The notes below the pieces were generated by a model that searched no databases, was not told where the DNA came from, and saw nothing but the letters and a program-made list of their open reading frames with translations. Of a stretch of DNA of 64,000 nt, positions 1 through 64,000 are shown piece after piece (positions within the stretch are counted from its first letter, which is position 1; the number at the start of each line of letters is the position of its first letter). Source of the DNA: Porphyromonas uenonis DSM 23387 = JCM 13868 (lineage in GTDB: Bacteria; Bacteroidota; Bacteroidia; Bacteroidales; Porphyromonadaceae); assembly GCF_000482365.1 (NCBI RefSeq), contig NZ_KI535308.1, positions 121,823-185,822 of the forward strand, written 5' to 3'. Made by a program: the position numbers and the translations under genes.

Positions 1-163
1 AAAGGCGAATCGCTGTGTTGCTTTCGGGATTCGGCTTCGGTCACATACGGAGGTATGCTCCCTTCAGACCTCACCCTCAGCGCCTTGCGCTTCATTCTTT
101 CTGCAAAGTCAGGACAATCTTGTAAGCAAGATTGTGAGACTGTTGACTTTTGCAACAGTCTCA
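1..163 (+). mobile_element. 175-bp MITE, copy 1 (left end cut by window edge)
   Basis: Nearly identical to the complete copies at 19163-19337 (opposite orientation) and 39244-39418 (same orientation). The left terminal bases GAGACTGTTGCAT lie outside the window; the right end TGCAACAGTCTC is present. The right end holds two adjacent hairpins, CAATCTTG/CAAGATTG and GAGACTGTTG/CAACAGTCTC. It has no transposase, so it would be a non-autonomous element. Confidence 0.8.
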
Positions 164-259
164 TAGGTAGCAAAGCGTCAGTTCTCTCCACGCACGCTTT
201 TTTGAAGCCTCAAGATAACAGTTAACCCTCATCGGAGAGCGGGCTGACTTAGTCGATGG

Positions 260-615
260 CAGGGCTGATGCATTGTAAAAAATGAGCTCGTTTCAATTCC
301 TACCTAGGAATTGCCCAAATTCCTCCGTAGATATTTTTGATTTGCTACCTAGGGAATAAAAAATTCTTCGGACTTATTTTTTGATTCCTCCGAAGTTTCA
401 TTTGATTCCTCCGAAGAATTTTTTATTTCCTAGGTAGGAATTGGGGGAATTCCTAGGTAGCTATTTGGCAAATTCCTAGGTAGGAATTCAATTCTTCGGG
501 AGAAAGATGTAATCAGAGAGGATCCGTAGCCACTCTATAGTGATGCTCGAACTGCGTATCTCTAGTTATCGTCATGCGCAGCTTCTAGACGGCAGGTTAT
601 CAGGCATCAGCCCTG
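260..615 (+). mobile_element. 356-bp modular MITE-like element, copy 1
   Basis: It is bounded by a perfect 12-bp inverted repeat, CAGGGCTGATGC (260-271) and GCATCAGCCCTG (604-615). The core (about 295-505) is a chain of roughly nine modules of 21-24 bp built on AATTCCT-AGGAATT or ATTCCTCCGAAG palindromes. A second copy lies inverted at 20153-20507, and similarity between them runs through core and flanks. Just outside the ends there is an imperfect direct repeat, CTGACTTAGTCG and CTAACTTAGTCG. No protein is encoded. It resembles in design the tandem-repeat-cored MITEs reported in P. gingivalis; that link is inference. Confidence 0.75.
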
Positions 616-637
616 GCTAACTTAGTCGGGGAGCCTA

Positions 638-664
638 TTTGTATCGCTTATTTTGCTAACTTTG
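638..664 (+). promoter_or_regulatory. Possible promoter for the GNAT-parE operon
   Basis: A good Bacteroidota -7 element, TAACTTTG, lies at 657-664. A TTTG at 638-641 would serve as the -33 box, but the spacer is only 15 bp rather than about 19. Transcription would start about 40 bp before the ATG at 709. Confidence 0.35.
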
Positions 665-708
665 TCGCCAGAGCAGTAACAGCAGCAATCAAACCATAAG
701 CTTAAATC

Positions 709-1836
709 ATGGCAGTAGAAATCAGACAAATAGATGGACGCAAGGAGCTGAAGAAGTTTGTTGAGTTCAACCTTGAGCTGTACAAAAACAATCCCTATCA
801 CGTCCCTGGCATCATCAAGGATGAGATAGACCTACTGGATAAGGACAAGAATCCCTCCTTCGATGTATGTGAGGCTGCCTACTTTCTGGCCTACAAGGAT
901 GGCAAGATCGTAGGGCGCATCGCGGGTATCATCAACCATAAGGCAAACGAGACGTGGAATCAAAACTACGCACGCTTTGGTTTCGTTGACTTCATCAATG
1001 ATGACGAGGTGGTCGACAAGCTCTTTGAGACTGTCGAGCAGTGGGGTCGTAACAAGGGCATGGACTACATACACGGGCCGATGTCCTTCACCGATATGGA
1101 TCAGGAGGCGATGCTCGTGGAGGGCTTTGACCAGATGGGTACGACCGTAGGACTATACAACTACGCTTACTACCCCAAGCAGCTGGAGCGACTAGGCTAT
1201 GCCAAGAGTACAGACTGGAAGGAGTACCTGATCAAGATCCCTAAGGAGATCCCTGAGAAGCATCAGCGCATTGCTAATCTGGTGAAGGAGAAGTATGGTC
1301 TCAAGGTGGTTAAGTACAAGAGCCGCAAGGAGATTATGTCTCACGCTGAAGAAATCTTTACCACGCTCAATAAGGCTTACGCACCGCTCTACGGCTTTAG
1401 CGAGTTGTCGTCCGCACAGATGGAGTACTATGCCAAAGCCTACCTACCATTACTACGTCTAGACTTCTTTACCGCTATCGTCCGAGAGCGTGACCAGCAG
1501 ATGATTGCCTTCGCTATCACGATGCCCAACCTGAGCAAGGCGATGCGCGCTGCCAAAGGACGGCTCTACCCCTTTGGCTTCATACCTCTACTGAATGCGC
1601 TCAAGACCCCGCCCAAGGTGGTCGACCTCTACCTCATAGGTATACTCCCTGAGTATCAAAACAAGGGAATCAATGCGCTGATCTTTGCTGACCTGATACC
1701 GATCTACAACAAGCTAGGTGTCGAAACCGCTGAGAGCAATCCTGAACTGGAGACTAATATGGCGGTACAGCTGCAGTGGAGCTACTTCGAGCGTAAGCAC
1801 CACAAGACGCGCCGTGTCTTCATCAAGGAGCTCTAA
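709..1836 (+). CDS. GNAT-family N-acetyltransferase-like protein
   Basis: A 375-residue soluble protein with no signal peptide or membrane segment. The C-terminal half carries an acetyl-CoA-binding-like segment (IGILPEYQNKGINALIF, around residues 305-320) typical of motif A of GNAT enzymes, followed by AESNPELETN. This long single-gene form is common in Bacteroidota and its substrate is unknown. The ATG at 709 is the first in frame, and no strong Shine-Dalgarno is visible, as is usual in this phylum. It is probably the first gene of the run to rpoN and the DUF5686 gene; parE follows after 27 bp. The family call is reasonably safe; any specific acetylation target would be speculation. Confidence 0.7.
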   Translation: MAVEIRQIDGRKELKKFVEFNLELYKNNPYHVPGIIKDEIDLLDKDKNPSFDVCEAAYFLAYKDGKIVGRIAGIINHKANETWNQNYARFGFVDFINDDEVVDKLFETVEQWGRNKGMDYIHGPMSFTDMDQEAMLVEGFDQMGTTVGLYNYAYYPKQLERLGYAKSTDWKEYLIKIPKEIPEKHQRIANLVKEKYGLKVVKYKSRKEIMSHAEEIFTTLNKAYAPLYGFSELSSAQMEYYAKAYLPLLRLDFFTAIVRERDQQMIAFAITMPNLSKAMRAAKGRLYPFGFIPLLNALKTPPKVVDLYLIGILPEYQNKGINALIFADLIPIYNKLGVETAESNPELETNMAVQLQWSYFERKHHKTRRVFIKEL

Positions 1837-1863
1837 TCTCTTCCTTTACTTACCCTCACCTTC

Positions 1864-3885
1864 ATGCCGACACAAGAACCACTAAATAACCCAGACCTGC
1901 TATCCCCCAGCGCAGTAGCGGGGTACACCGAGGAGGACTTTCGGACGCTCTCCTGGAGCGAGCATATCCGCAAGCGTCCTGGTATGTATATCGGTAAGCT
2001 CGGTGATGGTACGCAGGCGGACGACGGTATCTACATCCTCATCAAGGAGGTGATAGACAACTCCATCGATGAGTTTGTCATGGGTGTGGGTAGTGAGATA
2101 CGCATCACGATAGAGAGCGAGACAAACGAGGTGCAGATACGAGACTACGGTCGAGGCATCCCGCTCGGTAAGCTCGTTGATGCGACCTCTAAGATGAATA
2201 CGGGCGCCAAGATCGACTCGCAAGCCTTCAAGAAGTCGGTCGGTCTAAACGGTGTCGGTCTCAAAGCGGTCAATGCGCTCTCCTCGACCTTTACCGTCCA
2301 GAGCTGGCGCGAGGGGGAGACCTCTTCAGTCACCTACGAGCGGGCTGAGATGGTCGCTCATACACCAGCGGAGCCATGGGAGGACAAGGAGGAGCACGGC
2401 ACATTGGTCTCCTTTACGCCAGACGCTGAGGTCTTTCGCAACTCACACTACGACCTCCGCCATGTGGAGGCGCTCGTGCGCAACTACTGCTACCTCAACA
2501 CGGGGCTGACACTCTACCTCAACGATAAGAAATATGTAAGCCGTCACGGGCTACAGGACTTCCTCTCAGACACCATCACGGGCGATCCGCTCTACCCAAT
2601 CATACGTCTCACGGGACCCGACATAGAGGTCGCTATCACACACATTGAGCAGTACGGGGAGGAGTTTTACAGCTTTGTCAATGGTCAGTACACCACACAA
2701 GGAGGTACCCACTTGACAGCCTTTCGCGAGCAGGTGGCTCGTGTGATCAAGGAGTTTTCGGGCAAGGGCTTTGAGTACGGGGACATTCGCTCTGGCATGG
2801 CGGCGGCGATCAGCATTCGCATCATCGAGCCTGAGTTCGAGAGTCAGACGAAGATCAAGCTTGGCTCCAAGGAGATGGTGCCCCAAGACCCGATGTTTGA
2901 GCATGAACCGTTGCGGGGCGTGACGGTACAGAAGTTTGTCGGCGACTTCCTCAAGGAGAAGCTCGACAACTACCTCCACATGCACCCCGAGATCTCCGAA
3001 GTGATGCTCCAGACGATCCAAGCCAACGAGCGTGAGCGCAAAGCGATGAGTGGCGTGACCAAGCTGGCGCGTGAGCGTGCTAAGAAGGCTAGCCTGCACA
3101 ATAAGAAGCTACGTGACTGCACCGAGCACTACAACGATCCGAAGGCTAAGAACCCCGAGCTGACCAGTATCTTTATCACGGAGGGTAACTCGGCTAGTGG
3201 ATCGATCACGCAGAGCCGAGATGCGCGCTACCAAGCGGTCTTTAGCTTGCGAGGCAAACCGCTCAACAGCTACGGGCTGAGCAAGAAGGTGGTCTATGAG
3301 AACGAAGAGTTTAACCTCCTTCAGGCTGCGCTCAACATCGAGGACGGCCTCGACGGCTTGCGCTATAACCGTGTGATCATCGCTACCGATGCCGATGATG
3401 ACGGTATGCACATACGACTCCTGACGCTGACCTTCTTCTTGCAGTTCTTTCCCGAGCTGGTGCGGCGTGGGCACGTCTACATATTGGAGACACCGCTCTA
3501 CCGTGTCTCGCTCCCAGCCAAGCGTAAGAAGAGTATCACGGCACGTGTTGCCTCAGCGGGTAAGAAGAAGGGCGGCAAGAAAGCGGCCATCGAGCCAGCG
3601 TCTGAGGCGGAGACCTCAGCCTACTGCTACAGTGACCAGGAGCTCAATGCGGCTGTCGAGCGGATGGGAGCTTCGGCTCAGATCACCCGCTTCAAGGGTT
3701 TGGGAGAGATCAGCGCCAATGAGTTTAAGGAGCTGATCACGGAGGAAAACATCAAGCTCCGTCAGGTGTCGCTCCGCAAGGAGGACAATCTCAAGCGAAT
3801 GCTCCACTTCTACATGGGCAAGAACACGCCCGACCGTCAAGACTTTATCATAGACAACCTAGTCATCGACGAGGAGATCGTCTAA
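1864..3885 (+). CDS. parE: DNA topoisomerase IV subunit B (ParE)
   Basis: A 673-residue ATPase subunit of type II topoisomerase that acts with ParC to unlink replicated chromosomes. The GHKL ATPase motifs are visible: EVIDNSIDE (62-70), DYGRGIP (94-100) and [10 protein letters not shown] (127-136). The TOPRIM domain has EGNSASGS from residue 440 and DADDDG at 509-514, so the usual EGDSA reads EGNSA. The C-terminal part has FKGLGE. A lysine-rich insert (about 556-580) precedes the tail. It is ParE rather than GyrB by analogy with the Bacteroidota form, which has the sequence [13 protein letters not shown] in TOPRIM and lacks the long GyrB insert. It lies 27 bp after the GNAT gene and 28 bp before coaD. 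Confidence 0.93.
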
Positions 3886-3913
3886 GTCTCCCCAGCTAGC
3901 TTAGCAGACAGAT

Positions 3914-4378
3914 ATGAAGCGTATCGGATTCTTTGCGGGTTCCTTTGACCCCTTTACACTAGGGCATGCGGACATTGTGGCACGTGCTCTCAAGATCTTC
4001 GACGAGGTGGTCATAGGTATCGGCACGCACCCAACGAAAAAGCCGTTCTTCAGCTCTGAGCAGCGCGCTCTACAGATAGAGACCGTCTATGCGCAGGAGC
4101 CTCGTGTCCGTGTCGTGAGCTATAGCGGTATGACTATCGAGGCGGCGAAGCAGTGTGGCGCACAGTTTCTCATACGTGGCGTACGCTCCACGAGCGACTT
4201 CGAGTACGAGCAGAGTATCTCTCAGATCAATGACCATCTGAACGGACCTATGACCGTACTCCTCTTTGGAGCGCAAGGGCTGCTCCACATCTCTAGCTCT
4301 ATGGTACGGGAGCTCCTGAGCTGGAATCTAGATGTGTCTGACTACGTACCCAGTGGCATGCCTTTGACTTTTGACTAA
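3914..4378 (+). CDS. coaD: Phosphopantetheine adenylyltransferase (CoaD)
   Basis: A 154-residue enzyme, normal for the family, that transfers AMP from ATP to 4'-phosphopantetheine in the penultimate step of coenzyme A synthesis. The nucleotidyltransferase signature is complete: GSFDPFTLGH (9-18, with TxGH), LIRGVRSTSDFEYE in the middle, and ISSSMVREL near 126-134. The start MKRIGFFAGSFDP matches the family start. It sits between parE and murF with gaps of 28 and 24 bp, so co-transcription is likely. Confidence 0.95.
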   Translation: MKRIGFFAGSFDPFTLGHADIVARALKIFDEVVIGIGTHPTKKPFFSSEQRALQIETVYAQEPRVRVVSYSGMTIEAAKQCGAQFLIRGVRSTSDFEYEQSISQINDHLNGPMTVLLFGAQGLLHISSSMVRELLSWNLDVSDYVPSGMPLTFD

Positions 4379-4402
4379 TTAGCTATCTCCTATCCTCTCA
4401 CT

Positions 4403-5773
4403 ATGCGACAATCAGCTGACATCAATCATATCTACGACCTACTCCTCCAGAGCGACGGTATCTGCACTGACACGAGACATCTGCGTCCCGACTCGCTCTT
4501 CGTATCGCTACGAGGAGCCCACTTCGATGGCAATCGCTTCGCTGCAGATGCCCTCAAGCAGGGCTGCAAGTATGCTCTCGTTGACGACCTTAGCTATATA
4601 GATGAGGTCGAGGAAGCCGACCTTCGGGAGAGGCTCATCTACTACAAGGACGGAGGCTTTGAGGCGCTCCACGAGCTGGCGCTCCTTCATAGGGCGAAGT
4701 CCGAGGCGACCTTCATAGCGATCACGGGGACCAATGGCAAGACGACCACCAAGGAGCTGGTCGCTGCGGTCTTGTCCGCCAAGTATCGGGTGCATGCTAC
4801 GCAGGGGAACTACAACAACGAGATAGGCGTCCCGCTTACCCTGCTACAAGTTCGCCCCGAGCATCAGTTTGTCATCGTCGAGCTCGGCGCTTCGCACATC
4901 GGAGACATAGCTTCGCTCTGCAAGCTGGCTCAGCCGCAGTACGGCATCATTACGAATGTAGGGCGGGCTCATCTCTCAGGCTTTGGCACGCCCGAGGGAG
5001 TGGTCAAGGCTAAGAGCGAGCTGTACGCTTATCTGCGAGAGCACGGCGGACAAGCCTTCTGCAATGGCGAGGACAAGACGCTCATCAGCAACCTCAATGG
5101 ACTGCCCACGGTCTACTACAACGGCACCTCTTCCCCACGCATCACGGGCTCCGTACTCCCCACCGATGAGTCCGGACTGCTAAAGATAGAGTGGCGTGAC
5201 CAGGAGACTGGTGAGAGCTATCAGCTAGCGACAAAGTTAGTCGGCGACTACAACCTCAACAACATACTCGCAGCCATCACCGTGGGACTACACTTCGGCT
5301 TAGATCCGAAGACGATCAATGAGGCTGTGACCAATTACCAGCCACACAATGAGCGGTCACAAGTCCTTCCCCCGACAGCGCAAGGCAACCGCGTCATCCT
5401 CGACTGCTACAACGCCAATCCCTCCAGCATGGAGGTGGCGCTCAGCAGCTACTTCACGATGGACTCGCAGGGGCTCAACCGCATGCTCATCCTCGGCGAC
5501 ATGAACGAGCTCGGAGACGCTGCCGAGAGCGAGCATATCACCGTCATCAGACAGATACAGAGCTATCTCCTGCGCTATCCTAAGATGGTCACTTACTTCT
5601 GCGGGCCCAACTTCTTTGCTCTGCAGGCTCGCTACGGGAGCGAGCACTTCATCTTCTTCCCCTCAGCAACCGCTCTCAAGCAATACTTCACCAGACACCA
5701 ACCGCAGCACAGCTTTATCCTGATCAAAGGCTCTAACTCGCACCATCTCTCGTCTATTGCGGAGCTATGCTAA
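4403..5773 (+). CDS. murF: UDP-N-acetylmuramoyl-tripeptide--D-alanyl-D-alanine ligase (MurF)
   Basis: A 456-residue cytoplasmic Mur ligase that adds D-Ala-D-Ala to the UDP-MurNAc tripeptide, ending nucleotide-precursor synthesis for peptidoglycan. It shows the three-part design: an N-terminal substrate domain (ICTDTRHLRPDSLFVSLRG), a central ATPase domain with the P-loop GTNGKTT (109-115) and NYNNEIGVPLTLL, which is diagnostic for MurF, and a C-terminal domain with DCYNANPSSM and LGDMNELG. Its stop overlaps the start of rpoN by 7 bp, indicating translational coupling. Confidence 0.95.
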   Translation: MRQSADINHIYDLLLQSDGICTDTRHLRPDSLFVSLRGAHFDGNRFAADALKQGCKYALVDDLSYIDEVEEADLRERLIYYKDGGFEALHELALLHRAKSEATFIAITGTNGKTTTKELVAAVLSAKYRVHATQGNYNNEIGVPLTLLQVRPEHQFVIVELGASHIGDIASLCKLAQPQYGIITNVGRAHLSGFGTPEGVVKAKSELYAYLREHGGQAFCNGEDKTLISNLNGLPTVYYNGTSSPRITGSVLPTDESGLLKIEWRDQETGESYQLATKLVGDYNLNNILAAITVGLHFGLDPKTINEAVTNYQPHNERSQVLPPTAQGNRVILDCYNANPSSMEVALSSYFTMDSQGLNRMLILGDMNELGDAAESEHITVIRQIQSYLLRYPKMVTYFCGPNFFALQARYGSEHFIFFPSATALKQYFTRHQPQHSFILIKGSNSHHLSSIAELC

Positions 5774-7245
5774 AGAATCGGCAGCAACAGCAACTAGAGC
5801 AGCGCCAGACCCTCACCGCCCGGCAGATACAGCAGATACAACTGCTGGAACTACCTGTCACCGAGCTGGAGCAGCGCATCAGTGCTGAGATCGAGCGCAA
5901 CCCCGCCCTCGAAGAGGCTTACACCGCTCGTGACGATTCCAATGAAAGCAACGCAACCAACGAGCAAGTCGACTCTTCCCTAAGCCAATCTGACCAAGAT
6001 CGGCTCGAAGCGCGCAACGAGTTCGGCAATGACGACGAGATCCCAGCTTATCGGCTGAGGATGATCGCCGAGAGAGAGCAGCAGCGCGAGGAGATACCCT
6101 TTGCCGCTCACGGACTCTCCCTCACGGACTACCTCGACAACCAACTCTCCACCCTAGAGCTCACCGAGCGGCAGCAGTTGCTCGTACCTTATATAGTAGG
6201 CAACCTCCGTGAGGACGGTTACCTAGACCGCTCGCTCCCGCTCATCGCTCAGGATCTACTCCTCAAAGAGGGCATCGACGCCTCCGAGCAGGAGCTCGCC
6301 GAGCTACTCCAGATCATTCAGAGCTTAGACCCTCCAGGCGTAGGAGCTAGGACGCTACAAGAGTGCTTACTACTGCAGCTGCACCGCATGGAGCAGAGCG
6401 AGACCGTGGTCAATGCGGAGAAGATCGTCTCTAGCTACTTCGATGACTTTGCTTACAAACGGTTCGAGCGACTCACCAAGCGAGGCTTTGATCAAAAGCA
6501 GCTCGAGGCCGTGTCGTCGCTCATTCACCAGCTCTCGCCCAAACCCGGCAACGGCTTTGACTCCTCTGCAGAGACCCTCCTTTCGAAAGTCACACCCGAC
6601 TTCATTATCACCGAGCATGAAGGCGAGCTCACCCTGACCCTCACCGACCAGCGCGAGATACCCGCCCTCACCGTGTCGCCAAGCTACAAGCAGATGATCG
6701 CCGACTACCGTGATGCCTCAACCAGCGAGCGAGCCAAGCTCAAGGAGACAATCCAGTACACCCGCGACCGAGTCAAGGACGCCGAGTGGTTCATCTCCGC
6801 TCTGCAGCAGCGTTACGACACCCTCCGCACGACCATGACCATCATCATGACATTGCAGCGAGACTTCTTCCTCTCAGGCGACATCGTAGACTTGCGCCCC
6901 ATGATCCTCAAGGACGTTGCCGAGCTAGCCCGACTAGACATCAGCACCATCTCACGTGTCAGCAATAGCAAGTACGTGCAGTGCCAGTGGGGCATCTACC
7001 CCGTCAAGTTCTTCTTTAGCGAAAGCATGCAGGCAAAGGACGGTAGCGATGTCTCCACCAAAGTGATCAAAGATTGCCTCAAGCAAATCATTGATGGGGA
7101 AGATCCACGCCAGCCACTCACAGACGACCAACTCACAGAGGAGCTCTCACGCCAGGGCTATGACATAGCGCGCCGCACCACGGCTAAGTATCGACAGCAA
7201 CTCGGGCTCCCCACAGCTCGCTTGCGTCGCAAGCTGACTAAGTAA
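5767..7245 (+). CDS. rpoN: RNA polymerase sigma-54 factor (RpoN)
   Basis: A 492-residue sigma factor for -24/-12 promoters, which needs AAA+ activators. Region I is glutamine-rich (LEQRQTLTARQIQQIQLLELP near the N-terminus), followed by an acidic region II, the core-binding domain, a helix-turn-helix (LDISTISRVSNSKYVQ) and the RpoN box ARRTTAKYR at 468-476, which recognises the -24 element (consensus ARRTVAKYR). The ATG at 5767 overlaps murF. No sigma-54 activator lies in the window. Linkage to cell-wall and coenzyme A genes is positional, not proof of function. Confidence 0.95.
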   Translation: MLKNRQQQQLEQRQTLTARQIQQIQLLELPVTELEQRISAEIERNPALEEAYTARDDSNESNATNEQVDSSLSQSDQDRLEARNEFGNDDEIPAYRLRMIAEREQQREEIPFAAHGLSLTDYLDNQLSTLELTERQQLLVPYIVGNLREDGYLDRSLPLIAQDLLLKEGIDASEQELAELLQIIQSLDPPGVGARTLQECLLLQLHRMEQSETVVNAEKIVSSYFDDFAYKRFERLTKRGFDQKQLEAVSSLIHQLSPKPGNGFDSSAETLLSKVTPDFIITEHEGELTLTLTDQREIPALTVSPSYKQMIADYRDASTSERAKLKETIQYTRDRVKDAEWFISALQQRYDTLRTTMTIIMTLQRDFFLSGDIVDLRPMILKDVAELARLDISTISRVSNSKYVQCQWGIYPVKFFFSESMQAKDGSDVSTKVIKDCLKQIIDGEDPRQPLTDDQLTEELSRQGYDIARRTTAKYRQQLGLPTARLRRKLTK

Positions 7246-7252
7246 CTCAATC

Positions 7253-9889
7253 ATGCCAGTCAAGCGTAGCTACCGTCTCCTGCTCTGGAGCTTCCTGTGC
7301 CTCCTCCCCACCCTGCTCCCCGCACAGATCATCAGCACCACCACCATCTCGGGCATTCTATACGACCGAGAGACCGGAGAGCCGATCCCCTACGCCACCA
7401 TCTCCACCGAGACACGCCAGAGCGTCACCGGAACCGCCAGTAATGACAAGGGCGCCTTCACCATCAAGCTACAGCAAGAGCTCATCGCCACAGACTCCAT
7501 CGCACTACAGATCAATTGTTTGGGCTACGAAGGTTGCACACTGCTCTTGGACAAATACCAAGATCACGAACTAGGTCGCATCCCCCTCTTCCGAAAAGAA
7601 ACGGTCATGGAGACGGTCGTCGTCAAGCCCAAGAAAGAGCGTTACCGACGCAAGGGCAATCCCGCCGTAACCATCATGCGACAGGTGATGCAGCACAAAG
7701 AGCGCAACCATCTATCCGCCCTACCAGACTACTCCTACCAGCTCTACCAGAAGACCCTCCTCGCTCAGGGCGACATCACACGAGGCAAAGGCTACTGGGG
7801 CATCCCCAAGTGGCGTATGAAGAGCTTCGTCGACAGCTCTGCTCTCGCCAGGACACCCATCCTCCCCTTCTCCCTACGTGAGCGACACATCGTCTACGCA
7901 CAGCAAGGCGGGCACCCAGAGAACCCGCTACTCCTCGGCACACGACACAGTGGGGTCGAACAGATTGTCGACGAGGGACTGCTATCAAGCAATATAGATG
8001 CCCTCCTCGCTCCCGTAGACATCTACGACAACGATCTGCCACTTCTCTCCAAAGAGATCATCGGTCCCCTGCACTCTCAGCTCGGCATCACCTTCTACAA
8101 GTACTATCTCCTAGACACCATCCCAGACGCCTCGGGCAATCCCTGCTATCAGATACAGTTCGTACCGATCGAGATGCGTGACGCAGGCTTTTCGGGTACG
8201 CTACTGGTAGACACCGTGGACTACAGCATCCACCGAGTAGAGATGCGCCTCCCCACCACAGCCAACGTCAACTGGGTAGACCGCCTAGAGATTACCATCG
8301 ACTACGCCCCGCAGAGCATCACACGATCAGACGGACGGCCCGACACCCTATGGCTCCCCGAGCGACAGCGCCTTGATGCACTCTTTCGCGTATCCAAGCG
8401 ACTAGACATCTCAGCCTTAGCTCGCGTCACCTCCATCTACAGCCACTACAATACAGGCGCCACAGCGCTACGACCGGAGGTACTCGACCCTCGTCTCCTC
8501 CTCCCCGCCGACACGCTCCAGCAACTCATGACACGCGTCATCGACGACTACGGTCTGGTCATTCGCCCCGAGCCGATCGACTCCACCGAGCAGCGCGCCA
8601 CACGGCTTGTCGACTATATCCTCCACGACCCTGGGTACAAGTTCTTTTCGCTATGCGCCAGGATGGCTTCCGTAGGCTTTATCCCGATACCCGCTGAGCC
8701 ACTACACCGTGAGCGTGTCTATGTAGATCTCGGTCCCCTAGAGACCCTCATCAGTGCCAACCTGATCGAGGGCGTACGGCTGCGCCTCGGGGGTATGACC
8801 ACGGCCAGACTGCACAACCAGCTCTTTGCCGAGGGATATGTCACCTATGGCTTTAAGGACAAAAAGTGGAAGTACTACGCCCGACTCATCTATGCTACTA
8901 AGCCTAAGGAACTACATCCCCACAACTACCCACGAAACAACTTTGCGCTCTCCATACGCAACGACCTCTTCTTCCCAGGAGAAGAGAGTTACGGACTTTA
9001 CAAAGATGGCATCGCCTCCATCTTTGGCACCTACACCATCACACGGCGCTACTATGGACTAGATATAAAGGCCTCGCACGAGATAGACTGGTCGCCTAGC
9101 CTCTACTCCAATATATGGGTCGACTACCAGCGCCAGCGACCCACAGGCACGCTCCACTACTATACGATCGATGACGAGGGCAAGCAGTACGAAGTCCACG
9201 AACTACGACAGACCGAGATCGGAGCCTCACTCAGCTGGACGCCTGGACGCACGCCCTACTCAGGCCGCAAGCCCGGCAGCATCGTATCGGCAGACATCTA
9301 CAAGCCCTCCTTCACAATCACTGGATCGGTCTACCCACGAGGCCTATGGGGCAACGACCAGACCCACGGCGCGCTCCATCTAGCCTACAGCCAGAGACTG
9401 TATCTCAGCATATTTGGCGCACTCGACATAACCCTCCAGAGTGGAATCGCTCTAGGCAATACCCCGCAGTCACAGCTCTTCACGCCCTATGGCAATCGCG
9501 CTTGGCTACTCGTCCCCGACGCCTTCCAGACCATACAGCCACTAGAGTTCATCGCCGACAAATACCTTGACTTCAAGCTCCTCTATCGTATGGAGGGCTT
9601 GCTCTTCAACCGTATCCCGCTCGTCAAACGACTCGGACTGCGAGAGCTCGTCGGCATCCACGGCTACTGGGGCGACACATCGCCACGGCACATCACCCCG
9701 CGTCCTGGGCAAATCCTCCTCCCCACCTACGCCGAGCCTATGCGCAATGACCTACACCTAGAGCTATCGGCCGGGCTGAGCAACATCTTTAAGGTGCTCT
9801 CCGTCCAATACTTCTACCGCGTCACAGGCCGTGGGCTCCCCACACGTCAGCGCCACTCCGTCCGCCTCGGCATCTCTGTCTCCTTCTGA
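7253..9889 (+). CDS. DUF5686 family outer-membrane protein with carboxypeptidase-like regulatory domain
   Basis: An 878-residue exported protein. A signal peptide (about 1-24, ending LLPAQ) precedes a carboxypeptidase-regulatory-like beta-sandwich (about 30-115: ISGILYDRETGEPIPYATI). A basic linker VVVKPKKERYRRKGNPA is characteristic of the DUF5686 family. The C-terminal half is rich in alternating aromatic beta strands and ends in Phe (VRLGISVSF), as in outer-membrane barrels. The plug expected of a TonB-dependent transporter is not recognisable. It begins 7 bp after rpoN and ends the operon; the function is unknown. Confidence 0.75.
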   Translation: MPVKRSYRLLLWSFLCLLPTLLPAQIISTTTISGILYDRETGEPIPYATISTETRQSVTGTASNDKGAFTIKLQQELIATDSIALQINCLGYEGCTLLLDKYQDHELGRIPLFRKETVMETVVVKPKKERYRRKGNPAVTIMRQVMQHKERNHLSALPDYSYQLYQKTLLAQGDITRGKGYWGIPKWRMKSFVDSSALARTPILPFSLRERHIVYAQQGGHPENPLLLGTRHSGVEQIVDEGLLSSNIDALLAPVDIYDNDLPLLSKEIIGPLHSQLGITFYKYYLLDTIPDASGNPCYQIQFVPIEMRDAGFSGTLLVDTVDYSIHRVEMRLPTTANVNWVDRLEITIDYAPQSITRSDGRPDTLWLPERQRLDALFRVSKRLDISALARVTSIYSHYNTGATALRPEVLDPRLLLPADTLQQLMTRVIDDYGLVIRPEPIDSTEQRATRLVDYILHDPGYKFFSLCARMASVGFIPIPAEPLHRERVYVDLGPLETLISANLIEGVRLRLGGMTTARLHNQLFAEGYVTYGFKDKKWKYYARLIYATKPKELHPHNYPRNNFALSIRNDLFFPGEESYGLYKDGIASIFGTYTITRRYYGLDIKASHEIDWSPSLYSNIWVDYQRQRPTGTLHYYTIDDEGKQYEVHELRQTEIGASLSWTPGRTPYSGRKPGSIVSADIYKPSFTITGSVYPRGLWGNDQTHGALHLAYSQRLYLSIFGALDITLQSGIALGNTPQSQLFTPYGNRAWLLVPDAFQTIQPLEFIADKYLDFKLLYRMEGLLFNRIPLVKRLGLRELVGIHGYWGDTSPRHITPRPGQILLPTYAEPMRNDLHLELSAGLSNIFKVLSVQYFYRVTGRGLPTRQRHSVRLGISVSF

Positions 9890-10439
9890 CTCTCCGCTCA
9901 GCGCCGCTTAAACGACCGCTAAGTTTCCCTTAAGCAACCGCTAAATGAGGCTGTTGAATAGCTCAGCAATCTTCCTCGTTCAGGTCGTTTTTTCCCAGCG
10001 TCGTTCCAATTTCATCTGGGTTAAACTAGAGTTTTATACAGGAGAAACTTTGGACTCCTTCGAAGATATGTCGTTTTATGCCTGAACTGAAGTGAGAAAC
10101 CTCTAGAAGAAAAACACGAAAAGCGCAACGAATAGGCGTCTTCCGCCCATCTAATCAACCAAATAGACGAGCATCGGACCATATTCCTCTAGAGATAGTT
10201 TTCAAAACGGTCAACTTTCGATTATACCACCAAAATAGATAGCACTAACTATAAGCGAGTTACGATTTTCTATCGGACAACTTATCAACAATTGAATGTT
10301 TTCTAGTTGATTTATTTGCCCACGTCAATTATTGGTTGTAATATTGCAAACGAAATCCGAGAAGCTCAGGGTCGTGACGTTCTTATAACGAAACCTCTCT
10401 AGCAGACTTAATCTTGTAACCCTTCATATATCTATTCAA
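9890..10439 (+). other. 550-bp AT-rich gap before nrdJ, no gene seen
   Basis: No credible reading frame, tRNA or large repeat was found here. The AT-rich part near 10290-10360 contains weak -7-like sequences (TTATTTG, TAATATTG) but none matches TAnnTTTG. There is no B12-box or NrdR-box sequence, although the next gene encodes a B12-dependent enzyme. Confidence 0.5.
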
Positions 10440-13013
10440 GTGAAGCAAAAGACATATTCCTTTGATGAGGCTTATCAAGCCACATTGGACTACTTCGGCG
10501 GTGATGAGCTGGCCGCCAAGGTGTGGGTGACCAAGTACGCCCTCAAGGACAGCTACGGCAACATCTATGAGCAGACCCCTCGCGACATGCATCAGCGCAT
10601 AGCTCGGGAGCTGGTCCGCATAGAGCACAACTACCCCAACCCGCTCTCTGAGAGTGAGCTGATGGATCTGATGGATCACTTCCGCTACATCGTGCCTCAG
10701 GGCAGCCCGATGACCGGAATCGGCAACAACTACCAGATCGCATCGCTCTCAAACTGCTTTGTCATCGGTCTAGATGGTGAGCCCGACTCGTACGGTGGCA
10801 TCATCCGTATCGATGAGGAGCAGGTCCAGCTGATGAAGCGCCGTGGTGGCGTGGGGCACGATCTCTCGCACATACGTCCTAAGGGTTCGCCCGTCAAGAA
10901 CTCTGCCCTCACCTCTACGGGCTTGGTTCCCTTTATGGAGCGCTACTCCAACTCCACTCGCGAGGTGGCGCAAGATGGTCGTCGTGGTGCGCTCATGCTC
11001 ACAGTCTCGATCAATCACCCAGACAGCGAGTCCTTTATCGATGCTAAGATGACCGAGGGCAAGGTGACGGGTGCCAATGTATCGGTACGCATCGACGACG
11101 CCTTCATGCAGGCGGTCGTGGATGACAAAGAGTATGTGCAGACCTACCCCGTCCACTCGAAGGAGCCTAAGTTTACCCGCACCATTCAGGCGCGCCAGCT
11201 ATGGGACAAGATCATCTACAACGCTTGGCGGAGCGCTGAGCCTGGGGTGCTCTTTTGGGACACGATCATCCGTGAGTCTGTGCCCGACTGCTACGCCGAT
11301 CTAGGCTTTAAGACTATCTCGACCAATCCTTGCGGGGAGATACCTCTCTGTCCGTACGATAGTTGCCGTCTGCTGGCGATCAATCTCTACAGCTATGTGC
11401 GCAATCCCTTTACGGCAAAAGCTTCGTTTGACTTTGATCTCTTCCGTGAGCATGTTGCCAAGGCGCTCCGCATCATGGACGACATCATTGACCTAGAGGC
11501 GGAGAAGATCGATGCGATCCTCATGAAGATCGCCGCAGATACGGAGACCGAAGAGGTCAAAGCGGCTGAGCGTGAGTTGTGGCGCAAGATCAAGCGCAAG
11601 ACCCTCCTCGGACGTCGTACGGGCGTCGGCATCACAGCCGAGGGCGATATGCTCGCTGCGATGGGCATGCGCTACGGCTCGGACGAGGCTATCAGCTTTG
11701 CAGAGGAGGTGCAGAAGACGCTTTGCCTATCAGCTTACGCTAGCTCAGTAGAGTTGGCTAAGGAGCGCGGAGCCTTTGACCTCTATGACACAGAGCGTGA
11801 GAAAGACAATCCTTTTATCCAGCGCATTGCCAAGGCTGATCCGAAGCTCTATGAGGAGATGAAGAAGTTCGGCCGTCGTAATATAGCGTTGCTGACCATC
11901 GCTCCTACAGGGTCGACGAGCCTTATGACGCAGACTTCGTCAGGTATCGAGCCAGTCTTTATGCCTGTCTACAAGCGCAGACGCAAGGTCAACCCCAATG
12001 ATAAGAACGTCAAGGTGGACTACACGGACGAGACGGGCGATACCTTTGAGGAGTACACGGTCTACCACCACAACTTCCTCACCTGGATGAAAGCCAACGG
12101 CTACGACTCCGAGAAGAACTATTCGCACGAGGAGCTACAGGAGCTGGTCGCTAAGTCTCCCTACCACAAGGCTACTGCCAACGATGTGGACTGGGTAGCT
12201 AAGGTCAAGATGCAGGGACGCATACAGCAATGGGTGGATCACAGCATTAGCGTGACAATCAACCTCCCGTCCGACATCTCTCAGGAGATGGTGGCTACGC
12301 TTTACATTGAGGCGTGGAAGGCTGGTTGCAAGGGCTGTACCGTGTACCGTGAGGGCTCTCGCTCAGGTGTGCTCATCTCGGAGGAGCAGCAGAAGAAAGA
12401 GAAGCAAGCCAAGGCTGAGCAAGAGGCAGCTGCAGAGATTCCCGTAGAGCCCACGCCTATGTCTCAGGCTGTACACAAGCGCCCCAAGGTACTAGAGGCG
12501 GATATCGTGCGCTTTCAGAACAATAAGGAGAAGTGGATCGCCTTCGTCGGTCTACTGGACGGTAAGCCTTACGAGGTCTTCACTGGTATCGCTGACGATG
12601 ACGAGGGTATCATGCTTCCAAAGAGCGTGACGAAAGGTAAGATCATCCGTAGCTACGACGAGGATGGCACGAAGCACTACGACTTCCAATTCCACAACAA
12701 GCGTGGCTTCAAGACTACGGTAGAGGGTCTGGACACGAAGTTCAACCCCGAGTACTGGAACTATGCGAAGCTCATCTCAGGCGTCCTGCGCTACCAGATG
12801 CCGATAGATCAGGTGATCAACTTGGTCCAAGGCATGGAGCTCAACGATGAGAGTATCAACACCTGGAAGAACGGTGTGGCTCGTGCTCTCAAGACTTATC
12901 TCCCGAGCGGTACAGCCGTATCTGCCGCCTGCTCTAACTGCGGACAGCATACGCTAGTCTATCAGGAGGGTTGCCTCATCTGCACCAACTGTGGCTCCTC
13001 AAAGTGTGGCTAG
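10440..13013 (+). CDS. nrdJ: Adenosylcobalamin-dependent (class II) ribonucleotide reductase
   Basis: An 857-residue enzyme that reduces ribonucleotides to deoxyribonucleotides using a radical made by homolysis of adenosylcobalamin, so it needs no oxygen and no NrdB. The active-site motif NPCGE is at 296-300 (radical Cys298, general base Glu300), with SNCFV upstream and APTGSTSLMTQTSSGIEP in the barrel. No N-terminal ATP-cone is seen. The last 30 residues hold CxxC pairs (CSNCG, CLICTNCG) like a zinc ribbon or redox tail. The start is GTG at 10440: in-frame sequence upstream has no ATG before the stop at 10386, and the next ATG would remove conserved sequence. It is a single gene with its own terminator. 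Confidence 0.92.
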   Translation: MKQKTYSFDEAYQATLDYFGGDELAAKVWVTKYALKDSYGNIYEQTPRDMHQRIARELVRIEHNYPNPLSESELMDLMDHFRYIVPQGSPMTGIGNNYQIASLSNCFVIGLDGEPDSYGGIIRIDEEQVQLMKRRGGVGHDLSHIRPKGSPVKNSALTSTGLVPFMERYSNSTREVAQDGRRGALMLTVSINHPDSESFIDAKMTEGKVTGANVSVRIDDAFMQAVVDDKEYVQTYPVHSKEPKFTRTIQARQLWDKIIYNAWRSAEPGVLFWDTIIRESVPDCYADLGFKTISTNPCGEIPLCPYDSCRLLAINLYSYVRNPFTAKASFDFDLFREHVAKALRIMDDIIDLEAEKIDAILMKIAADTETEEVKAAERELWRKIKRKTLLGRRTGVGITAEGDMLAAMGMRYGSDEAISFAEEVQKTLCLSAYASSVELAKERGAFDLYDTEREKDNPFIQRIAKADPKLYEEMKKFGRRNIALLTIAPTGSTSLMTQTSSGIEPVFMPVYKRRRKVNPNDKNVKVDYTDETGDTFEEYTVYHHNFLTWMKANGYDSEKNYSHEELQELVAKSPYHKATANDVDWVAKVKMQGRIQQWVDHSISVTINLPSDISQEMVATLYIEAWKAGCKGCTVYREGSRSGVLISEEQQKKEKQAKAEQEAAAEIPVEPTPMSQAVHKRPKVLEADIVRFQNNKEKWIAFVGLLDGKPYEVFTGIADDDEGIMLPKSVTKGKIIRSYDEDGTKHYDFQFHNKRGFKTTVEGLDTKFNPEYWNYAKLISGVLRYQMPIDQVINLVQGMELNDESINTWKNGVARALKTYLPSGTAVSAACSNCGQHTLVYQEGCLICTNCGSSKCG

Positions 13014-13036
13014 TCACAGATAAGCGCTAAACATCG

Positions 13037-13080
13037 GAAAACCCCACCATTGTACGACACAATGGTGGGGTTTTGTTTTG
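13037..13080. terminator. Bidirectional terminator between nrdJ and the OsmC gene
   Basis: A perfect 16-bp stem, AAAACCCCACCATTGT with its complement, encloses a 5-base loop (ACGAC). The 3' side ends in TTTTGTTTT and the 5' side begins AAAA, so it can end both nrdJ (+) and the OsmC gene (-). Confidence 0.9.
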
Positions 13081-13122
13081 GGTTCTTACAGCTTTTGCTG
13101 GCAGAGGGAAAACGCGCGCTCC

Positions 13123-13521
13123 TTACATTCGCTCGATGCGATGGGTGAAGGGGACACCAGCACGGTGGAAGAGTCGTCCCACGGGACAGACCTTTTCGGT
13201 TAGCTCGAGACACTTCTCTAGTTCCTGATCCGTGGCGGTCGTCTTGACCCGTAGCGTGTAGTCGATCGCTTCCATCTCGCCCTCCGTGGTCTGTGCCTCA
13301 AGATCTATCTCTAGATGCTCGATGGTCAGGCGCTTCTTCTCGGCCATCGTGGTGAAGATCGTCGCGATGCAGCCATTGAGCGACATGGCGAGGAGCTCGA
13401 AGGCGGTAGGTCCCTGACCTGTACCGCCAGAAGCGACGGGGAGGTCGACGGTTACGCTGTTTCCTCGTTGATTATCAATTTGCGAGAGGTAAGCTCCCTG
13501 CTTGACTAAGTGCGTTTTCAT
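13123..13521 (-). CDS. OsmC/Ohr family protein
   Basis: A 132-residue protein of the OsmC family of thiol-dependent peroxidases that detoxify organic hydroperoxides. The two expected cysteines are present: Cys51 in LNGCIATIF and Cys112 in KVCPVGRLF. The N-terminus is short, as in the YhfA-like branch, so the peroxide substrate is uncertain. It is convergent with nrdJ and shares its terminator. About 40 bp separate its start from the Sel1 gene upstream on the same strand, so read-through from that operon is possible. Confidence 0.85.
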   Translation of the reverse strand: MKTHLVKQGAYLSQIDNQRGNSVTVDLPVASGGTGQGPTAFELLAMSLNGCIATIFTTMAEKKRLTIEHLEIDLEAQTTEGEMEAIDYTLRVKTTATDQELEKCLELTEKVCPVGRLFHRAGVPFTHRIERM

Positions 13522-13560
13522 ATCGTTTACAGTGTTATTAAAGTGAGACTTCCTTAGGAC

Positions 13561-14571
13561 TCAAAAGAGCATCTGCTCCTCAGCGACATACTCCGAGAGG
13601 GACTCACGAAGCATCCCGATGTATCGTCCACTAGCGTCATAATGATGTCGATAGAGTAGCTGGGTGGCTAGGAAGACTCCGCTCTGCGCTGCCTGGCACA
13701 GATAGCGGATAGCCTCCGTGCGACGAGCGGGTTGCAGCGGATCTATCAGGAGCATCCGCCCTACCTCGTAGCACGCCTCGGGGATGCCCGCCTCGGCGGC
13801 TCGCTCCCACAAGGAGACGACACGAGAGCTGTAGCAGTCTCCATCTTGGTGATACCACAGCTTACCGAGCAGATAGCACGCTTCGGGTGCATCTTGCCTC
13901 AAGGCTACCGTGAGCCAGTACTCCACCCGCTCCATCTGAGCGAAGAGCCCATCCTGTGCGTAAGCTCTCGCAAGTGCTATCTGAGCCTCCACGAGCCCCG
14001 CTTCGGCAGCCGTCTCTAAGTGATAGAGATACTGCTCGTGACTACGCACTACGCCCAAGCCTCTCTGATACATTTGCGCTAAGAGGAGATGAGACTTCGG
14101 ATGCCCCAGCTGAATCGCCATACGCAAGTAGTCGCTCGCCTCTCGGTAGTTCTTCCTTAGTCCCATCTGCGGGCTCGTCAAGTGTAGTGCCAGAGCGTAC
14201 AGATCCTCCACATTTCCCCGCAGGGCTACCCTCTGGCGCAGGTAGCGTCTCAGACAGTTTTGCGCAGTCCTGTCAGCGTGTGGCTGATAGAGCTTAACTA
14301 AGTAGTCAATCGCCGGGAGCGAGTCGTGACGAGCCGCACGATGTAGCCAGTGTAGCCCCTCTGTTTGCAGATACTCAAGATGATCGGTCGGATCCTCTAG
14401 CTCTTTCTGCAGAAGACTGTACAGCTTGCCCGATCTTCTCGTATCAACGACAAGGTCGAGCTGTTGCGTCATCAAGGCAAAGAGCTGCTCGCAGTCGATA
14501 CCGCCAGCCACGGCACTGGTCGTCTGTGGCGAGAGTAGGTCTGAGCTAGACTCTTTGGGCTTAGAGGGCAT
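13561..14571 (-). CDS. Sel1-repeat protein
   Basis: A 336-residue protein made mostly of Sel1-type helical pairs from about residue 80: EASDYLRMAIQLGHPKSHLLLAQMYQRG, HLETAAEAGLVEAQIALARAYAQ, WERAAEAGIPEACYEVGRML and others. These repeats form a scaffold for protein binding. No signal peptide is visible, so it is probably cytoplasmic. It starts only 3 bp after the stop of the RlmI-like gene and is the last gene of the asd operon. Its partner is unknown. Confidence 0.8.
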   Translation of the reverse strand: MPSKPKESSSDLLSPQTTSAVAGGIDCEQLFALMTQQLDLVVDTRRSGKLYSLLQKELEDPTDHLEYLQTEGLHWLHRAARHDSLPAIDYLVKLYQPHADRTAQNCLRRYLRQRVALRGNVEDLYALALHLTSPQMGLRKNYREASDYLRMAIQLGHPKSHLLLAQMYQRGLGVVRSHEQYLYHLETAAEAGLVEAQIALARAYAQDGLFAQMERVEYWLTVALRQDAPEACYLLGKLWYHQDGDCYSSRVVSLWERAAEAGIPEACYEVGRMLLIDPLQPARRTEAIRYLCQAAQSGVFLATQLLYRHHYDASGRYIGMLRESLSEYVAEEQMLF

Positions 14572-14574
14572 GGA

Positions 14575-15795
14575 TCAAGAGACGTAGAGGAGCAATCCCT
14601 TGAGATACTCCCCCTCTGGGTAAAAGATGTTGATCGGATGACAGGGACTTTGCCCCAAACGTTTGAGGATACGCACCTCTCGTCCCGCAAGCGTGGCGGC
14701 CGTCATCACCGCTAGGGTAAACTCCTCCATCGTGACGGCTTGCGAGCAGCTAAAGGTGAAGAGCAGTCCGCCATGGGCGATCGCTCTAAGTGCTGACTCG
14801 TTCAATCGGCGGTACCCTCCCAAACCTTGTTGCTTATGGTTGCGCTGCTTGACAAAAGCTGGTGGATCTAAGACGATCAGATCGTAGGCTCCTGGCTCGA
14901 TCGCAGAAAGATAGTCGAAAGCATCAGCCACGACCGCCTCGTGCCTCTGGAGCGTTTCGGAGTCAGAAGAGAAGTTGATCGCCACACTCTCCTCGCAAAG
15001 TGAGATAGCTCGTGCAGAGCTGTCTATCGAGACGACGCGCTGGGCGCCCCCTCCGAGAGCATAGACGGAGAAGCCCCCCGAGTAGCAGCAGATGTTGAGG
15101 ACATTGCGCCCCCGAGCGTACGACTCGACAAGACGTCTGTTGTCACGCTGGTCCACGAAGAAACCAGTCTTCTGTCCCCGCTCCCAGTCTGGCAGGAAGC
15201 TGTAGCCGTACTCCCGCACCGTCCGATCATAGTCTGCCGAGGGCGCCTTGCCTAGGTAGCCATTTGGCATAATCCAGTCGCTAGGTGTCTGCGCTGGGAG
15301 CGTCTCGACAGACTTGTCGTAGACGTAGTGCACGCCTAGCTCTGGGAGCTCGCACAGCACCTCAGCGATCAACTGACGTAGCGGGTAGAGGCTCAGCGCA
15401 TGTATCTGTATCACAGCCACCTCTCGGTAGATGTCGATGACCAGCCCTGGTATGAAGTCGCTCTCACCATAGCATAGGCGCCAGCAGTTTGTCGGTCGCC
15501 CGTCTTGGCTCTGGAAGAGCGTCTTGCGAAGCTGAAGCGCTTGGCTCAGACGTGTAGTAAAGAAGGCACGCCACTCCCCTATCTCCTCCTCGCCAAAGGT
15601 CAGCATGCGGACGGCTATCGTCCCGCCCTCGTAAACGCCTTGCCCCAGTCGCTGCGAGCCATCGTGGTTGAGGATAGTCACTGTCGCGCCTAGCGGTATG
15701 CTCTCCTTGCTGCGCTGCAGTGCGCCCGAGAAGACCCATGGATGGTGTCTGAGGAGAGGCTCCTCACGGTGGGGCTTGAGGTATAACTGATACAT
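14575..15795 (-). CDS. Class I SAM-dependent rRNA methyltransferase, RlmI-like
   Basis: A 406-residue protein matching the family that methylates C5 of cytosine 1962 in 23S rRNA. The N-terminal 75 residues form a PUA-like RNA-binding domain (HHPWVFSGAL, LGQGVYEGGTIAVRML). The Rossmann domain contains FFVDQRDNR, NICCYSGGFSVYA (SAM binding), LDPPAFVK (about 306) and FSCS near 349, which would supply the catalytic cysteine. Length and order agree with RlmI. It lies third from last in the asd operon with 39 bp before it and 3 bp after it. Exact target base is inferred from the family. Confidence 0.85.
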   Translation of the reverse strand: MYQLYLKPHREEPLLRHHPWVFSGALQRSKESIPLGATVTILNHDGSQRLGQGVYEGGTIAVRMLTFGEEEIGEWRAFFTTRLSQALQLRKTLFQSQDGRPTNCWRLCYGESDFIPGLVIDIYREVAVIQIHALSLYPLRQLIAEVLCELPELGVHYVYDKSVETLPAQTPSDWIMPNGYLGKAPSADYDRTVREYGYSFLPDWERGQKTGFFVDQRDNRRLVESYARGRNVLNICCYSGGFSVYALGGGAQRVVSIDSSARAISLCEESVAINFSSDSETLQRHEAVVADAFDYLSAIEPGAYDLIVLDPPAFVKQRNHKQQGLGGYRRLNESALRAIAHGGLLFTFSCSQAVTMEEFTLAVMTAATLAGREVRILKRLGQSPCHPINIFYPEGEYLKGLLLYVS

Positions 15796-15834
15796 AGGAG
15801 TGGTGGTAGATTGTGTAGCTCTTGTGGTAAAGTC

Positions 15835-16455
15835 CTAGGATGGTTGCTCGGGGCAGAGCCCGAAGTGGTGCAGTAGTGGCATTGGCTCCGACTCGAGACG
15901 ATGATAAATGCGGAGACAAGCGTATGCGTCTAGCGCAGCGTAGCTTTGCTGTGCAGGCGTTAGCGTAGCCGCCTCCCAGTTGCTTAGCTGAGCACGCTTG
16001 CTAATCTTCTCACCGAAGAGTATCGCATAGATCTTTTGCAGGCCCAAGTCGTGGATGCCGTAAGCAGGTGTAAGACGCTGCAGGTCTACAAAGCCTTGTG
16101 GCTGTAGCTCTTTTGAAAACCTCCTCAGCTGTCTCCGATCTCCGCAAAGGTCTAGTCCCACCTTGAGTATATCCTCACGCTCCAGTAGCCCCTGCAGGCG
16201 TGGCGGGATGCCTATCTTGTTAATCCTAAAGAGGTAGCAGCAACTCTCGCTCGACAGCTGAATAAGCGCTACCGACTGACGCTCATACTTCTTAAAGACA
16301 GGCTTAGACTCTGTGTCCATACCGATTATAGCACATTGCTCTAGAGCTGCTACGGCGGGCTCCACTTGCGGGAGCGAGTCCACGACAACGATTTCACCTG
16401 TGAAGGTCGCTTTGGCTAGTTTGCCTATATCCTCTTTAGTAATTGATGACAGCAC
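15835..16455 (-). CDS. DEDDy 3'-5' exonuclease domain protein
   Basis: A 206-residue single-domain nuclease related to the catalytic domain of RNase D. The four acidic metal ligands and tyrosine can be placed: Asp47 and Glu49 in MDTES, Asp106 in LCGDRRQL, and Tyr171 with Asp175 in YAALDAY. The C-terminal HRDC domains of full RNase D are missing, as in the short Bacteroidota form. It follows the DUF5063 gene by 13 bp and precedes the RlmI-like gene, an arrangement suggesting RNA metabolism. The substrate cannot be read from the sequence. Confidence 0.85.
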   Translation of the reverse strand: MLSSITKEDIGKLAKATFTGEIVVVDSLPQVEPAVAALEQCAIIGMDTESKPVFKKYERQSVALIQLSSESCCYLFRINKIGIPPRLQGLLEREDILKVGLDLCGDRRQLRRFSKELQPQGFVDLQRLTPAYGIHDLGLQKIYAILFGEKISKRAQLSNWEAATLTPAQQSYAALDAYACLRIYHRLESEPMPLLHHFGLCPEQPS

Positions 16456-16468
16456 GATTGTTTACTCT

Positions 16469-17038
16469 TTATATATTGTATGCTTCTTGAGGCTCATCCT
16501 CCTCTAGCTCCTCGGCATGCTTGTGATAGTGTAGCACACGCAGGGCCGACAGGAGCGCATCGCCTAGGTATGTGTCAAAAGCGTATTGCAGTATCGCGAG
16601 CGTCGCGACGAGCAGCTCGCCAGCATCCTCTCTAAGCACCAGCAAAGGCGTACCCAGCTCACGGTAGATCAGTACCAAGAGCCGTGAGAGACGCTCAGGC
16701 TGTAGTTCGCCATCCTGCGTCACACCCACAGGGTAGTGGAGGAAGAGATCCAGCTCCTCCCCCAGTAGCGCACGCACCTGCTCCTCGTAGTAGCTCACCG
16801 TCTCATCCGAGATCATCTGCGTGTAGCCCGTGAGCCACTCCTCCAGCTCCTCCGTAGAGGTAGTCGGCATCTGCGATAAGTAGCTAAAGATCTCTGGCAG
16901 ATAGCCGTAGGTACGCTTTACGAAGTCCGAACGACTATACTCAGACGCATGCTCTATGAGCGCACAGTAGTCCTTGCACAGCGTGAGGAAGGCGACTAGC
17001 TCCTGCGGATTGCTCTCGCTCGTTTGCTCCATATGCAC
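16469..17038 (-). CDS. DUF5063 family protein
   Basis: A 189-residue acidic, mostly helical protein (ALIEHASEYSRSDFVKRTYGYLPEIFSYLSQM) matching the DUF5063 family, which has no assigned function. There is no signal peptide or membrane segment. A second in-frame ATG two codons on (MEQTSE) may be the true start. It lies 17 bp after asd and 13 bp before the exonuclease gene. The family assignment is from memory of the pattern, hence moderate confidence. Confidence 0.65.
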   Translation of the reverse strand: MHMEQTSESNPQELVAFLTLCKDYCALIEHASEYSRSDFVKRTYGYLPEIFSYLSQMPTTSTEELEEWLTGYTQMISDETVSYYEEQVRALLGEELDLFLHYPVGVTQDGELQPERLSRLLVLIYRELGTPLLVLREDAGELLVATLAILQYAFDTYLGDALLSALRVLHYHKHAEELEEDEPQEAYNI

Positions 17039-17055
17039 TCTAACGGATCAAGACT

Positions 17056-18072
17056 TTACTTAGCAAAAGCACCTTCCTGGATCAGGTACTCCGCAATCTG
17101 AATGGCATTGAGCGCAGCCCCCTTCATAATCTGGTCAGCCACGCACCAGAAGGTGACACAGCCTGGCTCAGCGAGATCAGCTCTCAGACGTCCCACATAG
17201 ACTGGCTCTTGCATAGAGCAGTGTAGAGGCATCGGGTAGCTACGCTTCGCAGGATCGTCCATCAGGAGTAGCCCCTTCTGATGAGACATCGCCTCGCGCA
17301 CCGCCTCGACCGTGAGTGGCTCAGCACACTTCACCCAGATAGCCTCGCTGTGGGCACGCAGTACCGGGACACGCACGCAGGTGGCACTGACACGTATCTC
17401 ATCGTCGTGCAGGATCTTGCAGGTCTCATTGTACATCTTCATCTCCTCCTTCGTATAGTCATTGTCCGTAAAGATGTCAATCTGCGGAATGAGATTATAT
17501 AGGAGTTGATTGCCGAAAGCCTTCGTCTGCAGAGGTTTGCCCATCGCTTGGTCACGCACCTGCCCCTCCAGCTCGAGCATTGCATCGTGACCCGCACCGC
17601 TCGCAGCTTGGTAGGTAGCCACATGCACCCGCTCTATCGGGCTCAGCGCATGGATCGGAGCCAGCGCCACGATCATCTGGATCGTGCTGCAGTTCGGGTT
17701 AGCGATGATCCTCTTGGCTGGATGTAGCGCATCAGCACCGTTGACCTCAGGCACAACGAGCGGCACCTCGGGATCCATACGGAAGGCACTCGAATTGTCG
17801 ATCATCAGAGCGCCATGCTTCGTGATCGTGCTGGCGAAGTCTAGCGCCGTCTGTCCCCCAGCAGAGACGAAGGCGATGTCAATATCCTTGAAGTCATCGT
17901 TTTGGGCCAGGAGCTTTATCTTGTACTCCTTACCACGGAAGGTTATCTCACTGCCCGCACTGCGAGACGAGCCAAAGAGTCTCAGCTCTTCAATTGGGAA
18001 GTCCCGATGCTCTAAGAGACGTAGGAACTCACGCCCCACGGCACCACTGGCACCTACTATAGCTATCTTCAT
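17056..18072 (-). CDS. asd: Aspartate-semialdehyde dehydrogenase (Asd)
   Basis: A 338-residue enzyme that reduces aspartyl phosphate with NADPH, the branch point for lysine/diaminopimelate, threonine and methionine. The NADP-binding GASGAVG is at 7-13, the catalytic cysteine is Cys128 in NPNCST, and a histidine (His241 in RAHSEAIWV) fits the base. Start and length match the family. It heads a five-gene operon, asd-DUF5063-exonuclease-rlmI-Sel1, under a textbook Bacteroidota promoter at 18148-18178. Confidence 0.95.
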
Positions 18073-18147
18073 ATTATTCTCGTTCTGTAGAGTTAGAATT
18101 AAGGTCTATACGATTGTAAGCTCAGAGAGTCATCTCCAGCTCCAATG

Positions 18148-18178
18148 CAAAAGTACCCAATCTGCGCCAATCGGCAAA
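18148..18178 (-). promoter_or_regulatory. Promoter of the asd operon
   Basis: Read on the minus strand, a -33 box TTTG (18178-18175) is followed by exactly 19 bp and the -7 box TACTTTTG (18155-18148), matching TTTG-N19-TAnnTTTG. The asd start codon lies about 70 bp further on. It is divergent from the riboswitch promoter, about 70 bp away. Confidence 0.8.
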
Positions 18179-18248
18179 AAGTTTCCACCGCACCACACAT
18201 CACCTCGAGGATAGGGTTTCATTTTTCGCAAAAAAGGCGGGTAGACGC

Positions 18249-18279
18249 TTTGATATATTCGAAAGTTATCGTACCTTTG
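18249..18279 (+). promoter_or_regulatory. Promoter of the cobalamin riboswitch transcript
   Basis: The -33 box TTTG (18249-18252), a 19-bp spacer and the -7 box TACCTTTG (18272-18279) match the phylum consensus exactly. Transcription should begin near 18286, some 40 bases before the riboswitch core. Confidence 0.8.
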
Positions 18280-18324
18280 TGGTGGCTTTGTGCTGAGAGT
18301 ACTTTCATCCCTCGAGTAGGGACT

Positions 18325-18480
18325 CGGAGTCCTCAAGGCTTAAAAGGGAATCAGGTGAAACTCCTGAACAGTCCCGCTGCTGTAATCCTCGCAAAGCAGG
18401 CATCATAACCACTGCACCTCGTATAAGTTGGTGTGGGAAGGGATGTCTGTATGAGGTAAGTCAGAAGACCTGCAAGGCTT
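18325..18480 (+). promoter_or_regulatory. Cobalamin (B12) riboswitch, apparently orphan
   Basis: The conserved parts occur in the right order: GGGAATCAGGTGAAACTCC (18347 onward), CAGTCCCGCTGCTGTAA, AACCACTG, GGTGTGGGAAGG, ATGAGGTAAGTCAG and the B12 box GTCAGAAGACCTGC (18460-18473). This is the adenosylcobalamin-class layout. Usually such an element stands before a btuB-type receptor or a B12 synthesis gene and represses it when B12 is plentiful. Here no frame of 60 codons that looks genuine follows on the + strand before the terminator at 19625. Confidence 0.9.
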
Positions 18481-19162
18481 GAAGCGCTACGAGGTATAGC
18501 ATAAGGAAATAACCGTCAACCTTCAGATCCTAGTCTGAGACTTCTATTCCCCCAGCTGTACGCTCCTCGCTACTCCTAGTCGAGCGCGACGGGAGATGTA
18601 TGTTACAATGCGAGCGATGCATCTAGGCATCACACCACGATGAGTAGTGAATGGGACATCTTGAGTGCCTACCAGCTTTCTCGGCGAGAAGTAGCTGTGA
18701 CACAACCTTCCGAGTCAAAAAAGCTTTGATCACAGTAATGCACCTAGGAGACTCTTTGGATGCTCATACGAGACTAGATAGGAGGACATTTACTTTAAAA
18801 ATAGGGGAACGTTTTCGATAAAGTGATTGAGCAATGTCTTGCTACTACGATCTCCCTGAGTACCATAAAGGTATGCGTGCTACCCTAGCACCCGTGCCAT
18901 ACGAGATCTATTAGGTGTCTGATCGTCACTACAAGGGGAAGCATACAGCAGGCTCTCGTCTATGCCACTGTCCCTATATTATACTATGCTAGTGCGTGCG
19001 ACCTAGACCAATCTGTGTCACCACGGAATCTGTGCAGAGCGACCACTGTACATACTTATCACTTGAGGAGCAGCTGTAGGTTCTAGTCAGTCTACCCAAG
19101 ACTAGGTGATAGACCAATAGATCCTCTTGCCACCCCGAGCAAATCATGATGCGAGTCATAAG

Positions 19163-19337
19163 GAGACTGTTGCAAAAGTCAACAGTCTCACAATCTTGCT
19201 TGCAAGATTGTCTAGACTTTGCAGAAAGGATGAAGCGCAAGGCGCTGAGGGTGAGAGCTGAAGGGAGCATACCTCCGTATGTGACCGAAGCCGAATCCCG
19301 AAAGCAACACAGCGATTCGCCTTTATGCAACAGTCTC
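19163..19337 (-). mobile_element. 175-bp MITE, copy 2
   Basis: A complete copy with 12-bp inverted ends GAGACTGTTGCA and TGCAACAGTCTC, in the opposite orientation to copies 1 and 3. The hairpin-bearing end lies at the left. It sits inside the riboswitch transcription unit. No matching target duplication was seen beside it. Confidence 0.85.
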
Positions 19338-19624
19338 AGGGTGAGGCCACAACCTCACTCCGTAAAGCTGAGAGGATCCGCTACTAAGAGACAGGTATGG
19401 TGCGTACCACTGGTCACAGGTTAAGTGTGTGTTGAAAAAGACCAGCCACTACCACCCTACTCTCCCTCAAAGAGAGTCTCACCGTAGCCCACACCCCTCT
19501 TCAGATGAGCATCGTGGTCACTGTTCCGCTCTAGGAGAGTCCCGTTGACCAGCTCAACGGACTCTAGAAGAAGCTATGCCACACGCCATGTGACGGTATA
19601 GCGAACCAGAGCTTTCGAATGGTT

Positions 19625-19676
19625 GAAGTCCACACGCAGTACTATGAGTACTTGTCGTGTGGACTTCTCTTTTTAA
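19625..19676 (+). terminator. Terminator of the riboswitch transcription unit
   Basis: A long stem (GAAGTCCACACG with CGTGTGGACTTC, extended by AGTAC/GTACT around a short loop) is followed by TCTTTTTAA. The T tract is only on the + side, so it acts on + strand transcription. Confidence 0.75.
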
Positions 19677-19695
19677 TACTGACGTGTAGCGACAT

Positions 19696-19860
19696 GTAGG
19701 GACGCACGGCAAGTGTCGAGCCAGCCAAAACGAGTAACGATTTGTAGGGACGCACGGTCGTGCGTCCATCCCCGTTAAAACTACGATGCTGGAACCTTTG
19801 ATGCAACAGACGACAACGGACGCCCTCCGACTAGACACTCACCGTGCATCCCTACACAGG
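19696..19860. repeat. Cluster of GTAGGGACGCACGG-type repeats
   Basis: TGTAGGGACGCACGG occurs near 19696 and near 19743, the second forming a perfect 20-bp palindrome GGACGCACGGTCGTGCGTCC at 19748-19767. A related reverse segment, CACCGTGCATCCCTACAC, is near 19841-19858. Such short palindromic repeats are common in bacterial intergenic DNA. They lie downstream of the tRNA-Ala gene. Confidence 0.6.
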
Positions 19861-19965
19861 GCTACTCGTATTGCGGTACTACAACGAACGACTGCATCTG
19901 CACGGAGCCCTCTACCACAACAAAAAAAGAGGATAATACCGCAAACCAGTACCATCCTCCCGTAG

Positions 19966-20039
19966 TGGAGCATATCGGACTTGAACCGATCACCTCGACA
20001 CTGCCAGTGTCGCGCTCTAGCCAGATGAGCTAATGCCCC
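19966..20039 (-). tRNA. tRNA-Ala (anticodon GGC)
   Basis: Read on the minus strand, the 74-base molecule folds completely: acceptor GGGGCAT with ATGCTCC, D arm GCTC/GAGC, anticodon arm CGACA-CTGGCAG-TGTCG with anticodon GGC, and T arm ATCGG-TTCAAGT-CCGAT. The acceptor holds the G3:U70 pair that marks alanine tRNAs. CCA is not encoded. Confidence 0.95.
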
Positions 20040-20152
20040 AAAAGTCCCAAAGAAAGTAAGACCTTTCCCACTCGGGATATCTAACGAACTGTGGCAAAGG
20101 TAATGAAAACTTTCCACTTAACCCAGGCTACTCAATTTTAGCAAGTCAGCGA

Positions 20153-20507
20153 CAAGGCTGACGCATTATAATCAGCCGTCTAGAAGCTACACATGACGAT
20201 AACTAGGGATACACGGTTCGACTATCGCTACAAAGTAGCTATGGCACCTCTCTGATTAGACCTTCCTCCCGAAGAATTAAATTCCTACCTAGGAATTTGT
20301 CGAATAGCTACCTAGGAATTTGCCCAATTCCTACCTAGGAAATAAAAAATTCTTCGGAGGAATCAAATGAAACTTCGGAGGAATCAAAAAATAAGTCCGA
20401 AGAATTTGCCATTTCCTAGGTAGCAAATCAGAAATATCTACGGAGGAATTTGGGAAATTCCTAGGTAGGAATTGAGACTAGCTCATTTTTACAATGCGTC
20501 ACCCCTG
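20153..20507 (-). mobile_element. 355-bp modular MITE-like element, copy 2
   Basis: This is the inverted counterpart of 260-615. Its ends form an imperfect 12-bp inverted repeat (CAAGGCTGACGC at 20153-20164 and GCGTCACCCCTG at 20496-20507). The modular core (about 20275-20475) contains repeated AATTCCTACCTAGGAAT and TTCGGAGGAATC palindromes in the same order as copy 1. GCCTTGTCG-like words flank both ends. It fills the gap between the tRNA and the receptor gene; no protein is encoded. Confidence 0.75.
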
Positions 20508-20542
20508 TTCTGCACACGACAAGGCCGACTGCCTCTTCCTCG

Positions 20543-22963
20543 TTATTTCACAGAGAAAAAGAGTTTGTAAGTAGCCATCGGCATAAAGCCCTGCGTGTAC
20601 ATCGTCGAGTACTCACCATTATCGAAGAGGATAGACATAACGTTCTTACGGTTCGTCACATTCTGCAGGTCTACCGCCCACTCTTGAGTGATACGCTGAC
20701 CTATCTGGCGAGCACCTATCTTTAAGTCTGCTCGGAGGTAATCCTTAGCTTGAAGAGCATTGACTTGTGTCTTGTCAAGCTCTATCTGACCACTCTGCTT
20801 ATACAGATCCTCTCGTATTGGTGTGTAGCGGATGCCCCCCGCATAGGAGGCCTTGAGATCGGTAAAGAGCGCCCAGTGCTTCGGCAACTTCCACTCATAT
20901 CCACCCGTTAGATTGACAAGGTATCGACCATCGAAGACCGTACTCCACCACTCTTTCTGAAATCCTGTCGTATAGGTCGAACTGTAGAGTGAAGCGTTGA
21001 AGAGGAGGTAGTAGTTATTGCTATAAAACTTCTCCACCGTAAGCTCTACACCGTAGTTTCTACCACGTCCCTTATTGACTAGATCGCTCTGACGCTCTAT
21101 GTAGTTTTGCCCAGCGCCTCCTATCTCTAGGAGCGTCCATATAGAGTTCGGGTCATTGACCACAGGCACTTTGTATAGCTCTTGATAGTATCCCTCTATC
21201 TTAGCATGCCAGTTGGGTGCAAAAGCCCAGTCATAGTAGAGATCCACTTGCGCACTACGCGTAAAGTCAACCCGCTTATTGCGATATTCGATACCCTGCG
21301 GTGCATAGTAACGGATGAAGTAGAAGGAGCGAGGGAGCATCTGACTATACAGTCCCGCAGCAAGACCGATGGTATGAGAGCGAGTTGGCTGATACTGGAA
21401 GCCCATACGGGGCTCGATAGCATAGCGATCATTGATCGTAAGGTACATACTATGTAGTCCCAATGTGGCTGTCCAATAGTCTCCTAGGCGATGACGATAC
21501 TGTCCATAGGCTCGGATCATGCCATAGAGCGGGCTCTCCTCAGCAATCGTCCGTACGCCTTGAGTAAACGTACTATCAGCCGTCTGCTCCAAGTAGCGTG
21601 CATCAAAGAGATCACCTCTGACTCCCGCCACGAGTAAGCCCTCCCGAGTAGGATGCCACGTAAGGTCTGAGTGTAGGGTCCACCTATTCTCCTGTGCAGC
21701 CTCCGACCACATGAGATGCCACTGAGGATCCTGCTTGCCTCCTCGGAGGTTCATCGTATCAACAGGCATACTGGTATCAGAGCGCACGAAGGAGAGCTGC
21801 GTACGGAGTGACGTACGGGAGGAAAACTGTACGCTGTGTGTCAGCCCTGCAATATAGACTGTAGAGTTGATTGCCAAGCGCTGTGCGAAGGAGAGCTTAC
21901 TAAAGTCGTAATCGGCATATTCAAAATTGTCTCCCAGCTCATTTGTGGCAAAGTGTATGTGACTCTTACTAAATAGTCCGACGAAAGAGAGCGTATGCCC
22001 ATGCCCTAGGTCGAAGTGGAGCTTCGTCGTGAAGTCTTGATAGCGTGGTACCACTGGCATCTTAAAGCCTAGAGCATGCACTATATCAGGGACTGAGTAG
22101 CGATAAGAAGCAAGGTAAGACGATTGACTCCCCTTACGCAGGTACCCCTCAGCCCCTAGCTCTAGTCCAGTAAAGCCTGACTGTAGCCAAAACTCATGTC
22201 GCTCAAGATTGCCACGGCGTAGACGCAAGTCAAAGATACCCGAGAGCGCATTGCCATAAGGAGCTGGCCAAGCACTCAGGTGAAAGTCCGAGTTGGTCAG
22301 CAGATTGGTATTTAGATAGCTTACCTGTCCTCCAGTCATACCGACACCTGTATTGAAGTGGTTGGGGTTGCTGATCTCGATACCATCTAGGATCCACTGC
22401 ACCCCAGCGGGTGAATTACCTCGTATGATGATATCGTTGCGAGAGTCGTTGACAGGCATGATACCAGCGAAGCTACGCACCATACGAGCAGGGTCGCCTA
22501 AAGAAGCAGCAAAGCGATACGCCTCATCAACGCTAAAGCTACGCGCTCCAGCTAGGCTAAGCCTATTCGTAGGAGTACTCTTGTCATACGGAGCGGTCAC
22601 AACCACAGCATCAAGCTTGGTATCTGACGGAGTCAAGGTTATATGCAGCACGCTCTGCTTGCCTGCGACAACGAGGAGATCTACCTCCTGAGACTCATAA
22701 CCTACACAACTAATCTGCAGGGAGCAGCGACCTACAGGTAGCCGTAGAGAGAACTTCTGATCTGAGCCTGTCGTTGTCCCTACGAGTGGATCACTACCGA
22801 CTAATACGATCGAAGCTCCAACGATCGTGTCATCAGGTACTGCGGAGATGACCTCTCCGCGCACCTCTTGTGTAAATGGCTCCTGAGCATTCAACCGAGC
22901 ATTTAGATAAGCGGTAAATTCAAGGGTAATGATAAGTAAGACGAGCTTAGTAAGATGTTTCAT
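20543..22963 (-). CDS. TonB-dependent receptor with carboxypeptidase-like N-terminal domain
   Basis: An 806-residue outer-membrane receptor. A signal peptide (about 1-27, ending NARLNAQ) leads to a carboxypeptidase-regulatory-like domain (about 35-115), a plug domain (ARSFSVDEAYRFAASLGDPARMVRSFAGI through NDIIIRGNSPAGVQWILDGIEISNPNHF, about 140-200) and a long beta-barrel ending FFSVK. The ligand is unknown. A -7 element TACCTTTG (minus strand, 22999-22992) lies about 30 bp before the ATG without a clear -33 box. No riboswitch precedes it, so the cobalamin riboswitch at 18325 does not control it in the normal way. There is no SusD partner beside it. Confidence 0.88.
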   Translation of the reverse strand: MKHLTKLVLLIITLEFTAYLNARLNAQEPFTQEVRGEVISAVPDDTIVGASIVLVGSDPLVGTTTGSDQKFSLRLPVGRCSLQISCVGYESQEVDLLVVAGKQSVLHITLTPSDTKLDAVVVTAPYDKSTPTNRLSLAGARSFSVDEAYRFAASLGDPARMVRSFAGIMPVNDSRNDIIIRGNSPAGVQWILDGIEISNPNHFNTGVGMTGGQVSYLNTNLLTNSDFHLSAWPAPYGNALSGIFDLRLRRGNLERHEFWLQSGFTGLELGAEGYLRKGSQSSYLASYRYSVPDIVHALGFKMPVVPRYQDFTTKLHFDLGHGHTLSFVGLFSKSHIHFATNELGDNFEYADYDFSKLSFAQRLAINSTVYIAGLTHSVQFSSRTSLRTQLSFVRSDTSMPVDTMNLRGGKQDPQWHLMWSEAAQENRWTLHSDLTWHPTREGLLVAGVRGDLFDARYLEQTADSTFTQGVRTIAEESPLYGMIRAYGQYRHRLGDYWTATLGLHSMYLTINDRYAIEPRMGFQYQPTRSHTIGLAAGLYSQMLPRSFYFIRYYAPQGIEYRNKRVDFTRSAQVDLYYDWAFAPNWHAKIEGYYQELYKVPVVNDPNSIWTLLEIGGAGQNYIERQSDLVNKGRGRNYGVELTVEKFYSNNYYLLFNASLYSSTYTTGFQKEWWSTVFDGRYLVNLTGGYEWKLPKHWALFTDLKASYAGGIRYTPIREDLYKQSGQIELDKTQVNALQAKDYLRADLKIGARQIGQRITQEWAVDLQNVTNRKNVMSILFDNGEYSTMYTQGFMPMATYKLFFSVK

Positions 22964-23151
22964 ACGAGTTTGAGAAGATTGATTTCACTCGCAAAGGTAC
23001 TCCAAAGATGTTAACGATGTGTGACACATACACTTCGGCAGTTTCTATCCTAAAAGGTCTTCATTGCACAAAAAGCATGACACAGATCATCGTTGCATAT
23101 ACATTTCGCTATATGGACTTGTTCCTAAAAGGTTAGTATCTCCATTTTCAC

Positions 23152-23159
23152 TATCTTTG
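23152..23159 (+). promoter_or_regulatory. Probable -7 element for gcvT
   Basis: TATCTTTG matches the -7 consensus TAnnTTTG about 62 bp before the gcvT ATG. No good TTTG is found 19 bp upstream, so the -33 box is weak. Confidence 0.45.
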
Positions 23160-23220
23160 GGGAGTGAACGAACTTAGCTCAACTAATTCAATACAGATCA
23201 ATCAATAACATCATACCATT

Positions 23221-24312
23221 ATGAAGACTACTCCATTTACAGAGCGACACATAGCACTGGGTGCTAAGATGCACGACTTCGCAGGCTACAATATGCCTAT
23301 CGAGTATCCTACCGGAATCCTTGAGGAGCATATGAATGTGATCAACGGCGTCGGCGTCTTTGACGTGTCACACATGGGAGAGTTTTGGGTCAAGGGACCG
23401 AAGGCTCTCGAATTCCTACAGAAAGTATCGAGCAACGATGCCTCCAAGCTGGAGGTTGGTCAGATACAGTACAGCTGCTTCACGACGGAGCAAGGCACAC
23501 TACTAGACGACTTCCTCGTATATCGCTACGAGGAGAACAAGTACATGCTCGTACCCAACGCTGCCAACGTGGTTAAGGACTGGGCATGGTGCCTCAAGCA
23601 AAACGATATGGGCGCTGACCTAGAGGATGGCTCCGCCAAGGTCGGACAGCTAGCCGTACAGGGCCCGAAGGCGACACAAGTCCTGCAGCGCCTGACGGAC
23701 ATCAATCTACTCGACATCCCCTACTACCACTTTACGGTAGGCATCTTCGCAGACTGCCCCAACGTGATCATCTCCAATACGGGCTACACGGGCTGCGGAG
23801 GCTTCGAGCTTTACTTCTTCCCCCAGTATGCCGACAAGATCTGGGACGCTATCTTTGAGGCTGGCAAGCCCGAGGGAATCATGCCAGCTGGTCTAGGTGC
23901 TCGTGATACGCTCCGTCTGGAGGCTGGTTTCTGCCTCTATGGCAACGATATCGACGATCAGCACACATCACTAGAGAGTGGCCTAGGCTGGATCACCAAG
24001 CTCACGGACAATAAGCCTGAGCTCGTAGGCCGTGAGGCTCTACTCAAGCAGAAGGCCGAGGGCGTAACGCGCAAGCTCGTAGCCTTCGAGATGGTCGACA
24101 AGGGCATCCCCCGTCAGCACTACGACATAGTCAACGAGGCTGGCGAGAAGATCGGCGTCGTCACCTCTGGTACCATGTCTCCCGCACTCAAGGTGGGCAT
24201 CGGTATGGGCTACGTCTCTACGGAGTACAGCAAGATAGACAGCAAGATCTACATCTCCGTCCGCAAGCGCAACCTCGAGGCTAAGGTGGTCAAGCCCCCC
24301 TTCCGCAAGTAA
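23221..24312 (+). CDS. gcvT: Aminomethyltransferase (glycine cleavage T protein)
   Basis: A 363-residue enzyme that takes the aminomethyl group from the lipoyl H protein and gives methylene-tetrahydrofolate and ammonia. Family sequence is clear throughout: the start [29 protein letters not shown], the region [29 protein letters not shown] and the C-terminal [17 protein letters not shown]. The ATG at 23221 fits the family start. It stands alone with its own terminator; gcvH and gcvP are not in the window. Confidence 0.95.
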
Positions 24313-24348
24313 TCACATGCTGCGCTAAGCGACAAGCAGCACGCTAAG

Positions 24349-24394
24349 CAAAGCCCTCCACTGAGCAACTCATCCTCACTCGTGGAGGGCTTTG
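24349..24394 (+). terminator. Terminator after gcvT
   Basis: A 12-bp stem AAAGCCCTCCAC with GTGGAGGGCTTT encloses about 20 bases. The T run is short (TTT), so termination is likely but not strong. Confidence 0.7.
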
Positions 24395-24422
24395 ACATCG
24401 GCTCAACAAATTTTCCTTCCTT

Positions 24423-25145
24423 ATGGCACATCTAACTTTTGACATTTGTCCTTGCCCAGCGCTCTACCCTTACTACCATCAGGAGGACAGCGTGGTGGTC
24501 GTGGTGGACATACTGCGTGCTGGCACCTCGATGGTGGCAGCCTTTGACCATGGCGCTAAGGAGATCATTCCCGTGGCGACGACCGAGGAGGCGGAGAGCT
24601 TTCTCGGCAAGGGCTACGTGGTAGCTGCCGAGCGTAATGCGATGCGTTGTCCGTGGGCTGACCTAGGCAACGACCCCTCCGAATTTACCGCTGAGCGGAT
24701 CGGCGGACGCAGCATCGTATTCACGACGACCAACGGTACCCAAGCCATTCACGCAGCTCGGGAGGCTGGCGCAGCGGAAATCATCGTAGGCGCTTTTAGC
24801 AATCTCACCGCCGTAGCGCGTCATTGCCAAGCTTCGGGGCGTGCCGTGACGGTACTCGCTTCTGGCTGGCAAAACAGCTTCTGCATCGAGGACACGCTCT
24901 ACGGCGCAGCGCTCCTAGACAAACTAGAGGAGCTGGGCACTACCTACCGACTCACCGACAGCAGCCGCACGGCACTAGAGCTGTACCGTCAGCATCGTGC
25001 CCACCTCTACGACTACCTCTACAATTGCGATCACAACCAGCGTCTGATACAGCGTGGCTATCCCGAGAGCTTACGCCTCTGCCTCAAGCAAGACAGCTCG
25101 ATACACATTCCCACGCTCAACGAAGCTGGACAGCTATATGTCTAA
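24423..25145 (+). CDS. 2-phosphosulfolactate phosphatase-like protein (ComB family)
   Basis: A 240-residue protein with the ComB signatures VDILRAGTSMVAA (about 29-41), ERNAMRCPWADLGNDP, VFTTTNGTQAI (about 100-110) and ASGWQNSFCIEDTLYGAALL (about 146-165). ComB removes phosphate from 2-phosphosulfolactate in coenzyme M synthesis in archaea. Bacteria such as this one are not expected to make coenzyme M, so the real substrate is uncertain; a sulfolactate or another small phosphoester is possible. It begins after the gcvT terminator and lies 73 bp before purL. Confidence 0.85.
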   Translation: MAHLTFDICPCPALYPYYHQEDSVVVVVDILRAGTSMVAAFDHGAKEIIPVATTEEAESFLGKGYVVAAERNAMRCPWADLGNDPSEFTAERIGGRSIVFTTTNGTQAIHAAREAGAAEIIVGAFSNLTAVARHCQASGRAVTVLASGWQNSFCIEDTLYGAALLDKLEELGTTYRLTDSSRTALELYRQHRAHLYDYLYNCDHNQRLIQRGYPESLRLCLKQDSSIHIPTLNEAGQLYV

Positions 25146-25218
25146 ACCGCTGCCCTCAGCGCTAATTTCCGTACATTTGCAACGCAAGTAGTTTCAGACC
25201 CATTATACACAACCCGCT

Positions 25219-28200
25219 ATGATTAGTTACTTTGTCCTTGGTGATACGATTTATGCCGTCTCACACACCACAGCTCTCAGCAAGGAGACCTGCGAGCGTC
25301 TCTCGTGGCTCTTTGGCGGAGCGCAGCTAGCTCCCGAGTCTCATCTCGAGGGCACCTTTGTGGGACCTCGTCCTACGCAGGTGACTCCATGGAGCACCAA
25401 CGCTGTGGAGATAACGCAAAACATGCGCATCGCTGGCATCGATCGTATCGAGCAGCTCACACGTACTCACGAGGCGAAGCCGCACTACGACCCGATGCTC
25501 CAAGCGATCTACAAGGGGCTAGGTCAGGAGAGCTTCGCCATGACCGCTGAACCACAGCCGATTCGTGAGATCACGGATCTAGCGGCGTACAACGAGGAGG
25601 AGGGACTAGCTCTAAGCGAGGAGGAGATAGCCTACCTACAGGGCGTCTCGGCACGCATAGGTCGCCCGCTGACTGACTCTGAGGTCTTCGGCTTCTCCCA
25701 GGTCAACTCAGAGCACTGCCGCCATAAGATATTCAACGGCACTTTCGTCATCGATGGTTTGCGACAAAACGATTCGCTCTTTGCGATGATCAAGCAAACC
25801 TCCAAGGAGAACCCCAACGGCATCGTATCGGCTTACAAGGACAATGTGGCTTTTGTCAAGGGTCCCCGCGTCTGGCAGTTTGCGCCAACGAGCGCGACGG
25901 AGCCCTCGCTCTTTACACTACGGGAGCGCAATACGGTCTTGGCTCTAAAGGCTGAGACGCACAACTTCCCCACGACGGTCGAGCCCTTCAACGGGGCGGC
26001 TACTGGCTCGGGCGGTGAGATACGCGACCGTATGTGCGGCGGCAAGGGGTCGCTACCACTCTCTGGTAGTGCCGTCTACATCACCTCCTACCCACGTCTA
26101 GAGAAGGATCAGAAGCTTAGCCCCGCCAAGCTAGACCCACGCCCGTGGCTTTACCAGTCTCCGCAAGAGATTCTGACGAAAGCGAGCGACGGCGCTAGTG
26201 ACTTTGGCAATAAGTTTGGACAGCCACTGATCAACGGTTCGCTACTCACCTTCGAGCATCAGGAGGGTGCCGACAGCACGCTCTACGGCTACGATAAGGT
26301 GATCATGCTGGCGGGCGGTATGGGCTACGCTCCCCAGGAGGATGCTAAGAAGGAGACGCCACAGCCTGGCGAGACGGTCGTGCTACTCGGTGGCGACAAC
26401 TACCGCATCGGTATGGGTGGCGGTGCCGTCAGCTCTGTCGCTACAGGCGAGTACAGTAGCGGTATCGAGCTTAATGCGGTACAGCGTGCCAACCCTGAGA
26501 TGCAGAAGCGTGTCCTCAACGTGGTCCGCGCCATCAGCGAGCAGGGCGACAACCCGATCGTGAGTATCCACGACCACGGTGCTGGCGGGCACCTGAACTG
26601 TCTCACCGAGCTGATCGAGGAGACGGGAGGACGCATCGACATTGACGCACTTCCCGTCGGCGACCCGACGCTCTCCGCTAGAGAGATCATCGGCAATGAG
26701 AGCCAAGAGCGTGTCGGTCTGCTCATCCAGGAGCGTGAGTATGCGCAGATGGAGCAGATAGCACGTCGTGAGGGCAGTCCTATATATAAGGTAGGCGAGA
26801 CGACCGACGATGAGCGCCTCCTCTTTAGCACAGAGCGGGAGGGACGCGCTGCCATCGACCTAGCCGTATCCGACCTTCTGGGGCAATCGCCCAAGACGGT
26901 TATGGAGGACGAGACGGTCGCTCATCAGTTTGCCCCAGTAAGCTATGACAAAGAGCTGTGGCGCGAATATCTAGACAAAGTATTGACCCTCGAAGCGGTC
27001 GCCTCTAAGGATTGGTTGACCAACAAAGTGGACCGCTCCGTGACGGGTCGTGTGGCACAGCAGCAGTGCGTCGGTGCGCTCCAGCTACCGCTCTCCGACC
27101 TCGGTGCTATGGCACTAGACTACGACGGTAAGAGCGGTATGGCTACTGCCGTAGGACATGCTCCTCAGGTGGCACTTATCGATGCTGGGGCTGGCTCTCG
27201 GATGGCTATCGCAGAGGCTCTGACGAACATTGTCTTTGCACCCATCGAGGGCGGCATACGTGGCATCTCGCTCAGCGCTAACTGGATGTGGCCTTGTCGC
27301 AACAAGGGCGAGGACGCACGCCTCTATCAGGCGGTGCAGGCTTGTAGTGAGTTTGCCATAGATCTAGGGATCAACATCCCGACGGGCAAGGACTCGCTCT
27401 CCATGACGCAGAAGTATCCCGACGGAAAGCAGGTGATGAGCCCAGGCACACTGATCATCACCGCTGCAGCTCCCGTAAGCAACGTCAGGGGCATCGTGAC
27501 GCCTGAGCTCAAGGTGGCTAAGCAGAGCCGTCTACTTTACATCGACTTTAGCTTTGCTCCGATGGCACTCGGTGGCTCAGCTTTGGCACAAGCATTGGGA
27601 CAGCTGGGCGACAGCTTCCCCACAGTCGGCGACACCGACTACTTCGCTACCGCCTTTGAGGCCGTTCAGGAGTTGATCCACAAGGGCTTAGTCCTAGCTG
27701 GTCACGACATCTCGGCGGGCGGTATGGTCACAACGCTCTTGGAGATGTGCTTTGCCAATACGCAGGGTGGCGCTGAGATTAGCCTCGATGAGCTCGCCAA
27801 TGTGGACCTTGTCACGGCGCTCTATAGCGAGAACCCGGGCGTCATCCTACAGGTTTCTAAGGCAGAGCAGGCGAAGCGTATCCTCGAGGAGTATGAGATC
27901 GCTTATGCCGACCTCGGCGCACCCACCGAGTCTCGTCTGCTGATGATCCATCAAGAAGGCAAAACGTACGAGATCGACATCGATGCTGCGCGCAAGTGCT
28001 GGGCAAACAAATCTTACCTGCTGGACTGCTTCCAGAGTGGCGAAGCTCCAGCAACGAGTCGCTACGAGAACCTAGGCAAGCAGCCCGTACAGTGGCGCTT
28101 CCCGCACGCTTTCGCTGGCACTTATGCGGGTCTCGGCCTAGAGCCTCATCGCACGAAGGCATCAGGCATCAAGGCAGCTATCCTACGAGACAACGGAACC

Positions 28201-28920
28201 AACGGTGAGCGTGAGATGGCTTACGCACTGCACCTCGCAGGCTTTGACGTGGAGGACATCCATCTGACCGACCTCATTGAGGGGCGCACCGACCTATCCG
28301 ACGTTCGTATGCTCGTCTACTGCGGAGGCTTCTCGCACTCCGATGTCTTAGGCTCTGCCAAGGGCTGGGCTGCGGGTATCCTTTACAATGAGCGGGCTCG
28401 CAAGGCTATCGAAGCTTTCTACGCTCGTCCCGACACGCTCTCACTAGGCATCTGCAACGGCTGTCAGCTCATGGCTCAGCTCGGGCTCCTCGGCAAGGAT
28501 GCTCAGGGCGAAAGCCTCTTCAAGCTAGAGCACAACGCTTCGCACAAGTTTGAGTCCAACTTCCTAACCGTAGACATCGCCGACACGGGCGCTATCTTGA
28601 CACAAGGTCTCGAGGGCTGTCAGCTCGGTGTCTGGGTGGCTCACGGCGAGGGACGCTTCGTCTGCCCCACGATACCCGATGGGCAGATCGCAGCGCGCTA
28701 CCATTACGACACCTACCCCGGCAATCCTAATGGTTCTGAGCGTGGCATCGCAGCGCTTTGCAGTAGCGATGGCCGTCACCTAGCTATGATGCCTCACCCA
28801 GAGCGTGCTACGCTCACCTGGCAGTGTGGCTTCTATCCCGAGGAGCGTCGCCAGGAGGATCAAGTCTCTCCGTGGATACAGTTCTTCCGCAACGGTTACG
28901 AGTGGCTCGCCCAGCAGTAG
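25219..28920 (+). CDS. purL: Phosphoribosylformylglycinamidine synthase, large form (PurL)
   Basis: A 1,233-residue enzyme that converts FGAR, ATP and glutamine to FGAM, the fourth step of purine synthesis. It is the long single-chain type: a PurS-like N-terminus, two AIRS-type halves (FSQVNSEHCRHKIFNG, KAETHNFPTTVEPFNGAATGSGGEIRD, later SVTGRVAQQQCVG) and a C-terminal glutaminase. The glutaminase triad can be placed as Cys1079 (GICNGCQ) with His1193 and Glu1195 (MPHPE). A -7-like TACATTTG at 25172-25179 stands 40 bp before the ATG. dprA follows after 18 bp. Confidence 0.95.
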   Translation: MISYFVLGDTIYAVSHTTALSKETCERLSWLFGGAQLAPESHLEGTFVGPRPTQVTPWSTNAVEITQNMRIAGIDRIEQLTRTHEAKPHYDPMLQAIYKGLGQESFAMTAEPQPIREITDLAAYNEEEGLALSEEEIAYLQGVSARIGRPLTDSEVFGFSQVNSEHCRHKIFNGTFVIDGLRQNDSLFAMIKQTSKENPNGIVSAYKDNVAFVKGPRVWQFAPTSATEPSLFTLRERNTVLALKAETHNFPTTVEPFNGAATGSGGEIRDRMCGGKGSLPLSGSAVYITSYPRLEKDQKLSPAKLDPRPWLYQSPQEILTKASDGASDFGNKFGQPLINGSLLTFEHQEGADSTLYGYDKVIMLAGGMGYAPQEDAKKETPQPGETVVLLGGDNYRIGMGGGAVSSVATGEYSSGIELNAVQRANPEMQKRVLNVVRAISEQGDNPIVSIHDHGAGGHLNCLTELIEETGGRIDIDALPVGDPTLSAREIIGNESQERVGLLIQEREYAQMEQIARREGSPIYKVGETTDDERLLFSTEREGRAAIDLAVSDLLGQSPKTVMEDETVAHQFAPVSYDKELWREYLDKVLTLEAVASKDWLTNKVDRSVTGRVAQQQCVGALQLPLSDLGAMALDYDGKSGMATAVGHAPQVALIDAGAGSRMAIAEALTNIVFAPIEGGIRGISLSANWMWPCRNKGEDARLYQAVQACSEFAIDLGINIPTGKDSLSMTQKYPDGKQVMSPGTLIITAAAPVSNVRGIVTPELKVAKQSRLLYIDFSFAPMALGGSALAQALGQLGDSFPTVGDTDYFATAFEAVQELIHKGLVLAGHDISAGGMVTTLLEMCFANTQGGAEISLDELANVDLVTALYSENPGVILQVSKAEQAKRILEEYEIAYADLGAPTESRLLMIHQEGKTYEIDIDAARKCWANKSYLLDCFQSGEAPATSRYENLGKQPVQWRFPHAFAGTYAGLGLEPHRTKASGIKAAILRDNGTNGEREMAYALHLAGFDVEDIHLTDLIEGRTDLSDVRMLVYCGGFSHSDVLGSAKGWAAGILYNERARKAIEAFYARPDTLSLGICNGCQLMAQLGLLGKDAQGESLFKLEHNASHKFESNFLTVDIADTGAILTQGLEGCQLGVWVAHGEGRFVCPTIPDGQIAARYHYDTYPGNPNGSERGIAALCSSDGRHLAMMPHPERATLTWQCGFYPEERRQEDQVSPWIQFFRNGYEWLAQQ

Positions 28921-28938
28921 TCCACTCCGCCTAATCTT

Positions 28939-30093
28939 ATGCCTGAGATAAGCCGTGAGCATGTCTGTATCTACGCCTTGACACAGCTCAAGGGCGTATC
29001 GCTACAGCTCGCTCGCCATCTGATAGAGTTTGCCGGATCAGCCACAGCATTATGGGCTGATCCACAAGCTCTAGCAAGGCTCAACGGCCACATCTACACC
29101 CATCTCTACCCGCTCCTACGGGATCAGGCTAAGCTTGAGGAAACGCAAGCGCTACTACAGCGCACCGCCGACCTAGGCATTCGAATGGTCAGCATCTACG
29201 ATGCCGACTACCCTCCTCTACTCCTACAGTGTGCCGATGCACCACTGATACTCTTTTATCTAGGCGACCTAGCGCCACTCCATGCGGAGCAGACGCTCAG
29301 TGTCGTCGGCACGCGCAAGCCTTCGCAGCATGGTGTCGAAGATCTGCAGGCGATCATCAGCCACCTGCCCAACGTGACCGACAGCGTGACCATCGTCAGC
29401 GGACTGGCTCTCGGGCTAGACGCTGTTGCACACAAGGCGGCGCTTCAGGCGGGCTTGCCCACCGTTGCTGTGCTGGCGCACGGGCTCCACATGATCTATC
29501 CGAGCAATCACCGCAACCTTGCTCGCAGCATCGTATCCCACGGTGGCGCTCTGCTCTCCGAGTACCCTGCGGGTGTCAAGCCTCAGAGACATCAGTTCGT
29601 CTTGCGGAATCGTATCGTGGCGGGGCTCACGCAGGCGACCCTCGTCGGTCAGTCTGCCGAGCGTGGCGGTTCGCTCATCACGGCGCACCAAGCCTTCGAC
29701 TACGACCGTGCCGTCTACGCACTCCCTGGACGCCCCTCAGATCGAGAAAACGAAGGGTGCAACAACCTTATCTACAACAATATCGCCAAGCTCATCACCT
29801 CAGCCACTCACCTCTGCGAAGACCTCGAGTGGAAGAAGCCCGACCATGAGGCGCGCAGTGCCGTCAGCTCCATGTCTCACGAGAGCAAGCTCAATGCTCT
29901 GCGTGCTCGCCTAGAGCCGGAGACACGTCCCCTCCTCGAGCTACTCATAGAGAGCGGTGATGGCCTCTCGATCGATGCTATCTGTGACCAAACGCTCATG
30001 GGCGTCGACGAAGTGAGCTTCCGACTCTTCCTCCTCGAGAGCGAAGGCGCCGTCTCGCTCCAGCCCGATGGGCGCTACAAGCTACAGATCTAG
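28939..30093 (+). CDS. dprA: DNA-processing protein DprA
   Basis: A 384-residue protein that binds incoming single-stranded DNA and loads RecA in natural transformation. An N-terminal helical domain precedes the Rossmann-like core with VVGTRKPSQHG, SGLALGLDAVAHKAAL, FVLRNRIVAGL and VGQSAERGGSLITAHQA, all diagnostic. A C-terminal winged-helix domain (about 325-384) is present. It starts 18 bp after purL and ends before a bidirectional terminator. Confidence 0.95.
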   Translation: MPEISREHVCIYALTQLKGVSLQLARHLIEFAGSATALWADPQALARLNGHIYTHLYPLLRDQAKLEETQALLQRTADLGIRMVSIYDADYPPLLLQCADAPLILFYLGDLAPLHAEQTLSVVGTRKPSQHGVEDLQAIISHLPNVTDSVTIVSGLALGLDAVAHKAALQAGLPTVAVLAHGLHMIYPSNHRNLARSIVSHGGALLSEYPAGVKPQRHQFVLRNRIVAGLTQATLVGQSAERGGSLITAHQAFDYDRAVYALPGRPSDRENEGCNNLIYNNIAKLITSATHLCEDLEWKKPDHEARSAVSSMSHESKLNALRARLEPETRPLLELLIESGDGLSIDAICDQTLMGVDEVSFRLFLLESEGAVSLQPDGRYKLQI

Positions 30094-30122
30094 CCACACG
30101 TCCCCGCCCATAAACAAAATCA

Positions 30123-30161
30123 GAAGTCTTGACTAGAACCCAAAGTTCTAATCAAGACTTC
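30123..30161. terminator. Bidirectional terminator between dprA and the DUF4834 gene
   Basis: A stem of GAAGTCTTGACTAGAAC with GTTCTAATCAAGACTTC (one mismatch) around CCAAA separates two convergent genes. T tracts are short on both sides. Confidence 0.75.
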
Positions 30162-30184
30162 CTTGTAATAGCTGAATAGAGTGC

Positions 30185-30466
30185 TTACTCCTCCTCAAAG
30201 TCTACGTACTCGCCTTGGTCCTTCTCAAACTTCTTCTTCGCTATATCCTTCATGTCGAGCTTGCCCTGCTGTGACTGCGCGTCCTCTGAGCTTTGCTGTG
30301 AGGCGGCCGAGTGCCACCCCTTGCGTGGCGCTTTTCGTGACTTAGTGTGCGGGTCAGCTTGCTGTATGTAGCGTCTCACCATCCAGTACAATATGCGAGG
30401 CGCAAAGTATCTAATGAGCAGGTACGTAAGTCCTATGACGAGGATCAGACCAAGTATGAATTCCAT
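30185..30466 (-). CDS. DUF4834-like small membrane protein
   Basis: A 93-residue protein with one N-terminal transmembrane helix (about 2-22, FILGLILVIGLTYLLIRYF), then a basic stretch (TKSRKAPRKGWH) and an acidic tail ending DFEEE. This matches the small DUF4834 family of Bacteroidota. Function unknown. It lies 22 bp after the pssA stop and is probably the last gene of the phospholipid operon. Confidence 0.7.
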   Translation of the reverse strand: MEFILGLILVIGLTYLLIRYFAPRILYWMVRRYIQQADPHTKSRKAPRKGWHSAASQQSSEDAQSQQGKLDMKDIAKKKFEKDQGEYVDFEEE

Positions 30467-30488
30467 GTATCAGGTGTAGATTAAGGTG

Positions 30489-31250
30489 TTATTGTTGAGC
30501 GGCATCGATAGCGTCCGAATTGCTCCTGATCTGCCGACCAATGGCCAGCGAAACGATGATATAGAGCAGCATCGCTAGGCGTAGCGTACTCGCCACGGAG
30601 CCCAGCCACATATAGATACAGCCCGCAGGAACTAGGATCGCGCCCCATGCGATGAGGATGACCGTCCCGTGAGGCGCTTTCATCTGTGCACCTAGATGCT
30701 TCAGCGAGAGCATCGGCACACGGCTCACCATCAGGATACAGGAGAGGAGGAGTAGCCCATAGCTAGTCACCAGCGAAAGCGTATCCACCGCACAGGCGCA
30801 AGAGGAGAGCGAGATGCCGATCCACAAAAGCGCAGAGGCGGGCACCGGTAGCCCACGGAAGTAGTTGCTCGTCCCCGTATCATTATTAAAGAGTGCCAAG
30901 CGGTAGGCTGCAAACGGCAGGATCAGGAGAAAAGGTAGCGACATCATCAGAGCCGTAGACGCTGCGTAGCCACTCGCCAAGAGTCTCCCCTCCATCGTGC
31001 AGAGAGCTAGCAGTGCAGGTGCTAGGCCAAAGGTAACCACATCTGAGAGCGAGTCTAGATCAGCGCCTATCGGAGAGGTCGCATGCAGGAGACGAGCTAC
31101 CATACCATCGAGCAGGTCAAAGAAAGCACCCACAGCAATCCAGATGGCGCCCATCTGGTACTCCTTATAATATAGGATCGAAATGATCGCTGCCGCACCC
31201 GAGAGGATATTGCACAGCGTTAGGAGATTGGGAATTAGTCGTTTTATCAT
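30489..31250 (-). CDS. pssA: CDP-diacylglycerol--serine O-phosphatidyltransferase (PssA)
   Basis: A 253-residue multispanning membrane enzyme that makes phosphatidylserine from CDP-diacylglycerol and serine. The CDP-alcohol phosphotransferase signature DGx2ARx8Gx3Dx3D is exact, starting at Asp48 (DGMVAR...GADLDSLSD). The frame extends 30 bases further upstream, but the ATG at 31250 gives MIKRLIPNLLTLCN, which matches the usual start, so it was preferred. It follows psd by 39 bp; together they give phosphatidylethanolamine. Confidence 0.92.
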   Translation of the reverse strand: MIKRLIPNLLTLCNILSGAAAIISILYYKEYQMGAIWIAVGAFFDLLDGMVARLLHATSPIGADLDSLSDVVTFGLAPALLALCTMEGRLLASGYAASTALMMSLPFLLILPFAAYRLALFNNDTGTSNYFRGLPVPASALLWIGISLSSCACAVDTLSLVTSYGLLLLSCILMVSRVPMLSLKHLGAQMKAPHGTVILIAWGAILVPAGCIYMWLGSVASTLRLAMLLYIIVSLAIGRQIRSNSDAIDAAQQ

Positions 31251-31289
31251 GACAACGAGGTTTTGATCTTCATACAGCAAGAAGCGTGC

Positions 31290-31964
31290 CTACTGGGGCA
31301 GATAGCCCAGCGTTGTCTCACCGCCCACCACTTCGTCGCCTATCTTGATCGCTATCTCCGTACCCAGTGGCAGGTAAAGGTCGATGCGTGAGCCAAACTT
31401 GATGAAGCCGAGGAAGTCCTCGACCGTCACCTCGTCACCCACCTTCGGGTAGGTGACAATACGTCGTGCCACAGCGCCAGCGATCTGACGCTCTAGCACC
31501 TCATGGCCACCATCTGTACGGATGATCACCGCCGACCGCTCATTGAGCACGCTACTCTTAGGAAGAAAAGCCTTGTAGTAAGCACCGCTCTGATGCTCCA
31601 CATGAGTGATCGTACCATTGCAGGCGACCCAGTTAGCATGCACATTGTAGAGCGACATAAAAATTGAGAGCTTGAGGCAGCGACGTCCCAGCAGTTCAGG
31701 CTCCTCGACCTCCTCCATGACCACCACCTTGCCATCGGCTGGCGCTACGATGAGGCGTCTATTGGCCGCCTCGCTGTTGCTTCGCCTGGGGAAGCGAAAG
31801 AAGTTTAGCGCTAGCCCCATTACCGTGAGCGACACCAGCAGGGTCAAGATAAATACCCCCTTAAAGGGCACAAAGACAAAGGTTGCCCAGCAAGCCAACG
31901 TCAGTATGATGAAGAAAGAGACAAGGAGTCCCACCCCCTCGCGATGTAGTCGTACCTTTTTCAT
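31290..31964 (-). CDS. psd: Phosphatidylserine decarboxylase proenzyme (short type)
   Basis: A 224-residue enzyme that makes phosphatidylethanolamine from phosphatidylserine. Two hydrophobic N-terminal helices (about 12-52) anchor it. The self-cleavage site is FGSR, with Gly191-Ser192: cleavage there turns Ser192 into the pyruvoyl cofactor. Other family marks are APADGKVVVMEEV and FMSLYNVHANW. Its size fits the short form. It heads the psd-pssA-DUF4834 operon, with a -7 element at 32007-32014. Confidence 0.93.
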   Translation of the reverse strand: MKKVRLHREGVGLLVSFFIILTLACWATFVFVPFKGVFILTLLVSLTVMGLALNFFRFPRRSNSEAANRRLIVAPADGKVVVMEEVEEPELLGRRCLKLSIFMSLYNVHANWVACNGTITHVEHQSGAYYKAFLPKSSVLNERSAVIIRTDGGHEVLERQIAGAVARRIVTYPKVGDEVTVEDFLGFIKFGSRIDLYLPLGTEIAIKIGDEVVGGETTLGYLPQ

Positions 31965-32006
31965 TATGGATTAAGTAGAATAGGAATCGGCAGTAATTAT
32001 GATAGG

Positions 32007-32014
32007 CAAAGATA
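32007..32014 (-). promoter_or_regulatory. Probable -7 element for psd-pssA
   Basis: On the minus strand TATCTTTG matches TAnnTTTG some 43 bp before the psd ATG. The expected -33 TTTG at 19 bp is absent (one lies at 12 bp). Confidence 0.45.
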
Positions 32015-32095
32015 CAAAATAGCCCCCAAAGCTCTACCCCACTCCTCAATCCACAACCCTACATCGGGCTACTCGCAAGAGTTGCGGAGTACAGG

Positions 32096-34597
32096 CTACT
32101 GCACACCAGTCCTCTGGTCTAGGTCGGAGGTGGCGAGAGATTCGTTGCGCGTCACCTTGCGACTCTTGCCCGAGTTGAAGTTGTACGTGATCTTTAGACC
32201 GATAGCACGCGCTTGGATCATATTCCTTTGGTTATACTCGAAGTCATCGCCCCACTGCTTCGTCTCGAAGCGTATGTATTGCGAGAAGGGGTGCTGAGCC
32301 GTCAAGGTTAAATCCAGCTTGTCGTCCCAGAAGCTCTTCTTCAGGTAGAAGCTATACCCGTGATTGTATGAGTAGATCGTGCGGAGTGTCGGCGGATTGG
32401 CATAGTAGTACCACGAAGCTCCTAGGTACCACGACTTGGGAAGCGTGACATCCACATTGGCGGACAGCATGTTCTCCCAGTTCCGCTGAGTGAGTCCTTC
32501 ACTAGGATAGTCGAAGAGGTGATACCTAGAACTTCCAAAGAACGTAAGCGAGAGGGGCATGATAGGACGCCAGTTTAACCAAAGCGAAGCGTTCGGCACA
32601 CGGTGCAAGCCTGCATTAGCAAAGGTATGATACAGCATCTCTGGACTCTTGGGGTCTCTATACCTTACGGGCATAATCGCATTGTTGGTTTGCTCATATC
32701 CTGTCGTTAGACTGAGGTAGAGTTGGTTCGAAAAGAATGTATAGGAGAGGTCTACATTGTGATGTAGCTCCGACTGCAAGTAAGGATTGCCAAAAGAGAT
32801 GTCGTATGTTGTCAGCTGACTTCGATAAGGATTGAGACGCCAAATGGAGGGACGGATAGGGTTCATCTTGTAAGAGAGGGAAAGTTGCTGGCGCTCAGTC
32901 AGCATATAGGAGAGCGTAGCCGTAGGGATCAGGTCTACGCCTGTCTTGTGAAAGTCTCCCTCACTGTTTTGCGAGAAAGTTATCTTGTCATAGACCAGCG
33001 TGCCTCGTGCCCCAGCAGAGAGACTGAAGCGTTCACCCTGCCAAGCGTAGTTGGCATAAGCTGACGTAAGGCTCTGCAGCTGACTCATGTCTCCCTGACG
33101 GTAGAGCGGGTTATTCACCTCTTGCCAGTCGCCCTTGCCTTCGTTCCAGAGATGGTACTCAGGGCGAGAGCTACCCAGTCGTAGCACCTCCTTGACACCT
33201 ACCTGCAGAGCGTGTCCTCCGCTCCAGATAAACTGATAGTCGCTCTGTAGAGCATGCTCGCTCAGACCTCCGCGTGAACGCTCCATACGTCGTGTCTCAT
33301 CATAGGGAGAACTCTCCCAGCTGGTGAAGCCATCTCGGTACTGACGCTCAGTCCACTTCTTGTACCTCTGGTCTGGGTTGTAAGCGTAGCGATAACCTAT
33401 CGAGAAGCGGGGCTGCTTGTCCGCAGCATAGAGATTGCGATAAATAAGGTTACCCTCTACAGAGCCAGAGGTCAAGCGCATCTGATTGAGCGACGTGGCA
33501 TATCGTGTAGGCTCATTAGGACGATCGAAAGTCTGCTGAGAGAGCCCTGCGGTGTAGACCGATGAGACGAAGAGGTGCCCATCAGCATAGAGACTATTCA
33601 GGCTATCTATGGCGTACTCTCCCATCAAGCTACCGACATGGTTTTGGAAGACACCATCGTTGTTACTACCAGCTACCTCGGAGGACTTGAAGAGGCTGGT
33701 CGTCTTATCCCCTTGGAATGTACGTCTAGACACATCCACAGGCTGATCCTTATGACGCGTATAGTCATAGTTGTAGTTGAGCGCTACGCTAAGCTTACCC
33801 TTAGTGAGAGTCAGACTTGAGGTGCCATTGATATTGGGGATTGTAGAGCCCATCAGAGAGACTAGGCCGCTGTACCCATCTAGGCTCTTGCTCTCAGTGA
33901 TGATATTGATGATAGCATCTCCAGCAGAGGCGTCGTAGCGAGCATCTACCTGTGTGATCACCTCTATACCCTTGACGCTACTGGCGGGGATGCCTCGCAA
34001 GACCTCCGTGGGGTTCATCGAGGCAACACGAGAGGGCGAGCCGTTTATGTAGACGGAGAAGTTTGACGACCCCTTGACACGTATATTTCCCTCTCCATCT
34101 ACAGTGACGAGGGGCACCTTGCGCAGGGCAAAGAGGAGATTGTCGGTCTGAGCCAAGACGTCGTTTTTCATATCATAGGTCAAGCCTTTGGGAGAAAGCT
34201 TGATGAGCTTGCGACGCGCTACCACCTGCACTTCGTCTAGAGTCTGAGCATCGGGTGCTAGGTAGATCGTGTCGAGACTGTTCTGTCCCGCCTGCGTCGT
34301 GACCCGCATCTCTTTAGTCTGAAAGCCAACCGACCTAATCGTCAGCTGGTAGCTACCCGTACGGGGCAATGTCATCTCGAAGTGTCCCTGCTCATTGCTC
34401 ACAGCTCCGCCTGTCAACTGCTCGTCTAATAGTTTGTACTCAATCGTAGCGTAGGCTATCGCCTCGTGACGTACGGAGTCCATAACGATGCCACTGATCT
34501 GACAAGGAGATGTCTGCGCCGAGACGGATAGTGCGACAAGCAATAGCCCCATCACTAGAAGGGCTTTGCGGATAAGGGTTGATAATAGACGTTCCAT
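32096..34597 (-). CDS. TonB-dependent receptor-like outer-membrane barrel
   Basis: With the start at 34597 (MERLLSTLIRKALLVMGLLL) the protein has 833 residues; the open frame reaches 34648, but the earlier start would put 17 residues before the signal peptide. A carboxypeptidase-regulatory-like domain follows (ISGIVMDSVRHEAIAYATI), then a plug (SPKGLTYDMKNDVLAQTDNLLFALRKVPLV, SVYINGSPSR, IEVITQVDARYDASAGDAIINIIT) and a barrel of the OMP_b-brl_3 type. The shape GDAIINI rather than a full TonB-receptor C-terminus fits this subfamily. Ligand unknown. Its upstream neighbour is a paralogue 71 bp away. Confidence 0.85.
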   Translation of the reverse strand: MERLLSTLIRKALLVMGLLLVALSVSAQTSPCQISGIVMDSVRHEAIAYATIEYKLLDEQLTGGAVSNEQGHFEMTLPRTGSYQLTIRSVGFQTKEMRVTTQAGQNSLDTIYLAPDAQTLDEVQVVARRKLIKLSPKGLTYDMKNDVLAQTDNLLFALRKVPLVTVDGEGNIRVKGSSNFSVYINGSPSRVASMNPTEVLRGIPASSVKGIEVITQVDARYDASAGDAIINIITESKSLDGYSGLVSLMGSTIPNINGTSSLTLTKGKLSVALNYNYDYTRHKDQPVDVSRRTFQGDKTTSLFKSSEVAGSNNDGVFQNHVGSLMGEYAIDSLNSLYADGHLFVSSVYTAGLSQQTFDRPNEPTRYATSLNQMRLTSGSVEGNLIYRNLYAADKQPRFSIGYRYAYNPDQRYKKWTERQYRDGFTSWESSPYDETRRMERSRGGLSEHALQSDYQFIWSGGHALQVGVKEVLRLGSSRPEYHLWNEGKGDWQEVNNPLYRQGDMSQLQSLTSAYANYAWQGERFSLSAGARGTLVYDKITFSQNSEGDFHKTGVDLIPTATLSYMLTERQQLSLSYKMNPIRPSIWRLNPYRSQLTTYDISFGNPYLQSELHHNVDLSYTFFSNQLYLSLTTGYEQTNNAIMPVRYRDPKSPEMLYHTFANAGLHRVPNASLWLNWRPIMPLSLTFFGSSRYHLFDYPSEGLTQRNWENMLSANVDVTLPKSWYLGASWYYYANPPTLRTIYSYNHGYSFYLKKSFWDDKLDLTLTAQHPFSQYIRFETKQWGDDFEYNQRNMIQARAIGLKITYNFNSGKSRKVTRNESLATSDLDQRTGVQ

Positions 34598-34668
34598 TTG
34601 ACGATTACTGTTACAGAGACAAAGGTCGGAAGCTTTTTCCTGTTTCACAAGAGCTAAAAGGATAATTG

Positions 34669-37083
34669 CTAGAAGCGGCGCTCGATGTCTTGGGCGCCTT
34701 GGCTGCGGGTGGAGGAGGTATCCTTGCCGTTGGAGAACTTGTAGGAGATCGAGAGGTAGAGCGTCGGGTCGTCGTAGCTATTGTCGAAGGTGACGCTGTA
34801 GCCGTCGTACCGACTCTCCCCTTTGTAGTGCGAGACTAGGAGATTTAGTCCAGCGATGGAGAGCGCGAGCCGTCTATTCAAGAGGAAGTAGCTCATGCCG
34901 AGTCCCAGATTGTACTGCGGCTCTAGCGTGACGACCGTCGTCTTCTGCCGTCCCGTGAACTCGCCCGAGAGGAAGCCAGTCCAGGTGCGGCTCTCATTGA
35001 AGGTAAAGTCCAGGTAGCCGCTGACGCCCCACTCACTGCCCGTCATCTTAGGCGGTAGCTGTGGCAATGTCGAGGTGTAAAGGCTTCGGCCGTAGTATGC
35101 CTCAACGTTGGCACTCATCCAGCGGAGCTTGTCAAAGTAGTAGCCCGCCTCAGCTCCTAGGAAGAGACTGTTTTGCGCATTCTCCATCTGCGTATAGACC
35201 CGCTCGCCTTGCAGAGTTGAGATAGGAGTCATCAGTCGCAGTCCTCTCCGCAGCCGTCCTCGGATAGAGAGGGCTTGGTCAAAAGTGTAGCCGACACCCA
35301 GCAGGTAGCGCAGCTCAGGACGAAGCTGCGCATTCCCCTTGTAAAAGGAACGCTCATTGACCTGCCAGACGAAGGGGTTGAGGTCTCTAAACTTAGGCTC
35401 CACGATGGAGCTATTGACCGTGAGCGTCAGCTGATGCCTCGGCGAGGGGGTGTAGCTGGCATGTAGCATCGGGAGCCAGGCGTCATCATAGCGGTCTAGG
35501 TCTGGGATCGTGGTCGTTGCTTGCCCCTGCTGTGCCAGATGCGACTTAACCCCGAGGTAGCGCACACCTAGGCGCATCCACCACTGTTCGCTCAGGCGAA
35601 GCGTACCGCTAACGTAAGGCGAGAGACTCCACTCCTGCCAGACTATGTCATTGCTCTGCTGTATGAGCGGATGCAGGCTCACCGCATCGCTGTGCGCCCG
35701 ATGATTGGCAGTACCACTCCAAGCCCCCTTGAGCCCTGTCTCTAGGAGGTAGCGCTTGTCTCCATCTAAGTAGATCGCATAGTCGCTGCTTAGGTGTGCC
35801 CCCGAGGTGTGCAGATTGCTCTCCTCACGATAGGCTAAGAAAGGATCGCTCTGAGCCAATGCCCGACCTTCGTAAGTAGTCTGCGAACCGTTGGTTAGGT
35901 TAAAGTACGACAACTCGCTCCAGAGCTGTCCGCCCCGCTCCCCGAAGGTTGCCTCCCAGTAAGCGGTCGCCGTGATGCGTGGCTCGGTAGCTAGGTAGGC
36001 GTTGCTATTCTCCACGACCCGCTCTGGAGCGCTCGGCTGCGTGGTCGTCTCTTGGCTCTCAAAGAGATTGCGGTACTTCGTCCTATTCCACGAGAGCGCC
36101 ACGCCCAGCAGACTTTTCTCCCCATAGGCGTACTGTAGCGTGCCACGCACGCCCATATAGTCATAGCGCCCCACCGAGGGCGTATAAGTGTGGTAGCGAT
36201 AATCTTTCGCCTCGTAGGTAACATCCTCTAGATTGTCCGTTCCGTTGGCATTGATCGAAGGAGCTATCGAGGCAAAGAGCCCTCGCCGATTGTAAAGTAG
36301 CGACCCGTAGCCCCCGTAGCGGAAGTTGTCCTTGCTGACAAACATGCCCTCAGTGCCAATCACCCCGCCCATGTACTCCTTAAAGAGGGAGGAGGTGTGC
36401 AGGATAATCATAGCCGTATTGCCGTCCGGGTCGTACCTGAGTGGTGGCTGCGTGATCACCTCCACACGGTCTATCAGCCCCGCATCGTAACCCTTGAGGA
36501 GACCGGCAATCTCCGAAGCGTCGACACGCTGCAAGACGTTTCCTATCTTGACCAAGACCTGCTCCTTGCCTAGGATGCTGAGCTGATTGCCCTTCACCTG
36601 CACCTTCGGTATATGCTTGAGCAAGTCTAAGGCATCGTTGCTGCGCTCTCTGATCTCGCGCACATCGACCGTAAAGCCATCGGGACGGGTTCGCACCCCG
36701 ACGATCTGCCCCCGCACGACCACCGTCTGGAGCTCCTCGCTACTCGTCTCCAGAGTAATGGTGCCTAGGTCAAGTGGCTTCCCCGAAAGGTTAATCTCCT
36801 CCGTGTGCATCGCATAGCCAAGGTAGCTCACGCCAAAGATGTACTGCCCAGCAGGCACACTCATCGTGAAGTGCCCCTTAGCGTCACTCACGGCAAACTG
36901 CACAATCTCCTGCGTCTCCCGATCCTTCACGAGAAAGACGGAGGCACCCTCGAGCACCCCATTGGCATCTTGGACGGTTCCCGTGATGGCGCCCCCCGTC
37001 GTCTGCGCGGAGGCGGTGACGCTCCACAGGAGTAGCCCGATGGCTAGGTGTAGTAGTCTCTTGACCGTTCGTGTATGTCGCAT
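34669..37083 (-). CDS. TonB-dependent receptor-like outer-membrane barrel, paralogue
   Basis: With the ATG at 37083 (MRHTRTVKRLLHLAIGLLLW) the protein has 804 residues; the open frame begins at 37167 but the extra 28 residues precede the signal peptide. It has the same order as its neighbour: carboxypeptidase-like domain (ITGTVQDANGVLEGASVFL), plug (RTRPDGFTVDVREIRERSNDALDLLKHIPKV, IDRVEVITQPPLRYDPDGNTAMIILHTSS) and barrel. A -7-like TATATTTG (minus strand, 37134-37127) with TTTG 15 bp before it may drive the pair. The two genes are probably an old tandem duplication in one operon. Confidence 0.85.
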   Translation of the reverse strand: MRHTRTVKRLLHLAIGLLLWSVTASAQTTGGAITGTVQDANGVLEGASVFLVKDRETQEIVQFAVSDAKGHFTMSVPAGQYIFGVSYLGYAMHTEEINLSGKPLDLGTITLETSSEELQTVVVRGQIVGVRTRPDGFTVDVREIRERSNDALDLLKHIPKVQVKGNQLSILGKEQVLVKIGNVLQRVDASEIAGLLKGYDAGLIDRVEVITQPPLRYDPDGNTAMIILHTSSLFKEYMGGVIGTEGMFVSKDNFRYGGYGSLLYNRRGLFASIAPSINANGTDNLEDVTYEAKDYRYHTYTPSVGRYDYMGVRGTLQYAYGEKSLLGVALSWNRTKYRNLFESQETTTQPSAPERVVENSNAYLATEPRITATAYWEATFGERGGQLWSELSYFNLTNGSQTTYEGRALAQSDPFLAYREESNLHTSGAHLSSDYAIYLDGDKRYLLETGLKGAWSGTANHRAHSDAVSLHPLIQQSNDIVWQEWSLSPYVSGTLRLSEQWWMRLGVRYLGVKSHLAQQGQATTTIPDLDRYDDAWLPMLHASYTPSPRHQLTLTVNSSIVEPKFRDLNPFVWQVNERSFYKGNAQLRPELRYLLGVGYTFDQALSIRGRLRRGLRLMTPISTLQGERVYTQMENAQNSLFLGAEAGYYFDKLRWMSANVEAYYGRSLYTSTLPQLPPKMTGSEWGVSGYLDFTFNESRTWTGFLSGEFTGRQKTTVVTLEPQYNLGLGMSYFLLNRRLALSIAGLNLLVSHYKGESRYDGYSVTFDNSYDDPTLYLSISYKFSNGKDTSSTRSQGAQDIERRF

Positions 37084-37274
37084 AGTGTGTCGTGTGTATG
37101 TGTCGTAGTTCTGCAGTAAGCAGTGGCAAATATAGGGAAAACCGCCCGACAAAGGGCTACTTGCCATGACGGACGACGAACCGCACTACTACAAGACGGA
37201 TCGCTCTAGCCCAAATTCCGTGGCAACTATCTGTGTATAGATAGCTTGACGACTACCCAACGCATCTTCTGCAA

Positions 37275-37667
37275 CTAAGAACGCTTCCCATCCGAGAATA
37301 TGTTTTTCATCAAGATCGTGTAGTATAAAGTATACAACACAAGCAATACGAATAACCAAACAAAGGAGCGCTTAGGGTATACGTCCAATAAGCTTAGTCC
37401 ATATACAGCCGGAATAATGAGCGGGATGAAGAAAACAAATTTGCGTTTGCTCCAAAACAACAATAGCAGTAATAAGGATTGAGTGGTAAACAGCATGATA
37501 GTCCACACTACCATAGTCAATCCATAAGCGACATTAGGATGGGCTATAGGAGCTAATCTATTTATCAGGCACATGGCTAATAAATAGATTAGGCTCATTA
37601 CAAGATTCAAGACGATTGCTATTGTAACTCTCATTCCCTGCATACGGGATGCGTCTTGGATCTGCAC
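37275..37667 (-). CDS. Small integral membrane protein, family not recognised
   Basis: A 130-residue protein with four predicted membrane segments (about 13-36, 47-70, 73-92 and 98-118), basic loops (WSKRKF, YPKRSF) and a hydrophilic end DGKRS. No known family was recognised. A start at MRVTIAIV (37634) is also possible. It follows the secreted-protein gene by 13 bp on the same strand, and both have lower GC than their neighbours. An immunity or export partner role is conceivable but not shown. Confidence 0.6.
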   Translation of the reverse strand: MQIQDASRMQGMRVTIAIVLNLVMSLIYLLAMCLINRLAPIAHPNVAYGLTMVVWTIMLFTTQSLLLLLLFWSKRKFVFFIPLIIPAVYGLSLLDVYPKRSFVWLFVLLVLYTLYYTILMKNIFSDGKRS

Positions 37668-37680
37668 AACATCACACTTC

Positions 37681-38247
37681 TCAATATTTCAAGGACTCGT
37701 TTACCGTTTTTACGCCTTGCGAAGTGTAGTATTTCCATGTCCCTACTTCCTCTGCATCAGCTTCTACATCATCTTGAAATATGCACCATCCTTCTGAAGT
37801 GATTTTGCCATCAACATCATAATTTATCATATAGCATTGCAGTGTTGAGCTTGGGTTATAAAATCCTGCCTTTCGCGCCTCTTTTAGAAAGTCTGAATTC
37901 TTTGAGATTTTGGTTTGTGAGAAGGAAACCATACCATTAGCATAGAAAAACAGCCATTGATGCACTGGCCTATTATTGCGGTAATATCCAGAGGCTGCGA
38001 GATAATATCTATCATGTCCCAACTTCCTGTATATCTGAGCAAAGCCGTCTTTAACTCCATCAGCATAGAAGCATAGTGAAACATTGTCATCAGTAGCTTC
38101 ACACCAATACCCCGTTTTTTTACCTAAAGAGTCCGATTGATTAATGTGTTTTAAGTTGATATCCAAGGGGGCTATGGGTAAACTTATTGTTTGTCCCCAA
38201 ATAGTGGAGCAAACAACAAGTTGTAGTATTACTATAGACAGTATCAT
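37681..38247 (-). CDS. Secreted protein with MORN-like repeats
   Basis: A 188-residue protein with a signal peptide (about 1-19, ending STIWGQ). The rest has the short tyrosine/glycine/tryptophan-rich beta hairpins of MORN or YwqK-like repeats: GYWCEATDDNVSLCFYADGVKDGFAQIY, ASGYYRNNRPVHQWLFFYANGMVSF, and EEVGTWKYYTSQG. Codon use and base composition are more AT-rich than the flanking receptors. A -7 element TACATTTG (minus strand, 38364-38357) lies some 110 bp upstream. Function unknown. Confidence 0.6.
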   Translation of the reverse strand: MILSIVILQLVVCSTIWGQTISLPIAPLDINLKHINQSDSLGKKTGYWCEATDDNVSLCFYADGVKDGFAQIYRKLGHDRYYLAASGYYRNNRPVHQWLFFYANGMVSFSQTKISKNSDFLKEARKAGFYNPSSTLQCYMINYDVDGKITSEGWCIFQDDVEADAEEVGTWKYYTSQGVKTVNESLKY

Positions 38248-38498
38248 GTGTGGTTATTTAAGTATATATAAAGCGTACATTCCTCCCGCTAATGCAATTT
38301 CTCAAGAATGATGTTTTTGATGACAGCACATTCCAGTGTCAAGTGCAACACGATTACAAATGTAGGAAAAAACTTCGCAGGGAGTTCCGCACATTCCATT
38401 TAAGTCTTCCCTGCCCCCCTCTTGAGCAAAAACTCTTCTTCCGCTGAACTTTTATCGGACAGCAATACTTCCCGACTACTCGATTTCGACCAATCTCT

Positions 38499-38608
38499 AG
38501 TTTCCTTCGTATGAAACTCTAGTTTCCTACCTATGAAACTCTAGTTTCCTACCTATGAAACTCCAGTTTCTTACCTATGAAACTAAAGTTTCACCCTGTA
38601 TGGAACTT
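38499..38608 (+). repeat. Five tandem 22-bp repeats
   Basis: Five units of exactly 22 bp follow one another from 38499, with consensus AGTTTCCTACCTATGAAAC plus TCT. The first three differ at only a few positions; the last (AGTTTCACCCTGTATGGAAC) is degenerate. Each unit is an imperfect palindrome, AGTTTC with GAAACT. The 532-bp gap 38248-38779 otherwise holds no gene; a -7 element for the next gene is at 38660-38667. Confidence 0.85.
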
Positions 38609-38659
38609 TTGTTTCATCCTAGTGGCACTGATAGTTAGCTCGCTTTGCTGGATCTTTTG

Positions 38660-38667
38660 TACCTTTG
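38660..38667 (+). promoter_or_regulatory. Probable -7 element for the DUF6078 gene
   Basis: TACCTTTG matches TAnnTTTG about 113 bp before the ATG. No TTTG stands 19 bp upstream. A long 5' leader would result. Confidence 0.4.
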
Positions 38668-38779
38668 GCATGAGGAAAGCAACGTAAGTGCGGAAAATCG
38701 TCCAGTGAAGAGCTCGACCTGCCACACTTACGCTCGTAACCTCCTCAATAACTAAATTATAAATCTCTTAAAATTACAG

Positions 38780-39226
38780 ATGACTATGAAGAGAGAAGTT
38801 GTAAACGAACAGGTTCCCTTCGGCTATCCCATCTGCACCTCCGAGAGCTGTAGCGAGCGCACGCATTGCTTGCATGCGCACTTCGCATCTCAGGTGCTAA
38901 GTGGAGAGCGTACCTTCACACTGATCAATAGCCACCACCCCCAATATCAGGAGGGGAAGGCTTGCGAACTGTACCGCTCAGACAGCCCCGAGCGCTATGC
39001 TAGAGGGCTAACCAAGGCGATGGGTGAGATGAGCCACAATAACTATGTGGCATTTACTAACTACCTGATCGCAAAGCACGCGAAGACACAATTCTACCGT
39101 ATCAAGCGTGGCGACATCCCGCTCTCACCAGCGGAGCAGGCGAAGCTACAGGCGTTACTGCGTACTTATGGTTGTACGGGCGAGGAGCCTTTTGACCGCT
39201 ATGAGATGCGCTACACTTGGTACTGA
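38780..39226 (+). CDS. DUF6078-like protein
   Basis: A 148-residue soluble protein. Near the N-terminus are three closely spaced cysteines and a histidine, ICTSESCSERTHCLHAHF, which could bind metal. The rest is mixed alpha/beta with GEMSHNNYVAFTNYLIAKH. It resembles a family (DUF6078) found in oral and gut Bacteroidota with unknown function; the family match is from pattern memory. The start could also be the ATG at 38786. A MITE follows 17 bp after its stop. Confidence 0.65.
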   Translation: MTMKREVVNEQVPFGYPICTSESCSERTHCLHAHFASQVLSGERTFTLINSHHPQYQEGKACELYRSDSPERYARGLTKAMGEMSHNNYVAFTNYLIAKHAKTQFYRIKRGDIPLSPAEQAKLQALLRTYGCTGEEPFDRYEMRYTWY

Positions 39227-39243
39227 TCCTAGGACGTAGACAA

Positions 39244-39418
39244 GAGACTGTTGCATAAAGGCGAATCGCTGCGTTGCTTTCGGGATTCGGCTTCGGTCAC
39301 ATACGGAGGTATGCTCCCTTCAGACCTCACCCTCAGCGCCTTGCGCTTCATCCTTTCTGCAAAGTCTAGACAATCTTGCAAGCAAGATTGTGAGACTGTT
39401 GACTTTTGCAACAGTCTC
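39244..39418 (+). mobile_element. 175-bp MITE, copy 3
   Basis: A complete copy with 12-bp inverted ends GAGACTGTTGCA and TGCAACAGTCTC. It is flanked directly by AGACAA at 39238-39243 and 39419-39424, a likely 6-bp target duplication. Orientation is as in copy 1. It lies between the DUF6078 gene and the terminator of sov. Confidence 0.9.
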
Positions 39419-39430
39419 AGACAAATGTAA

Positions 39431-39476
39431 GTAGCCCGCTGTGAGACGCACGGATAGCGTTCCTACAGCGGGCTAC
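39431..39476 (-). terminator. Terminator after sov
   Basis: A perfect 12-bp stem, GTAGCCCGCTGT with ACAGCGGGCTAC, with a 22-base loop. On the minus strand it is followed by TTACATTTGT, a moderate T-rich tail. Confidence 0.65.
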
Positions 39477-39495
39477 AGATTAGTATGCTGTGGCG

Positions 39496-42400
39496 TTACT
39501 GCTGCGTGAGGCTGATGCGGAGGGCGACGCCAAAGGAGGTATTGTTCACGGGGAAGGAGGCGGTGCTCACGAGCGGGTGATTCATATTCCAGTCGAAGTA
39601 GCCTCGTATGGTGAGCATACGGCTGAGTGCGTAGTCGGCACTGAGCTTGATGACGTGCGCCACATTGCCATTGGTCGCCTGTGTGAAGGCTTCCTGTATC
39701 TTGCGAATGAGCATCGAGGAGTGATTGTACGAGTACTCGCAGCGCAGGGTCATAGCACCGCCCGAGGCAAAGAGCGGATTCTCCTTTTTACCGCCCTGCG
39801 CCTGTGCTCCCGTGCGCTGAGGTGCCCGACGCTTGATGCCGATGAGCTTGCTGAAGTCATCGATCTTGTAATTGATCCCGACGGAGATTTCGTTGCGGCT
39901 GTTTTCGATGACCTGGAAGGAGGTGAGGTTGAGCATCAGGTCTCGCGACTTATTCCAGCGAGCGTTGAGGCCCAATCCACTTTGCAAGGTCATCTCTACG
40001 CCAATGAGCGGTGCAAAGGACTCACGAATGGAGACCTGCGTGATGTCGTAAGGCGAGGAGGCGACACGACGCATACCATTTGCGCCACCCGAGGCACCGT
40101 CGGCGGGCATCTCTATGTAGCCCATGCGTAACTGCTGCTCAATCGGTTTCCAGGAGATGAAGGAGTTGTAGTTCGCCACACTATAACTATTGCGATAGGT
40201 GTGGGAAAGGGAGAAGTTGCGGAAGAGGTCTGCTAAGACGGGGATCTTAGTTAGCCCCGTGTAGGTGATGCTCCAGTTGGGGAGGGTGCGCCAGATCGAG
40301 TGGAATGGCGTCGCTCCGTCTAGACCACGAGCCGTATAGGCAGCGATGAAGGCGGGGATCAGTACGTCGGGACTGTTGGGACGCACCTCGGGAGCGTCTG
40401 CTCCAGCGATAGCGTTGTATTGGTTGGTCAGTCGCTGCACCATCTCCTGCTGGTAGCTGAGGAGATTGTCGAAGGTGGCAGTCTTGTAGCCATTGCTGGC
40501 ATTAGCACTAGCGAAGAAGCCCTTGAGTCCAATGGTTCCAGCGGTAAAGGTACCGCTGTAAGTCTCGGGAGCACCCTCAAACATATACTGCGTCTGCACC
40601 GCTCTATTGGTGTGATAGTCCCAAGTGAGCGTCACTTTGAGGTCTTTGAGTGGCTCGAGGTTGAGACGTGCCGTGGCATCTTCGGAGAGGGAGTACATAG
40701 CGGGGTTGATGTTTTCCGCTTGCTTGAGGAGCCAGCCACGCTGTGCCGCCTCACGAACATAGTCATTGTCTGTAAAGCCAAAGGCAAAGGCAAGGCCTGG
40801 AGCCATCACACCCTGCATCGGGTAACCCTGCCCGCCCGCAGCCTTGATGTCGGGGAGGAAGCCGGGCAAGTGCAGCGACGAGGTGCGGGTATAGGTGAGC
40901 GAGATGTCACGCAGGAAGGTGAGCAAGGAGATACCCGCATCAATGTAAGGATAGATGCGCTCCATGCGCATCTCACGAGCTTTGTCGGCAGCGTAGACGT
41001 TGACCCGTATCGTGACGGAGTCGGTGCCTGTGACGGTGATGCTGTTGGGATTGACCACGGCATACTTGACGGGGTAGTTGTGTCCGAGCGAATCCTTAGC
41101 GGTCACCTCGGGCTTAGCACTGCCCAGCTGGTGGTTGATGGTAATCGTCGTGTCGGGGCGTAGGACCACCTCTTTGGTAAAGCGCAGAGGCGCAGGCTTC
41201 TTGCGCTGTGAGGCTGCGGGAGCTTTGTCCGTAGACTCCTCATCGGAGCGACTGGCACGAGCATCTCGGCGAGCGGCGGAGCGGTTGTTTCGGTTGTTGC
41301 TCTTGTTCTGTCGCTTCTCGTAATCTTTGTACCAGTCGAACTTACGGTAAAGTGTCTGGAAGAGGATGTTGACCCGTCCATCGAGCTTCATCTGGTTGCG
41401 CACCACGTTGCCCATGGAGGCTCCCTGCTGGGTCAAGGCTCCACGGTCCCAATTGTACGAAGCCATATAAGTGGCGGTGGCTGAGACGAAGTCCATAAAG
41501 GGAATGAGGGCGAGCGGGAGCGTGTAGGTGGCATTGGCAGTCTGGTTGTACTGCATCGGGAGCCCCCAGCTACGTATGCTCTGCCAGACGGAGTCGCGCC
41601 ATAGCGTGTAGTCGTCGGGAGCTAGCTCACGATTGACCTGTACGTGTGGCTCTACGATGCGTGCGTTGGTGCCCGAGTTAAAGGAGAGCTTGAGATTGGT
41701 CGTGGGGTTCCAGACAACGTTTGCGGCACGCTGCCAGACGAAGTTCTGCACGAAGGTGGCTGGTAGCGACCAGTCAGCCATAGCCCCTCCGCCAGGCATG
41801 AGGTTGCGCACCTGATGCTCGCTGTAGTTGCGCAGGATGGAGCTGTTGAAAGCAATCCGTGAGGGGAGGTAGTTGATCTGATAACCTCTCAGCGTCGAGG
41901 TGACCGTGCGGATCGCTTCGGAGGCGTTCTTCCCTTGCTGTAGCTTGTCAAAAGGCTTCCACGGAGCCACCACAGGCGTATACTGATACTGCGCCGTAGC
42001 TTGCCACGTACGATTGCGGTCGTAGACAATCTCGGGGCTGTTCTTCTCGTCCCAAGACATCGAGTAGCCGAGCGTAAAGTTGGCTGGGTCATACGGCATC
42101 GGAGTCTTGCTCTGTATGTTGACCCCCACATTGGAGAGCGACAGCGCATGAGCCTGGGTACGTGTCAGCGTCATCGTCTTGATGGAGTCACGGACCGACT
42201 CGTTGGCGGCATTGTCGAGTGCCTCCGTGAGGAGGAGGTCTTGGTCTAGCGGGTTGTACTGCGGACGGATCACTTCGTCTTGGTAGCTGTAGTAGAGCGG
42301 TATGCGCACCTTTGCTTTCTCGGGGAAGAACTTACCCAGCTCCACCTGCGTCGAGAGGTTGAGGAAGCCGGTATCCTCTAGCTGTCTCTGCGCAAGCGAC

Positions 42401-45400
42401 TGATCGAGTGCGCCAAAGCCCGCGGTGCGGTAAGAGCCTCGTGCGCTAAACGAACCTAGATCGCTCAGCTGCACCTGCAGATCGGCATTGGTCGCCCAGC
42501 CGCCCTGCTCTTGGTACTCGCTCAGGCGTAGCTCATTGACCCAGATCTCGGCACTCTTGATCTGGCCAGCGCTGTTTCGCACACCGATCATGATGGTCTT
42601 GACATTGCTCAGCGAGGGATTACCCATCACAGTGACGGTGTTGCGTGGACGCTCAGCGTCGGGCACCGAATAAGGCGTATAGAGGTCGGTCTCGCCATTA
42701 GCCTGCGCAGCGTTGCGTCGCATCTTGAGCCCCGTGAGGAGGTCAAAGCGGAAGTCTACCTTGTTGTCCCGTGGCCAAACCATCTCTCTATCCTTAGCAT
42801 TGTCACTGTAAGTGCCGAAGGGAGTCAGCTCGAGAGGGACGCTGTACTCGTAATAGTTGTTTGTGTAGTCAGAGCCTAAGCGGAGGAAAGCGGTCATCTC
42901 GCCATTGCCCGTGGGCGTTCCCTCCTCGGGGAGCTCCTCGGCATGGACAAATAGCTCGATGCGCTTGTAGCGACGTAGGTCTAGCCCCGTATTCTTGTAG
43001 ACAGCTCGGGCATCGCCTGGAGCTAGTCGCTTGATGCGTAGGCTGAGTGCCTGCTCGTTCTGACGAATGGCTTGCGCCTGACTGGGGCTGACGCTACGAG
43101 AGACGCCCGGCGGAAGGATATAGTTGATCGGCTTGCGGTCACCGTTCTCCTCGATGTTGACCGTATTGACCTCCATCGTGCCATTAGATATAGGCGTGAC
43201 GGCAGGAGCGTGTAGCGGGCGGTCATACTGTCGCCACTCGCCACGCACCATCTTGAAGGTACCGAAGCGCAAGACCACAGGCTTGTCCCACTGCGTCAGG
43301 TAAAGGCGCATGAAGCGAATACTCTTGAGGTCGGCTATGCCCCCTACCCTGCGGGTCGGCTCTCGTACGGGGATCTTGAACTGATACCACTTGACCGTCT
43401 CTTGCTTGCCGTTGGCCAGCTTCACATTGACCGAGCGCTCGTCAACGATGTAGTTGCGCCCCACCTGCATCTCGGCAGGCGAGAGCGCTATCTCGTACTC
43501 GAAGTAACGCTCCTGCTCGTTGAGCGTGTTGTCTTGGTTGATGTCCTCCACATCCGGCACGACACGGCTCGCCACGCTGTAGGAGCCAGTCTCATTGGTT
43601 GCCTCAGCACTATTGCCCTCGACTCCGTTGTAGTACTTGTATCGCTCGAGGATAGAAGCCTGTAGCTGGTCATATCGCTCATCACGGTAGTGGCGGAAGC
43701 CATCACCCGCCGGATCATTCAGCGGACTCATCGGATCGCCCTGCCACTGCTCGAGCACTTCGCCCGACACCTTGCCACGGATTGCAGAGAGATAGTTGGC
43801 ATAAGCCGGGAAAGCCTTCTCCTGATCAGAGCTTAGTCCATTGAAGCCCACATCCTGCTTGCTACGCGCCCCAGCAGCATTGTCAAAGGAGTAGCCGGCC
43901 GTCTGACGAATAGGCACGCGCCCCCAGACCGTCTCAATGGTTGCCGAGGGGTCATCATTGAGCGGCATACCATTCTCAAAGAACTTCTTCTCATCCTTCA
44001 GCACCTCCTCCGACACTTCGCCCAGGTTGAAGAAGAGTTTGCCACTCGTCGGTGCCGTCTCAGGATAGATGAAGGGATCCATCATCCAGAACTCGATGTA
44101 CTCAATATTGGCTGCCTCAAAGTCGCTTTGGTCTATCTTGCGCATCATACCGCCCCAGTTCTCCGTTGGGTTGGTGAGCTTGCCATCGCTACCGACCTGA
44201 TCGCTGTTGAGGTTGTACGGACCACGCTCATTGGGATAGTAAGCAAGGCAGAGCGTCTGGAGGTAAGACTGCTGGGCAAAGTTCTCATCTCTATAGGGGA
44301 ATAGCTCCGCCATGCGCACCTCTCGCGAGTAATGGTTCGAGAGCATGTCGGGATTGTTCCGCAGATAAGAGGGCGTCAGCGAAGAGCCAGCACGGTTCAG
44401 CATCGGGTCTATGTAAAACCAGTTGAGTAAAGCTCGCCGATTACCGTAGCGCAGATCATTGACCATTCGAGCCTCGGGGAAGAGATCGGCCGCTCCGTCC
44501 GCAGGGTCGTGCCACGGCGTAGAGCTCAGCATCCAGGCGTAGGGATTGAGCAAGTCAATGCTGCTCTGCGAAGTCTCAAAGTCGTCAATATAGCTATGCC
44601 CCTTGGTGTAGCGCCCCTCGTAGTGCCCTGGGATCAGGTGGGCAAACTCCATGTTGAGCGCAATCTCCGACGGCTTGGTCAAGTCCAGGAGCGGGATGTA
44701 GTCTAGGATACGCGTCAGCCACTGAGACTCGGTGCGCCATGAGAGATTGAGTCCCCAAAGGCTGTTTTGCATTGACTCACGTCCCATGGCAGGCTTGGCA
44801 GTCAGTGGCATCTCGCTGAGATACATAAAGGTACCGCCCAGCGTTAAGTTTGGCGTAAAGTGATAGTTCAGGTCCAGTCCCAGCACCGTCTTGCGCTGCA
44901 AGTTGAGGAAGCCCCTATTCTCCAGAGAGACATCGACACGCGTGCCACTGTTGAGGATTGCCTCGTTGAGGATTGTGACGGTACCCATGGCGTAGTTGAC
45001 CGTATAGTCCACATTCTCCACGAGCGTCGCCCCACCAGCCGTCACACGCACCGACCCTGGGGTCACATTCATCGCCCCGAGCGAGATCTGCCCGCTATTT
45101 GCCGCTTGGTACTCGCCTCGCAAGATAAACTTATCGCGCTCGGCCACCTGCTGCGCTGCGACCATCGTCGTATCGTAGATCTCACGATAGACGTAGCGCT
45201 CGGCAATGGCGGGGTCGCCTATCTGCTCCGCCAAGTAACTACCAAAAGGCTCCGTAGAGGTAAAGATGACGAGCCCACGCTCCGCATCAACCGTATAGCC
45301 TGGGACAAAGTCAAAGACCCCATCAGGGTGTGGCTCATTGCGCGAATCCAGGCGGTCCATTCCTAGGACCCGTGTGAGGAGTTGCCCCGCCACCTTGCCC

Positions 45401-47049
45401 TCATTGATATAAGGTACAGCCGTGCCGGTGCTATCGTTGCGGTAGAAGACATCGAGCTTGAAGTTCTCCGCTTTGAGATTGTAGACGCTGCTCCCAAGGC
45501 TGTAGACGTTGCGCATCATAAACTGCCAGTAAGGAGCCGTCGGGGTCATCGATGCGCCCTTGAGCAGCTTGACAAAAAGGTTGTCCGCCGTGCGATCCGA
45601 GCGGTCCGAGCTAAACTCACCCACCTGATAGACCTTGCCCTGATAAGTGTACTCAAAGGCTACACCCACCACCTCATCCGGCTGGAGACGCACCTGCAGC
45701 GAGAGCGTACCGAGCTGGTCGTTGATGCGGTACTCATTGGCATTCAGACGGCGAGCACTCTCTATCTTCGCATAGTCGTCACCGCCACGTAGCTGCCCCT
45801 CTAGCACCTGGCTCACCTGATCCACCTGGCGCAGAGCTGGCTGTCCGAGTAGCCAACTGTAGAGCGAGTTCGCCTGATTGGCAGGCAGTCCCTGCGTCGA
45901 TCCATTCGTCGTGACACCACGAGCCGCCACACGCTCCGCCTCACCCAGGTCGGTAAAAGCGACAATGTTGCGCGCCTCGTCGAAGTTGCCCCGCTTATTG
46001 GTCACCCACACCTCGATGCGGTTGATCTTAACGCCCGAAGAGATAAAAGGCAGCGTAGACATCGCCTTGTTGTAGTGGTCTCGGAAGTAGTGCCCTAGGT
46101 AAAAGTGCCTATTCTCGTCATACTGATTGGCCGAAAACTCAAAAGGTGTCGTCTGCGCTCCACGATCTGTCGAGACGCGCTTCGTCTCCGCCTCCTGCTG
46201 GCTCACGACAAAGTCCACATCGAGCTTGCCAAACTGCAGTTTGCTGTGAATACCGAAGAGCGACGCACCGCCCTGTATCAGCGAGTTCTTCGACTGTAGC
46301 GACACATTGCCCGCCTCTAGCACCTTGATTATGTCATCCTCCTCGCCCTCGTAGGCTAGCTTGAGCTTCTTACTGTCGAAGTCAAAGGTAGCCTGCGTAT
46401 TGTAGTTTAGGTTAAAGTTGAGCTTCGTACCCACCGACGCCTGTACATTAGCCTGGATCTTCTGATCGAAGTCAAAGAAGGTATGTCTCCGTGAGCGAAT
46501 CGGGATCGAGGGATTGTCCGTAGCATTGCTCTTGACACCCATCGACACCTCCGCAGAGCCTTGTGTCCGCACCCGTACGCCACCTGGGCCAAAGATTTTC
46601 TCCGCAGGGCCTAGCTCGAAGCCAAAGTCAAACGGGTTGAACCCCTTACCCTGCTGCTCCTTCTCATCTTGCTCTGCACGCTCCAGGAAGTAGCTCTGCA
46701 CGCCATTGCGCTCCACATAGGCAATGTACTGCTCCAGCGTGTAGGGAATCGGTGTACCCACCTGCTTGCCGCCCACCTTGGTAACCAGTAGATAAAACCC
46801 CGTGGCGGGATTGTAGACGAATTCGTGCGTCACCACGCTCGGCGTGCGCAGATCCAGGGCCGACTCCTGCTCGAGCCACTCATACGACTCAGGCGCTGTC
46901 GGCTGCACAGGGTAGCGCAGACTATCCGGCTGTGCAGGACGCTCCGTAGCAGATACGGAGAGGGCTGGCATAGCGAGCAATCTCACCACACCTACCAATG
47001 CGCAGAGCAACGCCAGCCATGCACATAGTATCCTGCGCCTAGGGATCAT
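39496..47049 (-). CDS. sov: T9SS outer-membrane translocon SprA/Sov
   Basis: A 2,517-residue protein, about the size known for SprA of Flavobacterium and Sov of P. gingivalis. These form the giant outer-membrane barrel through which T9SS cargo leaves the cell. A signal peptide (about 1-30) precedes SprA-type sequence such as NPFDFGFELGPAEKIFGPGGVRVRTQGSAEVSMG and NRIEVWVTNKRG. The whole length alternates barrel strands with large loops and ends VALRISLTQQ. A basic, low-complexity linker (NKSNNRNNRSAARRDARASRSDEES, about 1905-1930) interrupts it. ruvA lies 112 bp upstream, the same pairing remembered from P. gingivalis. Long frames on the opposite strand are shadows. Confidence 0.95.
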   Translation of the reverse strand: MIPRRRILCAWLALLCALVGVVRLLAMPALSVSATERPAQPDSLRYPVQPTAPESYEWLEQESALDLRTPSVVTHEFVYNPATGFYLLVTKVGGKQVGTPIPYTLEQYIAYVERNGVQSYFLERAEQDEKEQQGKGFNPFDFGFELGPAEKIFGPGGVRVRTQGSAEVSMGVKSNATDNPSIPIRSRRHTFFDFDQKIQANVQASVGTKLNFNLNYNTQATFDFDSKKLKLAYEGEEDDIIKVLEAGNVSLQSKNSLIQGGASLFGIHSKLQFGKLDVDFVVSQQEAETKRVSTDRGAQTTPFEFSANQYDENRHFYLGHYFRDHYNKAMSTLPFISSGVKINRIEVWVTNKRGNFDEARNIVAFTDLGEAERVAARGVTTNGSTQGLPANQANSLYSWLLGQPALRQVDQVSQVLEGQLRGGDDYAKIESARRLNANEYRINDQLGTLSLQVRLQPDEVVGVAFEYTYQGKVYQVGEFSSDRSDRTADNLFVKLLKGASMTPTAPYWQFMMRNVYSLGSSVYNLKAENFKLDVFYRNDSTGTAVPYINEGKVAGQLLTRVLGMDRLDSRNEPHPDGVFDFVPGYTVDAERGLVIFTSTEPFGSYLAEQIGDPAIAERYVYREIYDTTMVAAQQVAERDKFILRGEYQAANSGQISLGAMNVTPGSVRVTAGGATLVENVDYTVNYAMGTVTILNEAILNSGTRVDVSLENRGFLNLQRKTVLGLDLNYHFTPNLTLGGTFMYLSEMPLTAKPAMGRESMQNSLWGLNLSWRTESQWLTRILDYIPLLDLTKPSEIALNMEFAHLIPGHYEGRYTKGHSYIDDFETSQSSIDLLNPYAWMLSSTPWHDPADGAADLFPEARMVNDLRYGNRRALLNWFYIDPMLNRAGSSLTPSYLRNNPDMLSNHYSREVRMAELFPYRDENFAQQSYLQTLCLAYYPNERGPYNLNSDQVGSDGKLTNPTENWGGMMRKIDQSDFEAANIEYIEFWMMDPFIYPETAPTSGKLFFNLGEVSEEVLKDEKKFFENGMPLNDDPSATIETVWGRVPIRQTAGYSFDNAAGARSKQDVGFNGLSSDQEKAFPAYANYLSAIRGKVSGEVLEQWQGDPMSPLNDPAGDGFRHYRDERYDQLQASILERYKYYNGVEGNSAEATNETGSYSVASRVVPDVEDINQDNTLNEQERYFEYEIALSPAEMQVGRNYIVDERSVNVKLANGKQETVKWYQFKIPVREPTRRVGGIADLKSIRFMRLYLTQWDKPVVLRFGTFKMVRGEWRQYDRPLHAPAVTPISNGTMEVNTVNIEENGDRKPINYILPPGVSRSVSPSQAQAIRQNEQALSLRIKRLAPGDARAVYKNTGLDLRRYKRIELFVHAEELPEEGTPTGNGEMTAFLRLGSDYTNNYYEYSVPLELTPFGTYSDNAKDREMVWPRDNKVDFRFDLLTGLKMRRNAAQANGETDLYTPYSVPDAERPRNTVTVMGNPSLSNVKTIMIGVRNSAGQIKSAEIWVNELRLSEYQEQGGWATNADLQVQLSDLGSFSARGSYRTAGFGALDQSLAQRQLEDTGFLNLSTQVELGKFFPEKAKVRIPLYYSYQDEVIRPQYNPLDQDLLLTEALDNAANESVRDSIKTMTLTRTQAHALSLSNVGVNIQSKTPMPYDPANFTLGYSMSWDEKNSPEIVYDRNRTWQATAQYQYTPVVAPWKPFDKLQQGKNASEAIRTVTSTLRGYQINYLPSRIAFNSSILRNYSEHQVRNLMPGGGAMADWSLPATFVQNFVWQRAANVVWNPTTNLKLSFNSGTNARIVEPHVQVNRELAPDDYTLWRDSVWQSIRSWGLPMQYNQTANATYTLPLALIPFMDFVSATATYMASYNWDRGALTQQGASMGNVVRNQMKLDGRVNILFQTLYRKFDWYKDYEKRQNKSNNRNNRSAARRDARASRSDEESTDKAPAASQRKKPAPLRFTKEVVLRPDTTITINHQLGSAKPEVTAKDSLGHNYPVKYAVVNPNSITVTGTDSVTIRVNVYAADKAREMRMERIYPYIDAGISLLTFLRDISLTYTRTSSLHLPGFLPDIKAAGGQGYPMQGVMAPGLAFAFGFTDNDYVREAAQRGWLLKQAENINPAMYSLSEDATARLNLEPLKDLKVTLTWDYHTNRAVQTQYMFEGAPETYSGTFTAGTIGLKGFFASANASNGYKTATFDNLLSYQQEMVQRLTNQYNAIAGADAPEVRPNSPDVLIPAFIAAYTARGLDGATPFHSIWRTLPNWSITYTGLTKIPVLADLFRNFSLSHTYRNSYSVANYNSFISWKPIEQQLRMGYIEMPADGASGGANGMRRVASSPYDITQVSIRESFAPLIGVEMTLQSGLGLNARWNKSRDLMLNLTSFQVIENSRNEISVGINYKIDDFSKLIGIKRRAPQRTGAQAQGGKKENPLFASGGAMTLRCEYSYNHSSMLIRKIQEAFTQATNGNVAHVIKLSADYALSRMLTIRGYFDWNMNHPLVSTASFPVNNTSFGVALRISLTQQ

Positions 47050-47161
47050 CTAGTGTCTGTCTATAATTATAGAGTTAGTTATGTAACGTTCGGGCGCTCG
47101 TTTTGTTGTACCCAAGCCTCTAACCCTCTAATCTCTAAAGTCTAAAGTCTAACCTCTAAGA

Positions 47162-47770
47162 TCAGAGCTGCGCCAGCGCCTGCTTGATCACTTGCTCGAC
47201 AGGTGTGTCGGGCTTGACAGTCATAATCTGCTTCACCACCTTGCGCACATTGGCCTCCGCAAAGCCCAGCATCTTGAGCGCCGAGATCGCCTCCTCAGCC
47301 ACCTCACGAGCAGCCCGCGAACCGATACCCGCCGTCACATCGTCACGATCCGTCAGCGTCTCAGGGAGCTTGCCCTTGAGATCCACAATGATGCGCTGTG
47401 CCGTCTTGAGTCCGATACCCTTGACCATCTTGAGGCGCTTGTCATCGCCACTCTCGATCACCTCCGCCAGCTCCAGCGGTGCCAGACTAGATAGGATCAC
47501 CCGAGCCGTAGCGGGCCCCACACCAGACACGGTGATCAACTTCGCAAAGAGCGCCTGCTCCTCCCTCGTGTAGAAGCCGTACAGGTCACACACCTCTCCC
47601 TGACGCATCACCTCCGTGATCCAGAGCCGCACAGGAGCCTCACGCTCCAGCCCATGCAGCGTATCATAAGTAGAGAGCGATATATTGACATCGTAGCCCA
47701 CCCCGCTACAGTCCACATAGGCATTGGTCGGTGTGAGCGTATCTATCGTGCCACGCAAGTATGCAATCAT
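47162..47770 (-). CDS. ruvA: Holliday junction branch migration protein RuvA
   Basis: With the ATG at 47770 the protein has 202 residues and begins MIAYLRGTIDTLTPTNAYVDCSGVGYDV, the normal RuvA start; the frame opens 24 bases earlier, but that adds residues the family lacks. Domain I is an OB fold, domain II has two helix-hairpin-helix motifs (VSGVGPATARVILSSL and VKGIGLKTAQRIIVDLKGKLP), and domain III binds RuvB. It tethers RuvB to the four-way junction. It is transcribed toward sov from a -7 element at 47797-47804. Confidence 0.95.
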   Translation of the reverse strand: MIAYLRGTIDTLTPTNAYVDCSGVGYDVNISLSTYDTLHGLEREAPVRLWITEVMRQGEVCDLYGFYTREEQALFAKLITVSGVGPATARVILSSLAPLELAEVIESGDDKRLKMVKGIGLKTAQRIIVDLKGKLPETLTDRDDVTAGIGSRAAREVAEEAISALKMLGFAEANVRKVVKQIMTVKPDTPVEQVIKQALAQL

Positions 47771-47796
47771 AATCTTAGTATCTAGGTAAATCACCG

Positions 47797-47804
47797 CAAA
47801 GTTA
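47797..47804 (-). promoter_or_regulatory. Probable -7 element for ruvA-sov
   Basis: On the minus strand TAACTTTG fits TAnnTTTG. Transcription would begin near 47790, which supports the ruvA start at 47770 rather than 47794. The -33 box is not clear. Confidence 0.5.
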
Positions 47805-47835
47805 GTGGTAATTGGCCAAAGGGTACGAAGCTATC

Positions 47836-48050
47836 AGAGTTTCATCGGGAAGAAACTTCAGTTTCATGCCCATGAAAATCCAGTTTCGTCGAAGGAAATC
47901 GGAAATCTCCACCGAGGAGCGAACAAATTCTTCGGAACTTTGATTTGCTTCTTCCGAAGTTTCATTTCATTCTTCCGAACTTTTATTTCGCGCCTCCCTG
48001 GAGAATGTTCGTTTTCCAGCCAGCTATCTGCAGATTCCTCCGTGGAGGCG
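47836..48050 (+). repeat. Modular 21-24-bp repeat block, type B copy 1
   Basis: A chain of modules such as AGTTTCATGCCCATGAAAATC, AAATTCTTCGGAACTTTG and ATTCTTCCGAACTTTTATTT, ending in CAGATTCCTCCGT. The last 150 bp are nearly the same as 60800-60944. It fills the gap between the ruvA promoter and the end of the next operon. No gene is seen in 47805-48246. Confidence 0.75.
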
Positions 48051-48144
48051 ATCGCGAGCTCAAGTTTCCAAAAGCTTTCCACCATTGGAAACATCCAGGC
48101 TCTGGGAAGGGGCGCTACGCCTGTACCGACGAACATATAGAATA

Positions 48145-48179
48145 AGGGAGGAGATACACCAATACGGTATCTCCTCCCT
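48145..48179 (-). terminator. Terminator of the surface-protein operon
   Basis: A perfect 13-bp stem AGGGAGGAGATAC with GTATCTCCTCCCT encloses ACCAATACG-like loop bases. On the minus strand it is followed by TATTCT. It lies 68 bp after the stop of the gene ending at 48247. Confidence 0.7.
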
Positions 48180-48246
48180 CGCATTGTAGAGACTACTATG
48201 AGAGCAGTCTCAGAGGCTTAGACGGTAAGGTACCCGTCTGGCATCA

Positions 48247-51200
48247 TTACTCTTTGATCAGTAGCTGTGAGTGACTACCTACTCGTAGCAGGTAGGTGCC
48301 ATGGCTGAGCGCGTCTGTGTAGAGGACGGTCTCAGTCTGCTCTAGAGTCATCTGCAGGACGACCTCTCCCTGCGTAGAGGTTAGGTAGGCTGTCTGACCG
48401 ATACACTCTGCTGGTATCGTGATGACGATACGCTCTGCAAAGGGGTTAGGATAGACAGCTAGCTCTGCCTCAGAGATCTGAGAGATAGCATTCACCTTGC
48501 GGAAGGTAGCCTCGACCTTGAGGTCCTGGTCGCCCAATGTGACGATGAGCTTATTGCCCTCGATCTTCGTATCGGCACCAGCGACGGCAGGCTTGCCATT
48601 GACCATCCAGTGGTCTAGCTCATAGTCCTCCTTAGGCGTAGCGGTAAAGGTGATGACTGCACCCTGCTCTACCTGATCCTTGCTCTGGATAGCCTTAGCC
48701 TCGGCACCAACCGTTGCAGCGATAGTACCACCCTCACCAGCGGTAAAGGTAACGGCATGCTTGACGATGAGCTTCTTGAAGGTAGCCTCGACCTTGAGGT
48801 CCTGGTCGCCTAGAGTGACGATGAGCTTATTGCCCTCGATCTTCGTATCGGCACCAGCGACGGCAGGCTTGCCATCGACCATCCAGTGGTCTAGCTCATA
48901 GCCCTCCTTAGGCGTAGCGGTAAAGGTAATAACAGCACCCTGCTCTACCTGATCCTTGCTCTCGATAGCCTTAGCCTCGGTACCAACCGTTGCTGCGATA
49001 GTACCACCCTCACCAGCGGTAAAGGTGACGGCATGCTGAGGCTTCTGAGGAGCCTTATAGACGGCCTTAACCTCTGTATCTTCGTTGATCACAAGCTCGC
49101 GTAGGCGGAGCGGACTGTATTTGTCGCAGGCCTTTTTCGTATTGTTGACGAGCCAATGCTCCAGCGTGTAGCCCTCAGTGAGTGTCACGACAAAAGTCAC
49201 TTCGGTACCTGCAGGCACCTGCTCGCCAGAGTTGATGTAAACATCCTTGTAGCCGTTGAACCCTTCGTCCTTGAGGTAAGAGGCAGTCATCTTGCCACCC
49301 TCACTGACAGCATCAAAGGTTACGGTACATAGCTTTGCCTTGTTGCATACCACGGCGACAGTCATATCTTCCTTTGCCGTAACGGTCAGCATCTCGGGCT
49401 TGACAGTAGAAGTCTTGGTACCGTTGTATGTCCAGTGATCAATGGTGTAGCCCTCCTTAGGAGTAGCTAGGAAGGTGATCATATATCCCTCCTCTACCTT
49501 ATCTCCAGGCTTGACATTGGTACGTCCAGAGGCTTGCGTGTCATAATAAGCGACGAGCGTACCCCACTCATTCTCATTGGTATAGTTGATCGTGCAGAGC
49601 TTAGCAGGCTTGTCCTCCTTAAAGGTTACATGTACCTTGAGAGCTTCACGAACAGAGCGAGTGAGTTCTGGCTTACCAGCGAAGAATTGCTGAGTCTGAT
49701 CATTGACAGTCCACTGATCAACAAGGTAGCCACTCTCTGGCTTTGCGGTGAATGTGACTCGGCTGTACTGAACGATGGCATCACCACTCGTAATGGTCTT
49801 CTGAGCCGACCCCTCAGCTACAGTAGCTACGATAGTACCACCCTCACCAGCGGTGAAGACAACAGGGAAGGTTACTGGAAGCTTCTTGAAGGAGACCTCC
49901 ACCTTGAGAGGCTTATTGCCAAGACGCTCCTGTATCTCCTTCTTGCCAGCATAGCGCGTGACGACCTCATCATCTATACGCCACTGATCAACCTCATACC
50001 CCTCATCGGGAGTAGCGGTAAATATAATGTACGAGCCCTCGTCAAGCTTAGATCCAGAGTCAAAGGCGGTGCCTAGCAGAGTACCTTGGATGGTACCACC
50101 AGTGCTAGCAGTATACGTTACGGTCTGCTTGGGCTTAGTAGCAAAGGTGATGCGGATCTTGCTATTATCACTGATCTTGATGGTTTGGCTAGTTTTGCCC
50201 TTGGAGGCGTCAATAGGATTATCATTGAGATACCAAAGGTCTACGACATAGCCCGCCTTTGGCTCGACCTCAATGTCAACCTCGGAGTCCTTGGGTAGCT
50301 TCTCGCCACTCTGAAAGTCTACGTAGTTGTAAGTAGTACGATCATAGTATGTGGCACTCTTGATAGTACCACCCTCCTCTGCGACATACTCGACCGTGTA
50401 AAGCTCTATGTCCTTGAGGAAGGAGACCTCGACATTGAGTGGCTTGTCAGCTTTTTGGGTGATGGTGTTCTTACCCTTGCCCCTTGTATATAGCTCACCA
50501 TTGATCTTCCACTGATCTGTCTTGTAGCCGTTCATAGGCTTAGCGTTGAACCGTAGAGCGACACCGTCATCGACAGTGCTACCAGACTGCACCTCTGGAC
50601 CAGTAGACAGGAAGCACTGGAGCGTACCCCCCTCGCCAGCTGTAAGCGTAATCTTGTGCCCTGCTGGAGTGGTCTGCTTGAAGACGGCACCGATGTTGTC
50701 GTCTTCTTCTGCAGTAAGCTTACAGGTGTGCTCGTCGACAACCATCAGATAGGGACTTCCTTTCTCTCCATTGAGGGTCCAATAGTCAAATTCGTAACCC
50801 GCTTTTGGGGTAGCAGTGAAGTAAGCCATCTTACCCATGGGGACTTTATCTCCCGAGTGGAAGGCTTTGTGATTGAAGTTGTCATCCTCGTAATAGGCAG
50901 TAATGGTGCCCTCGGGAGTGTCCTCTTGGAATGTAAAGACGACCCCCTCAAAGCTCTGTCCTGAAGACTCAAAGTCTACCTTGATCTCAGTATTGCCACG
51001 AACTATTACGGACACACTCTCCCTTCCCTTAGAGCCTTCTATTGCGACACCATCTTGGTACCACTGCCCTATGGTATAGCCCGAGTTTGGCACGGCTGTA
51101 GCCTTGAGTGTTGTGAGTTTAGGAACCCGATCGCCATCATTGATGTAGGTCTCCTCCTCATCTCCTGTGAATGGATTACGCTCAAGATAGTATGCACTGA

Positions 51201-51636
51201 GCATGCCTCCATCAGACGTAGAGGGTGTGAGTCTAACGGTGCATTCATCTGTAGCTGTCTCAGGCTCCTTCATCACGATGACGACATCGATGTCCTCTCC
51301 GGGCATCTCCATCTCCATTATCTTGGCACCTCCATAGGCCTCGGGCTCATGCTGGGTGAGCTCACCATTGACCATCCAGTGGTCGATCTCATAGCCAGCC
51401 TCGACAGTTGCCGTAAAGGTGAGCTGTACGCCCGCAGGAATCTTGCGTCCTGAGGTCACTACCACCTTGCCCTCTGGGGGGAAGTAGGTAACACATCTTA
51501 GGTCAGAGACACCCTTGGGTAGGGTGTAGCGGACGGCATAAGTCGCTCCGCTAGACTGACCGCTTGCCTTATTGCCCCATCCTCCCATGAGGAGCAGCAG
51601 GGCAAAGACAATCGGGTAAAGTATTCGTTTTGTCAT
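48247..51636 (-). CDS. T9SS-exported protein with 11 InlB-like repeats
   Basis: A 1,129-residue exported protein. A signal peptide (about 1-26, ending GNKASG) is followed by about 11 beta-grasp-like repeats of 80-95 residues, each with a hydrophobic G-Y-x-x-D-x-W core (AGYEIDHWMVNGE, NGYKTDQWKINGE, EGYTIDHWTYNGT, EGYELDHWMVDGK and others). These match the divergent InlB B-repeat type. The end, AELAVYPNPFAERIVITIP through GTYLLRVGSHSQLLIKE, is a type A T9SS C-terminal signal, which would attach it to the surface via A-LPS. Repeats 10 and 11 are nearly identical at DNA level. It is the last gene of the operon, 49 bp after the LRR gene. Role perhaps adhesion; unproven. Confidence 0.85.
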   Translation of the reverse strand: MTKRILYPIVFALLLLMGGWGNKASGQSSGATYAVRYTLPKGVSDLRCVTYFPPEGKVVVTSGRKIPAGVQLTFTATVEAGYEIDHWMVNGELTQHEPEAYGGAKIMEMEMPGEDIDVVIVMKEPETATDECTVRLTPSTSDGGMLSAYYLERNPFTGDEEETYINDGDRVPKLTTLKATAVPNSGYTIGQWYQDGVAIEGSKGRESVSVIVRGNTEIKVDFESSGQSFEGVVFTFQEDTPEGTITAYYEDDNFNHKAFHSGDKVPMGKMAYFTATPKAGYEFDYWTLNGEKGSPYLMVVDEHTCKLTAEEDDNIGAVFKQTTPAGHKITLTAGEGGTLQCFLSTGPEVQSGSTVDDGVALRFNAKPMNGYKTDQWKINGELYTRGKGKNTITQKADKPLNVEVSFLKDIELYTVEYVAEEGGTIKSATYYDRTTYNYVDFQSGEKLPKDSEVDIEVEPKAGYVVDLWYLNDNPIDASKGKTSQTIKISDNSKIRITFATKPKQTVTYTASTGGTIQGTLLGTAFDSGSKLDEGSYIIFTATPDEGYEVDQWRIDDEVVTRYAGKKEIQERLGNKPLKVEVSFKKLPVTFPVVFTAGEGGTIVATVAEGSAQKTITSGDAIVQYSRVTFTAKPESGYLVDQWTVNDQTQQFFAGKPELTRSVREALKVHVTFKEDKPAKLCTINYTNENEWGTLVAYYDTQASGRTNVKPGDKVEEGYMITFLATPKEGYTIDHWTYNGTKTSTVKPEMLTVTAKEDMTVAVVCNKAKLCTVTFDAVSEGGKMTASYLKDEGFNGYKDVYINSGEQVPAGTEVTFVVTLTEGYTLEHWLVNNTKKACDKYSPLRLRELVINEDTEVKAVYKAPQKPQHAVTFTAGEGGTIAATVGTEAKAIESKDQVEQGAVITFTATPKEGYELDHWMVDGKPAVAGADTKIEGNKLIVTLGDQDLKVEATFKKLIVKHAVTFTAGEGGTIAATVGAEAKAIQSKDQVEQGAVITFTATPKEDYELDHWMVNGKPAVAGADTKIEGNKLIVTLGDQDLKVEATFRKVNAISQISEAELAVYPNPFAERIVITIPAECIGQTAYLTSTQGEVVLQMTLEQTETVLYTDALSHGTYLLRVGSHSQLLIKE
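48505..49037 (-). repeat. 276-bp tandem duplication inside the InlB-repeat gene
   Basis: The segment from 48505 to 48780 recurs, with few differences, from 48781 to about 49037. It codes for the last two repeats (92 residues each). High DNA identity, unlike the older repeats upstream in the gene, points to a recent duplication. Confidence 0.85.
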
Positions 51637-51685
51637 AGATTGTATTTGTTGAAATGTAAGTTATGATATAGCTGTCTATAGTCTC

Positions 51686-54616
51686 TCATCGTATCAGTAG
51701 ATATCGCTGATTGCCATAGACTAGTAATGCCTTATGGAGTGGCGTGTGTATCTCAAGCATTTGATCAGCAAGACCTCTATATATCAGTGCCCCCTCAAGT
51801 GAGAAGACGGAGAGGATAGCCGTACCATCTAGATGCTGTGGAGCAATGACCCATCCACTCTCTATCGGGTACCAAGTCAAGGCATCCACTGATGGAGTGG
51901 CACACTCTTGAAGAGCTGTGATGACAGTGACGCCACCACCCTCCTTCCAGCCATTGACGGTCCACTGCTTCTGCTCGGCCTGCTTGATCTGCTCTGGCGT
52001 CAGCTCGTTGTGCTCCTCTAGAGATGGCTGACCATCTCTGGTGACATAGAGGACGTTGAAGATTTTGCCTCGTATCTTGAACGATGGAGCGATGTCGTTT
52101 AGTCCATCGATGAGTTGCTGCATAGCTTGACGCTTGATCTGATTTCTAAAGACCGAAAGCGTCTCCAGCTTGTGGAGGTGACTACAGTCCACGCTTGTGA
52201 GCTGATTAGACGCTAGGTATAGTTCCTGCAGATTGTCACAACCTGTAAGGTCTATCGTAGAGAGCTTGTTCTCGCTCAGAGATAGGACCTTTAGTTGTTG
52301 CAGCCCTGACACAGCAACGCTCTGATAAGCATTGGTGACTAGAAATAGCTTCTCCAGAGCCGTGTAGGGACGCAGGTCTATATCTCCAGAGAGCTTATTA
52401 TTGGAGAGATCTAGATTTTTGAGTGTCTTGCCTTTAGGCAGTATAATCTCCGATAGGTCGTTGTCTCGAACCCATAGTAGCTCTATCGAGTGAGCCTCGG
52501 AGGCATCTACCTTAGAAACATGTGCTTGGTCATTGATCCGCAGCTCTGTAATCTGCCGACCATAGAGTGTGAAGGTCTGCTTACTGACGACCCTAATCTG
52601 ATGCTTACGTCCTGTGCTTGCGTCAATCTCTTCACCTGGGTCATAGCTATCGTTGCCATTGAGATCAACCCAGCAATCCTCGCCTTTAGGGAAGAATGAG
52701 AGTAGCGTGGGATCCTCGGAGCTGACAGTTATGGCAATGCGCTCTGCATGCTCTCCGAGCTTTTGGTCAGGCTCCCCCTCATAGTTAGCTGTCTGACCAT
52801 TGTAGACGGACCAGCCTTTGGAGCGTGCAGTGGTGACCATACTCTTGGAGATGTGATTAGCCTCATCGGGAGCAGTAGTATCGACTGCGTACAACTTACA
52901 CTTAGTCTCTGAGGTCGCCTTGGTAGGTAGCTGTGAGACTAGCTCTCGCATTGCTATGAGATCTATCTTATTGACTTCGACATGTAGCTCTTGAAGCGAC
53001 TTAAGGGCTAGCGGGTTAAAGGAGGTAAAACTATTGTTGCTAAGCCAAAGCTCCCGCAGATCGTGATAGGCGGGTAGCTCTATCGAAGAGATTTGATTGA
53101 AAGCTAGTGTAAGCTTGTTCATTGGGGCTCGCGATGGTAGCAGGAGGCTTCTCAGGTAGTTGTGACTTAGGTCTAGCTCTTTGAGCTGTTGCTGTGCAGA
53201 TAGGTCAACAAACTCCAGCAGGTTATGACTAAGATCTAAAGACTCTATATGAGGAGCCTGAGCAAGATCGACACCCTTTAGCTGACCATTGGGGATACGC
53301 ACCTCTGTTATGTCAGATCCGTAGATGGTTACGATGTTTCGCTCCGAGAGAGTGATGCGATTATGTCCCACCTGGAGACTCTCACCAGGGTCACAGAGAT
53401 TGTTACCATTGAGATCTATAAAGAGATTGCTCCCCTTCAAGTCAAGAGAGAGCTCTCCCCCAGGTTGCTGCTGAGTCGTAATAATAAATCCTTCCTTGGT
53501 CGGGTCAATCGTTGGGTCACTAGAGCCTGCGTAGAGTTGCTCTACACCACCGTGATAGTCATAGACATCCCATCCTAGACTATTCGCCAGGGAGACAACA
53601 CTCTTAGAGCAGACATTTGCTTCTCGAGGCGTTATACCCTGCGTATTGATAGCTATGAGACGCTTCTCCTCTCTAGACTTATCATCTGCAGGAAGCGTAG
53701 ACACGAGTTGCTTCATGCGCTCTAGCGAGAATTTGTTTTGGTAGATCCGAAGCTCCTTGAGGCGTGTCGGATTGACATGTAGGGTAAGCTCGCGAAGCTC
53801 ATTACAAGAGAGATCTACGCTCTCTAGCAGAGCACCTCGAGAGAGATCTATAGCAGTAAGCCCACAACGAGAGGCGTAGAGCCCCGTCACGGTAGCGAGT
53901 GCACGGATTGACAGCTCCTTTAGATTCGGATTGTTGGATACACTAACGACCTTGAGATTGGTACAAGCCATCGGGATATTTAGCTCCGTCAGCTCATTGT
54001 CATCTAGATGAATGGAGGAAAGCGATATGGCTCCCTTGAGTATCGGGTTCTGGAGAGCGCATCGATCAGCTTCGAGCCACGATAATCTATTGCAATCTGA
54101 GAGGAGGAGACTGTGAAGCTTAGGACTATCCGAGGCGTATAGATGGGTGAGCGAATAGCAAGCTGTCGCATTGATAACTTCTAGCATCGTCTCTCTCAGA
54201 TTGACCTCAGCAATGCTTGGACAAGACTGGAGACTAAGCTCACCAACGATGGGGTTTCCTCTCAGGTTTAGCTTAATGAGTGAGTGCGCTGCGGTCAGAT
54301 CTATGGCTTCGATTTGATCTGGAGTCTCACTGTTTTGTAGTATCAACTCTGTTATCGTCTTGCCATAGATTGTCAAGGGGAGATGGTTGTTTTGCAATGC
54401 TTTGACCATCTTCTTACCTGACTGGACAGCTTCGCCAGAGTCAAGAGTTCTATTGCCATTTAAGTCAATCCACAGTTGTTCACCAGAGATATAGCCAGTG
54501 AGCTCGCTATACTGTCCCGTGGGAGTTATAGTTATGGACTCCGCAGTGCTCTGAGCTGTGGCGCAGGTTGCTATGCCAAGAGAGGCAAGGAAGAATAAAT
54601 GCTTGAGAATATTCAT
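51686..54616 (-). CDS. Exported leucine-rich-repeat protein, threefold modular, with probable T9SS signal
   Basis: A 976-residue protein with a signal peptide (1-22, ending TCATAQ). Three modules follow. Each starts with a calcium-loop-like motif: DLNGNRTLDSGE (51-62), DLNGNNLCDPGE (about 400) and DLNGNDSYDPGE (about 650). Then come a strand of IYGKTITEL type, leucine-rich repeats (LKELDLSHNYL, LKVLSLSENKLSTIDL) and a closing segment with MKQLVSTLP, MRELVSQLP or MQQLIDGL. The C-terminus (LSVFSLEGALIYRGL through QRYLLIR) resembles a T9SS signal but lacks the clear YPNP. It lies 8 bp after the DUF6850 gene and 49 bp before the InlB-repeat gene. Confidence 0.8.
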   Translation of the reverse strand: MNILKHLFFLASLGIATCATAQSTAESITITPTGQYSELTGYISGEQLWIDLNGNRTLDSGEAVQSGKKMVKALQNNHLPLTIYGKTITELILQNSETPDQIEAIDLTAAHSLIKLNLRGNPIVGELSLQSCPSIAEVNLRETMLEVINATACYSLTHLYASDSPKLHSLLLSDCNRLSWLEADRCALQNPILKGAISLSSIHLDDNELTELNIPMACTNLKVVSVSNNPNLKELSIRALATVTGLYASRCGLTAIDLSRGALLESVDLSCNELRELTLHVNPTRLKELRIYQNKFSLERMKQLVSTLPADDKSREEKRLIAINTQGITPREANVCSKSVVSLANSLGWDVYDYHGGVEQLYAGSSDPTIDPTKEGFIITTQQQPGGELSLDLKGSNLFIDLNGNNLCDPGESLQVGHNRITLSERNIVTIYGSDITEVRIPNGQLKGVDLAQAPHIESLDLSHNLLEFVDLSAQQQLKELDLSHNYLRSLLLPSRAPMNKLTLAFNQISSIELPAYHDLRELWLSNNSFTSFNPLALKSLQELHVEVNKIDLIAMRELVSQLPTKATSETKCKLYAVDTTAPDEANHISKSMVTTARSKGWSVYNGQTANYEGEPDQKLGEHAERIAITVSSEDPTLLSFFPKGEDCWVDLNGNDSYDPGEEIDASTGRKHQIRVVSKQTFTLYGRQITELRINDQAHVSKVDASEAHSIELLWVRDNDLSEIILPKGKTLKNLDLSNNKLSGDIDLRPYTALEKLFLVTNAYQSVAVSGLQQLKVLSLSENKLSTIDLTGCDNLQELYLASNQLTSVDCSHLHKLETLSVFRNQIKRQAMQQLIDGLNDIAPSFKIRGKIFNVLYVTRDGQPSLEEHNELTPEQIKQAEQKQWTVNGWKEGGGVTVITALQECATPSVDALTWYPIESGWVIAPQHLDGTAILSVFSLEGALIYRGLADQMLEIHTPLHKALLVYGNQRYLLIR

Positions 54617-54624
54617 AAGAGGAA

Positions 54625-56301
54625 TTAGATATGGTAAGTCAAGGAGAGGAAGAGTCCGTAGGAGCGTGCCTGCTCCCCGATTAGCTCTGGATGGCTAAAT
54701 ATACCCGAGGTAGTAGTCGGCCTACCCTCGTAGAGAGGTCGTCTTGTGCTTAGTCGACTAGGAGCGTAGAAGGCATCCACGCTTATGGTCATCGCTTGGC
54801 TACGTGGCAGTGAGATGGATAGCTGACTGTGCCATCTAAGCTCTAGACCAGACTTGAGCTTACTCAGTAGAGGCAGGTAAGCCAGCTGGTAGTCGAGCTG
54901 ATCCTTGTAGCCACGCTCCACGACATAGGTCGATGAGAGCGGTAAACGATACGCCACGGAGAGAGCCGTGTAGAGACGATCGCTGTACCGATAGTCACAA
55001 CCCGCCCAGGGTCTCACGACACTATAGTCTATGTGATTAGAACTTCCCTTGTAAAGCTCCTGATGATAGTGATAGCCCCCGCCGAGGGAGAGAGCTAGCT
55101 GATGCCTAGAGGAGAGAGGGATCTGGTAACGTCCTCTGAGCTGAGCGTCGTAGTCTGCCTGCCGATAGGTCTGTCGCTGACCGATCTGGCGTAGATCTGT
55201 GATGGTGAGATGCTCTTGGTCTGGCTGATGGGTCGCATAGATATACTCGGTACCTAGACGATGTAGTATGCTACTCTCTAGAGCCAAAGTACATCTCCCC
55301 CACCCTGCACTACTGAGCAGTCTCACATTATTGTTAAGGAGTCCGAAGAGCCCAGCAGCGGACGACTCTTCCGTCCGCATCTTGTAGAGTTGGTCAGAGA
55401 GTAAGAGCGTATAGTGAGGAGCTCCGAGCTCTCGCTGTCTACTCCTTAATAGTAAGTCTACTGCCACACCACCCATATAGTGCATACGAGAGGTGCCAAA
55501 GAAGATTTTAGTATTCTGCACATCCACCATTCCAAAGCCGTACGTTAGCGGGAACTTGTCCTGCTGTGAGGGTCTCCAGAGCCATAAGTTCATATACTTA
55601 CGATGATAGAGCGCATGTAGCGTAGCCGATAGATCTAGCGAGCTAAAGTGATGCTTGTAACCTAGGGTCGCTTGTAGAGTACCAGTCGTATTGTAGACAC
55701 GAGGGTCTTCGTACTTATAGGCTATCTCCCCAGCGAAGTGTAGCCCAGCGCCCAGCTCTGAGGCACCTCGTCTGAGCGCATAGAGAGCGCCTGCGATATA
55801 ATGCTCGTAGCGATAGGCACCGCCAGAAGTGTCAGCGACAAGGTATGGTAGGTAGTACTCAGGCTGTCGTATGGCTGAGTAACCTATCGCGCCCTGATAG
55901 CCTAAGCCTACGGAGACATAGCCACTGAGACGACCTCGATGCTTAAAGTTTGCCACACCCATCGCCAGTAGCTCTCCAGCCGTCTCCGTAGCTCCCTCGT
56001 AAGGAGCTCTGACCCCGTCCTGAGAGAGGTAGTTACTCCGTAGTCCCACGAGAGCATAGGTCGTGTCTTGCGGTATCTCCATTGGGATTGTGTAGCGTAC
56101 CTTAGCAAGCTTATCCTCAACTCGTGGTGTGATCTCCTCATAGTACCTCTGGAGCGCAGAGCTATAGACCTCTCCCTGCCCTATGATAAAGGGGGAAGCG
56201 AGCGTCTGCGCCTTTGCTACCGCTACATAGCCGAGCAGTAGTAAGCAAAGGGCGAAGCTACGGATAGATAGAGAGGCGTGGGTCAAGGCGTGTAGATACA
56301 T
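54625..56301 (-). CDS. DUF6850-like outer-membrane beta-barrel protein
   Basis: A 558-residue exported protein. A signal peptide (about 1-31, ending AVAKAQ) is followed by regularly alternating aromatic strands (RGRLSGYVSVGLGYQGAIGYSAIRQPEYYLPYL, HHFSSLDLSATLHALYHRKYM) and an aromatic end LFLSLTYHI, as expected for a barrel without a plug. It fits DUF6850, found beside DUF4876 lipoprotein and TonB-receptor genes in Bacteroidota; that match is from memory. Gaps of 6 and 8 bp to its neighbours show tight coupling. Confidence 0.75.
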   Translation of the reverse strand: MYLHALTHASLSIRSFALCLLLLGYVAVAKAQTLASPFIIGQGEVYSSALQRYYEEITPRVEDKLAKVRYTIPMEIPQDTTYALVGLRSNYLSQDGVRAPYEGATETAGELLAMGVANFKHRGRLSGYVSVGLGYQGAIGYSAIRQPEYYLPYLVADTSGGAYRYEHYIAGALYALRRGASELGAGLHFAGEIAYKYEDPRVYNTTGTLQATLGYKHHFSSLDLSATLHALYHRKYMNLWLWRPSQQDKFPLTYGFGMVDVQNTKIFFGTSRMHYMGGVAVDLLLRSRQRELGAPHYTLLLSDQLYKMRTEESSAAGLFGLLNNNVRLLSSAGWGRCTLALESSILHRLGTEYIYATHQPDQEHLTITDLRQIGQRQTYRQADYDAQLRGRYQIPLSSRHQLALSLGGGYHYHQELYKGSSNHIDYSVVRPWAGCDYRYSDRLYTALSVAYRLPLSSTYVVERGYKDQLDYQLAYLPLLSKLKSGLELRWHSQLSISLPRSQAMTISVDAFYAPSRLSTRRPLYEGRPTTTSGIFSHPELIGEQARSYGLFLSLTYHI

Positions 56302-56307
56302 AGTGTG

Positions 56308-59127
56308 CTAAAACTTTACGGAGGTCTCTAGTCCAAAGTAAGGTACGACCCACTCACGAGCCGTCGTCTTATCTTTCTGCAGATACTTCGGAGAAATGTC
56401 TATAATGTTGTCGATAAAGAATGAGAGCCGGATGTGCTCGCCTAGTTGCTTCGTACCCTTGAAGCTCATACGCACAGATATCGGCTTTATATTCGCCCGA
56501 TAGTAGAGTTCATCGAGAGATCTATTGAGGTAGCGCATCGGAGAGGAGAGGTCATTCATCTGTGCGATCTCCTTCTCACCGACAGGTAGCTTGCGACCAT
56601 TCAGATCCATCAGTTCATAGGGATAAGGGCTCTGCTCACGCCCATAATAAGACTTGCTAAACCATATCACCTGAAAGAAGTTGGTTAGTATCACCCCCCA
56701 CTCGGGAATGTGCGTTGTAGCCCATAGATTGGTATTGACACGGTGGTAGTGACGATGATCCCCCTTGCCGTAGATACCTACGTAAGGGTACTTAACGTCG
56801 AACTCAATAATCTCTGGACGGTACATAACGGGTATGGCAGAGGCGTATAGCGTGTGGTAGTAAGCTCCATTGAGCTCAAACTGCGTGCGGATAGCCTTAA
56901 AGTAAGGAGTCCGCAGACGGTACTCGATGCCACGCTTCACCGTTCGCTCAGAGTTTTGCACCGTTGAGAGCGAGGTAAAGTCTTGGTAAAGGTCCTCATA
57001 GAAGTCCTCCTTGACAGGTCTCTTACCCGCAGGGAGCGAGCCTCCGATAGGACGGCGGTAGGTAGGATAAGTGATCGGATAATAGGCTGGAGCGTAGGCG
57101 TATCCGCTATTCATATCCTCCTGAAAGAGCGTCACAGCGAGCGTATAGCGCTGATAAGAGAGATCTATGCCGATCTCCTTCTTCTCATTACTCATAGCCC
57201 TTAGATTAGGGTTGGAGGGGTCGTGCTTGATCGCGTAAGTCATCAAGTGGTCTCTCTTAGGGTCGCTGTAGTAGGCGTTAAGAGCGGAGAAGTATCGGTA
57301 GACGTTGTCTGGATATAGATAGTCTAGCGTGGGTAGCTTATGAGCCACACCATATCCTAGGCGCACAGCCGTGGCAAAGCCCGAGGGTGCCGTATAGGTC
57401 CACGAGAGCTTGATGCGTGGGTCGAGTAGTATCTCGTGCGCTAGACGATAGTTGTGCGGTAGATTGAGCATCTGCGTGGCACGTAGTCCCACGTTGCCAT
57501 CTATGCGGTGACTACCTAATGAGACGAAGAGCCGATCCTCTAGGAAGGCTGCTATACTCGAGAGCGCTGGGATGGCATAGTTAGGGCGAACCCATATAAA
57601 CGTATTGTCACCAGGATAAGGAGGGCGGGAAGGATCTATGACGGCACCTCGTCCCCAGTTTTTAGCAATGGAGTAGTCGACACCATATAGTAGTGTCTGC
57701 TGTAGAGGAGCCAGCCAAGCCATAGGACTCTCACACGATAGTGTGGTCTGGAGCGCCAAGGGCTGATTATCCATCTTGTAGTAAGCGTAGTAAGAGGTGG
57801 GGAGGAACTCGCCCTCTTGCAGTCCCATCTCCCTACTGATAGGCATGACAGCGGGACCTCGCCCAGATAGATAGAGATACTTACGACTGAGGAGGTCATA
57901 GGTATAGTCCACCGTCGATCTCCACGACAAAGTCCTGAGCCACGAGAGCTGAGGCGACCAGCGAGCATTAGCCACCAGTGTTGTGCGGTAGTACTCTGTA
58001 TTGTATCGCTCATCTTGCTGCTCTACCAGCTCGTCCGTGCGGCTGTTTTGTATAGAGGCGGTCTGGTGTAGCGTAGCGGTCACATCTAGCACACCTCCAG
58101 TATCTCCGAGGTCTCTATGATAGGCATAGGAGAGCTGCGCTGTAGCTCTTGTATAGCGCTCTAGGCGCTCTCTAGGATCACTTCGGTAGTCTACCACATC
58201 GCCGCCAATGTGTAGGCTGTTGTAACCCGTAGAGCCGAGAGCTATACCCTTGCCTATATAAGCTAACTTGAAGAGCGGGTCTACCTTAGCACGCCCCTCC
58301 CATGGCGTCACTCCACGCTTAGGGTGTAGCTTGATCGCTCCACTACTTAGATTACCCTCAGAGGCGGGGCTGATACCCTGCTCTACCTCGACACGGTCGT
58401 AGTGATTGGTCGAGAGCGTACGCAGATCTATCCCCGAGTTGAGCGAGCTACGCTTCGTGACCACCCGATCTGGCAGGTAGGTCGAGAAGCGACTCATACC
58501 GGTCAGCCCCTGCATCTGCACACGAGAGGCATCGTTGGTAATAGGAGCACCATCTATCATGATTGAGGTGCCGAGGGAGCTGTTATCGTCCTGTCCTACC
58601 TGACGATTGGTCACCCCCTTGAAGTCTCCTATGCCAGGCGTCGTGGTCACAGCGCCTGGGAGTAGGAGCAAGATATCTTTTATCGAGACGGGCTGTATGT
58701 TTTGCATAGCCTCCTGACCGATGACCACCTCGCTCTTGTCCTTGCGGTAGGCACCCAGCACCTCCACCTCAGGTAGCTCAATGCTCAGCCTACGTAGGGA
58801 GATGTCAACCTGCTCTAGCCCCTGGACCGATAGCGTGCGACTATACGATGCGAAGCCGACACAGCGCACCACCAGCGTGTAGGTACCGCCCTGTCGGAGA
58901 GGCAGGGTAAAGCGACCATCAGCATCACAGACTACGCCCTGATTGGTCTCGCTAATCCCTACTGTAGCCCATCCGATAGGAGCATGGTCCTTAGCATTGC
59001 GTACACGTCCTGTGATGCCGAATGCTGGCGGAGGAGTCGTATACGACATGGCTAGGCTGAGCTCGGGTAGGAGCAAGAGCCAAAGCGTGATGAGCGTCAG
59101 TAGCGTATGTCTGTGTAGCATAGCCAT
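56308..59127 (-). CDS. TonB-dependent receptor with carboxypeptidase-like domain
   Basis: With the ATG at 59127 (MAMLHRHTLLTLITLWLLL) the protein has 939 residues; the frame reaches 59175, but those residues would precede the signal peptide. It shows a carboxypeptidase-like domain (FGITGRVRNAKDHAPIGWATV), a plug (QPVSIKDILLLLPGAV, SLGTSIMIDGAPITNDA, VEVEQGISPASEGNLSSGAIKLHP) and a barrel ending in Phe (YFGLETSVKF). It lies 6 bp before the DUF6850 gene and 95 bp after the lipoprotein gene. The pairing with a lipoprotein suggests uptake of one specific ligand, in the way SusC works with SusD; the ligand is unknown. Confidence 0.87.
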   Translation of the reverse strand: MAMLHRHTLLTLITLWLLLLPELSLAMSYTTPPPAFGITGRVRNAKDHAPIGWATVGISETNQGVVCDADGRFTLPLRQGGTYTLVVRCVGFASYSRTLSVQGLEQVDISLRRLSIELPEVEVLGAYRKDKSEVVIGQEAMQNIQPVSIKDILLLLPGAVTTTPGIGDFKGVTNRQVGQDDNSSLGTSIMIDGAPITNDASRVQMQGLTGMSRFSTYLPDRVVTKRSSLNSGIDLRTLSTNHYDRVEVEQGISPASEGNLSSGAIKLHPKRGVTPWEGRAKVDPLFKLAYIGKGIALGSTGYNSLHIGGDVVDYRSDPRERLERYTRATAQLSYAYHRDLGDTGGVLDVTATLHQTASIQNSRTDELVEQQDERYNTEYYRTTLVANARWSPQLSWLRTLSWRSTVDYTYDLLSRKYLYLSGRGPAVMPISREMGLQEGEFLPTSYYAYYKMDNQPLALQTTLSCESPMAWLAPLQQTLLYGVDYSIAKNWGRGAVIDPSRPPYPGDNTFIWVRPNYAIPALSSIAAFLEDRLFVSLGSHRIDGNVGLRATQMLNLPHNYRLAHEILLDPRIKLSWTYTAPSGFATAVRLGYGVAHKLPTLDYLYPDNVYRYFSALNAYYSDPKRDHLMTYAIKHDPSNPNLRAMSNEKKEIGIDLSYQRYTLAVTLFQEDMNSGYAYAPAYYPITYPTYRRPIGGSLPAGKRPVKEDFYEDLYQDFTSLSTVQNSERTVKRGIEYRLRTPYFKAIRTQFELNGAYYHTLYASAIPVMYRPEIIEFDVKYPYVGIYGKGDHRHYHRVNTNLWATTHIPEWGVILTNFFQVIWFSKSYYGREQSPYPYELMDLNGRKLPVGEKEIAQMNDLSSPMRYLNRSLDELYYRANIKPISVRMSFKGTKQLGEHIRLSFFIDNIIDISPKYLQKDKTTAREWVVPYFGLETSVKF

Positions 59128-59222
59128 AGTGTGTGTGCGGTCAGTGAGGTAAGGTAGGGGGACGTATCTATGCACGCCCCCCTACGGTAGATAATTACGA
59201 TATGGTAGACTTAGGTAGTCTC

Positions 59223-60446
59223 TTACTTCTTAGGATAAGCGTTTTGCCCCTGTACACGCTCATAGTCGTTGGTCGAGTCGTTGGTGTCGATCCAATAGGT
59301 GCGACCATTACGCATCTCCGTCTTGCGGTGTGCTAGCTGCTGACGGTGGCAACCCGTCACGTAGAAGTTTCCCTTGTCTACTGTAATCGGTAGCGCACGC
59401 GTCTTGAACTGCCCTTCGCAACCCGTCTCCACGCCATCTAGGATAAGGTCTACAGGGATGGTGTAGTAGTTCTCCGTTTCGCCCTTTTTATTAGTCACCT
59501 GCATGACATGATCCTTAAGGAATGCACTCAGATCGCCCTCCACCTTAAAGAGGAGTGGTGGCCAAAAGCCTCTGGGATGTGCGATACCCGTACTAGAGAA
59601 GCAGTCTACGATGATATTCATATTAGGCACATCGGGGTTGTCCGTGTCTGTAATCTTGATTGTCTTGCCATCTCCAGCAGGAAGCTCTACCTCTGGGAAG
59701 AGGAACTCAAAGTCAGCTCCTGAGAGGTCTACAGAGTTTGGCTTATCCTCGGTATGATGATTGATAGCCGTCGCAGCCACAATCTTGAACTCTCCAGGCT
59801 TGATTGGATACTCCTTACCACTACCAGGGAACTGATAGATACCACCCACGGGTAGCTCCCCTTTGTCTGCTAGATAGTTAGTCCAGGGAGTCTCTGGCAT
59901 TGGGTTACCATGAGCAGTCACTGCGTAGCAGACACCGTCGAGGTACTCGGTCTTCTCCCCATTGTTGACTATCATAAAGTACTGATCTGGGTGCATCATA
60001 CGACCATTGGTCTCGCCATTGAAGAAGATGTCACCAAAGATGAGCTGAGGCTTTTCTGGCGTAGGAGCCTCACCTATCTGGACAGGTATGGAGAGAGTCA
60101 TAGCATCGCTGACGACGACGTTTTCCTTAGCCCCCACGAGTGTGCGGTGATCTGTAGTCTCACCCGATACGGCAAAGCTATAGGTACCCTTATCAAGGGT
60201 TAGCTCTACGGTACGGCTCTTCTTGTCGACCTCCGCCTCGCTCTTCTTGAGCGTGCGACTATCGGTGACGGTGAGCATGAGCTTGGCGAGCTCGACCTCC
60301 TTGTCTAGCCCCAGCTGCACAGTCACTTTGCACTGTGTGCCTTTATTGGGCTCTGGGTTATTCGGATCTTCATTACAGCCACCCAGTATGAGGGCGGATA
60401 GTGCGATCAGCACTAGTGTGATTGATGTAACCTTAGGTATTCTCAT
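59223..60446 (-). CDS. DUF4876-like surface lipoprotein
   Basis: A 407-residue lipoprotein: signal LALSALILGGC with lipobox LGGC and lipidated Cys24. Beta-rich sequence follows, an Ig-like N-terminal part (CKVTVQLGLDKEVELAKLMLTVTDSRT), then IFGDIFFNGETNGRMMHPDQYFMIVNNGEKTEYLDGVCYA, which fits DUF4876. The C-terminus has several tryptophan/tyrosine-rich segments and ends QNAYPKK. It heads the operon to 48247. A -7-like TAACTTTG (minus strand, 60545-60538) stands about 90 bp upstream. Its likely job is to capture ligand for the receptor encoded next. Confidence 0.75.
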   Translation of the reverse strand: MRIPKVTSITLVLIALSALILGGCNEDPNNPEPNKGTQCKVTVQLGLDKEVELAKLMLTVTDSRTLKKSEAEVDKKSRTVELTLDKGTYSFAVSGETTDHRTLVGAKENVVVSDAMTLSIPVQIGEAPTPEKPQLIFGDIFFNGETNGRMMHPDQYFMIVNNGEKTEYLDGVCYAVTAHGNPMPETPWTNYLADKGELPVGGIYQFPGSGKEYPIKPGEFKIVAATAINHHTEDKPNSVDLSGADFEFLFPEVELPAGDGKTIKITDTDNPDVPNMNIIVDCFSSTGIAHPRGFWPPLLFKVEGDLSAFLKDHVMQVTNKKGETENYYTIPVDLILDGVETGCEGQFKTRALPITVDKGNFYVTGCHRQQLAHRKTEMRNGRTYWIDTNDSTNDYERVQGQNAYPKK

Positions 60447-60715
60447 TGTCTTAGGATTGATTTATTTGATGCTTTATAAACTTCTAGATTCAGCGAGCAT
60501 GCGCTCAAGTTAAGTCATCCCCCGCCGAAATTCTTTGCAAAGTTAGAGAGCCTACAGGCGCTCTACATCCCTATCTTTAGGTATTTTACAGCCTCTGGGA
60601 TAGCTAAATAGATGGAGTGAGACACGCACGAGAGGAGGGACACATCCGATGGCAAATTCAGTCCCAACTGTAAGGTAATTACGGGATCATTGATTCGGCT
60701 CCTCTCATGACCAAG

Positions 60716-60950
60716 TATTTTCATGCCCATGAAAATCCAGTTTCATGCGGAGGAAAATCCAGTTTCATGCGGAGGAAAATCCAGTTTCGTCGGAGGAAAT
60801 CGAAAATCCCCACCGAGGAACGGACAAACTCTTCGGAACTTCGAAATCTTTCTTTCGAAGTTTCATTTCATTCTTCCGAACTTTTATATCCCGCCTCCCT
60901 GAAGAATGTTCGTTTTCCAGCCAGCTATTTGCAGATTCCTCCGTAGGGAT
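60716..60950 (+). repeat. Modular 21-24-bp repeat block, type B copy 2
   Basis: Units such as AGTTTCATGCGGAGGAAAATC (three in a row, 60739 on) are followed by the same 150 bp as in 47836-48050. Just outside are direct repeats GGGATCATTGATTCG (60683-60697) and GGGATCATCATTCG (60946-60959). In the 708-bp gap 60447-61154 nothing else is seen but the promoters at each end. Confidence 0.75.
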
Positions 60951-61035
60951 CATCATTCGCCACCACGAAGTGACAACTTTAGTCGCTTCCTACCCTTACT
61001 TCTACAAAGATTTTTCGCTTCTGGGGCTTGAAGCG

Positions 61036-61066
61036 TTGTAATTATTGGAGCAAATTATTACCTTTG
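61036..61066 (+). promoter_or_regulatory. Promoter of the V-type ATPase operon
   Basis: TTG (61036-61038), a 20-bp spacer and TACCTTTG (61059-61066) fit the phylum consensus closely. The leader to the ATG at 61155 is about 80 bases. Confidence 0.6.
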
Positions 61067-61154
61067 CCACTGTTAAGAGCGTACACCCACGCAGATGCTC
61101 ACTGCTAGTACGCTCTACAAGCCATGCTAATACATAGACTACTAAACAAGATAG

Positions 61155-61748
61155 ATGGACTCCAAGATTAAGGAACTCACCGACAAAATCTACCACGAAG
61201 GGGTAGAAAAGGGAAATCAAGAGGCTGCTCAGATCTTAGCCAAGGCTAAGCAGCAGAGCGACGAAATGGTCGCTACCGCACAGGCCGAGGCACAGCGCAT
61301 CGTGAGTGATGCTCAGCGTCAGGCAGCGGATCTAACAAAAAACACCCAAGCAGAGCTCAAGCTATACGCTGAGCAGGTGGTTAGCTCTACGCAGAGTACC
61401 ATCGCAGATAGTCTGACCGATCGCATCGTACGTGACAATGTCAAGGCGATGACGACTGATGCAGACTTTATGCAGAAGTTGATGCTCGCCATCGTACAGC
61501 AGTGGACGGTCGGTGAGCCGATGGTCATCGAGACGGCCAACGCTGAGGCGCTGGAGAAGTATATGCTCGGCAACGCTAAGGCGCTACTAGATAGCGGTCA
61601 GGTAACGATCCGTACAGGATCAGCTCAAGGTGCAGGCTTCTCCGTAGCACCTGCTGATGGCTCGTACAAGGTCAACTTCGGTGAGGAGGAGTTTGTCAAC
61701 TTCTTCAAGAGCTTCCTACGTCCTCGTCTTGTGGAGGAGCTTTTCTAA
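61155..61748 (+). CDS. V-type ATPase subunit E
   Basis: A 197-residue peripheral-stalk subunit. The N-terminal 90 residues form a long amphipathic, alanine/glutamine-rich helix (EAAQILAKAKQQSDEMVATAQAEAQRIVSDAQRQAAD), expected for the coiled-coil stalk that pairs with subunit G/H. A small C-terminal alpha/beta domain ends RPRLVEELF. It is the first gene of the ATPase operon, as in other Bacteroidota. Confidence 0.88.
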   Translation: MDSKIKELTDKIYHEGVEKGNQEAAQILAKAKQQSDEMVATAQAEAQRIVSDAQRQAADLTKNTQAELKLYAEQVVSSTQSTIADSLTDRIVRDNVKAMTTDADFMQKLMLAIVQQWTVGEPMVIETANAEALEKYMLGNAKALLDSGQVTIRTGSAQGAGFSVAPADGSYKVNFGEEEFVNFFKSFLRPRLVEELF

Positions 61749-61828
61749 GTAAGCTATGTATAAGGTATAGTTAAGGGTGTCTACAGAGTCTCTCTGCACA
61801 CCACTTGCTGTGCTATAGCGAAGACATT

Positions 61829-62815
61829 ATGGCAAAGTACTACGCTACCATCGCAGGTCTGCCAAACATTGGTGTAGACGACCGCAAGCTACCGATACAG
61901 ACGGATGCGCTGCAGGCGGAGCTACGACAGGAGCTCACCAAGCGTGACAGACGTCTCCTAGACCTACTCCTCATGGAGCAGGAGCTACCGCAGATCTTGA
62001 AGACGATCAATGCGTGGCTCTCGGACGACTCTATCCACTGGGAGGATGACCCCTCAGAGATTGAGCTGGAGCCTAAGGAGCCCCTAGAGACAATCGACGC
62101 CAAGGAGCTGGCTGACTATATCATAGCTGTACAGCAGCGCACGAAGCGTCCCCGCACGAAGCAGTTACCTGACTTCATCAAGGAGTACATCGAGATGCGT
62201 CTCCCCGACCCCGAGCTGGAGGAGGAGCTTGCCGAGGAGCGAGCTGAGATGCGCGAGGAGCTACAGCAAGCGGAGGAACCCTACACGATCTGGCAGCTAC
62301 GCCTAGAGCAGGATAAGCTCATGGCGATGTACTACGACTATCTGATGCATCAGAAGAATAGTTTCGTAGCCGAGTGGGCGGAGTTCAACCTTAACATCAA
62401 GAATATCCTGGCCGCCTACACGAGTCGGCAGCTGGGCTTTGACCCTAAGGAGTATATCATCGGAGGGGGCACGCTGCAGCATCATCTGCGCACTTCGCAG
62501 GCTGCGGACTTTAGCATTACGGAGGAGCTCTTTCCTCAGATACAGCAGTTGGTCAATATCAGTCGCGAGGAGGACATCGCTCGTCGCGAACAGCTGATAG
62601 ATCGGCTTCGCTGGGATTGGCTGGAGGAGCATACCTTCTCCAAGCCCTTTGACATAGAGTATCTCCTAGCCTACTACCTAGAGCTAGAGATCCTAGAGCG
62701 CTGGGTATCACTCAACGAAGAGACAGGCGAGCAAGTCTTCCGTCAGATAGTCTCTCAGCTCAAGCATGAGAGCACCACCTCGCTAGAGGAGTTCAAACGC
62801 AAACAAAAGAAATAA
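61829..62815 (+). CDS. DUF2764 protein of the V-type ATPase operon
   Basis: A 328-residue, acidic, helix-rich protein. The frame opens at a TTG (61805), but the ATG at 61829 gives MAKYYATIAGLPNIGVDD, which matches the family start and was chosen. It is commonly found between subunits E and A in Bacteroidota V-ATPase operons and may serve as the C/d-like rotor-to-Vo connector; that is an inference from length and position. No membrane segment. It lies 80 bp after subunit E and 8 bp before subunit A. Confidence 0.82.
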   Translation: MAKYYATIAGLPNIGVDDRKLPIQTDALQAELRQELTKRDRRLLDLLLMEQELPQILKTINAWLSDDSIHWEDDPSEIELEPKEPLETIDAKELADYIIAVQQRTKRPRTKQLPDFIKEYIEMRLPDPELEEELAEERAEMREELQQAEEPYTIWQLRLEQDKLMAMYYDYLMHQKNSFVAEWAEFNLNIKNILAAYTSRQLGFDPKEYIIGGGTLQHHLRTSQAADFSITEELFPQIQQLVNISREEDIARREQLIDRLRWDWLEEHTFSKPFDIEYLLAYYLELEILERWVSLNEETGEQVFRQIVSQLKHESTTSLEEFKRKQKK

Positions 62816-62823
62816 TAGATACA

Positions 62824-64000
62824 ATGACAAACGGTGTGGTAAAAGGAATCGTCTCTAACCTCGTCACGGTAGAGGTCGATGGTCCCGTATCGCAAAATGA
62901 AATATGCTACATCACCGTACGCGGGGTGGAGCTGATGAGCGAGGTGATCAAGGTGATCGGTGCAAATGTATATGTACAGGTCTTTGAGAGTACTCGTGGT
63001 ATGAAGGTGGGCGACAAGGTCTCTTTCACTGGGCACATGCTCGAGGTGACTCTGGGACCAGGTATGCTCTCCAAGAACTATGACGGTCTGCAGCACGACC
63101 TAGACAAGATGGATGGTGTCTTCCTCAAGAGAGGTGACTACACCCATCCACTAGACACGACTAGGAAGTGGGACTTTACGCCTATTGCTAAGGCGGGCGA
63201 CACGGTACAGGCTGGCTCGTGGCTGGGGCAGGTGGACGAGAATCACCAGCCACACCGCATCATGGTACCCTTCGTCATGGAGGGGAGCTACACGGTCGAG
63301 AGTGTCAAGCCTGCGGGTCAGTACACTGTCGAGGAGACGATCGCTGTCATCGTTGACGCTGAGGGCAAGAAGCATGATATCACGATGATCCAGCGTTGGC
63401 CTGTCAAGGTGCCTATCCAGGTCTACAGCGAGAAGCCTCGTCCCTTCAAGCTCCTAGAGACGGGCGTACGAACCATTGACACGCTAAACCCAATCGTAGA
63501 GGGTGGTACGGGCTTTATCCCTGGGCCTTTCGGTACGGGCAAGACGGTCCTCCAGCACGCTATCTCTAAGCAGGCGGAGGCGGACATCGTCATCATGGCT
63601 GCCTGCGGTGAGCGTGCTAACGAGGTGGTGGAGATCTTTGCCGAGTTCCCTGAGCTCGAAGACCCACACACGGGACGCAAGCTGATGGAGCGTACGATCA
63701 TCATCGCTAATACGAGTAACATGCCAGTGGCTGCTCGTGAGGCTTCGGTCTACACCGCTATGACTATCGCTGAGTACTACCGCTCGATGGGGCTCCGAGT
63801 ACTACTCATGGCGGACTCGACCTCTCGCTGGGCGCAGGCACTGCGTGAGATGTCGAACCGTCTAGAGGAGCTCCCTGGACCAGACGCATTCCCGATGGAC
63901 TTGTCGGCTATCGTGGCAAACTTCTACGCTCGTGCGGGCTTCGTCTATCTCAACAATGGCGAGACGGGCTCTGTGACTTTTATCGGTACGGTCTCTCCAG
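62824..64000 (+). CDS. V-type ATPase catalytic subunit A (partial, runs off the window)
   Basis: The first 392 codons are present. The start MTNGVVKGIVSNLVTVEVDGPV is the N-terminal beta barrel, followed by the non-homologous insert of A subunits and the P-loop GPFGTGKT (234-241). Later come MAACGERANEVVEIF and LLMADSTSRWAQALREMSNRLEELPGPDAFP, the Walker B region. It hydrolyses or makes ATP, coupled to ion movement. Length of the complete protein would be near 585 residues. Subunits B, D, I and K should follow outside the window. Confidence 0.93.
   Translation, partial: MTNGVVKGIVSNLVTVEVDGPVSQNEICYITVRGVELMSEVIKVIGANVYVQVFESTRGMKVGDKVSFTGHMLEVTLGPGMLSKNYDGLQHDLDKMDGVFLKRGDYTHPLDTTRKWDFTPIAKAGDTVQAGSWLGQVDENHQPHRIMVPFVMEGSYTVESVKPAGQYTVEETIAVIVDAEGKKHDITMIQRWPVKVPIQVYSEKPRPFKLLETGVRTIDTLNPIVEGGTGFIPGPFGTGKTVLQHAISKQAEADIVIMAACGERANEVVEIFAEFPELEDPHTGRKLMERTIIIANTSNMPVAAREASVYTAMTIAEYYRSMGLRVLLMADSTSRWAQALREMSNRLEELPGPDAFPMDLSAIVANFYARAGFVYLNNGETGSVTFIGTVSP

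Follow-up and report, generated by a model that had tools for sequence, protein, structure and literature searches.

A cobalamin riboswitch at the head of a gene-free unit: a predicted stand-alone RNA in a member of the Porphyromonadaceae

Riboswitches are generally regarded as cis-acting controls of genes. What, then, does a full-length cobalamin riboswitch control when no gene lies behind it? Such an element is found in the 64-kb stretch of DNA analysed here (64,000 nucleotides, hereafter the window), which comes from a genome of 2.25 Mb (G000). Between positions 18249 and 19676, a promoter and a full riboswitch are followed by ~1.1 kb in which no credible gene is seen, and then by a terminator hairpin of 12 bp. 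Overall, sequence comparison suggests that this unit is probably a gene in its own right, whose product would be a structured RNA (~1.24 kb in the relatives) gated by B12 and acting in trans. The unit comprises the following features.

18249..18279, plus strand: Bacteroidetes-type promoter, TTTG-N19-TACCTTTG, by sequence match
18297..18489, plus strand: cobalamin riboswitch aptamer, full length, by Rfam RF00174
18387..18391, plus strand: CCTCG within the aptamer, proposed loop partner of the next hairpin, by complementarity judged by eye
18485..19158, plus strand: 5′ structured part, a long branched rod in the prediction, by consensus fold
18486..18500, plus strand: P13-like hairpin GCTA-CGAGGTA-TAGC directly after the aptamer core, identical in five of five genomes
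18523..18538, plus strand: possible hairpin TCAGA-TCCTAG-TCTGA, identical in five of five genomes, in a stretch that the consensus fold pairs otherwise
18545..18553, plus strand: C-rich stretch TATTCCCCC, which reads TATTCCCTC or TATTCCCC in three relatives
19163..19337, no strand assigned: MITE-like insertion of 175 bp with 15-nt terminal inverted repeats, multicopy in its own genome
19338..19676, plus strand: 3′ structured part with the terminator, by consensus fold
19536..19565, plus strand: hairpin with compensatory changes, both partners of 3 of its 12 pairs differing in one genome or more
19625..19674, plus strand: intrinsic terminator (12-bp stem, inner hairpin, TCTTTTT), by sequence and consensus fold

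The preliminary description of this locus had named a promoter, a full cobalamin riboswitch and a strong terminator, and all three hold. The promoter was called with what we take to be the Bacteroidetes consensus; exact matches to TTTG-N18-20-TANNTTTG number two in the 64-kb window, compared to 0.10 expected from shuffles, and the one at 18249-18279 has the 19-nucleotide spacer. The second match (18148-18178, minus strand) lies upstream of asd and is divergent from the RNA promoter; asd itself starts 177 bp upstream of that promoter, on the other strand. The promoter region (18249-18283) is unchanged in G001, G025 and G022, and differs at 3 of 35 positions in G024. The Rfam covariance model RF00174 matches 18297-18489 over its full length (model positions 1-189 of 189) with 84.9 bits (cut-off 31.5, E 1.7e-19). 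The terminator stem is a perfect 12-bp inverted repeat (GAAGTCCACACG at 19625-19636 and CGTGTGGACTTC at 19656-19667) followed by TCTTTTT, and 18 of 18 predicted pairs of the hairpin are unchanged in all five genomes. A strict terminator scan, restricted to loops of 3-8 nucleotides, listed nothing on the plus strand, this hairpin included. Beyond the terminator lie a tRNA and then, on the other strand, a gene for an 806-aa receptor-like protein whose sole Pfam match is a carboxypeptidase-regulatory-like domain; the next credible gene on the same strand is gcvT, at 23221. With a tRNA and an opposite-strand gene as its neighbours, the riboswitch is thus without a gene in reach.

The sequence behind the aptamer is constrained. 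A search with 18485-19158 matched 5 of 38 genomes in a sample of the family, namely its own and four close relatives (G001, G022, G024 and G025). With insertion and gap columns excluded, the divergence over 18490-19618 is 57/948 (0.060) for G024, 87/945 (0.092) for G001 and 83/945 (0.088) for G025, compared to pS values of 0.182, 0.286 (nine nearby genes pooled for each) and 0.298 (five genes), respectively; for G022, compared by divergence alone, it is 0.087. The post-aptamer RNA changes approximately 3-fold more slowly than nearby synonymous sites, including a faster part (19451-19618, divergence 0.11–0.15) in which 29 nucleotides are missing from the window. The RNA is also retained in G025, although asd, its upstream neighbour in the window, is ~240 kb away there. 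Identical letters make up 0.88–0.95 of the RNA, compared to 0.15–0.57 in two intergenic stretches just downstream. Elsewhere, intergenic identity is high at 25146-25218 (0.97 and 0.96) and 18073-18206 (0.84–0.91), and lower at 9893-10439 (0.33–0.80) and 13014-13122 (0.44–0.62). As such stretches span 0.15–0.98, intergenic DNA alone is not decisive, and synonymous sites are the stronger yardstick. One stretch upstream of gcvT (22970-23215) is 98% identical to G001 and 80% identical to the otherwise nearer G024, a pattern that possibly reflects recombination or an unknown element. Judged by substitution rates, the post-aptamer sequence is under purifying selection, and the locus is very likely a functional RNA gene. 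At E≤0.001, 18485-19158 has neither a further copy nor a long antisense partner in its own genome; for the 3′ part, which was searched jointly with the insertion, copies of the insertion fill the match list.

That insertion, a 175-bp repeated element at 19163-19337, adds to the locus as first described. Its terminal repeats are GAGACTGTTGCAAAA. It has at least 15 matches in its own genome, i.e. the locus and 14 others (14 of 86 candidates scored), and those 14 others all cover about this element. It is absent from the homologous site in all four relatives. Copies of at least 92% identity occur in G001, G016, G022, G024 and G025, and less similar copies elsewhere in the genus. In the relatives, the predicted RNA extends over 1,031–1,036 nucleotides between the CGAGG hairpin and the close of the terminator stem; with a start assumed near 18286, the whole RNA would be ~1.24 kb in the relatives and ~1.39 kb in the window, where it carries the insertion.

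Both flanks of the insertion are predicted to be structured. The fold energy has a z-score of -3.0 for 18485-19158 (20 shuffles) and -5.0 for 19338-19676 (100 shuffles); 18460-18720 folded alone is no better than shuffles (z -0.9). Variable columns are rarer among paired than unpaired positions in the 5′ part (42/431 and 45/236; odds ratio 2.2, p 0.001) and in the 3′ part (28/219 and 38/109; odds ratio 3.7, p 8e-6), a test favoured by circularity, as the structure was predicted from the same five close sequences. The covariation score of the 3′ part (0.083 vs 0.067) was reached by none of 500 shuffles, while shuffles often match its four pairs with changes in both partners (179/500); the 5′ part has no covariation excess (score reached by 76/500 shuffles). 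Covariation among five such close sequences thus lends modest support to the predicted structure. Cobalamin was the sole Rfam family matched over 18240-19700 at E≤1.

Directly after the aptamer, the CGAGG loop of the hairpin at 18486-18500 is complementary to CCTCG at 18387-18391. Both are invariant in five of five genomes and consequently yield zero covariation. Kissing between a post-aptamer hairpin loop and an aptamer loop is usual in cobalamin riboswitches. The genome contains five RF00174 elements, and the four other than ours all precede ORFs. One of these is nrdD, which encodes a B12-independent ribonucleotide reductase and has its riboswitch ~95 nucleotides upstream (locus L053, 5788-8507); by eye, a TonB-receptor-like gene lies behind another. 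The ribonucleotide reductase encoded near our locus, NrdJ, is B12-dependent (TIGR02504), as had been stated initially. Its proximity is, however, weak evidence for a connection, since ~240 kb separates the RNA from asd and nrdJ alike in G025. A cell with a B12-dependent NrdJ and a riboswitch-headed, B12-independent NrdD is one in which B12 supply matters.

Does this unit stand alone? Cobalamin riboswitches, 85 matches in all, are present in 23 of the 26 genus genomes. We examined the downstream region of 62, in addition to the four others of the window's genome and five of the window clade; the 14 left out are all in the four close relatives. By eye, 20 of the 62 are orphans (12 of type 1 and 8 of type 2, in 18 genomes), and, with the window clade, every one of the 23 riboswitch-bearing genomes has at least one; in this sorting by eye, conservation of the stretch is visible only where a near relative exists, and the contig behind the G023 call ends after 241 nucleotides. 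By a mechanical criterion (no start of an ORF of 100 aa or longer on the same strand over the next 280 nucleotides), 27/62 riboswitches in the genus, 8/30 in the sister genus and 1/26 in other Bacteroidales are orphans. The last sample represents other families; from 14 hand-picked genomes it retained 26 of 28 matches, in 12 genomes, the two excluded matches being weak and one of these above the cut-off. The 27 include 16 of the 20 orphans called by eye; the remaining four have an ORF of 100–119 aa within 280 nucleotides, which we judged to be due to chance. The motif TAnnTTTG occurs between -60 and +30 of the aptamer start in 30 of 30 orphans (~1.9 expected). At 10 loci of other orphans, Cobalamin and tRNA were the sole Rfam families above the cut-off.

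Type-1 orphans share an order of elements: the aptamer, a hairpin with a CGAGG loop, further hairpins and a long terminator-like hairpin, which lies ~200–250 nucleotides 3′ of the aptamer in nine genomes and farther in three. As MAFFT alignments of their 3′ parts misplaced stem arms, we relied on invariant loops with shuffled controls instead of a covariance model. An AUGAGC loop is carried on changing stems in 10/12 (mean 0.1 and maximum 2 over 500 shuffles) and a GCAG loop in 8/12 (mean 1.1, maximum 5), counts that represent fewer independent events as G006, G008 and G009 are near relatives. Both motifs also top an unguided ranking of all 4-mers; the G017 and G019 RNAs have neither loop. Nine of the 12 were folded, with z-scores of -2.4 to -5.4. 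Downstream, 5/12 have a same-strand ORF of 169–351 aa starting at 360–513 nucleotides, and in 3/12 an opposite-strand ORF comes next; the neighbour thus differs between cases.

Type-2 orphans have a conserved C-rich segment. In L082, L087, L089 and L072 (G002, G011, G013 and G017), the segment CCTCCAACCTATCCAAAACCGCCCC, located several hundred bases 3′ of the riboswitch, is nearly invariant. A third type, with a conserved hairpin and a UUCCC stretch, is present in 10 of 12 genomes of the sister genus (30 of 46 matches examined); six that were folded have z-scores of -1.7 to -3.4. Only opposite-strand ORFs neighbour 3/10 of these, another 3/10 have a same-strand ORF at 418–547 nucleotides, and 4/10 have a same-strand ORF of 393–430 aa starting 209–319 nucleotides downstream. 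The last may be genes controlled by the riboswitch, and some orphans elsewhere, such as the five of type 1 with a same-strand ORF at 360–513 nucleotides, may likewise be long leaders. Two arrangements involve paired riboswitches. L059 (G012, minus strand) has tandem cobalamin riboswitches (409109-409323 and 407256-407459) ~1.65 kb apart, with same-strand ORFs of at least 100 aa absent within 1,500 nucleotides of the first. In L086 (G009), an orphan riboswitch RNA (25503-25701) is followed ~300 nucleotides on by a second riboswitch (26003-26251) that precedes a 757-aa ORF.

The window RNA looks like the type-1 orphans in plan, as a gene-free unit behind a cobalamin riboswitch, and has a type-1-like CGAGG hairpin and C-rich stretch. 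Its aptamer is also close to theirs: 8 of the 14 most similar among 96 aptamers belong to type 1, which accounts for 12 of the 96, with gene-linked aptamers ranking 3rd, 5th, 6th, 7th and 10th. The AUGAGC and GCAG loops are absent from all five members of the window clade and, as these are the diagnostic loops, kinship with type 1 is unproven. Two sequence-based markers were discarded. A 12-base motif search across 61 genomes used a motif too short for specificity. A hairpin pattern searched in 393 genomes of the order matched six, i.e. the window genome, three others of the genus (all four of the genus in that sample), G141 and G264; it was rejected as an orphan marker because the matches in G011, G013, G264 and G141 (261 nucleotides) precede ORFs within 280 nucleotides. 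By the sequence evidence, the locus is one of a recurrent set of riboswitch-headed units in the family. A metatranscriptome study reports up-regulation of a Porphyromonas transcript in which a cobalamin riboswitch precedes a hypothetical protein (PMC7160235). None of the titles and abstract openings searched, mostly outside subscription papers, describes these RNAs.

How might the unit work? Cobalamin riboswitches habitually lower output upon corrinoid binding, and control of the predicted RNA by a corrinoid is likely. The corrinoid would bind the aptamer, and kissing of the CGAGG loop with CCTCG would lower output. By this habit, the full RNA would accumulate when B12 is scarce, and the analogy makes synthesis at low B12 reasonably probable. 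What is described for Rli55 in Listeria points in the same direction (PMC8079631). The RNA could then offer its constrained structures and C-rich stretch in trans to a protein or to mRNAs, and such action might tune metabolism to B12 lack; whether a protein or RNA partner in trans is indeed involved we regard as evenly balanced. The option of a B12-controlled regulatory RNA, raised at the outset, is favoured by the constraint, the predicted structure and the recurrence of such units.

Alternatively, the RNA could act by base-pairing, with its C-rich stretch or other open segments binding mRNAs, e.g. those of B12-dependent enzymes, under B12 scarcity, much as RyhB spares iron. By eye, a UUCCC-like stretch follows the first hairpins in the window clade and, at a position similar to 18545-18553, in many of the shorter orphan RNAs of types 1 and 3, and the conserved C-rich segment of type 2 fits the same idea. 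However, the Cs of type 1 lie partly within a small hairpin, G012 has UUCCAC instead, and no target was found among the 31 gene starts of the window, where a naive duplex-energy test that ignores accessibility ranked nrdJ 23rd. We consider this alternative rather unlikely.

It is also improbable that the corrinoid reshapes the whole long RNA, as a scaffold, sponge or complex, and leaves its synthesis unswitched. In keeping with such an RNA machine, the strict scan (loops 3-8) found no terminator directly 3′ of the aptamer, no gene start follows it, and the downstream RNA is predicted to be large and structured. On the other hand, the downstream RNAs of nine of the 12 type-1 orphans are far shorter (~200–250 nucleotides), such that a role common to all of them would not call for a large machine.

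That the locus conceals a small protein, alone or within a dual-function RNA, is very unlikely. The longest ORFs inside the window region (113 aa, minus strand, 18989-19330; 92 aa, plus strand, 19146-19424) both cross the insertion. With the insertion removed, the longest ORFs over 18207-19700 and its counterparts are 56, 75, 57, 87 and 87 aa in the five homologues, while 300 shufflings of the window sequence gave 92 aa on average, which agrees with the original view that no credible protein gene is present. The counterparts of the unit in the four close relatives contain no ORF of 100 aa or longer (a pair of 102–103 aa overlap the first stretch only), nor does one start on the same strand within 1 kb 3′ of the unit (~200 nucleotides covered in G022). 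The opposite strand holds no credible gene either, and a protein in another frame was rejected as no ORF exceeds chance length. Across all five genomes, 20 short frames (18–87 codons) begin at a common position; two are constant in length (23 and 27 codons, both beginning with GTG), and an opposite-strand frame has 52, 52, 52, 52 and 38 codons. However, 13 of the 20 begin with GTG or TTG, most vary in length among the genomes, and none is longer than chance.

The preliminary description had also considered a remnant of a btuB-type locus, i.e. a scar in which promoter, riboswitch and terminator were left over from a lost B12-uptake gene. The TonB-receptor-like gene behind another riboswitch of the genome gives this idea some basis, but in the four close genomes the unit contains no gene and encloses no ORF of at least 100 aa, and the ~3-fold slower change than at synonymous sites (purifying selection) and the predicted structure are at odds with decay. 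A decayed gene is rejected on the divergence rates together with the four relatives, and a scar of any kind is highly improbable. Finally, a long leader of a distant gene is barely credible given the strong terminator, the tRNA and opposite-strand 806-aa gene that come next and the distance to gcvT (23221), even if the genome's four other riboswitches precede ORFs and, in some orphans elsewhere, an ORF of the same strand lies past the terminator.

The reading as a B12-gated, trans-acting RNA also has a wider form, which we put forward tentatively and consider somewhat doubtful: that the orphans may constitute an undescribed class of stand-alone, B12-gated structured RNAs characteristic of Porphyromonadaceae, of ~0.4–1.2 kb including the aptamer, through which, in trans, the family would respond to a lack of B12, with the window RNA the longest and among the largest structured bacterial RNAs outside rRNA. 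The same-strand ORFs near 4/10 of the sister-genus cases lower the odds of this reading. Since, by eye, each of 23 genus genomes has a gene-free riboswitch-headed stretch, such a response to B12 in trans may be widespread in the genus. The locus is concrete and deletable, its loops are testable, and its ligand can be supplied or withheld.

Several known systems invite comparison. With a full-length aptamer far above the cut-off, the element belongs to RF00174, but members of this family usually lie upstream of a protein gene (25/26 in the other-Bacteroidales sample), whereas the window unit is without one. GOLLD, ROOL and OLE are, as the window RNA is predicted to be, long, structured and non-coding, but none matched 18240-19700 by covariance model at E≤1. 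Many GOLLD RNAs exceed 800 nucleotides (PMC12286853). The preliminary description had likened the locus to the riboswitch-controlled RNAs of ethanolamine systems. This likeness extends to the general logic of a riboswitch before a non-coding RNA. The nearest genes are asd, the tRNA, the 806-aa receptor-like gene and gcvT; a search for ANTAR domains matched 0/26 genomes, and 0/14 control genomes as well. AspocR, also of Listeria, is antisense to pocR; the strand opposite the window unit has no credible gene. AspocR is a non-coding RNA that is controlled by a B12 riboswitch and inhibits pocR, and Rli55, of ~450 nucleotides, has an ANTAR element that sequesters EutV and is located near the eut operon (PMC8079631). 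The RNA predicted here would differ from Rli55 in length (~1.24 kb) and phylum. EutX of Enterococcus likewise has a B12 riboswitch before a separate non-coding RNA. The plan of Rli55 and EutX, in which a B12 riboswitch heads a gene-free unit with its own promoter and terminator, is the plan that the sequence of the window unit appears to follow.
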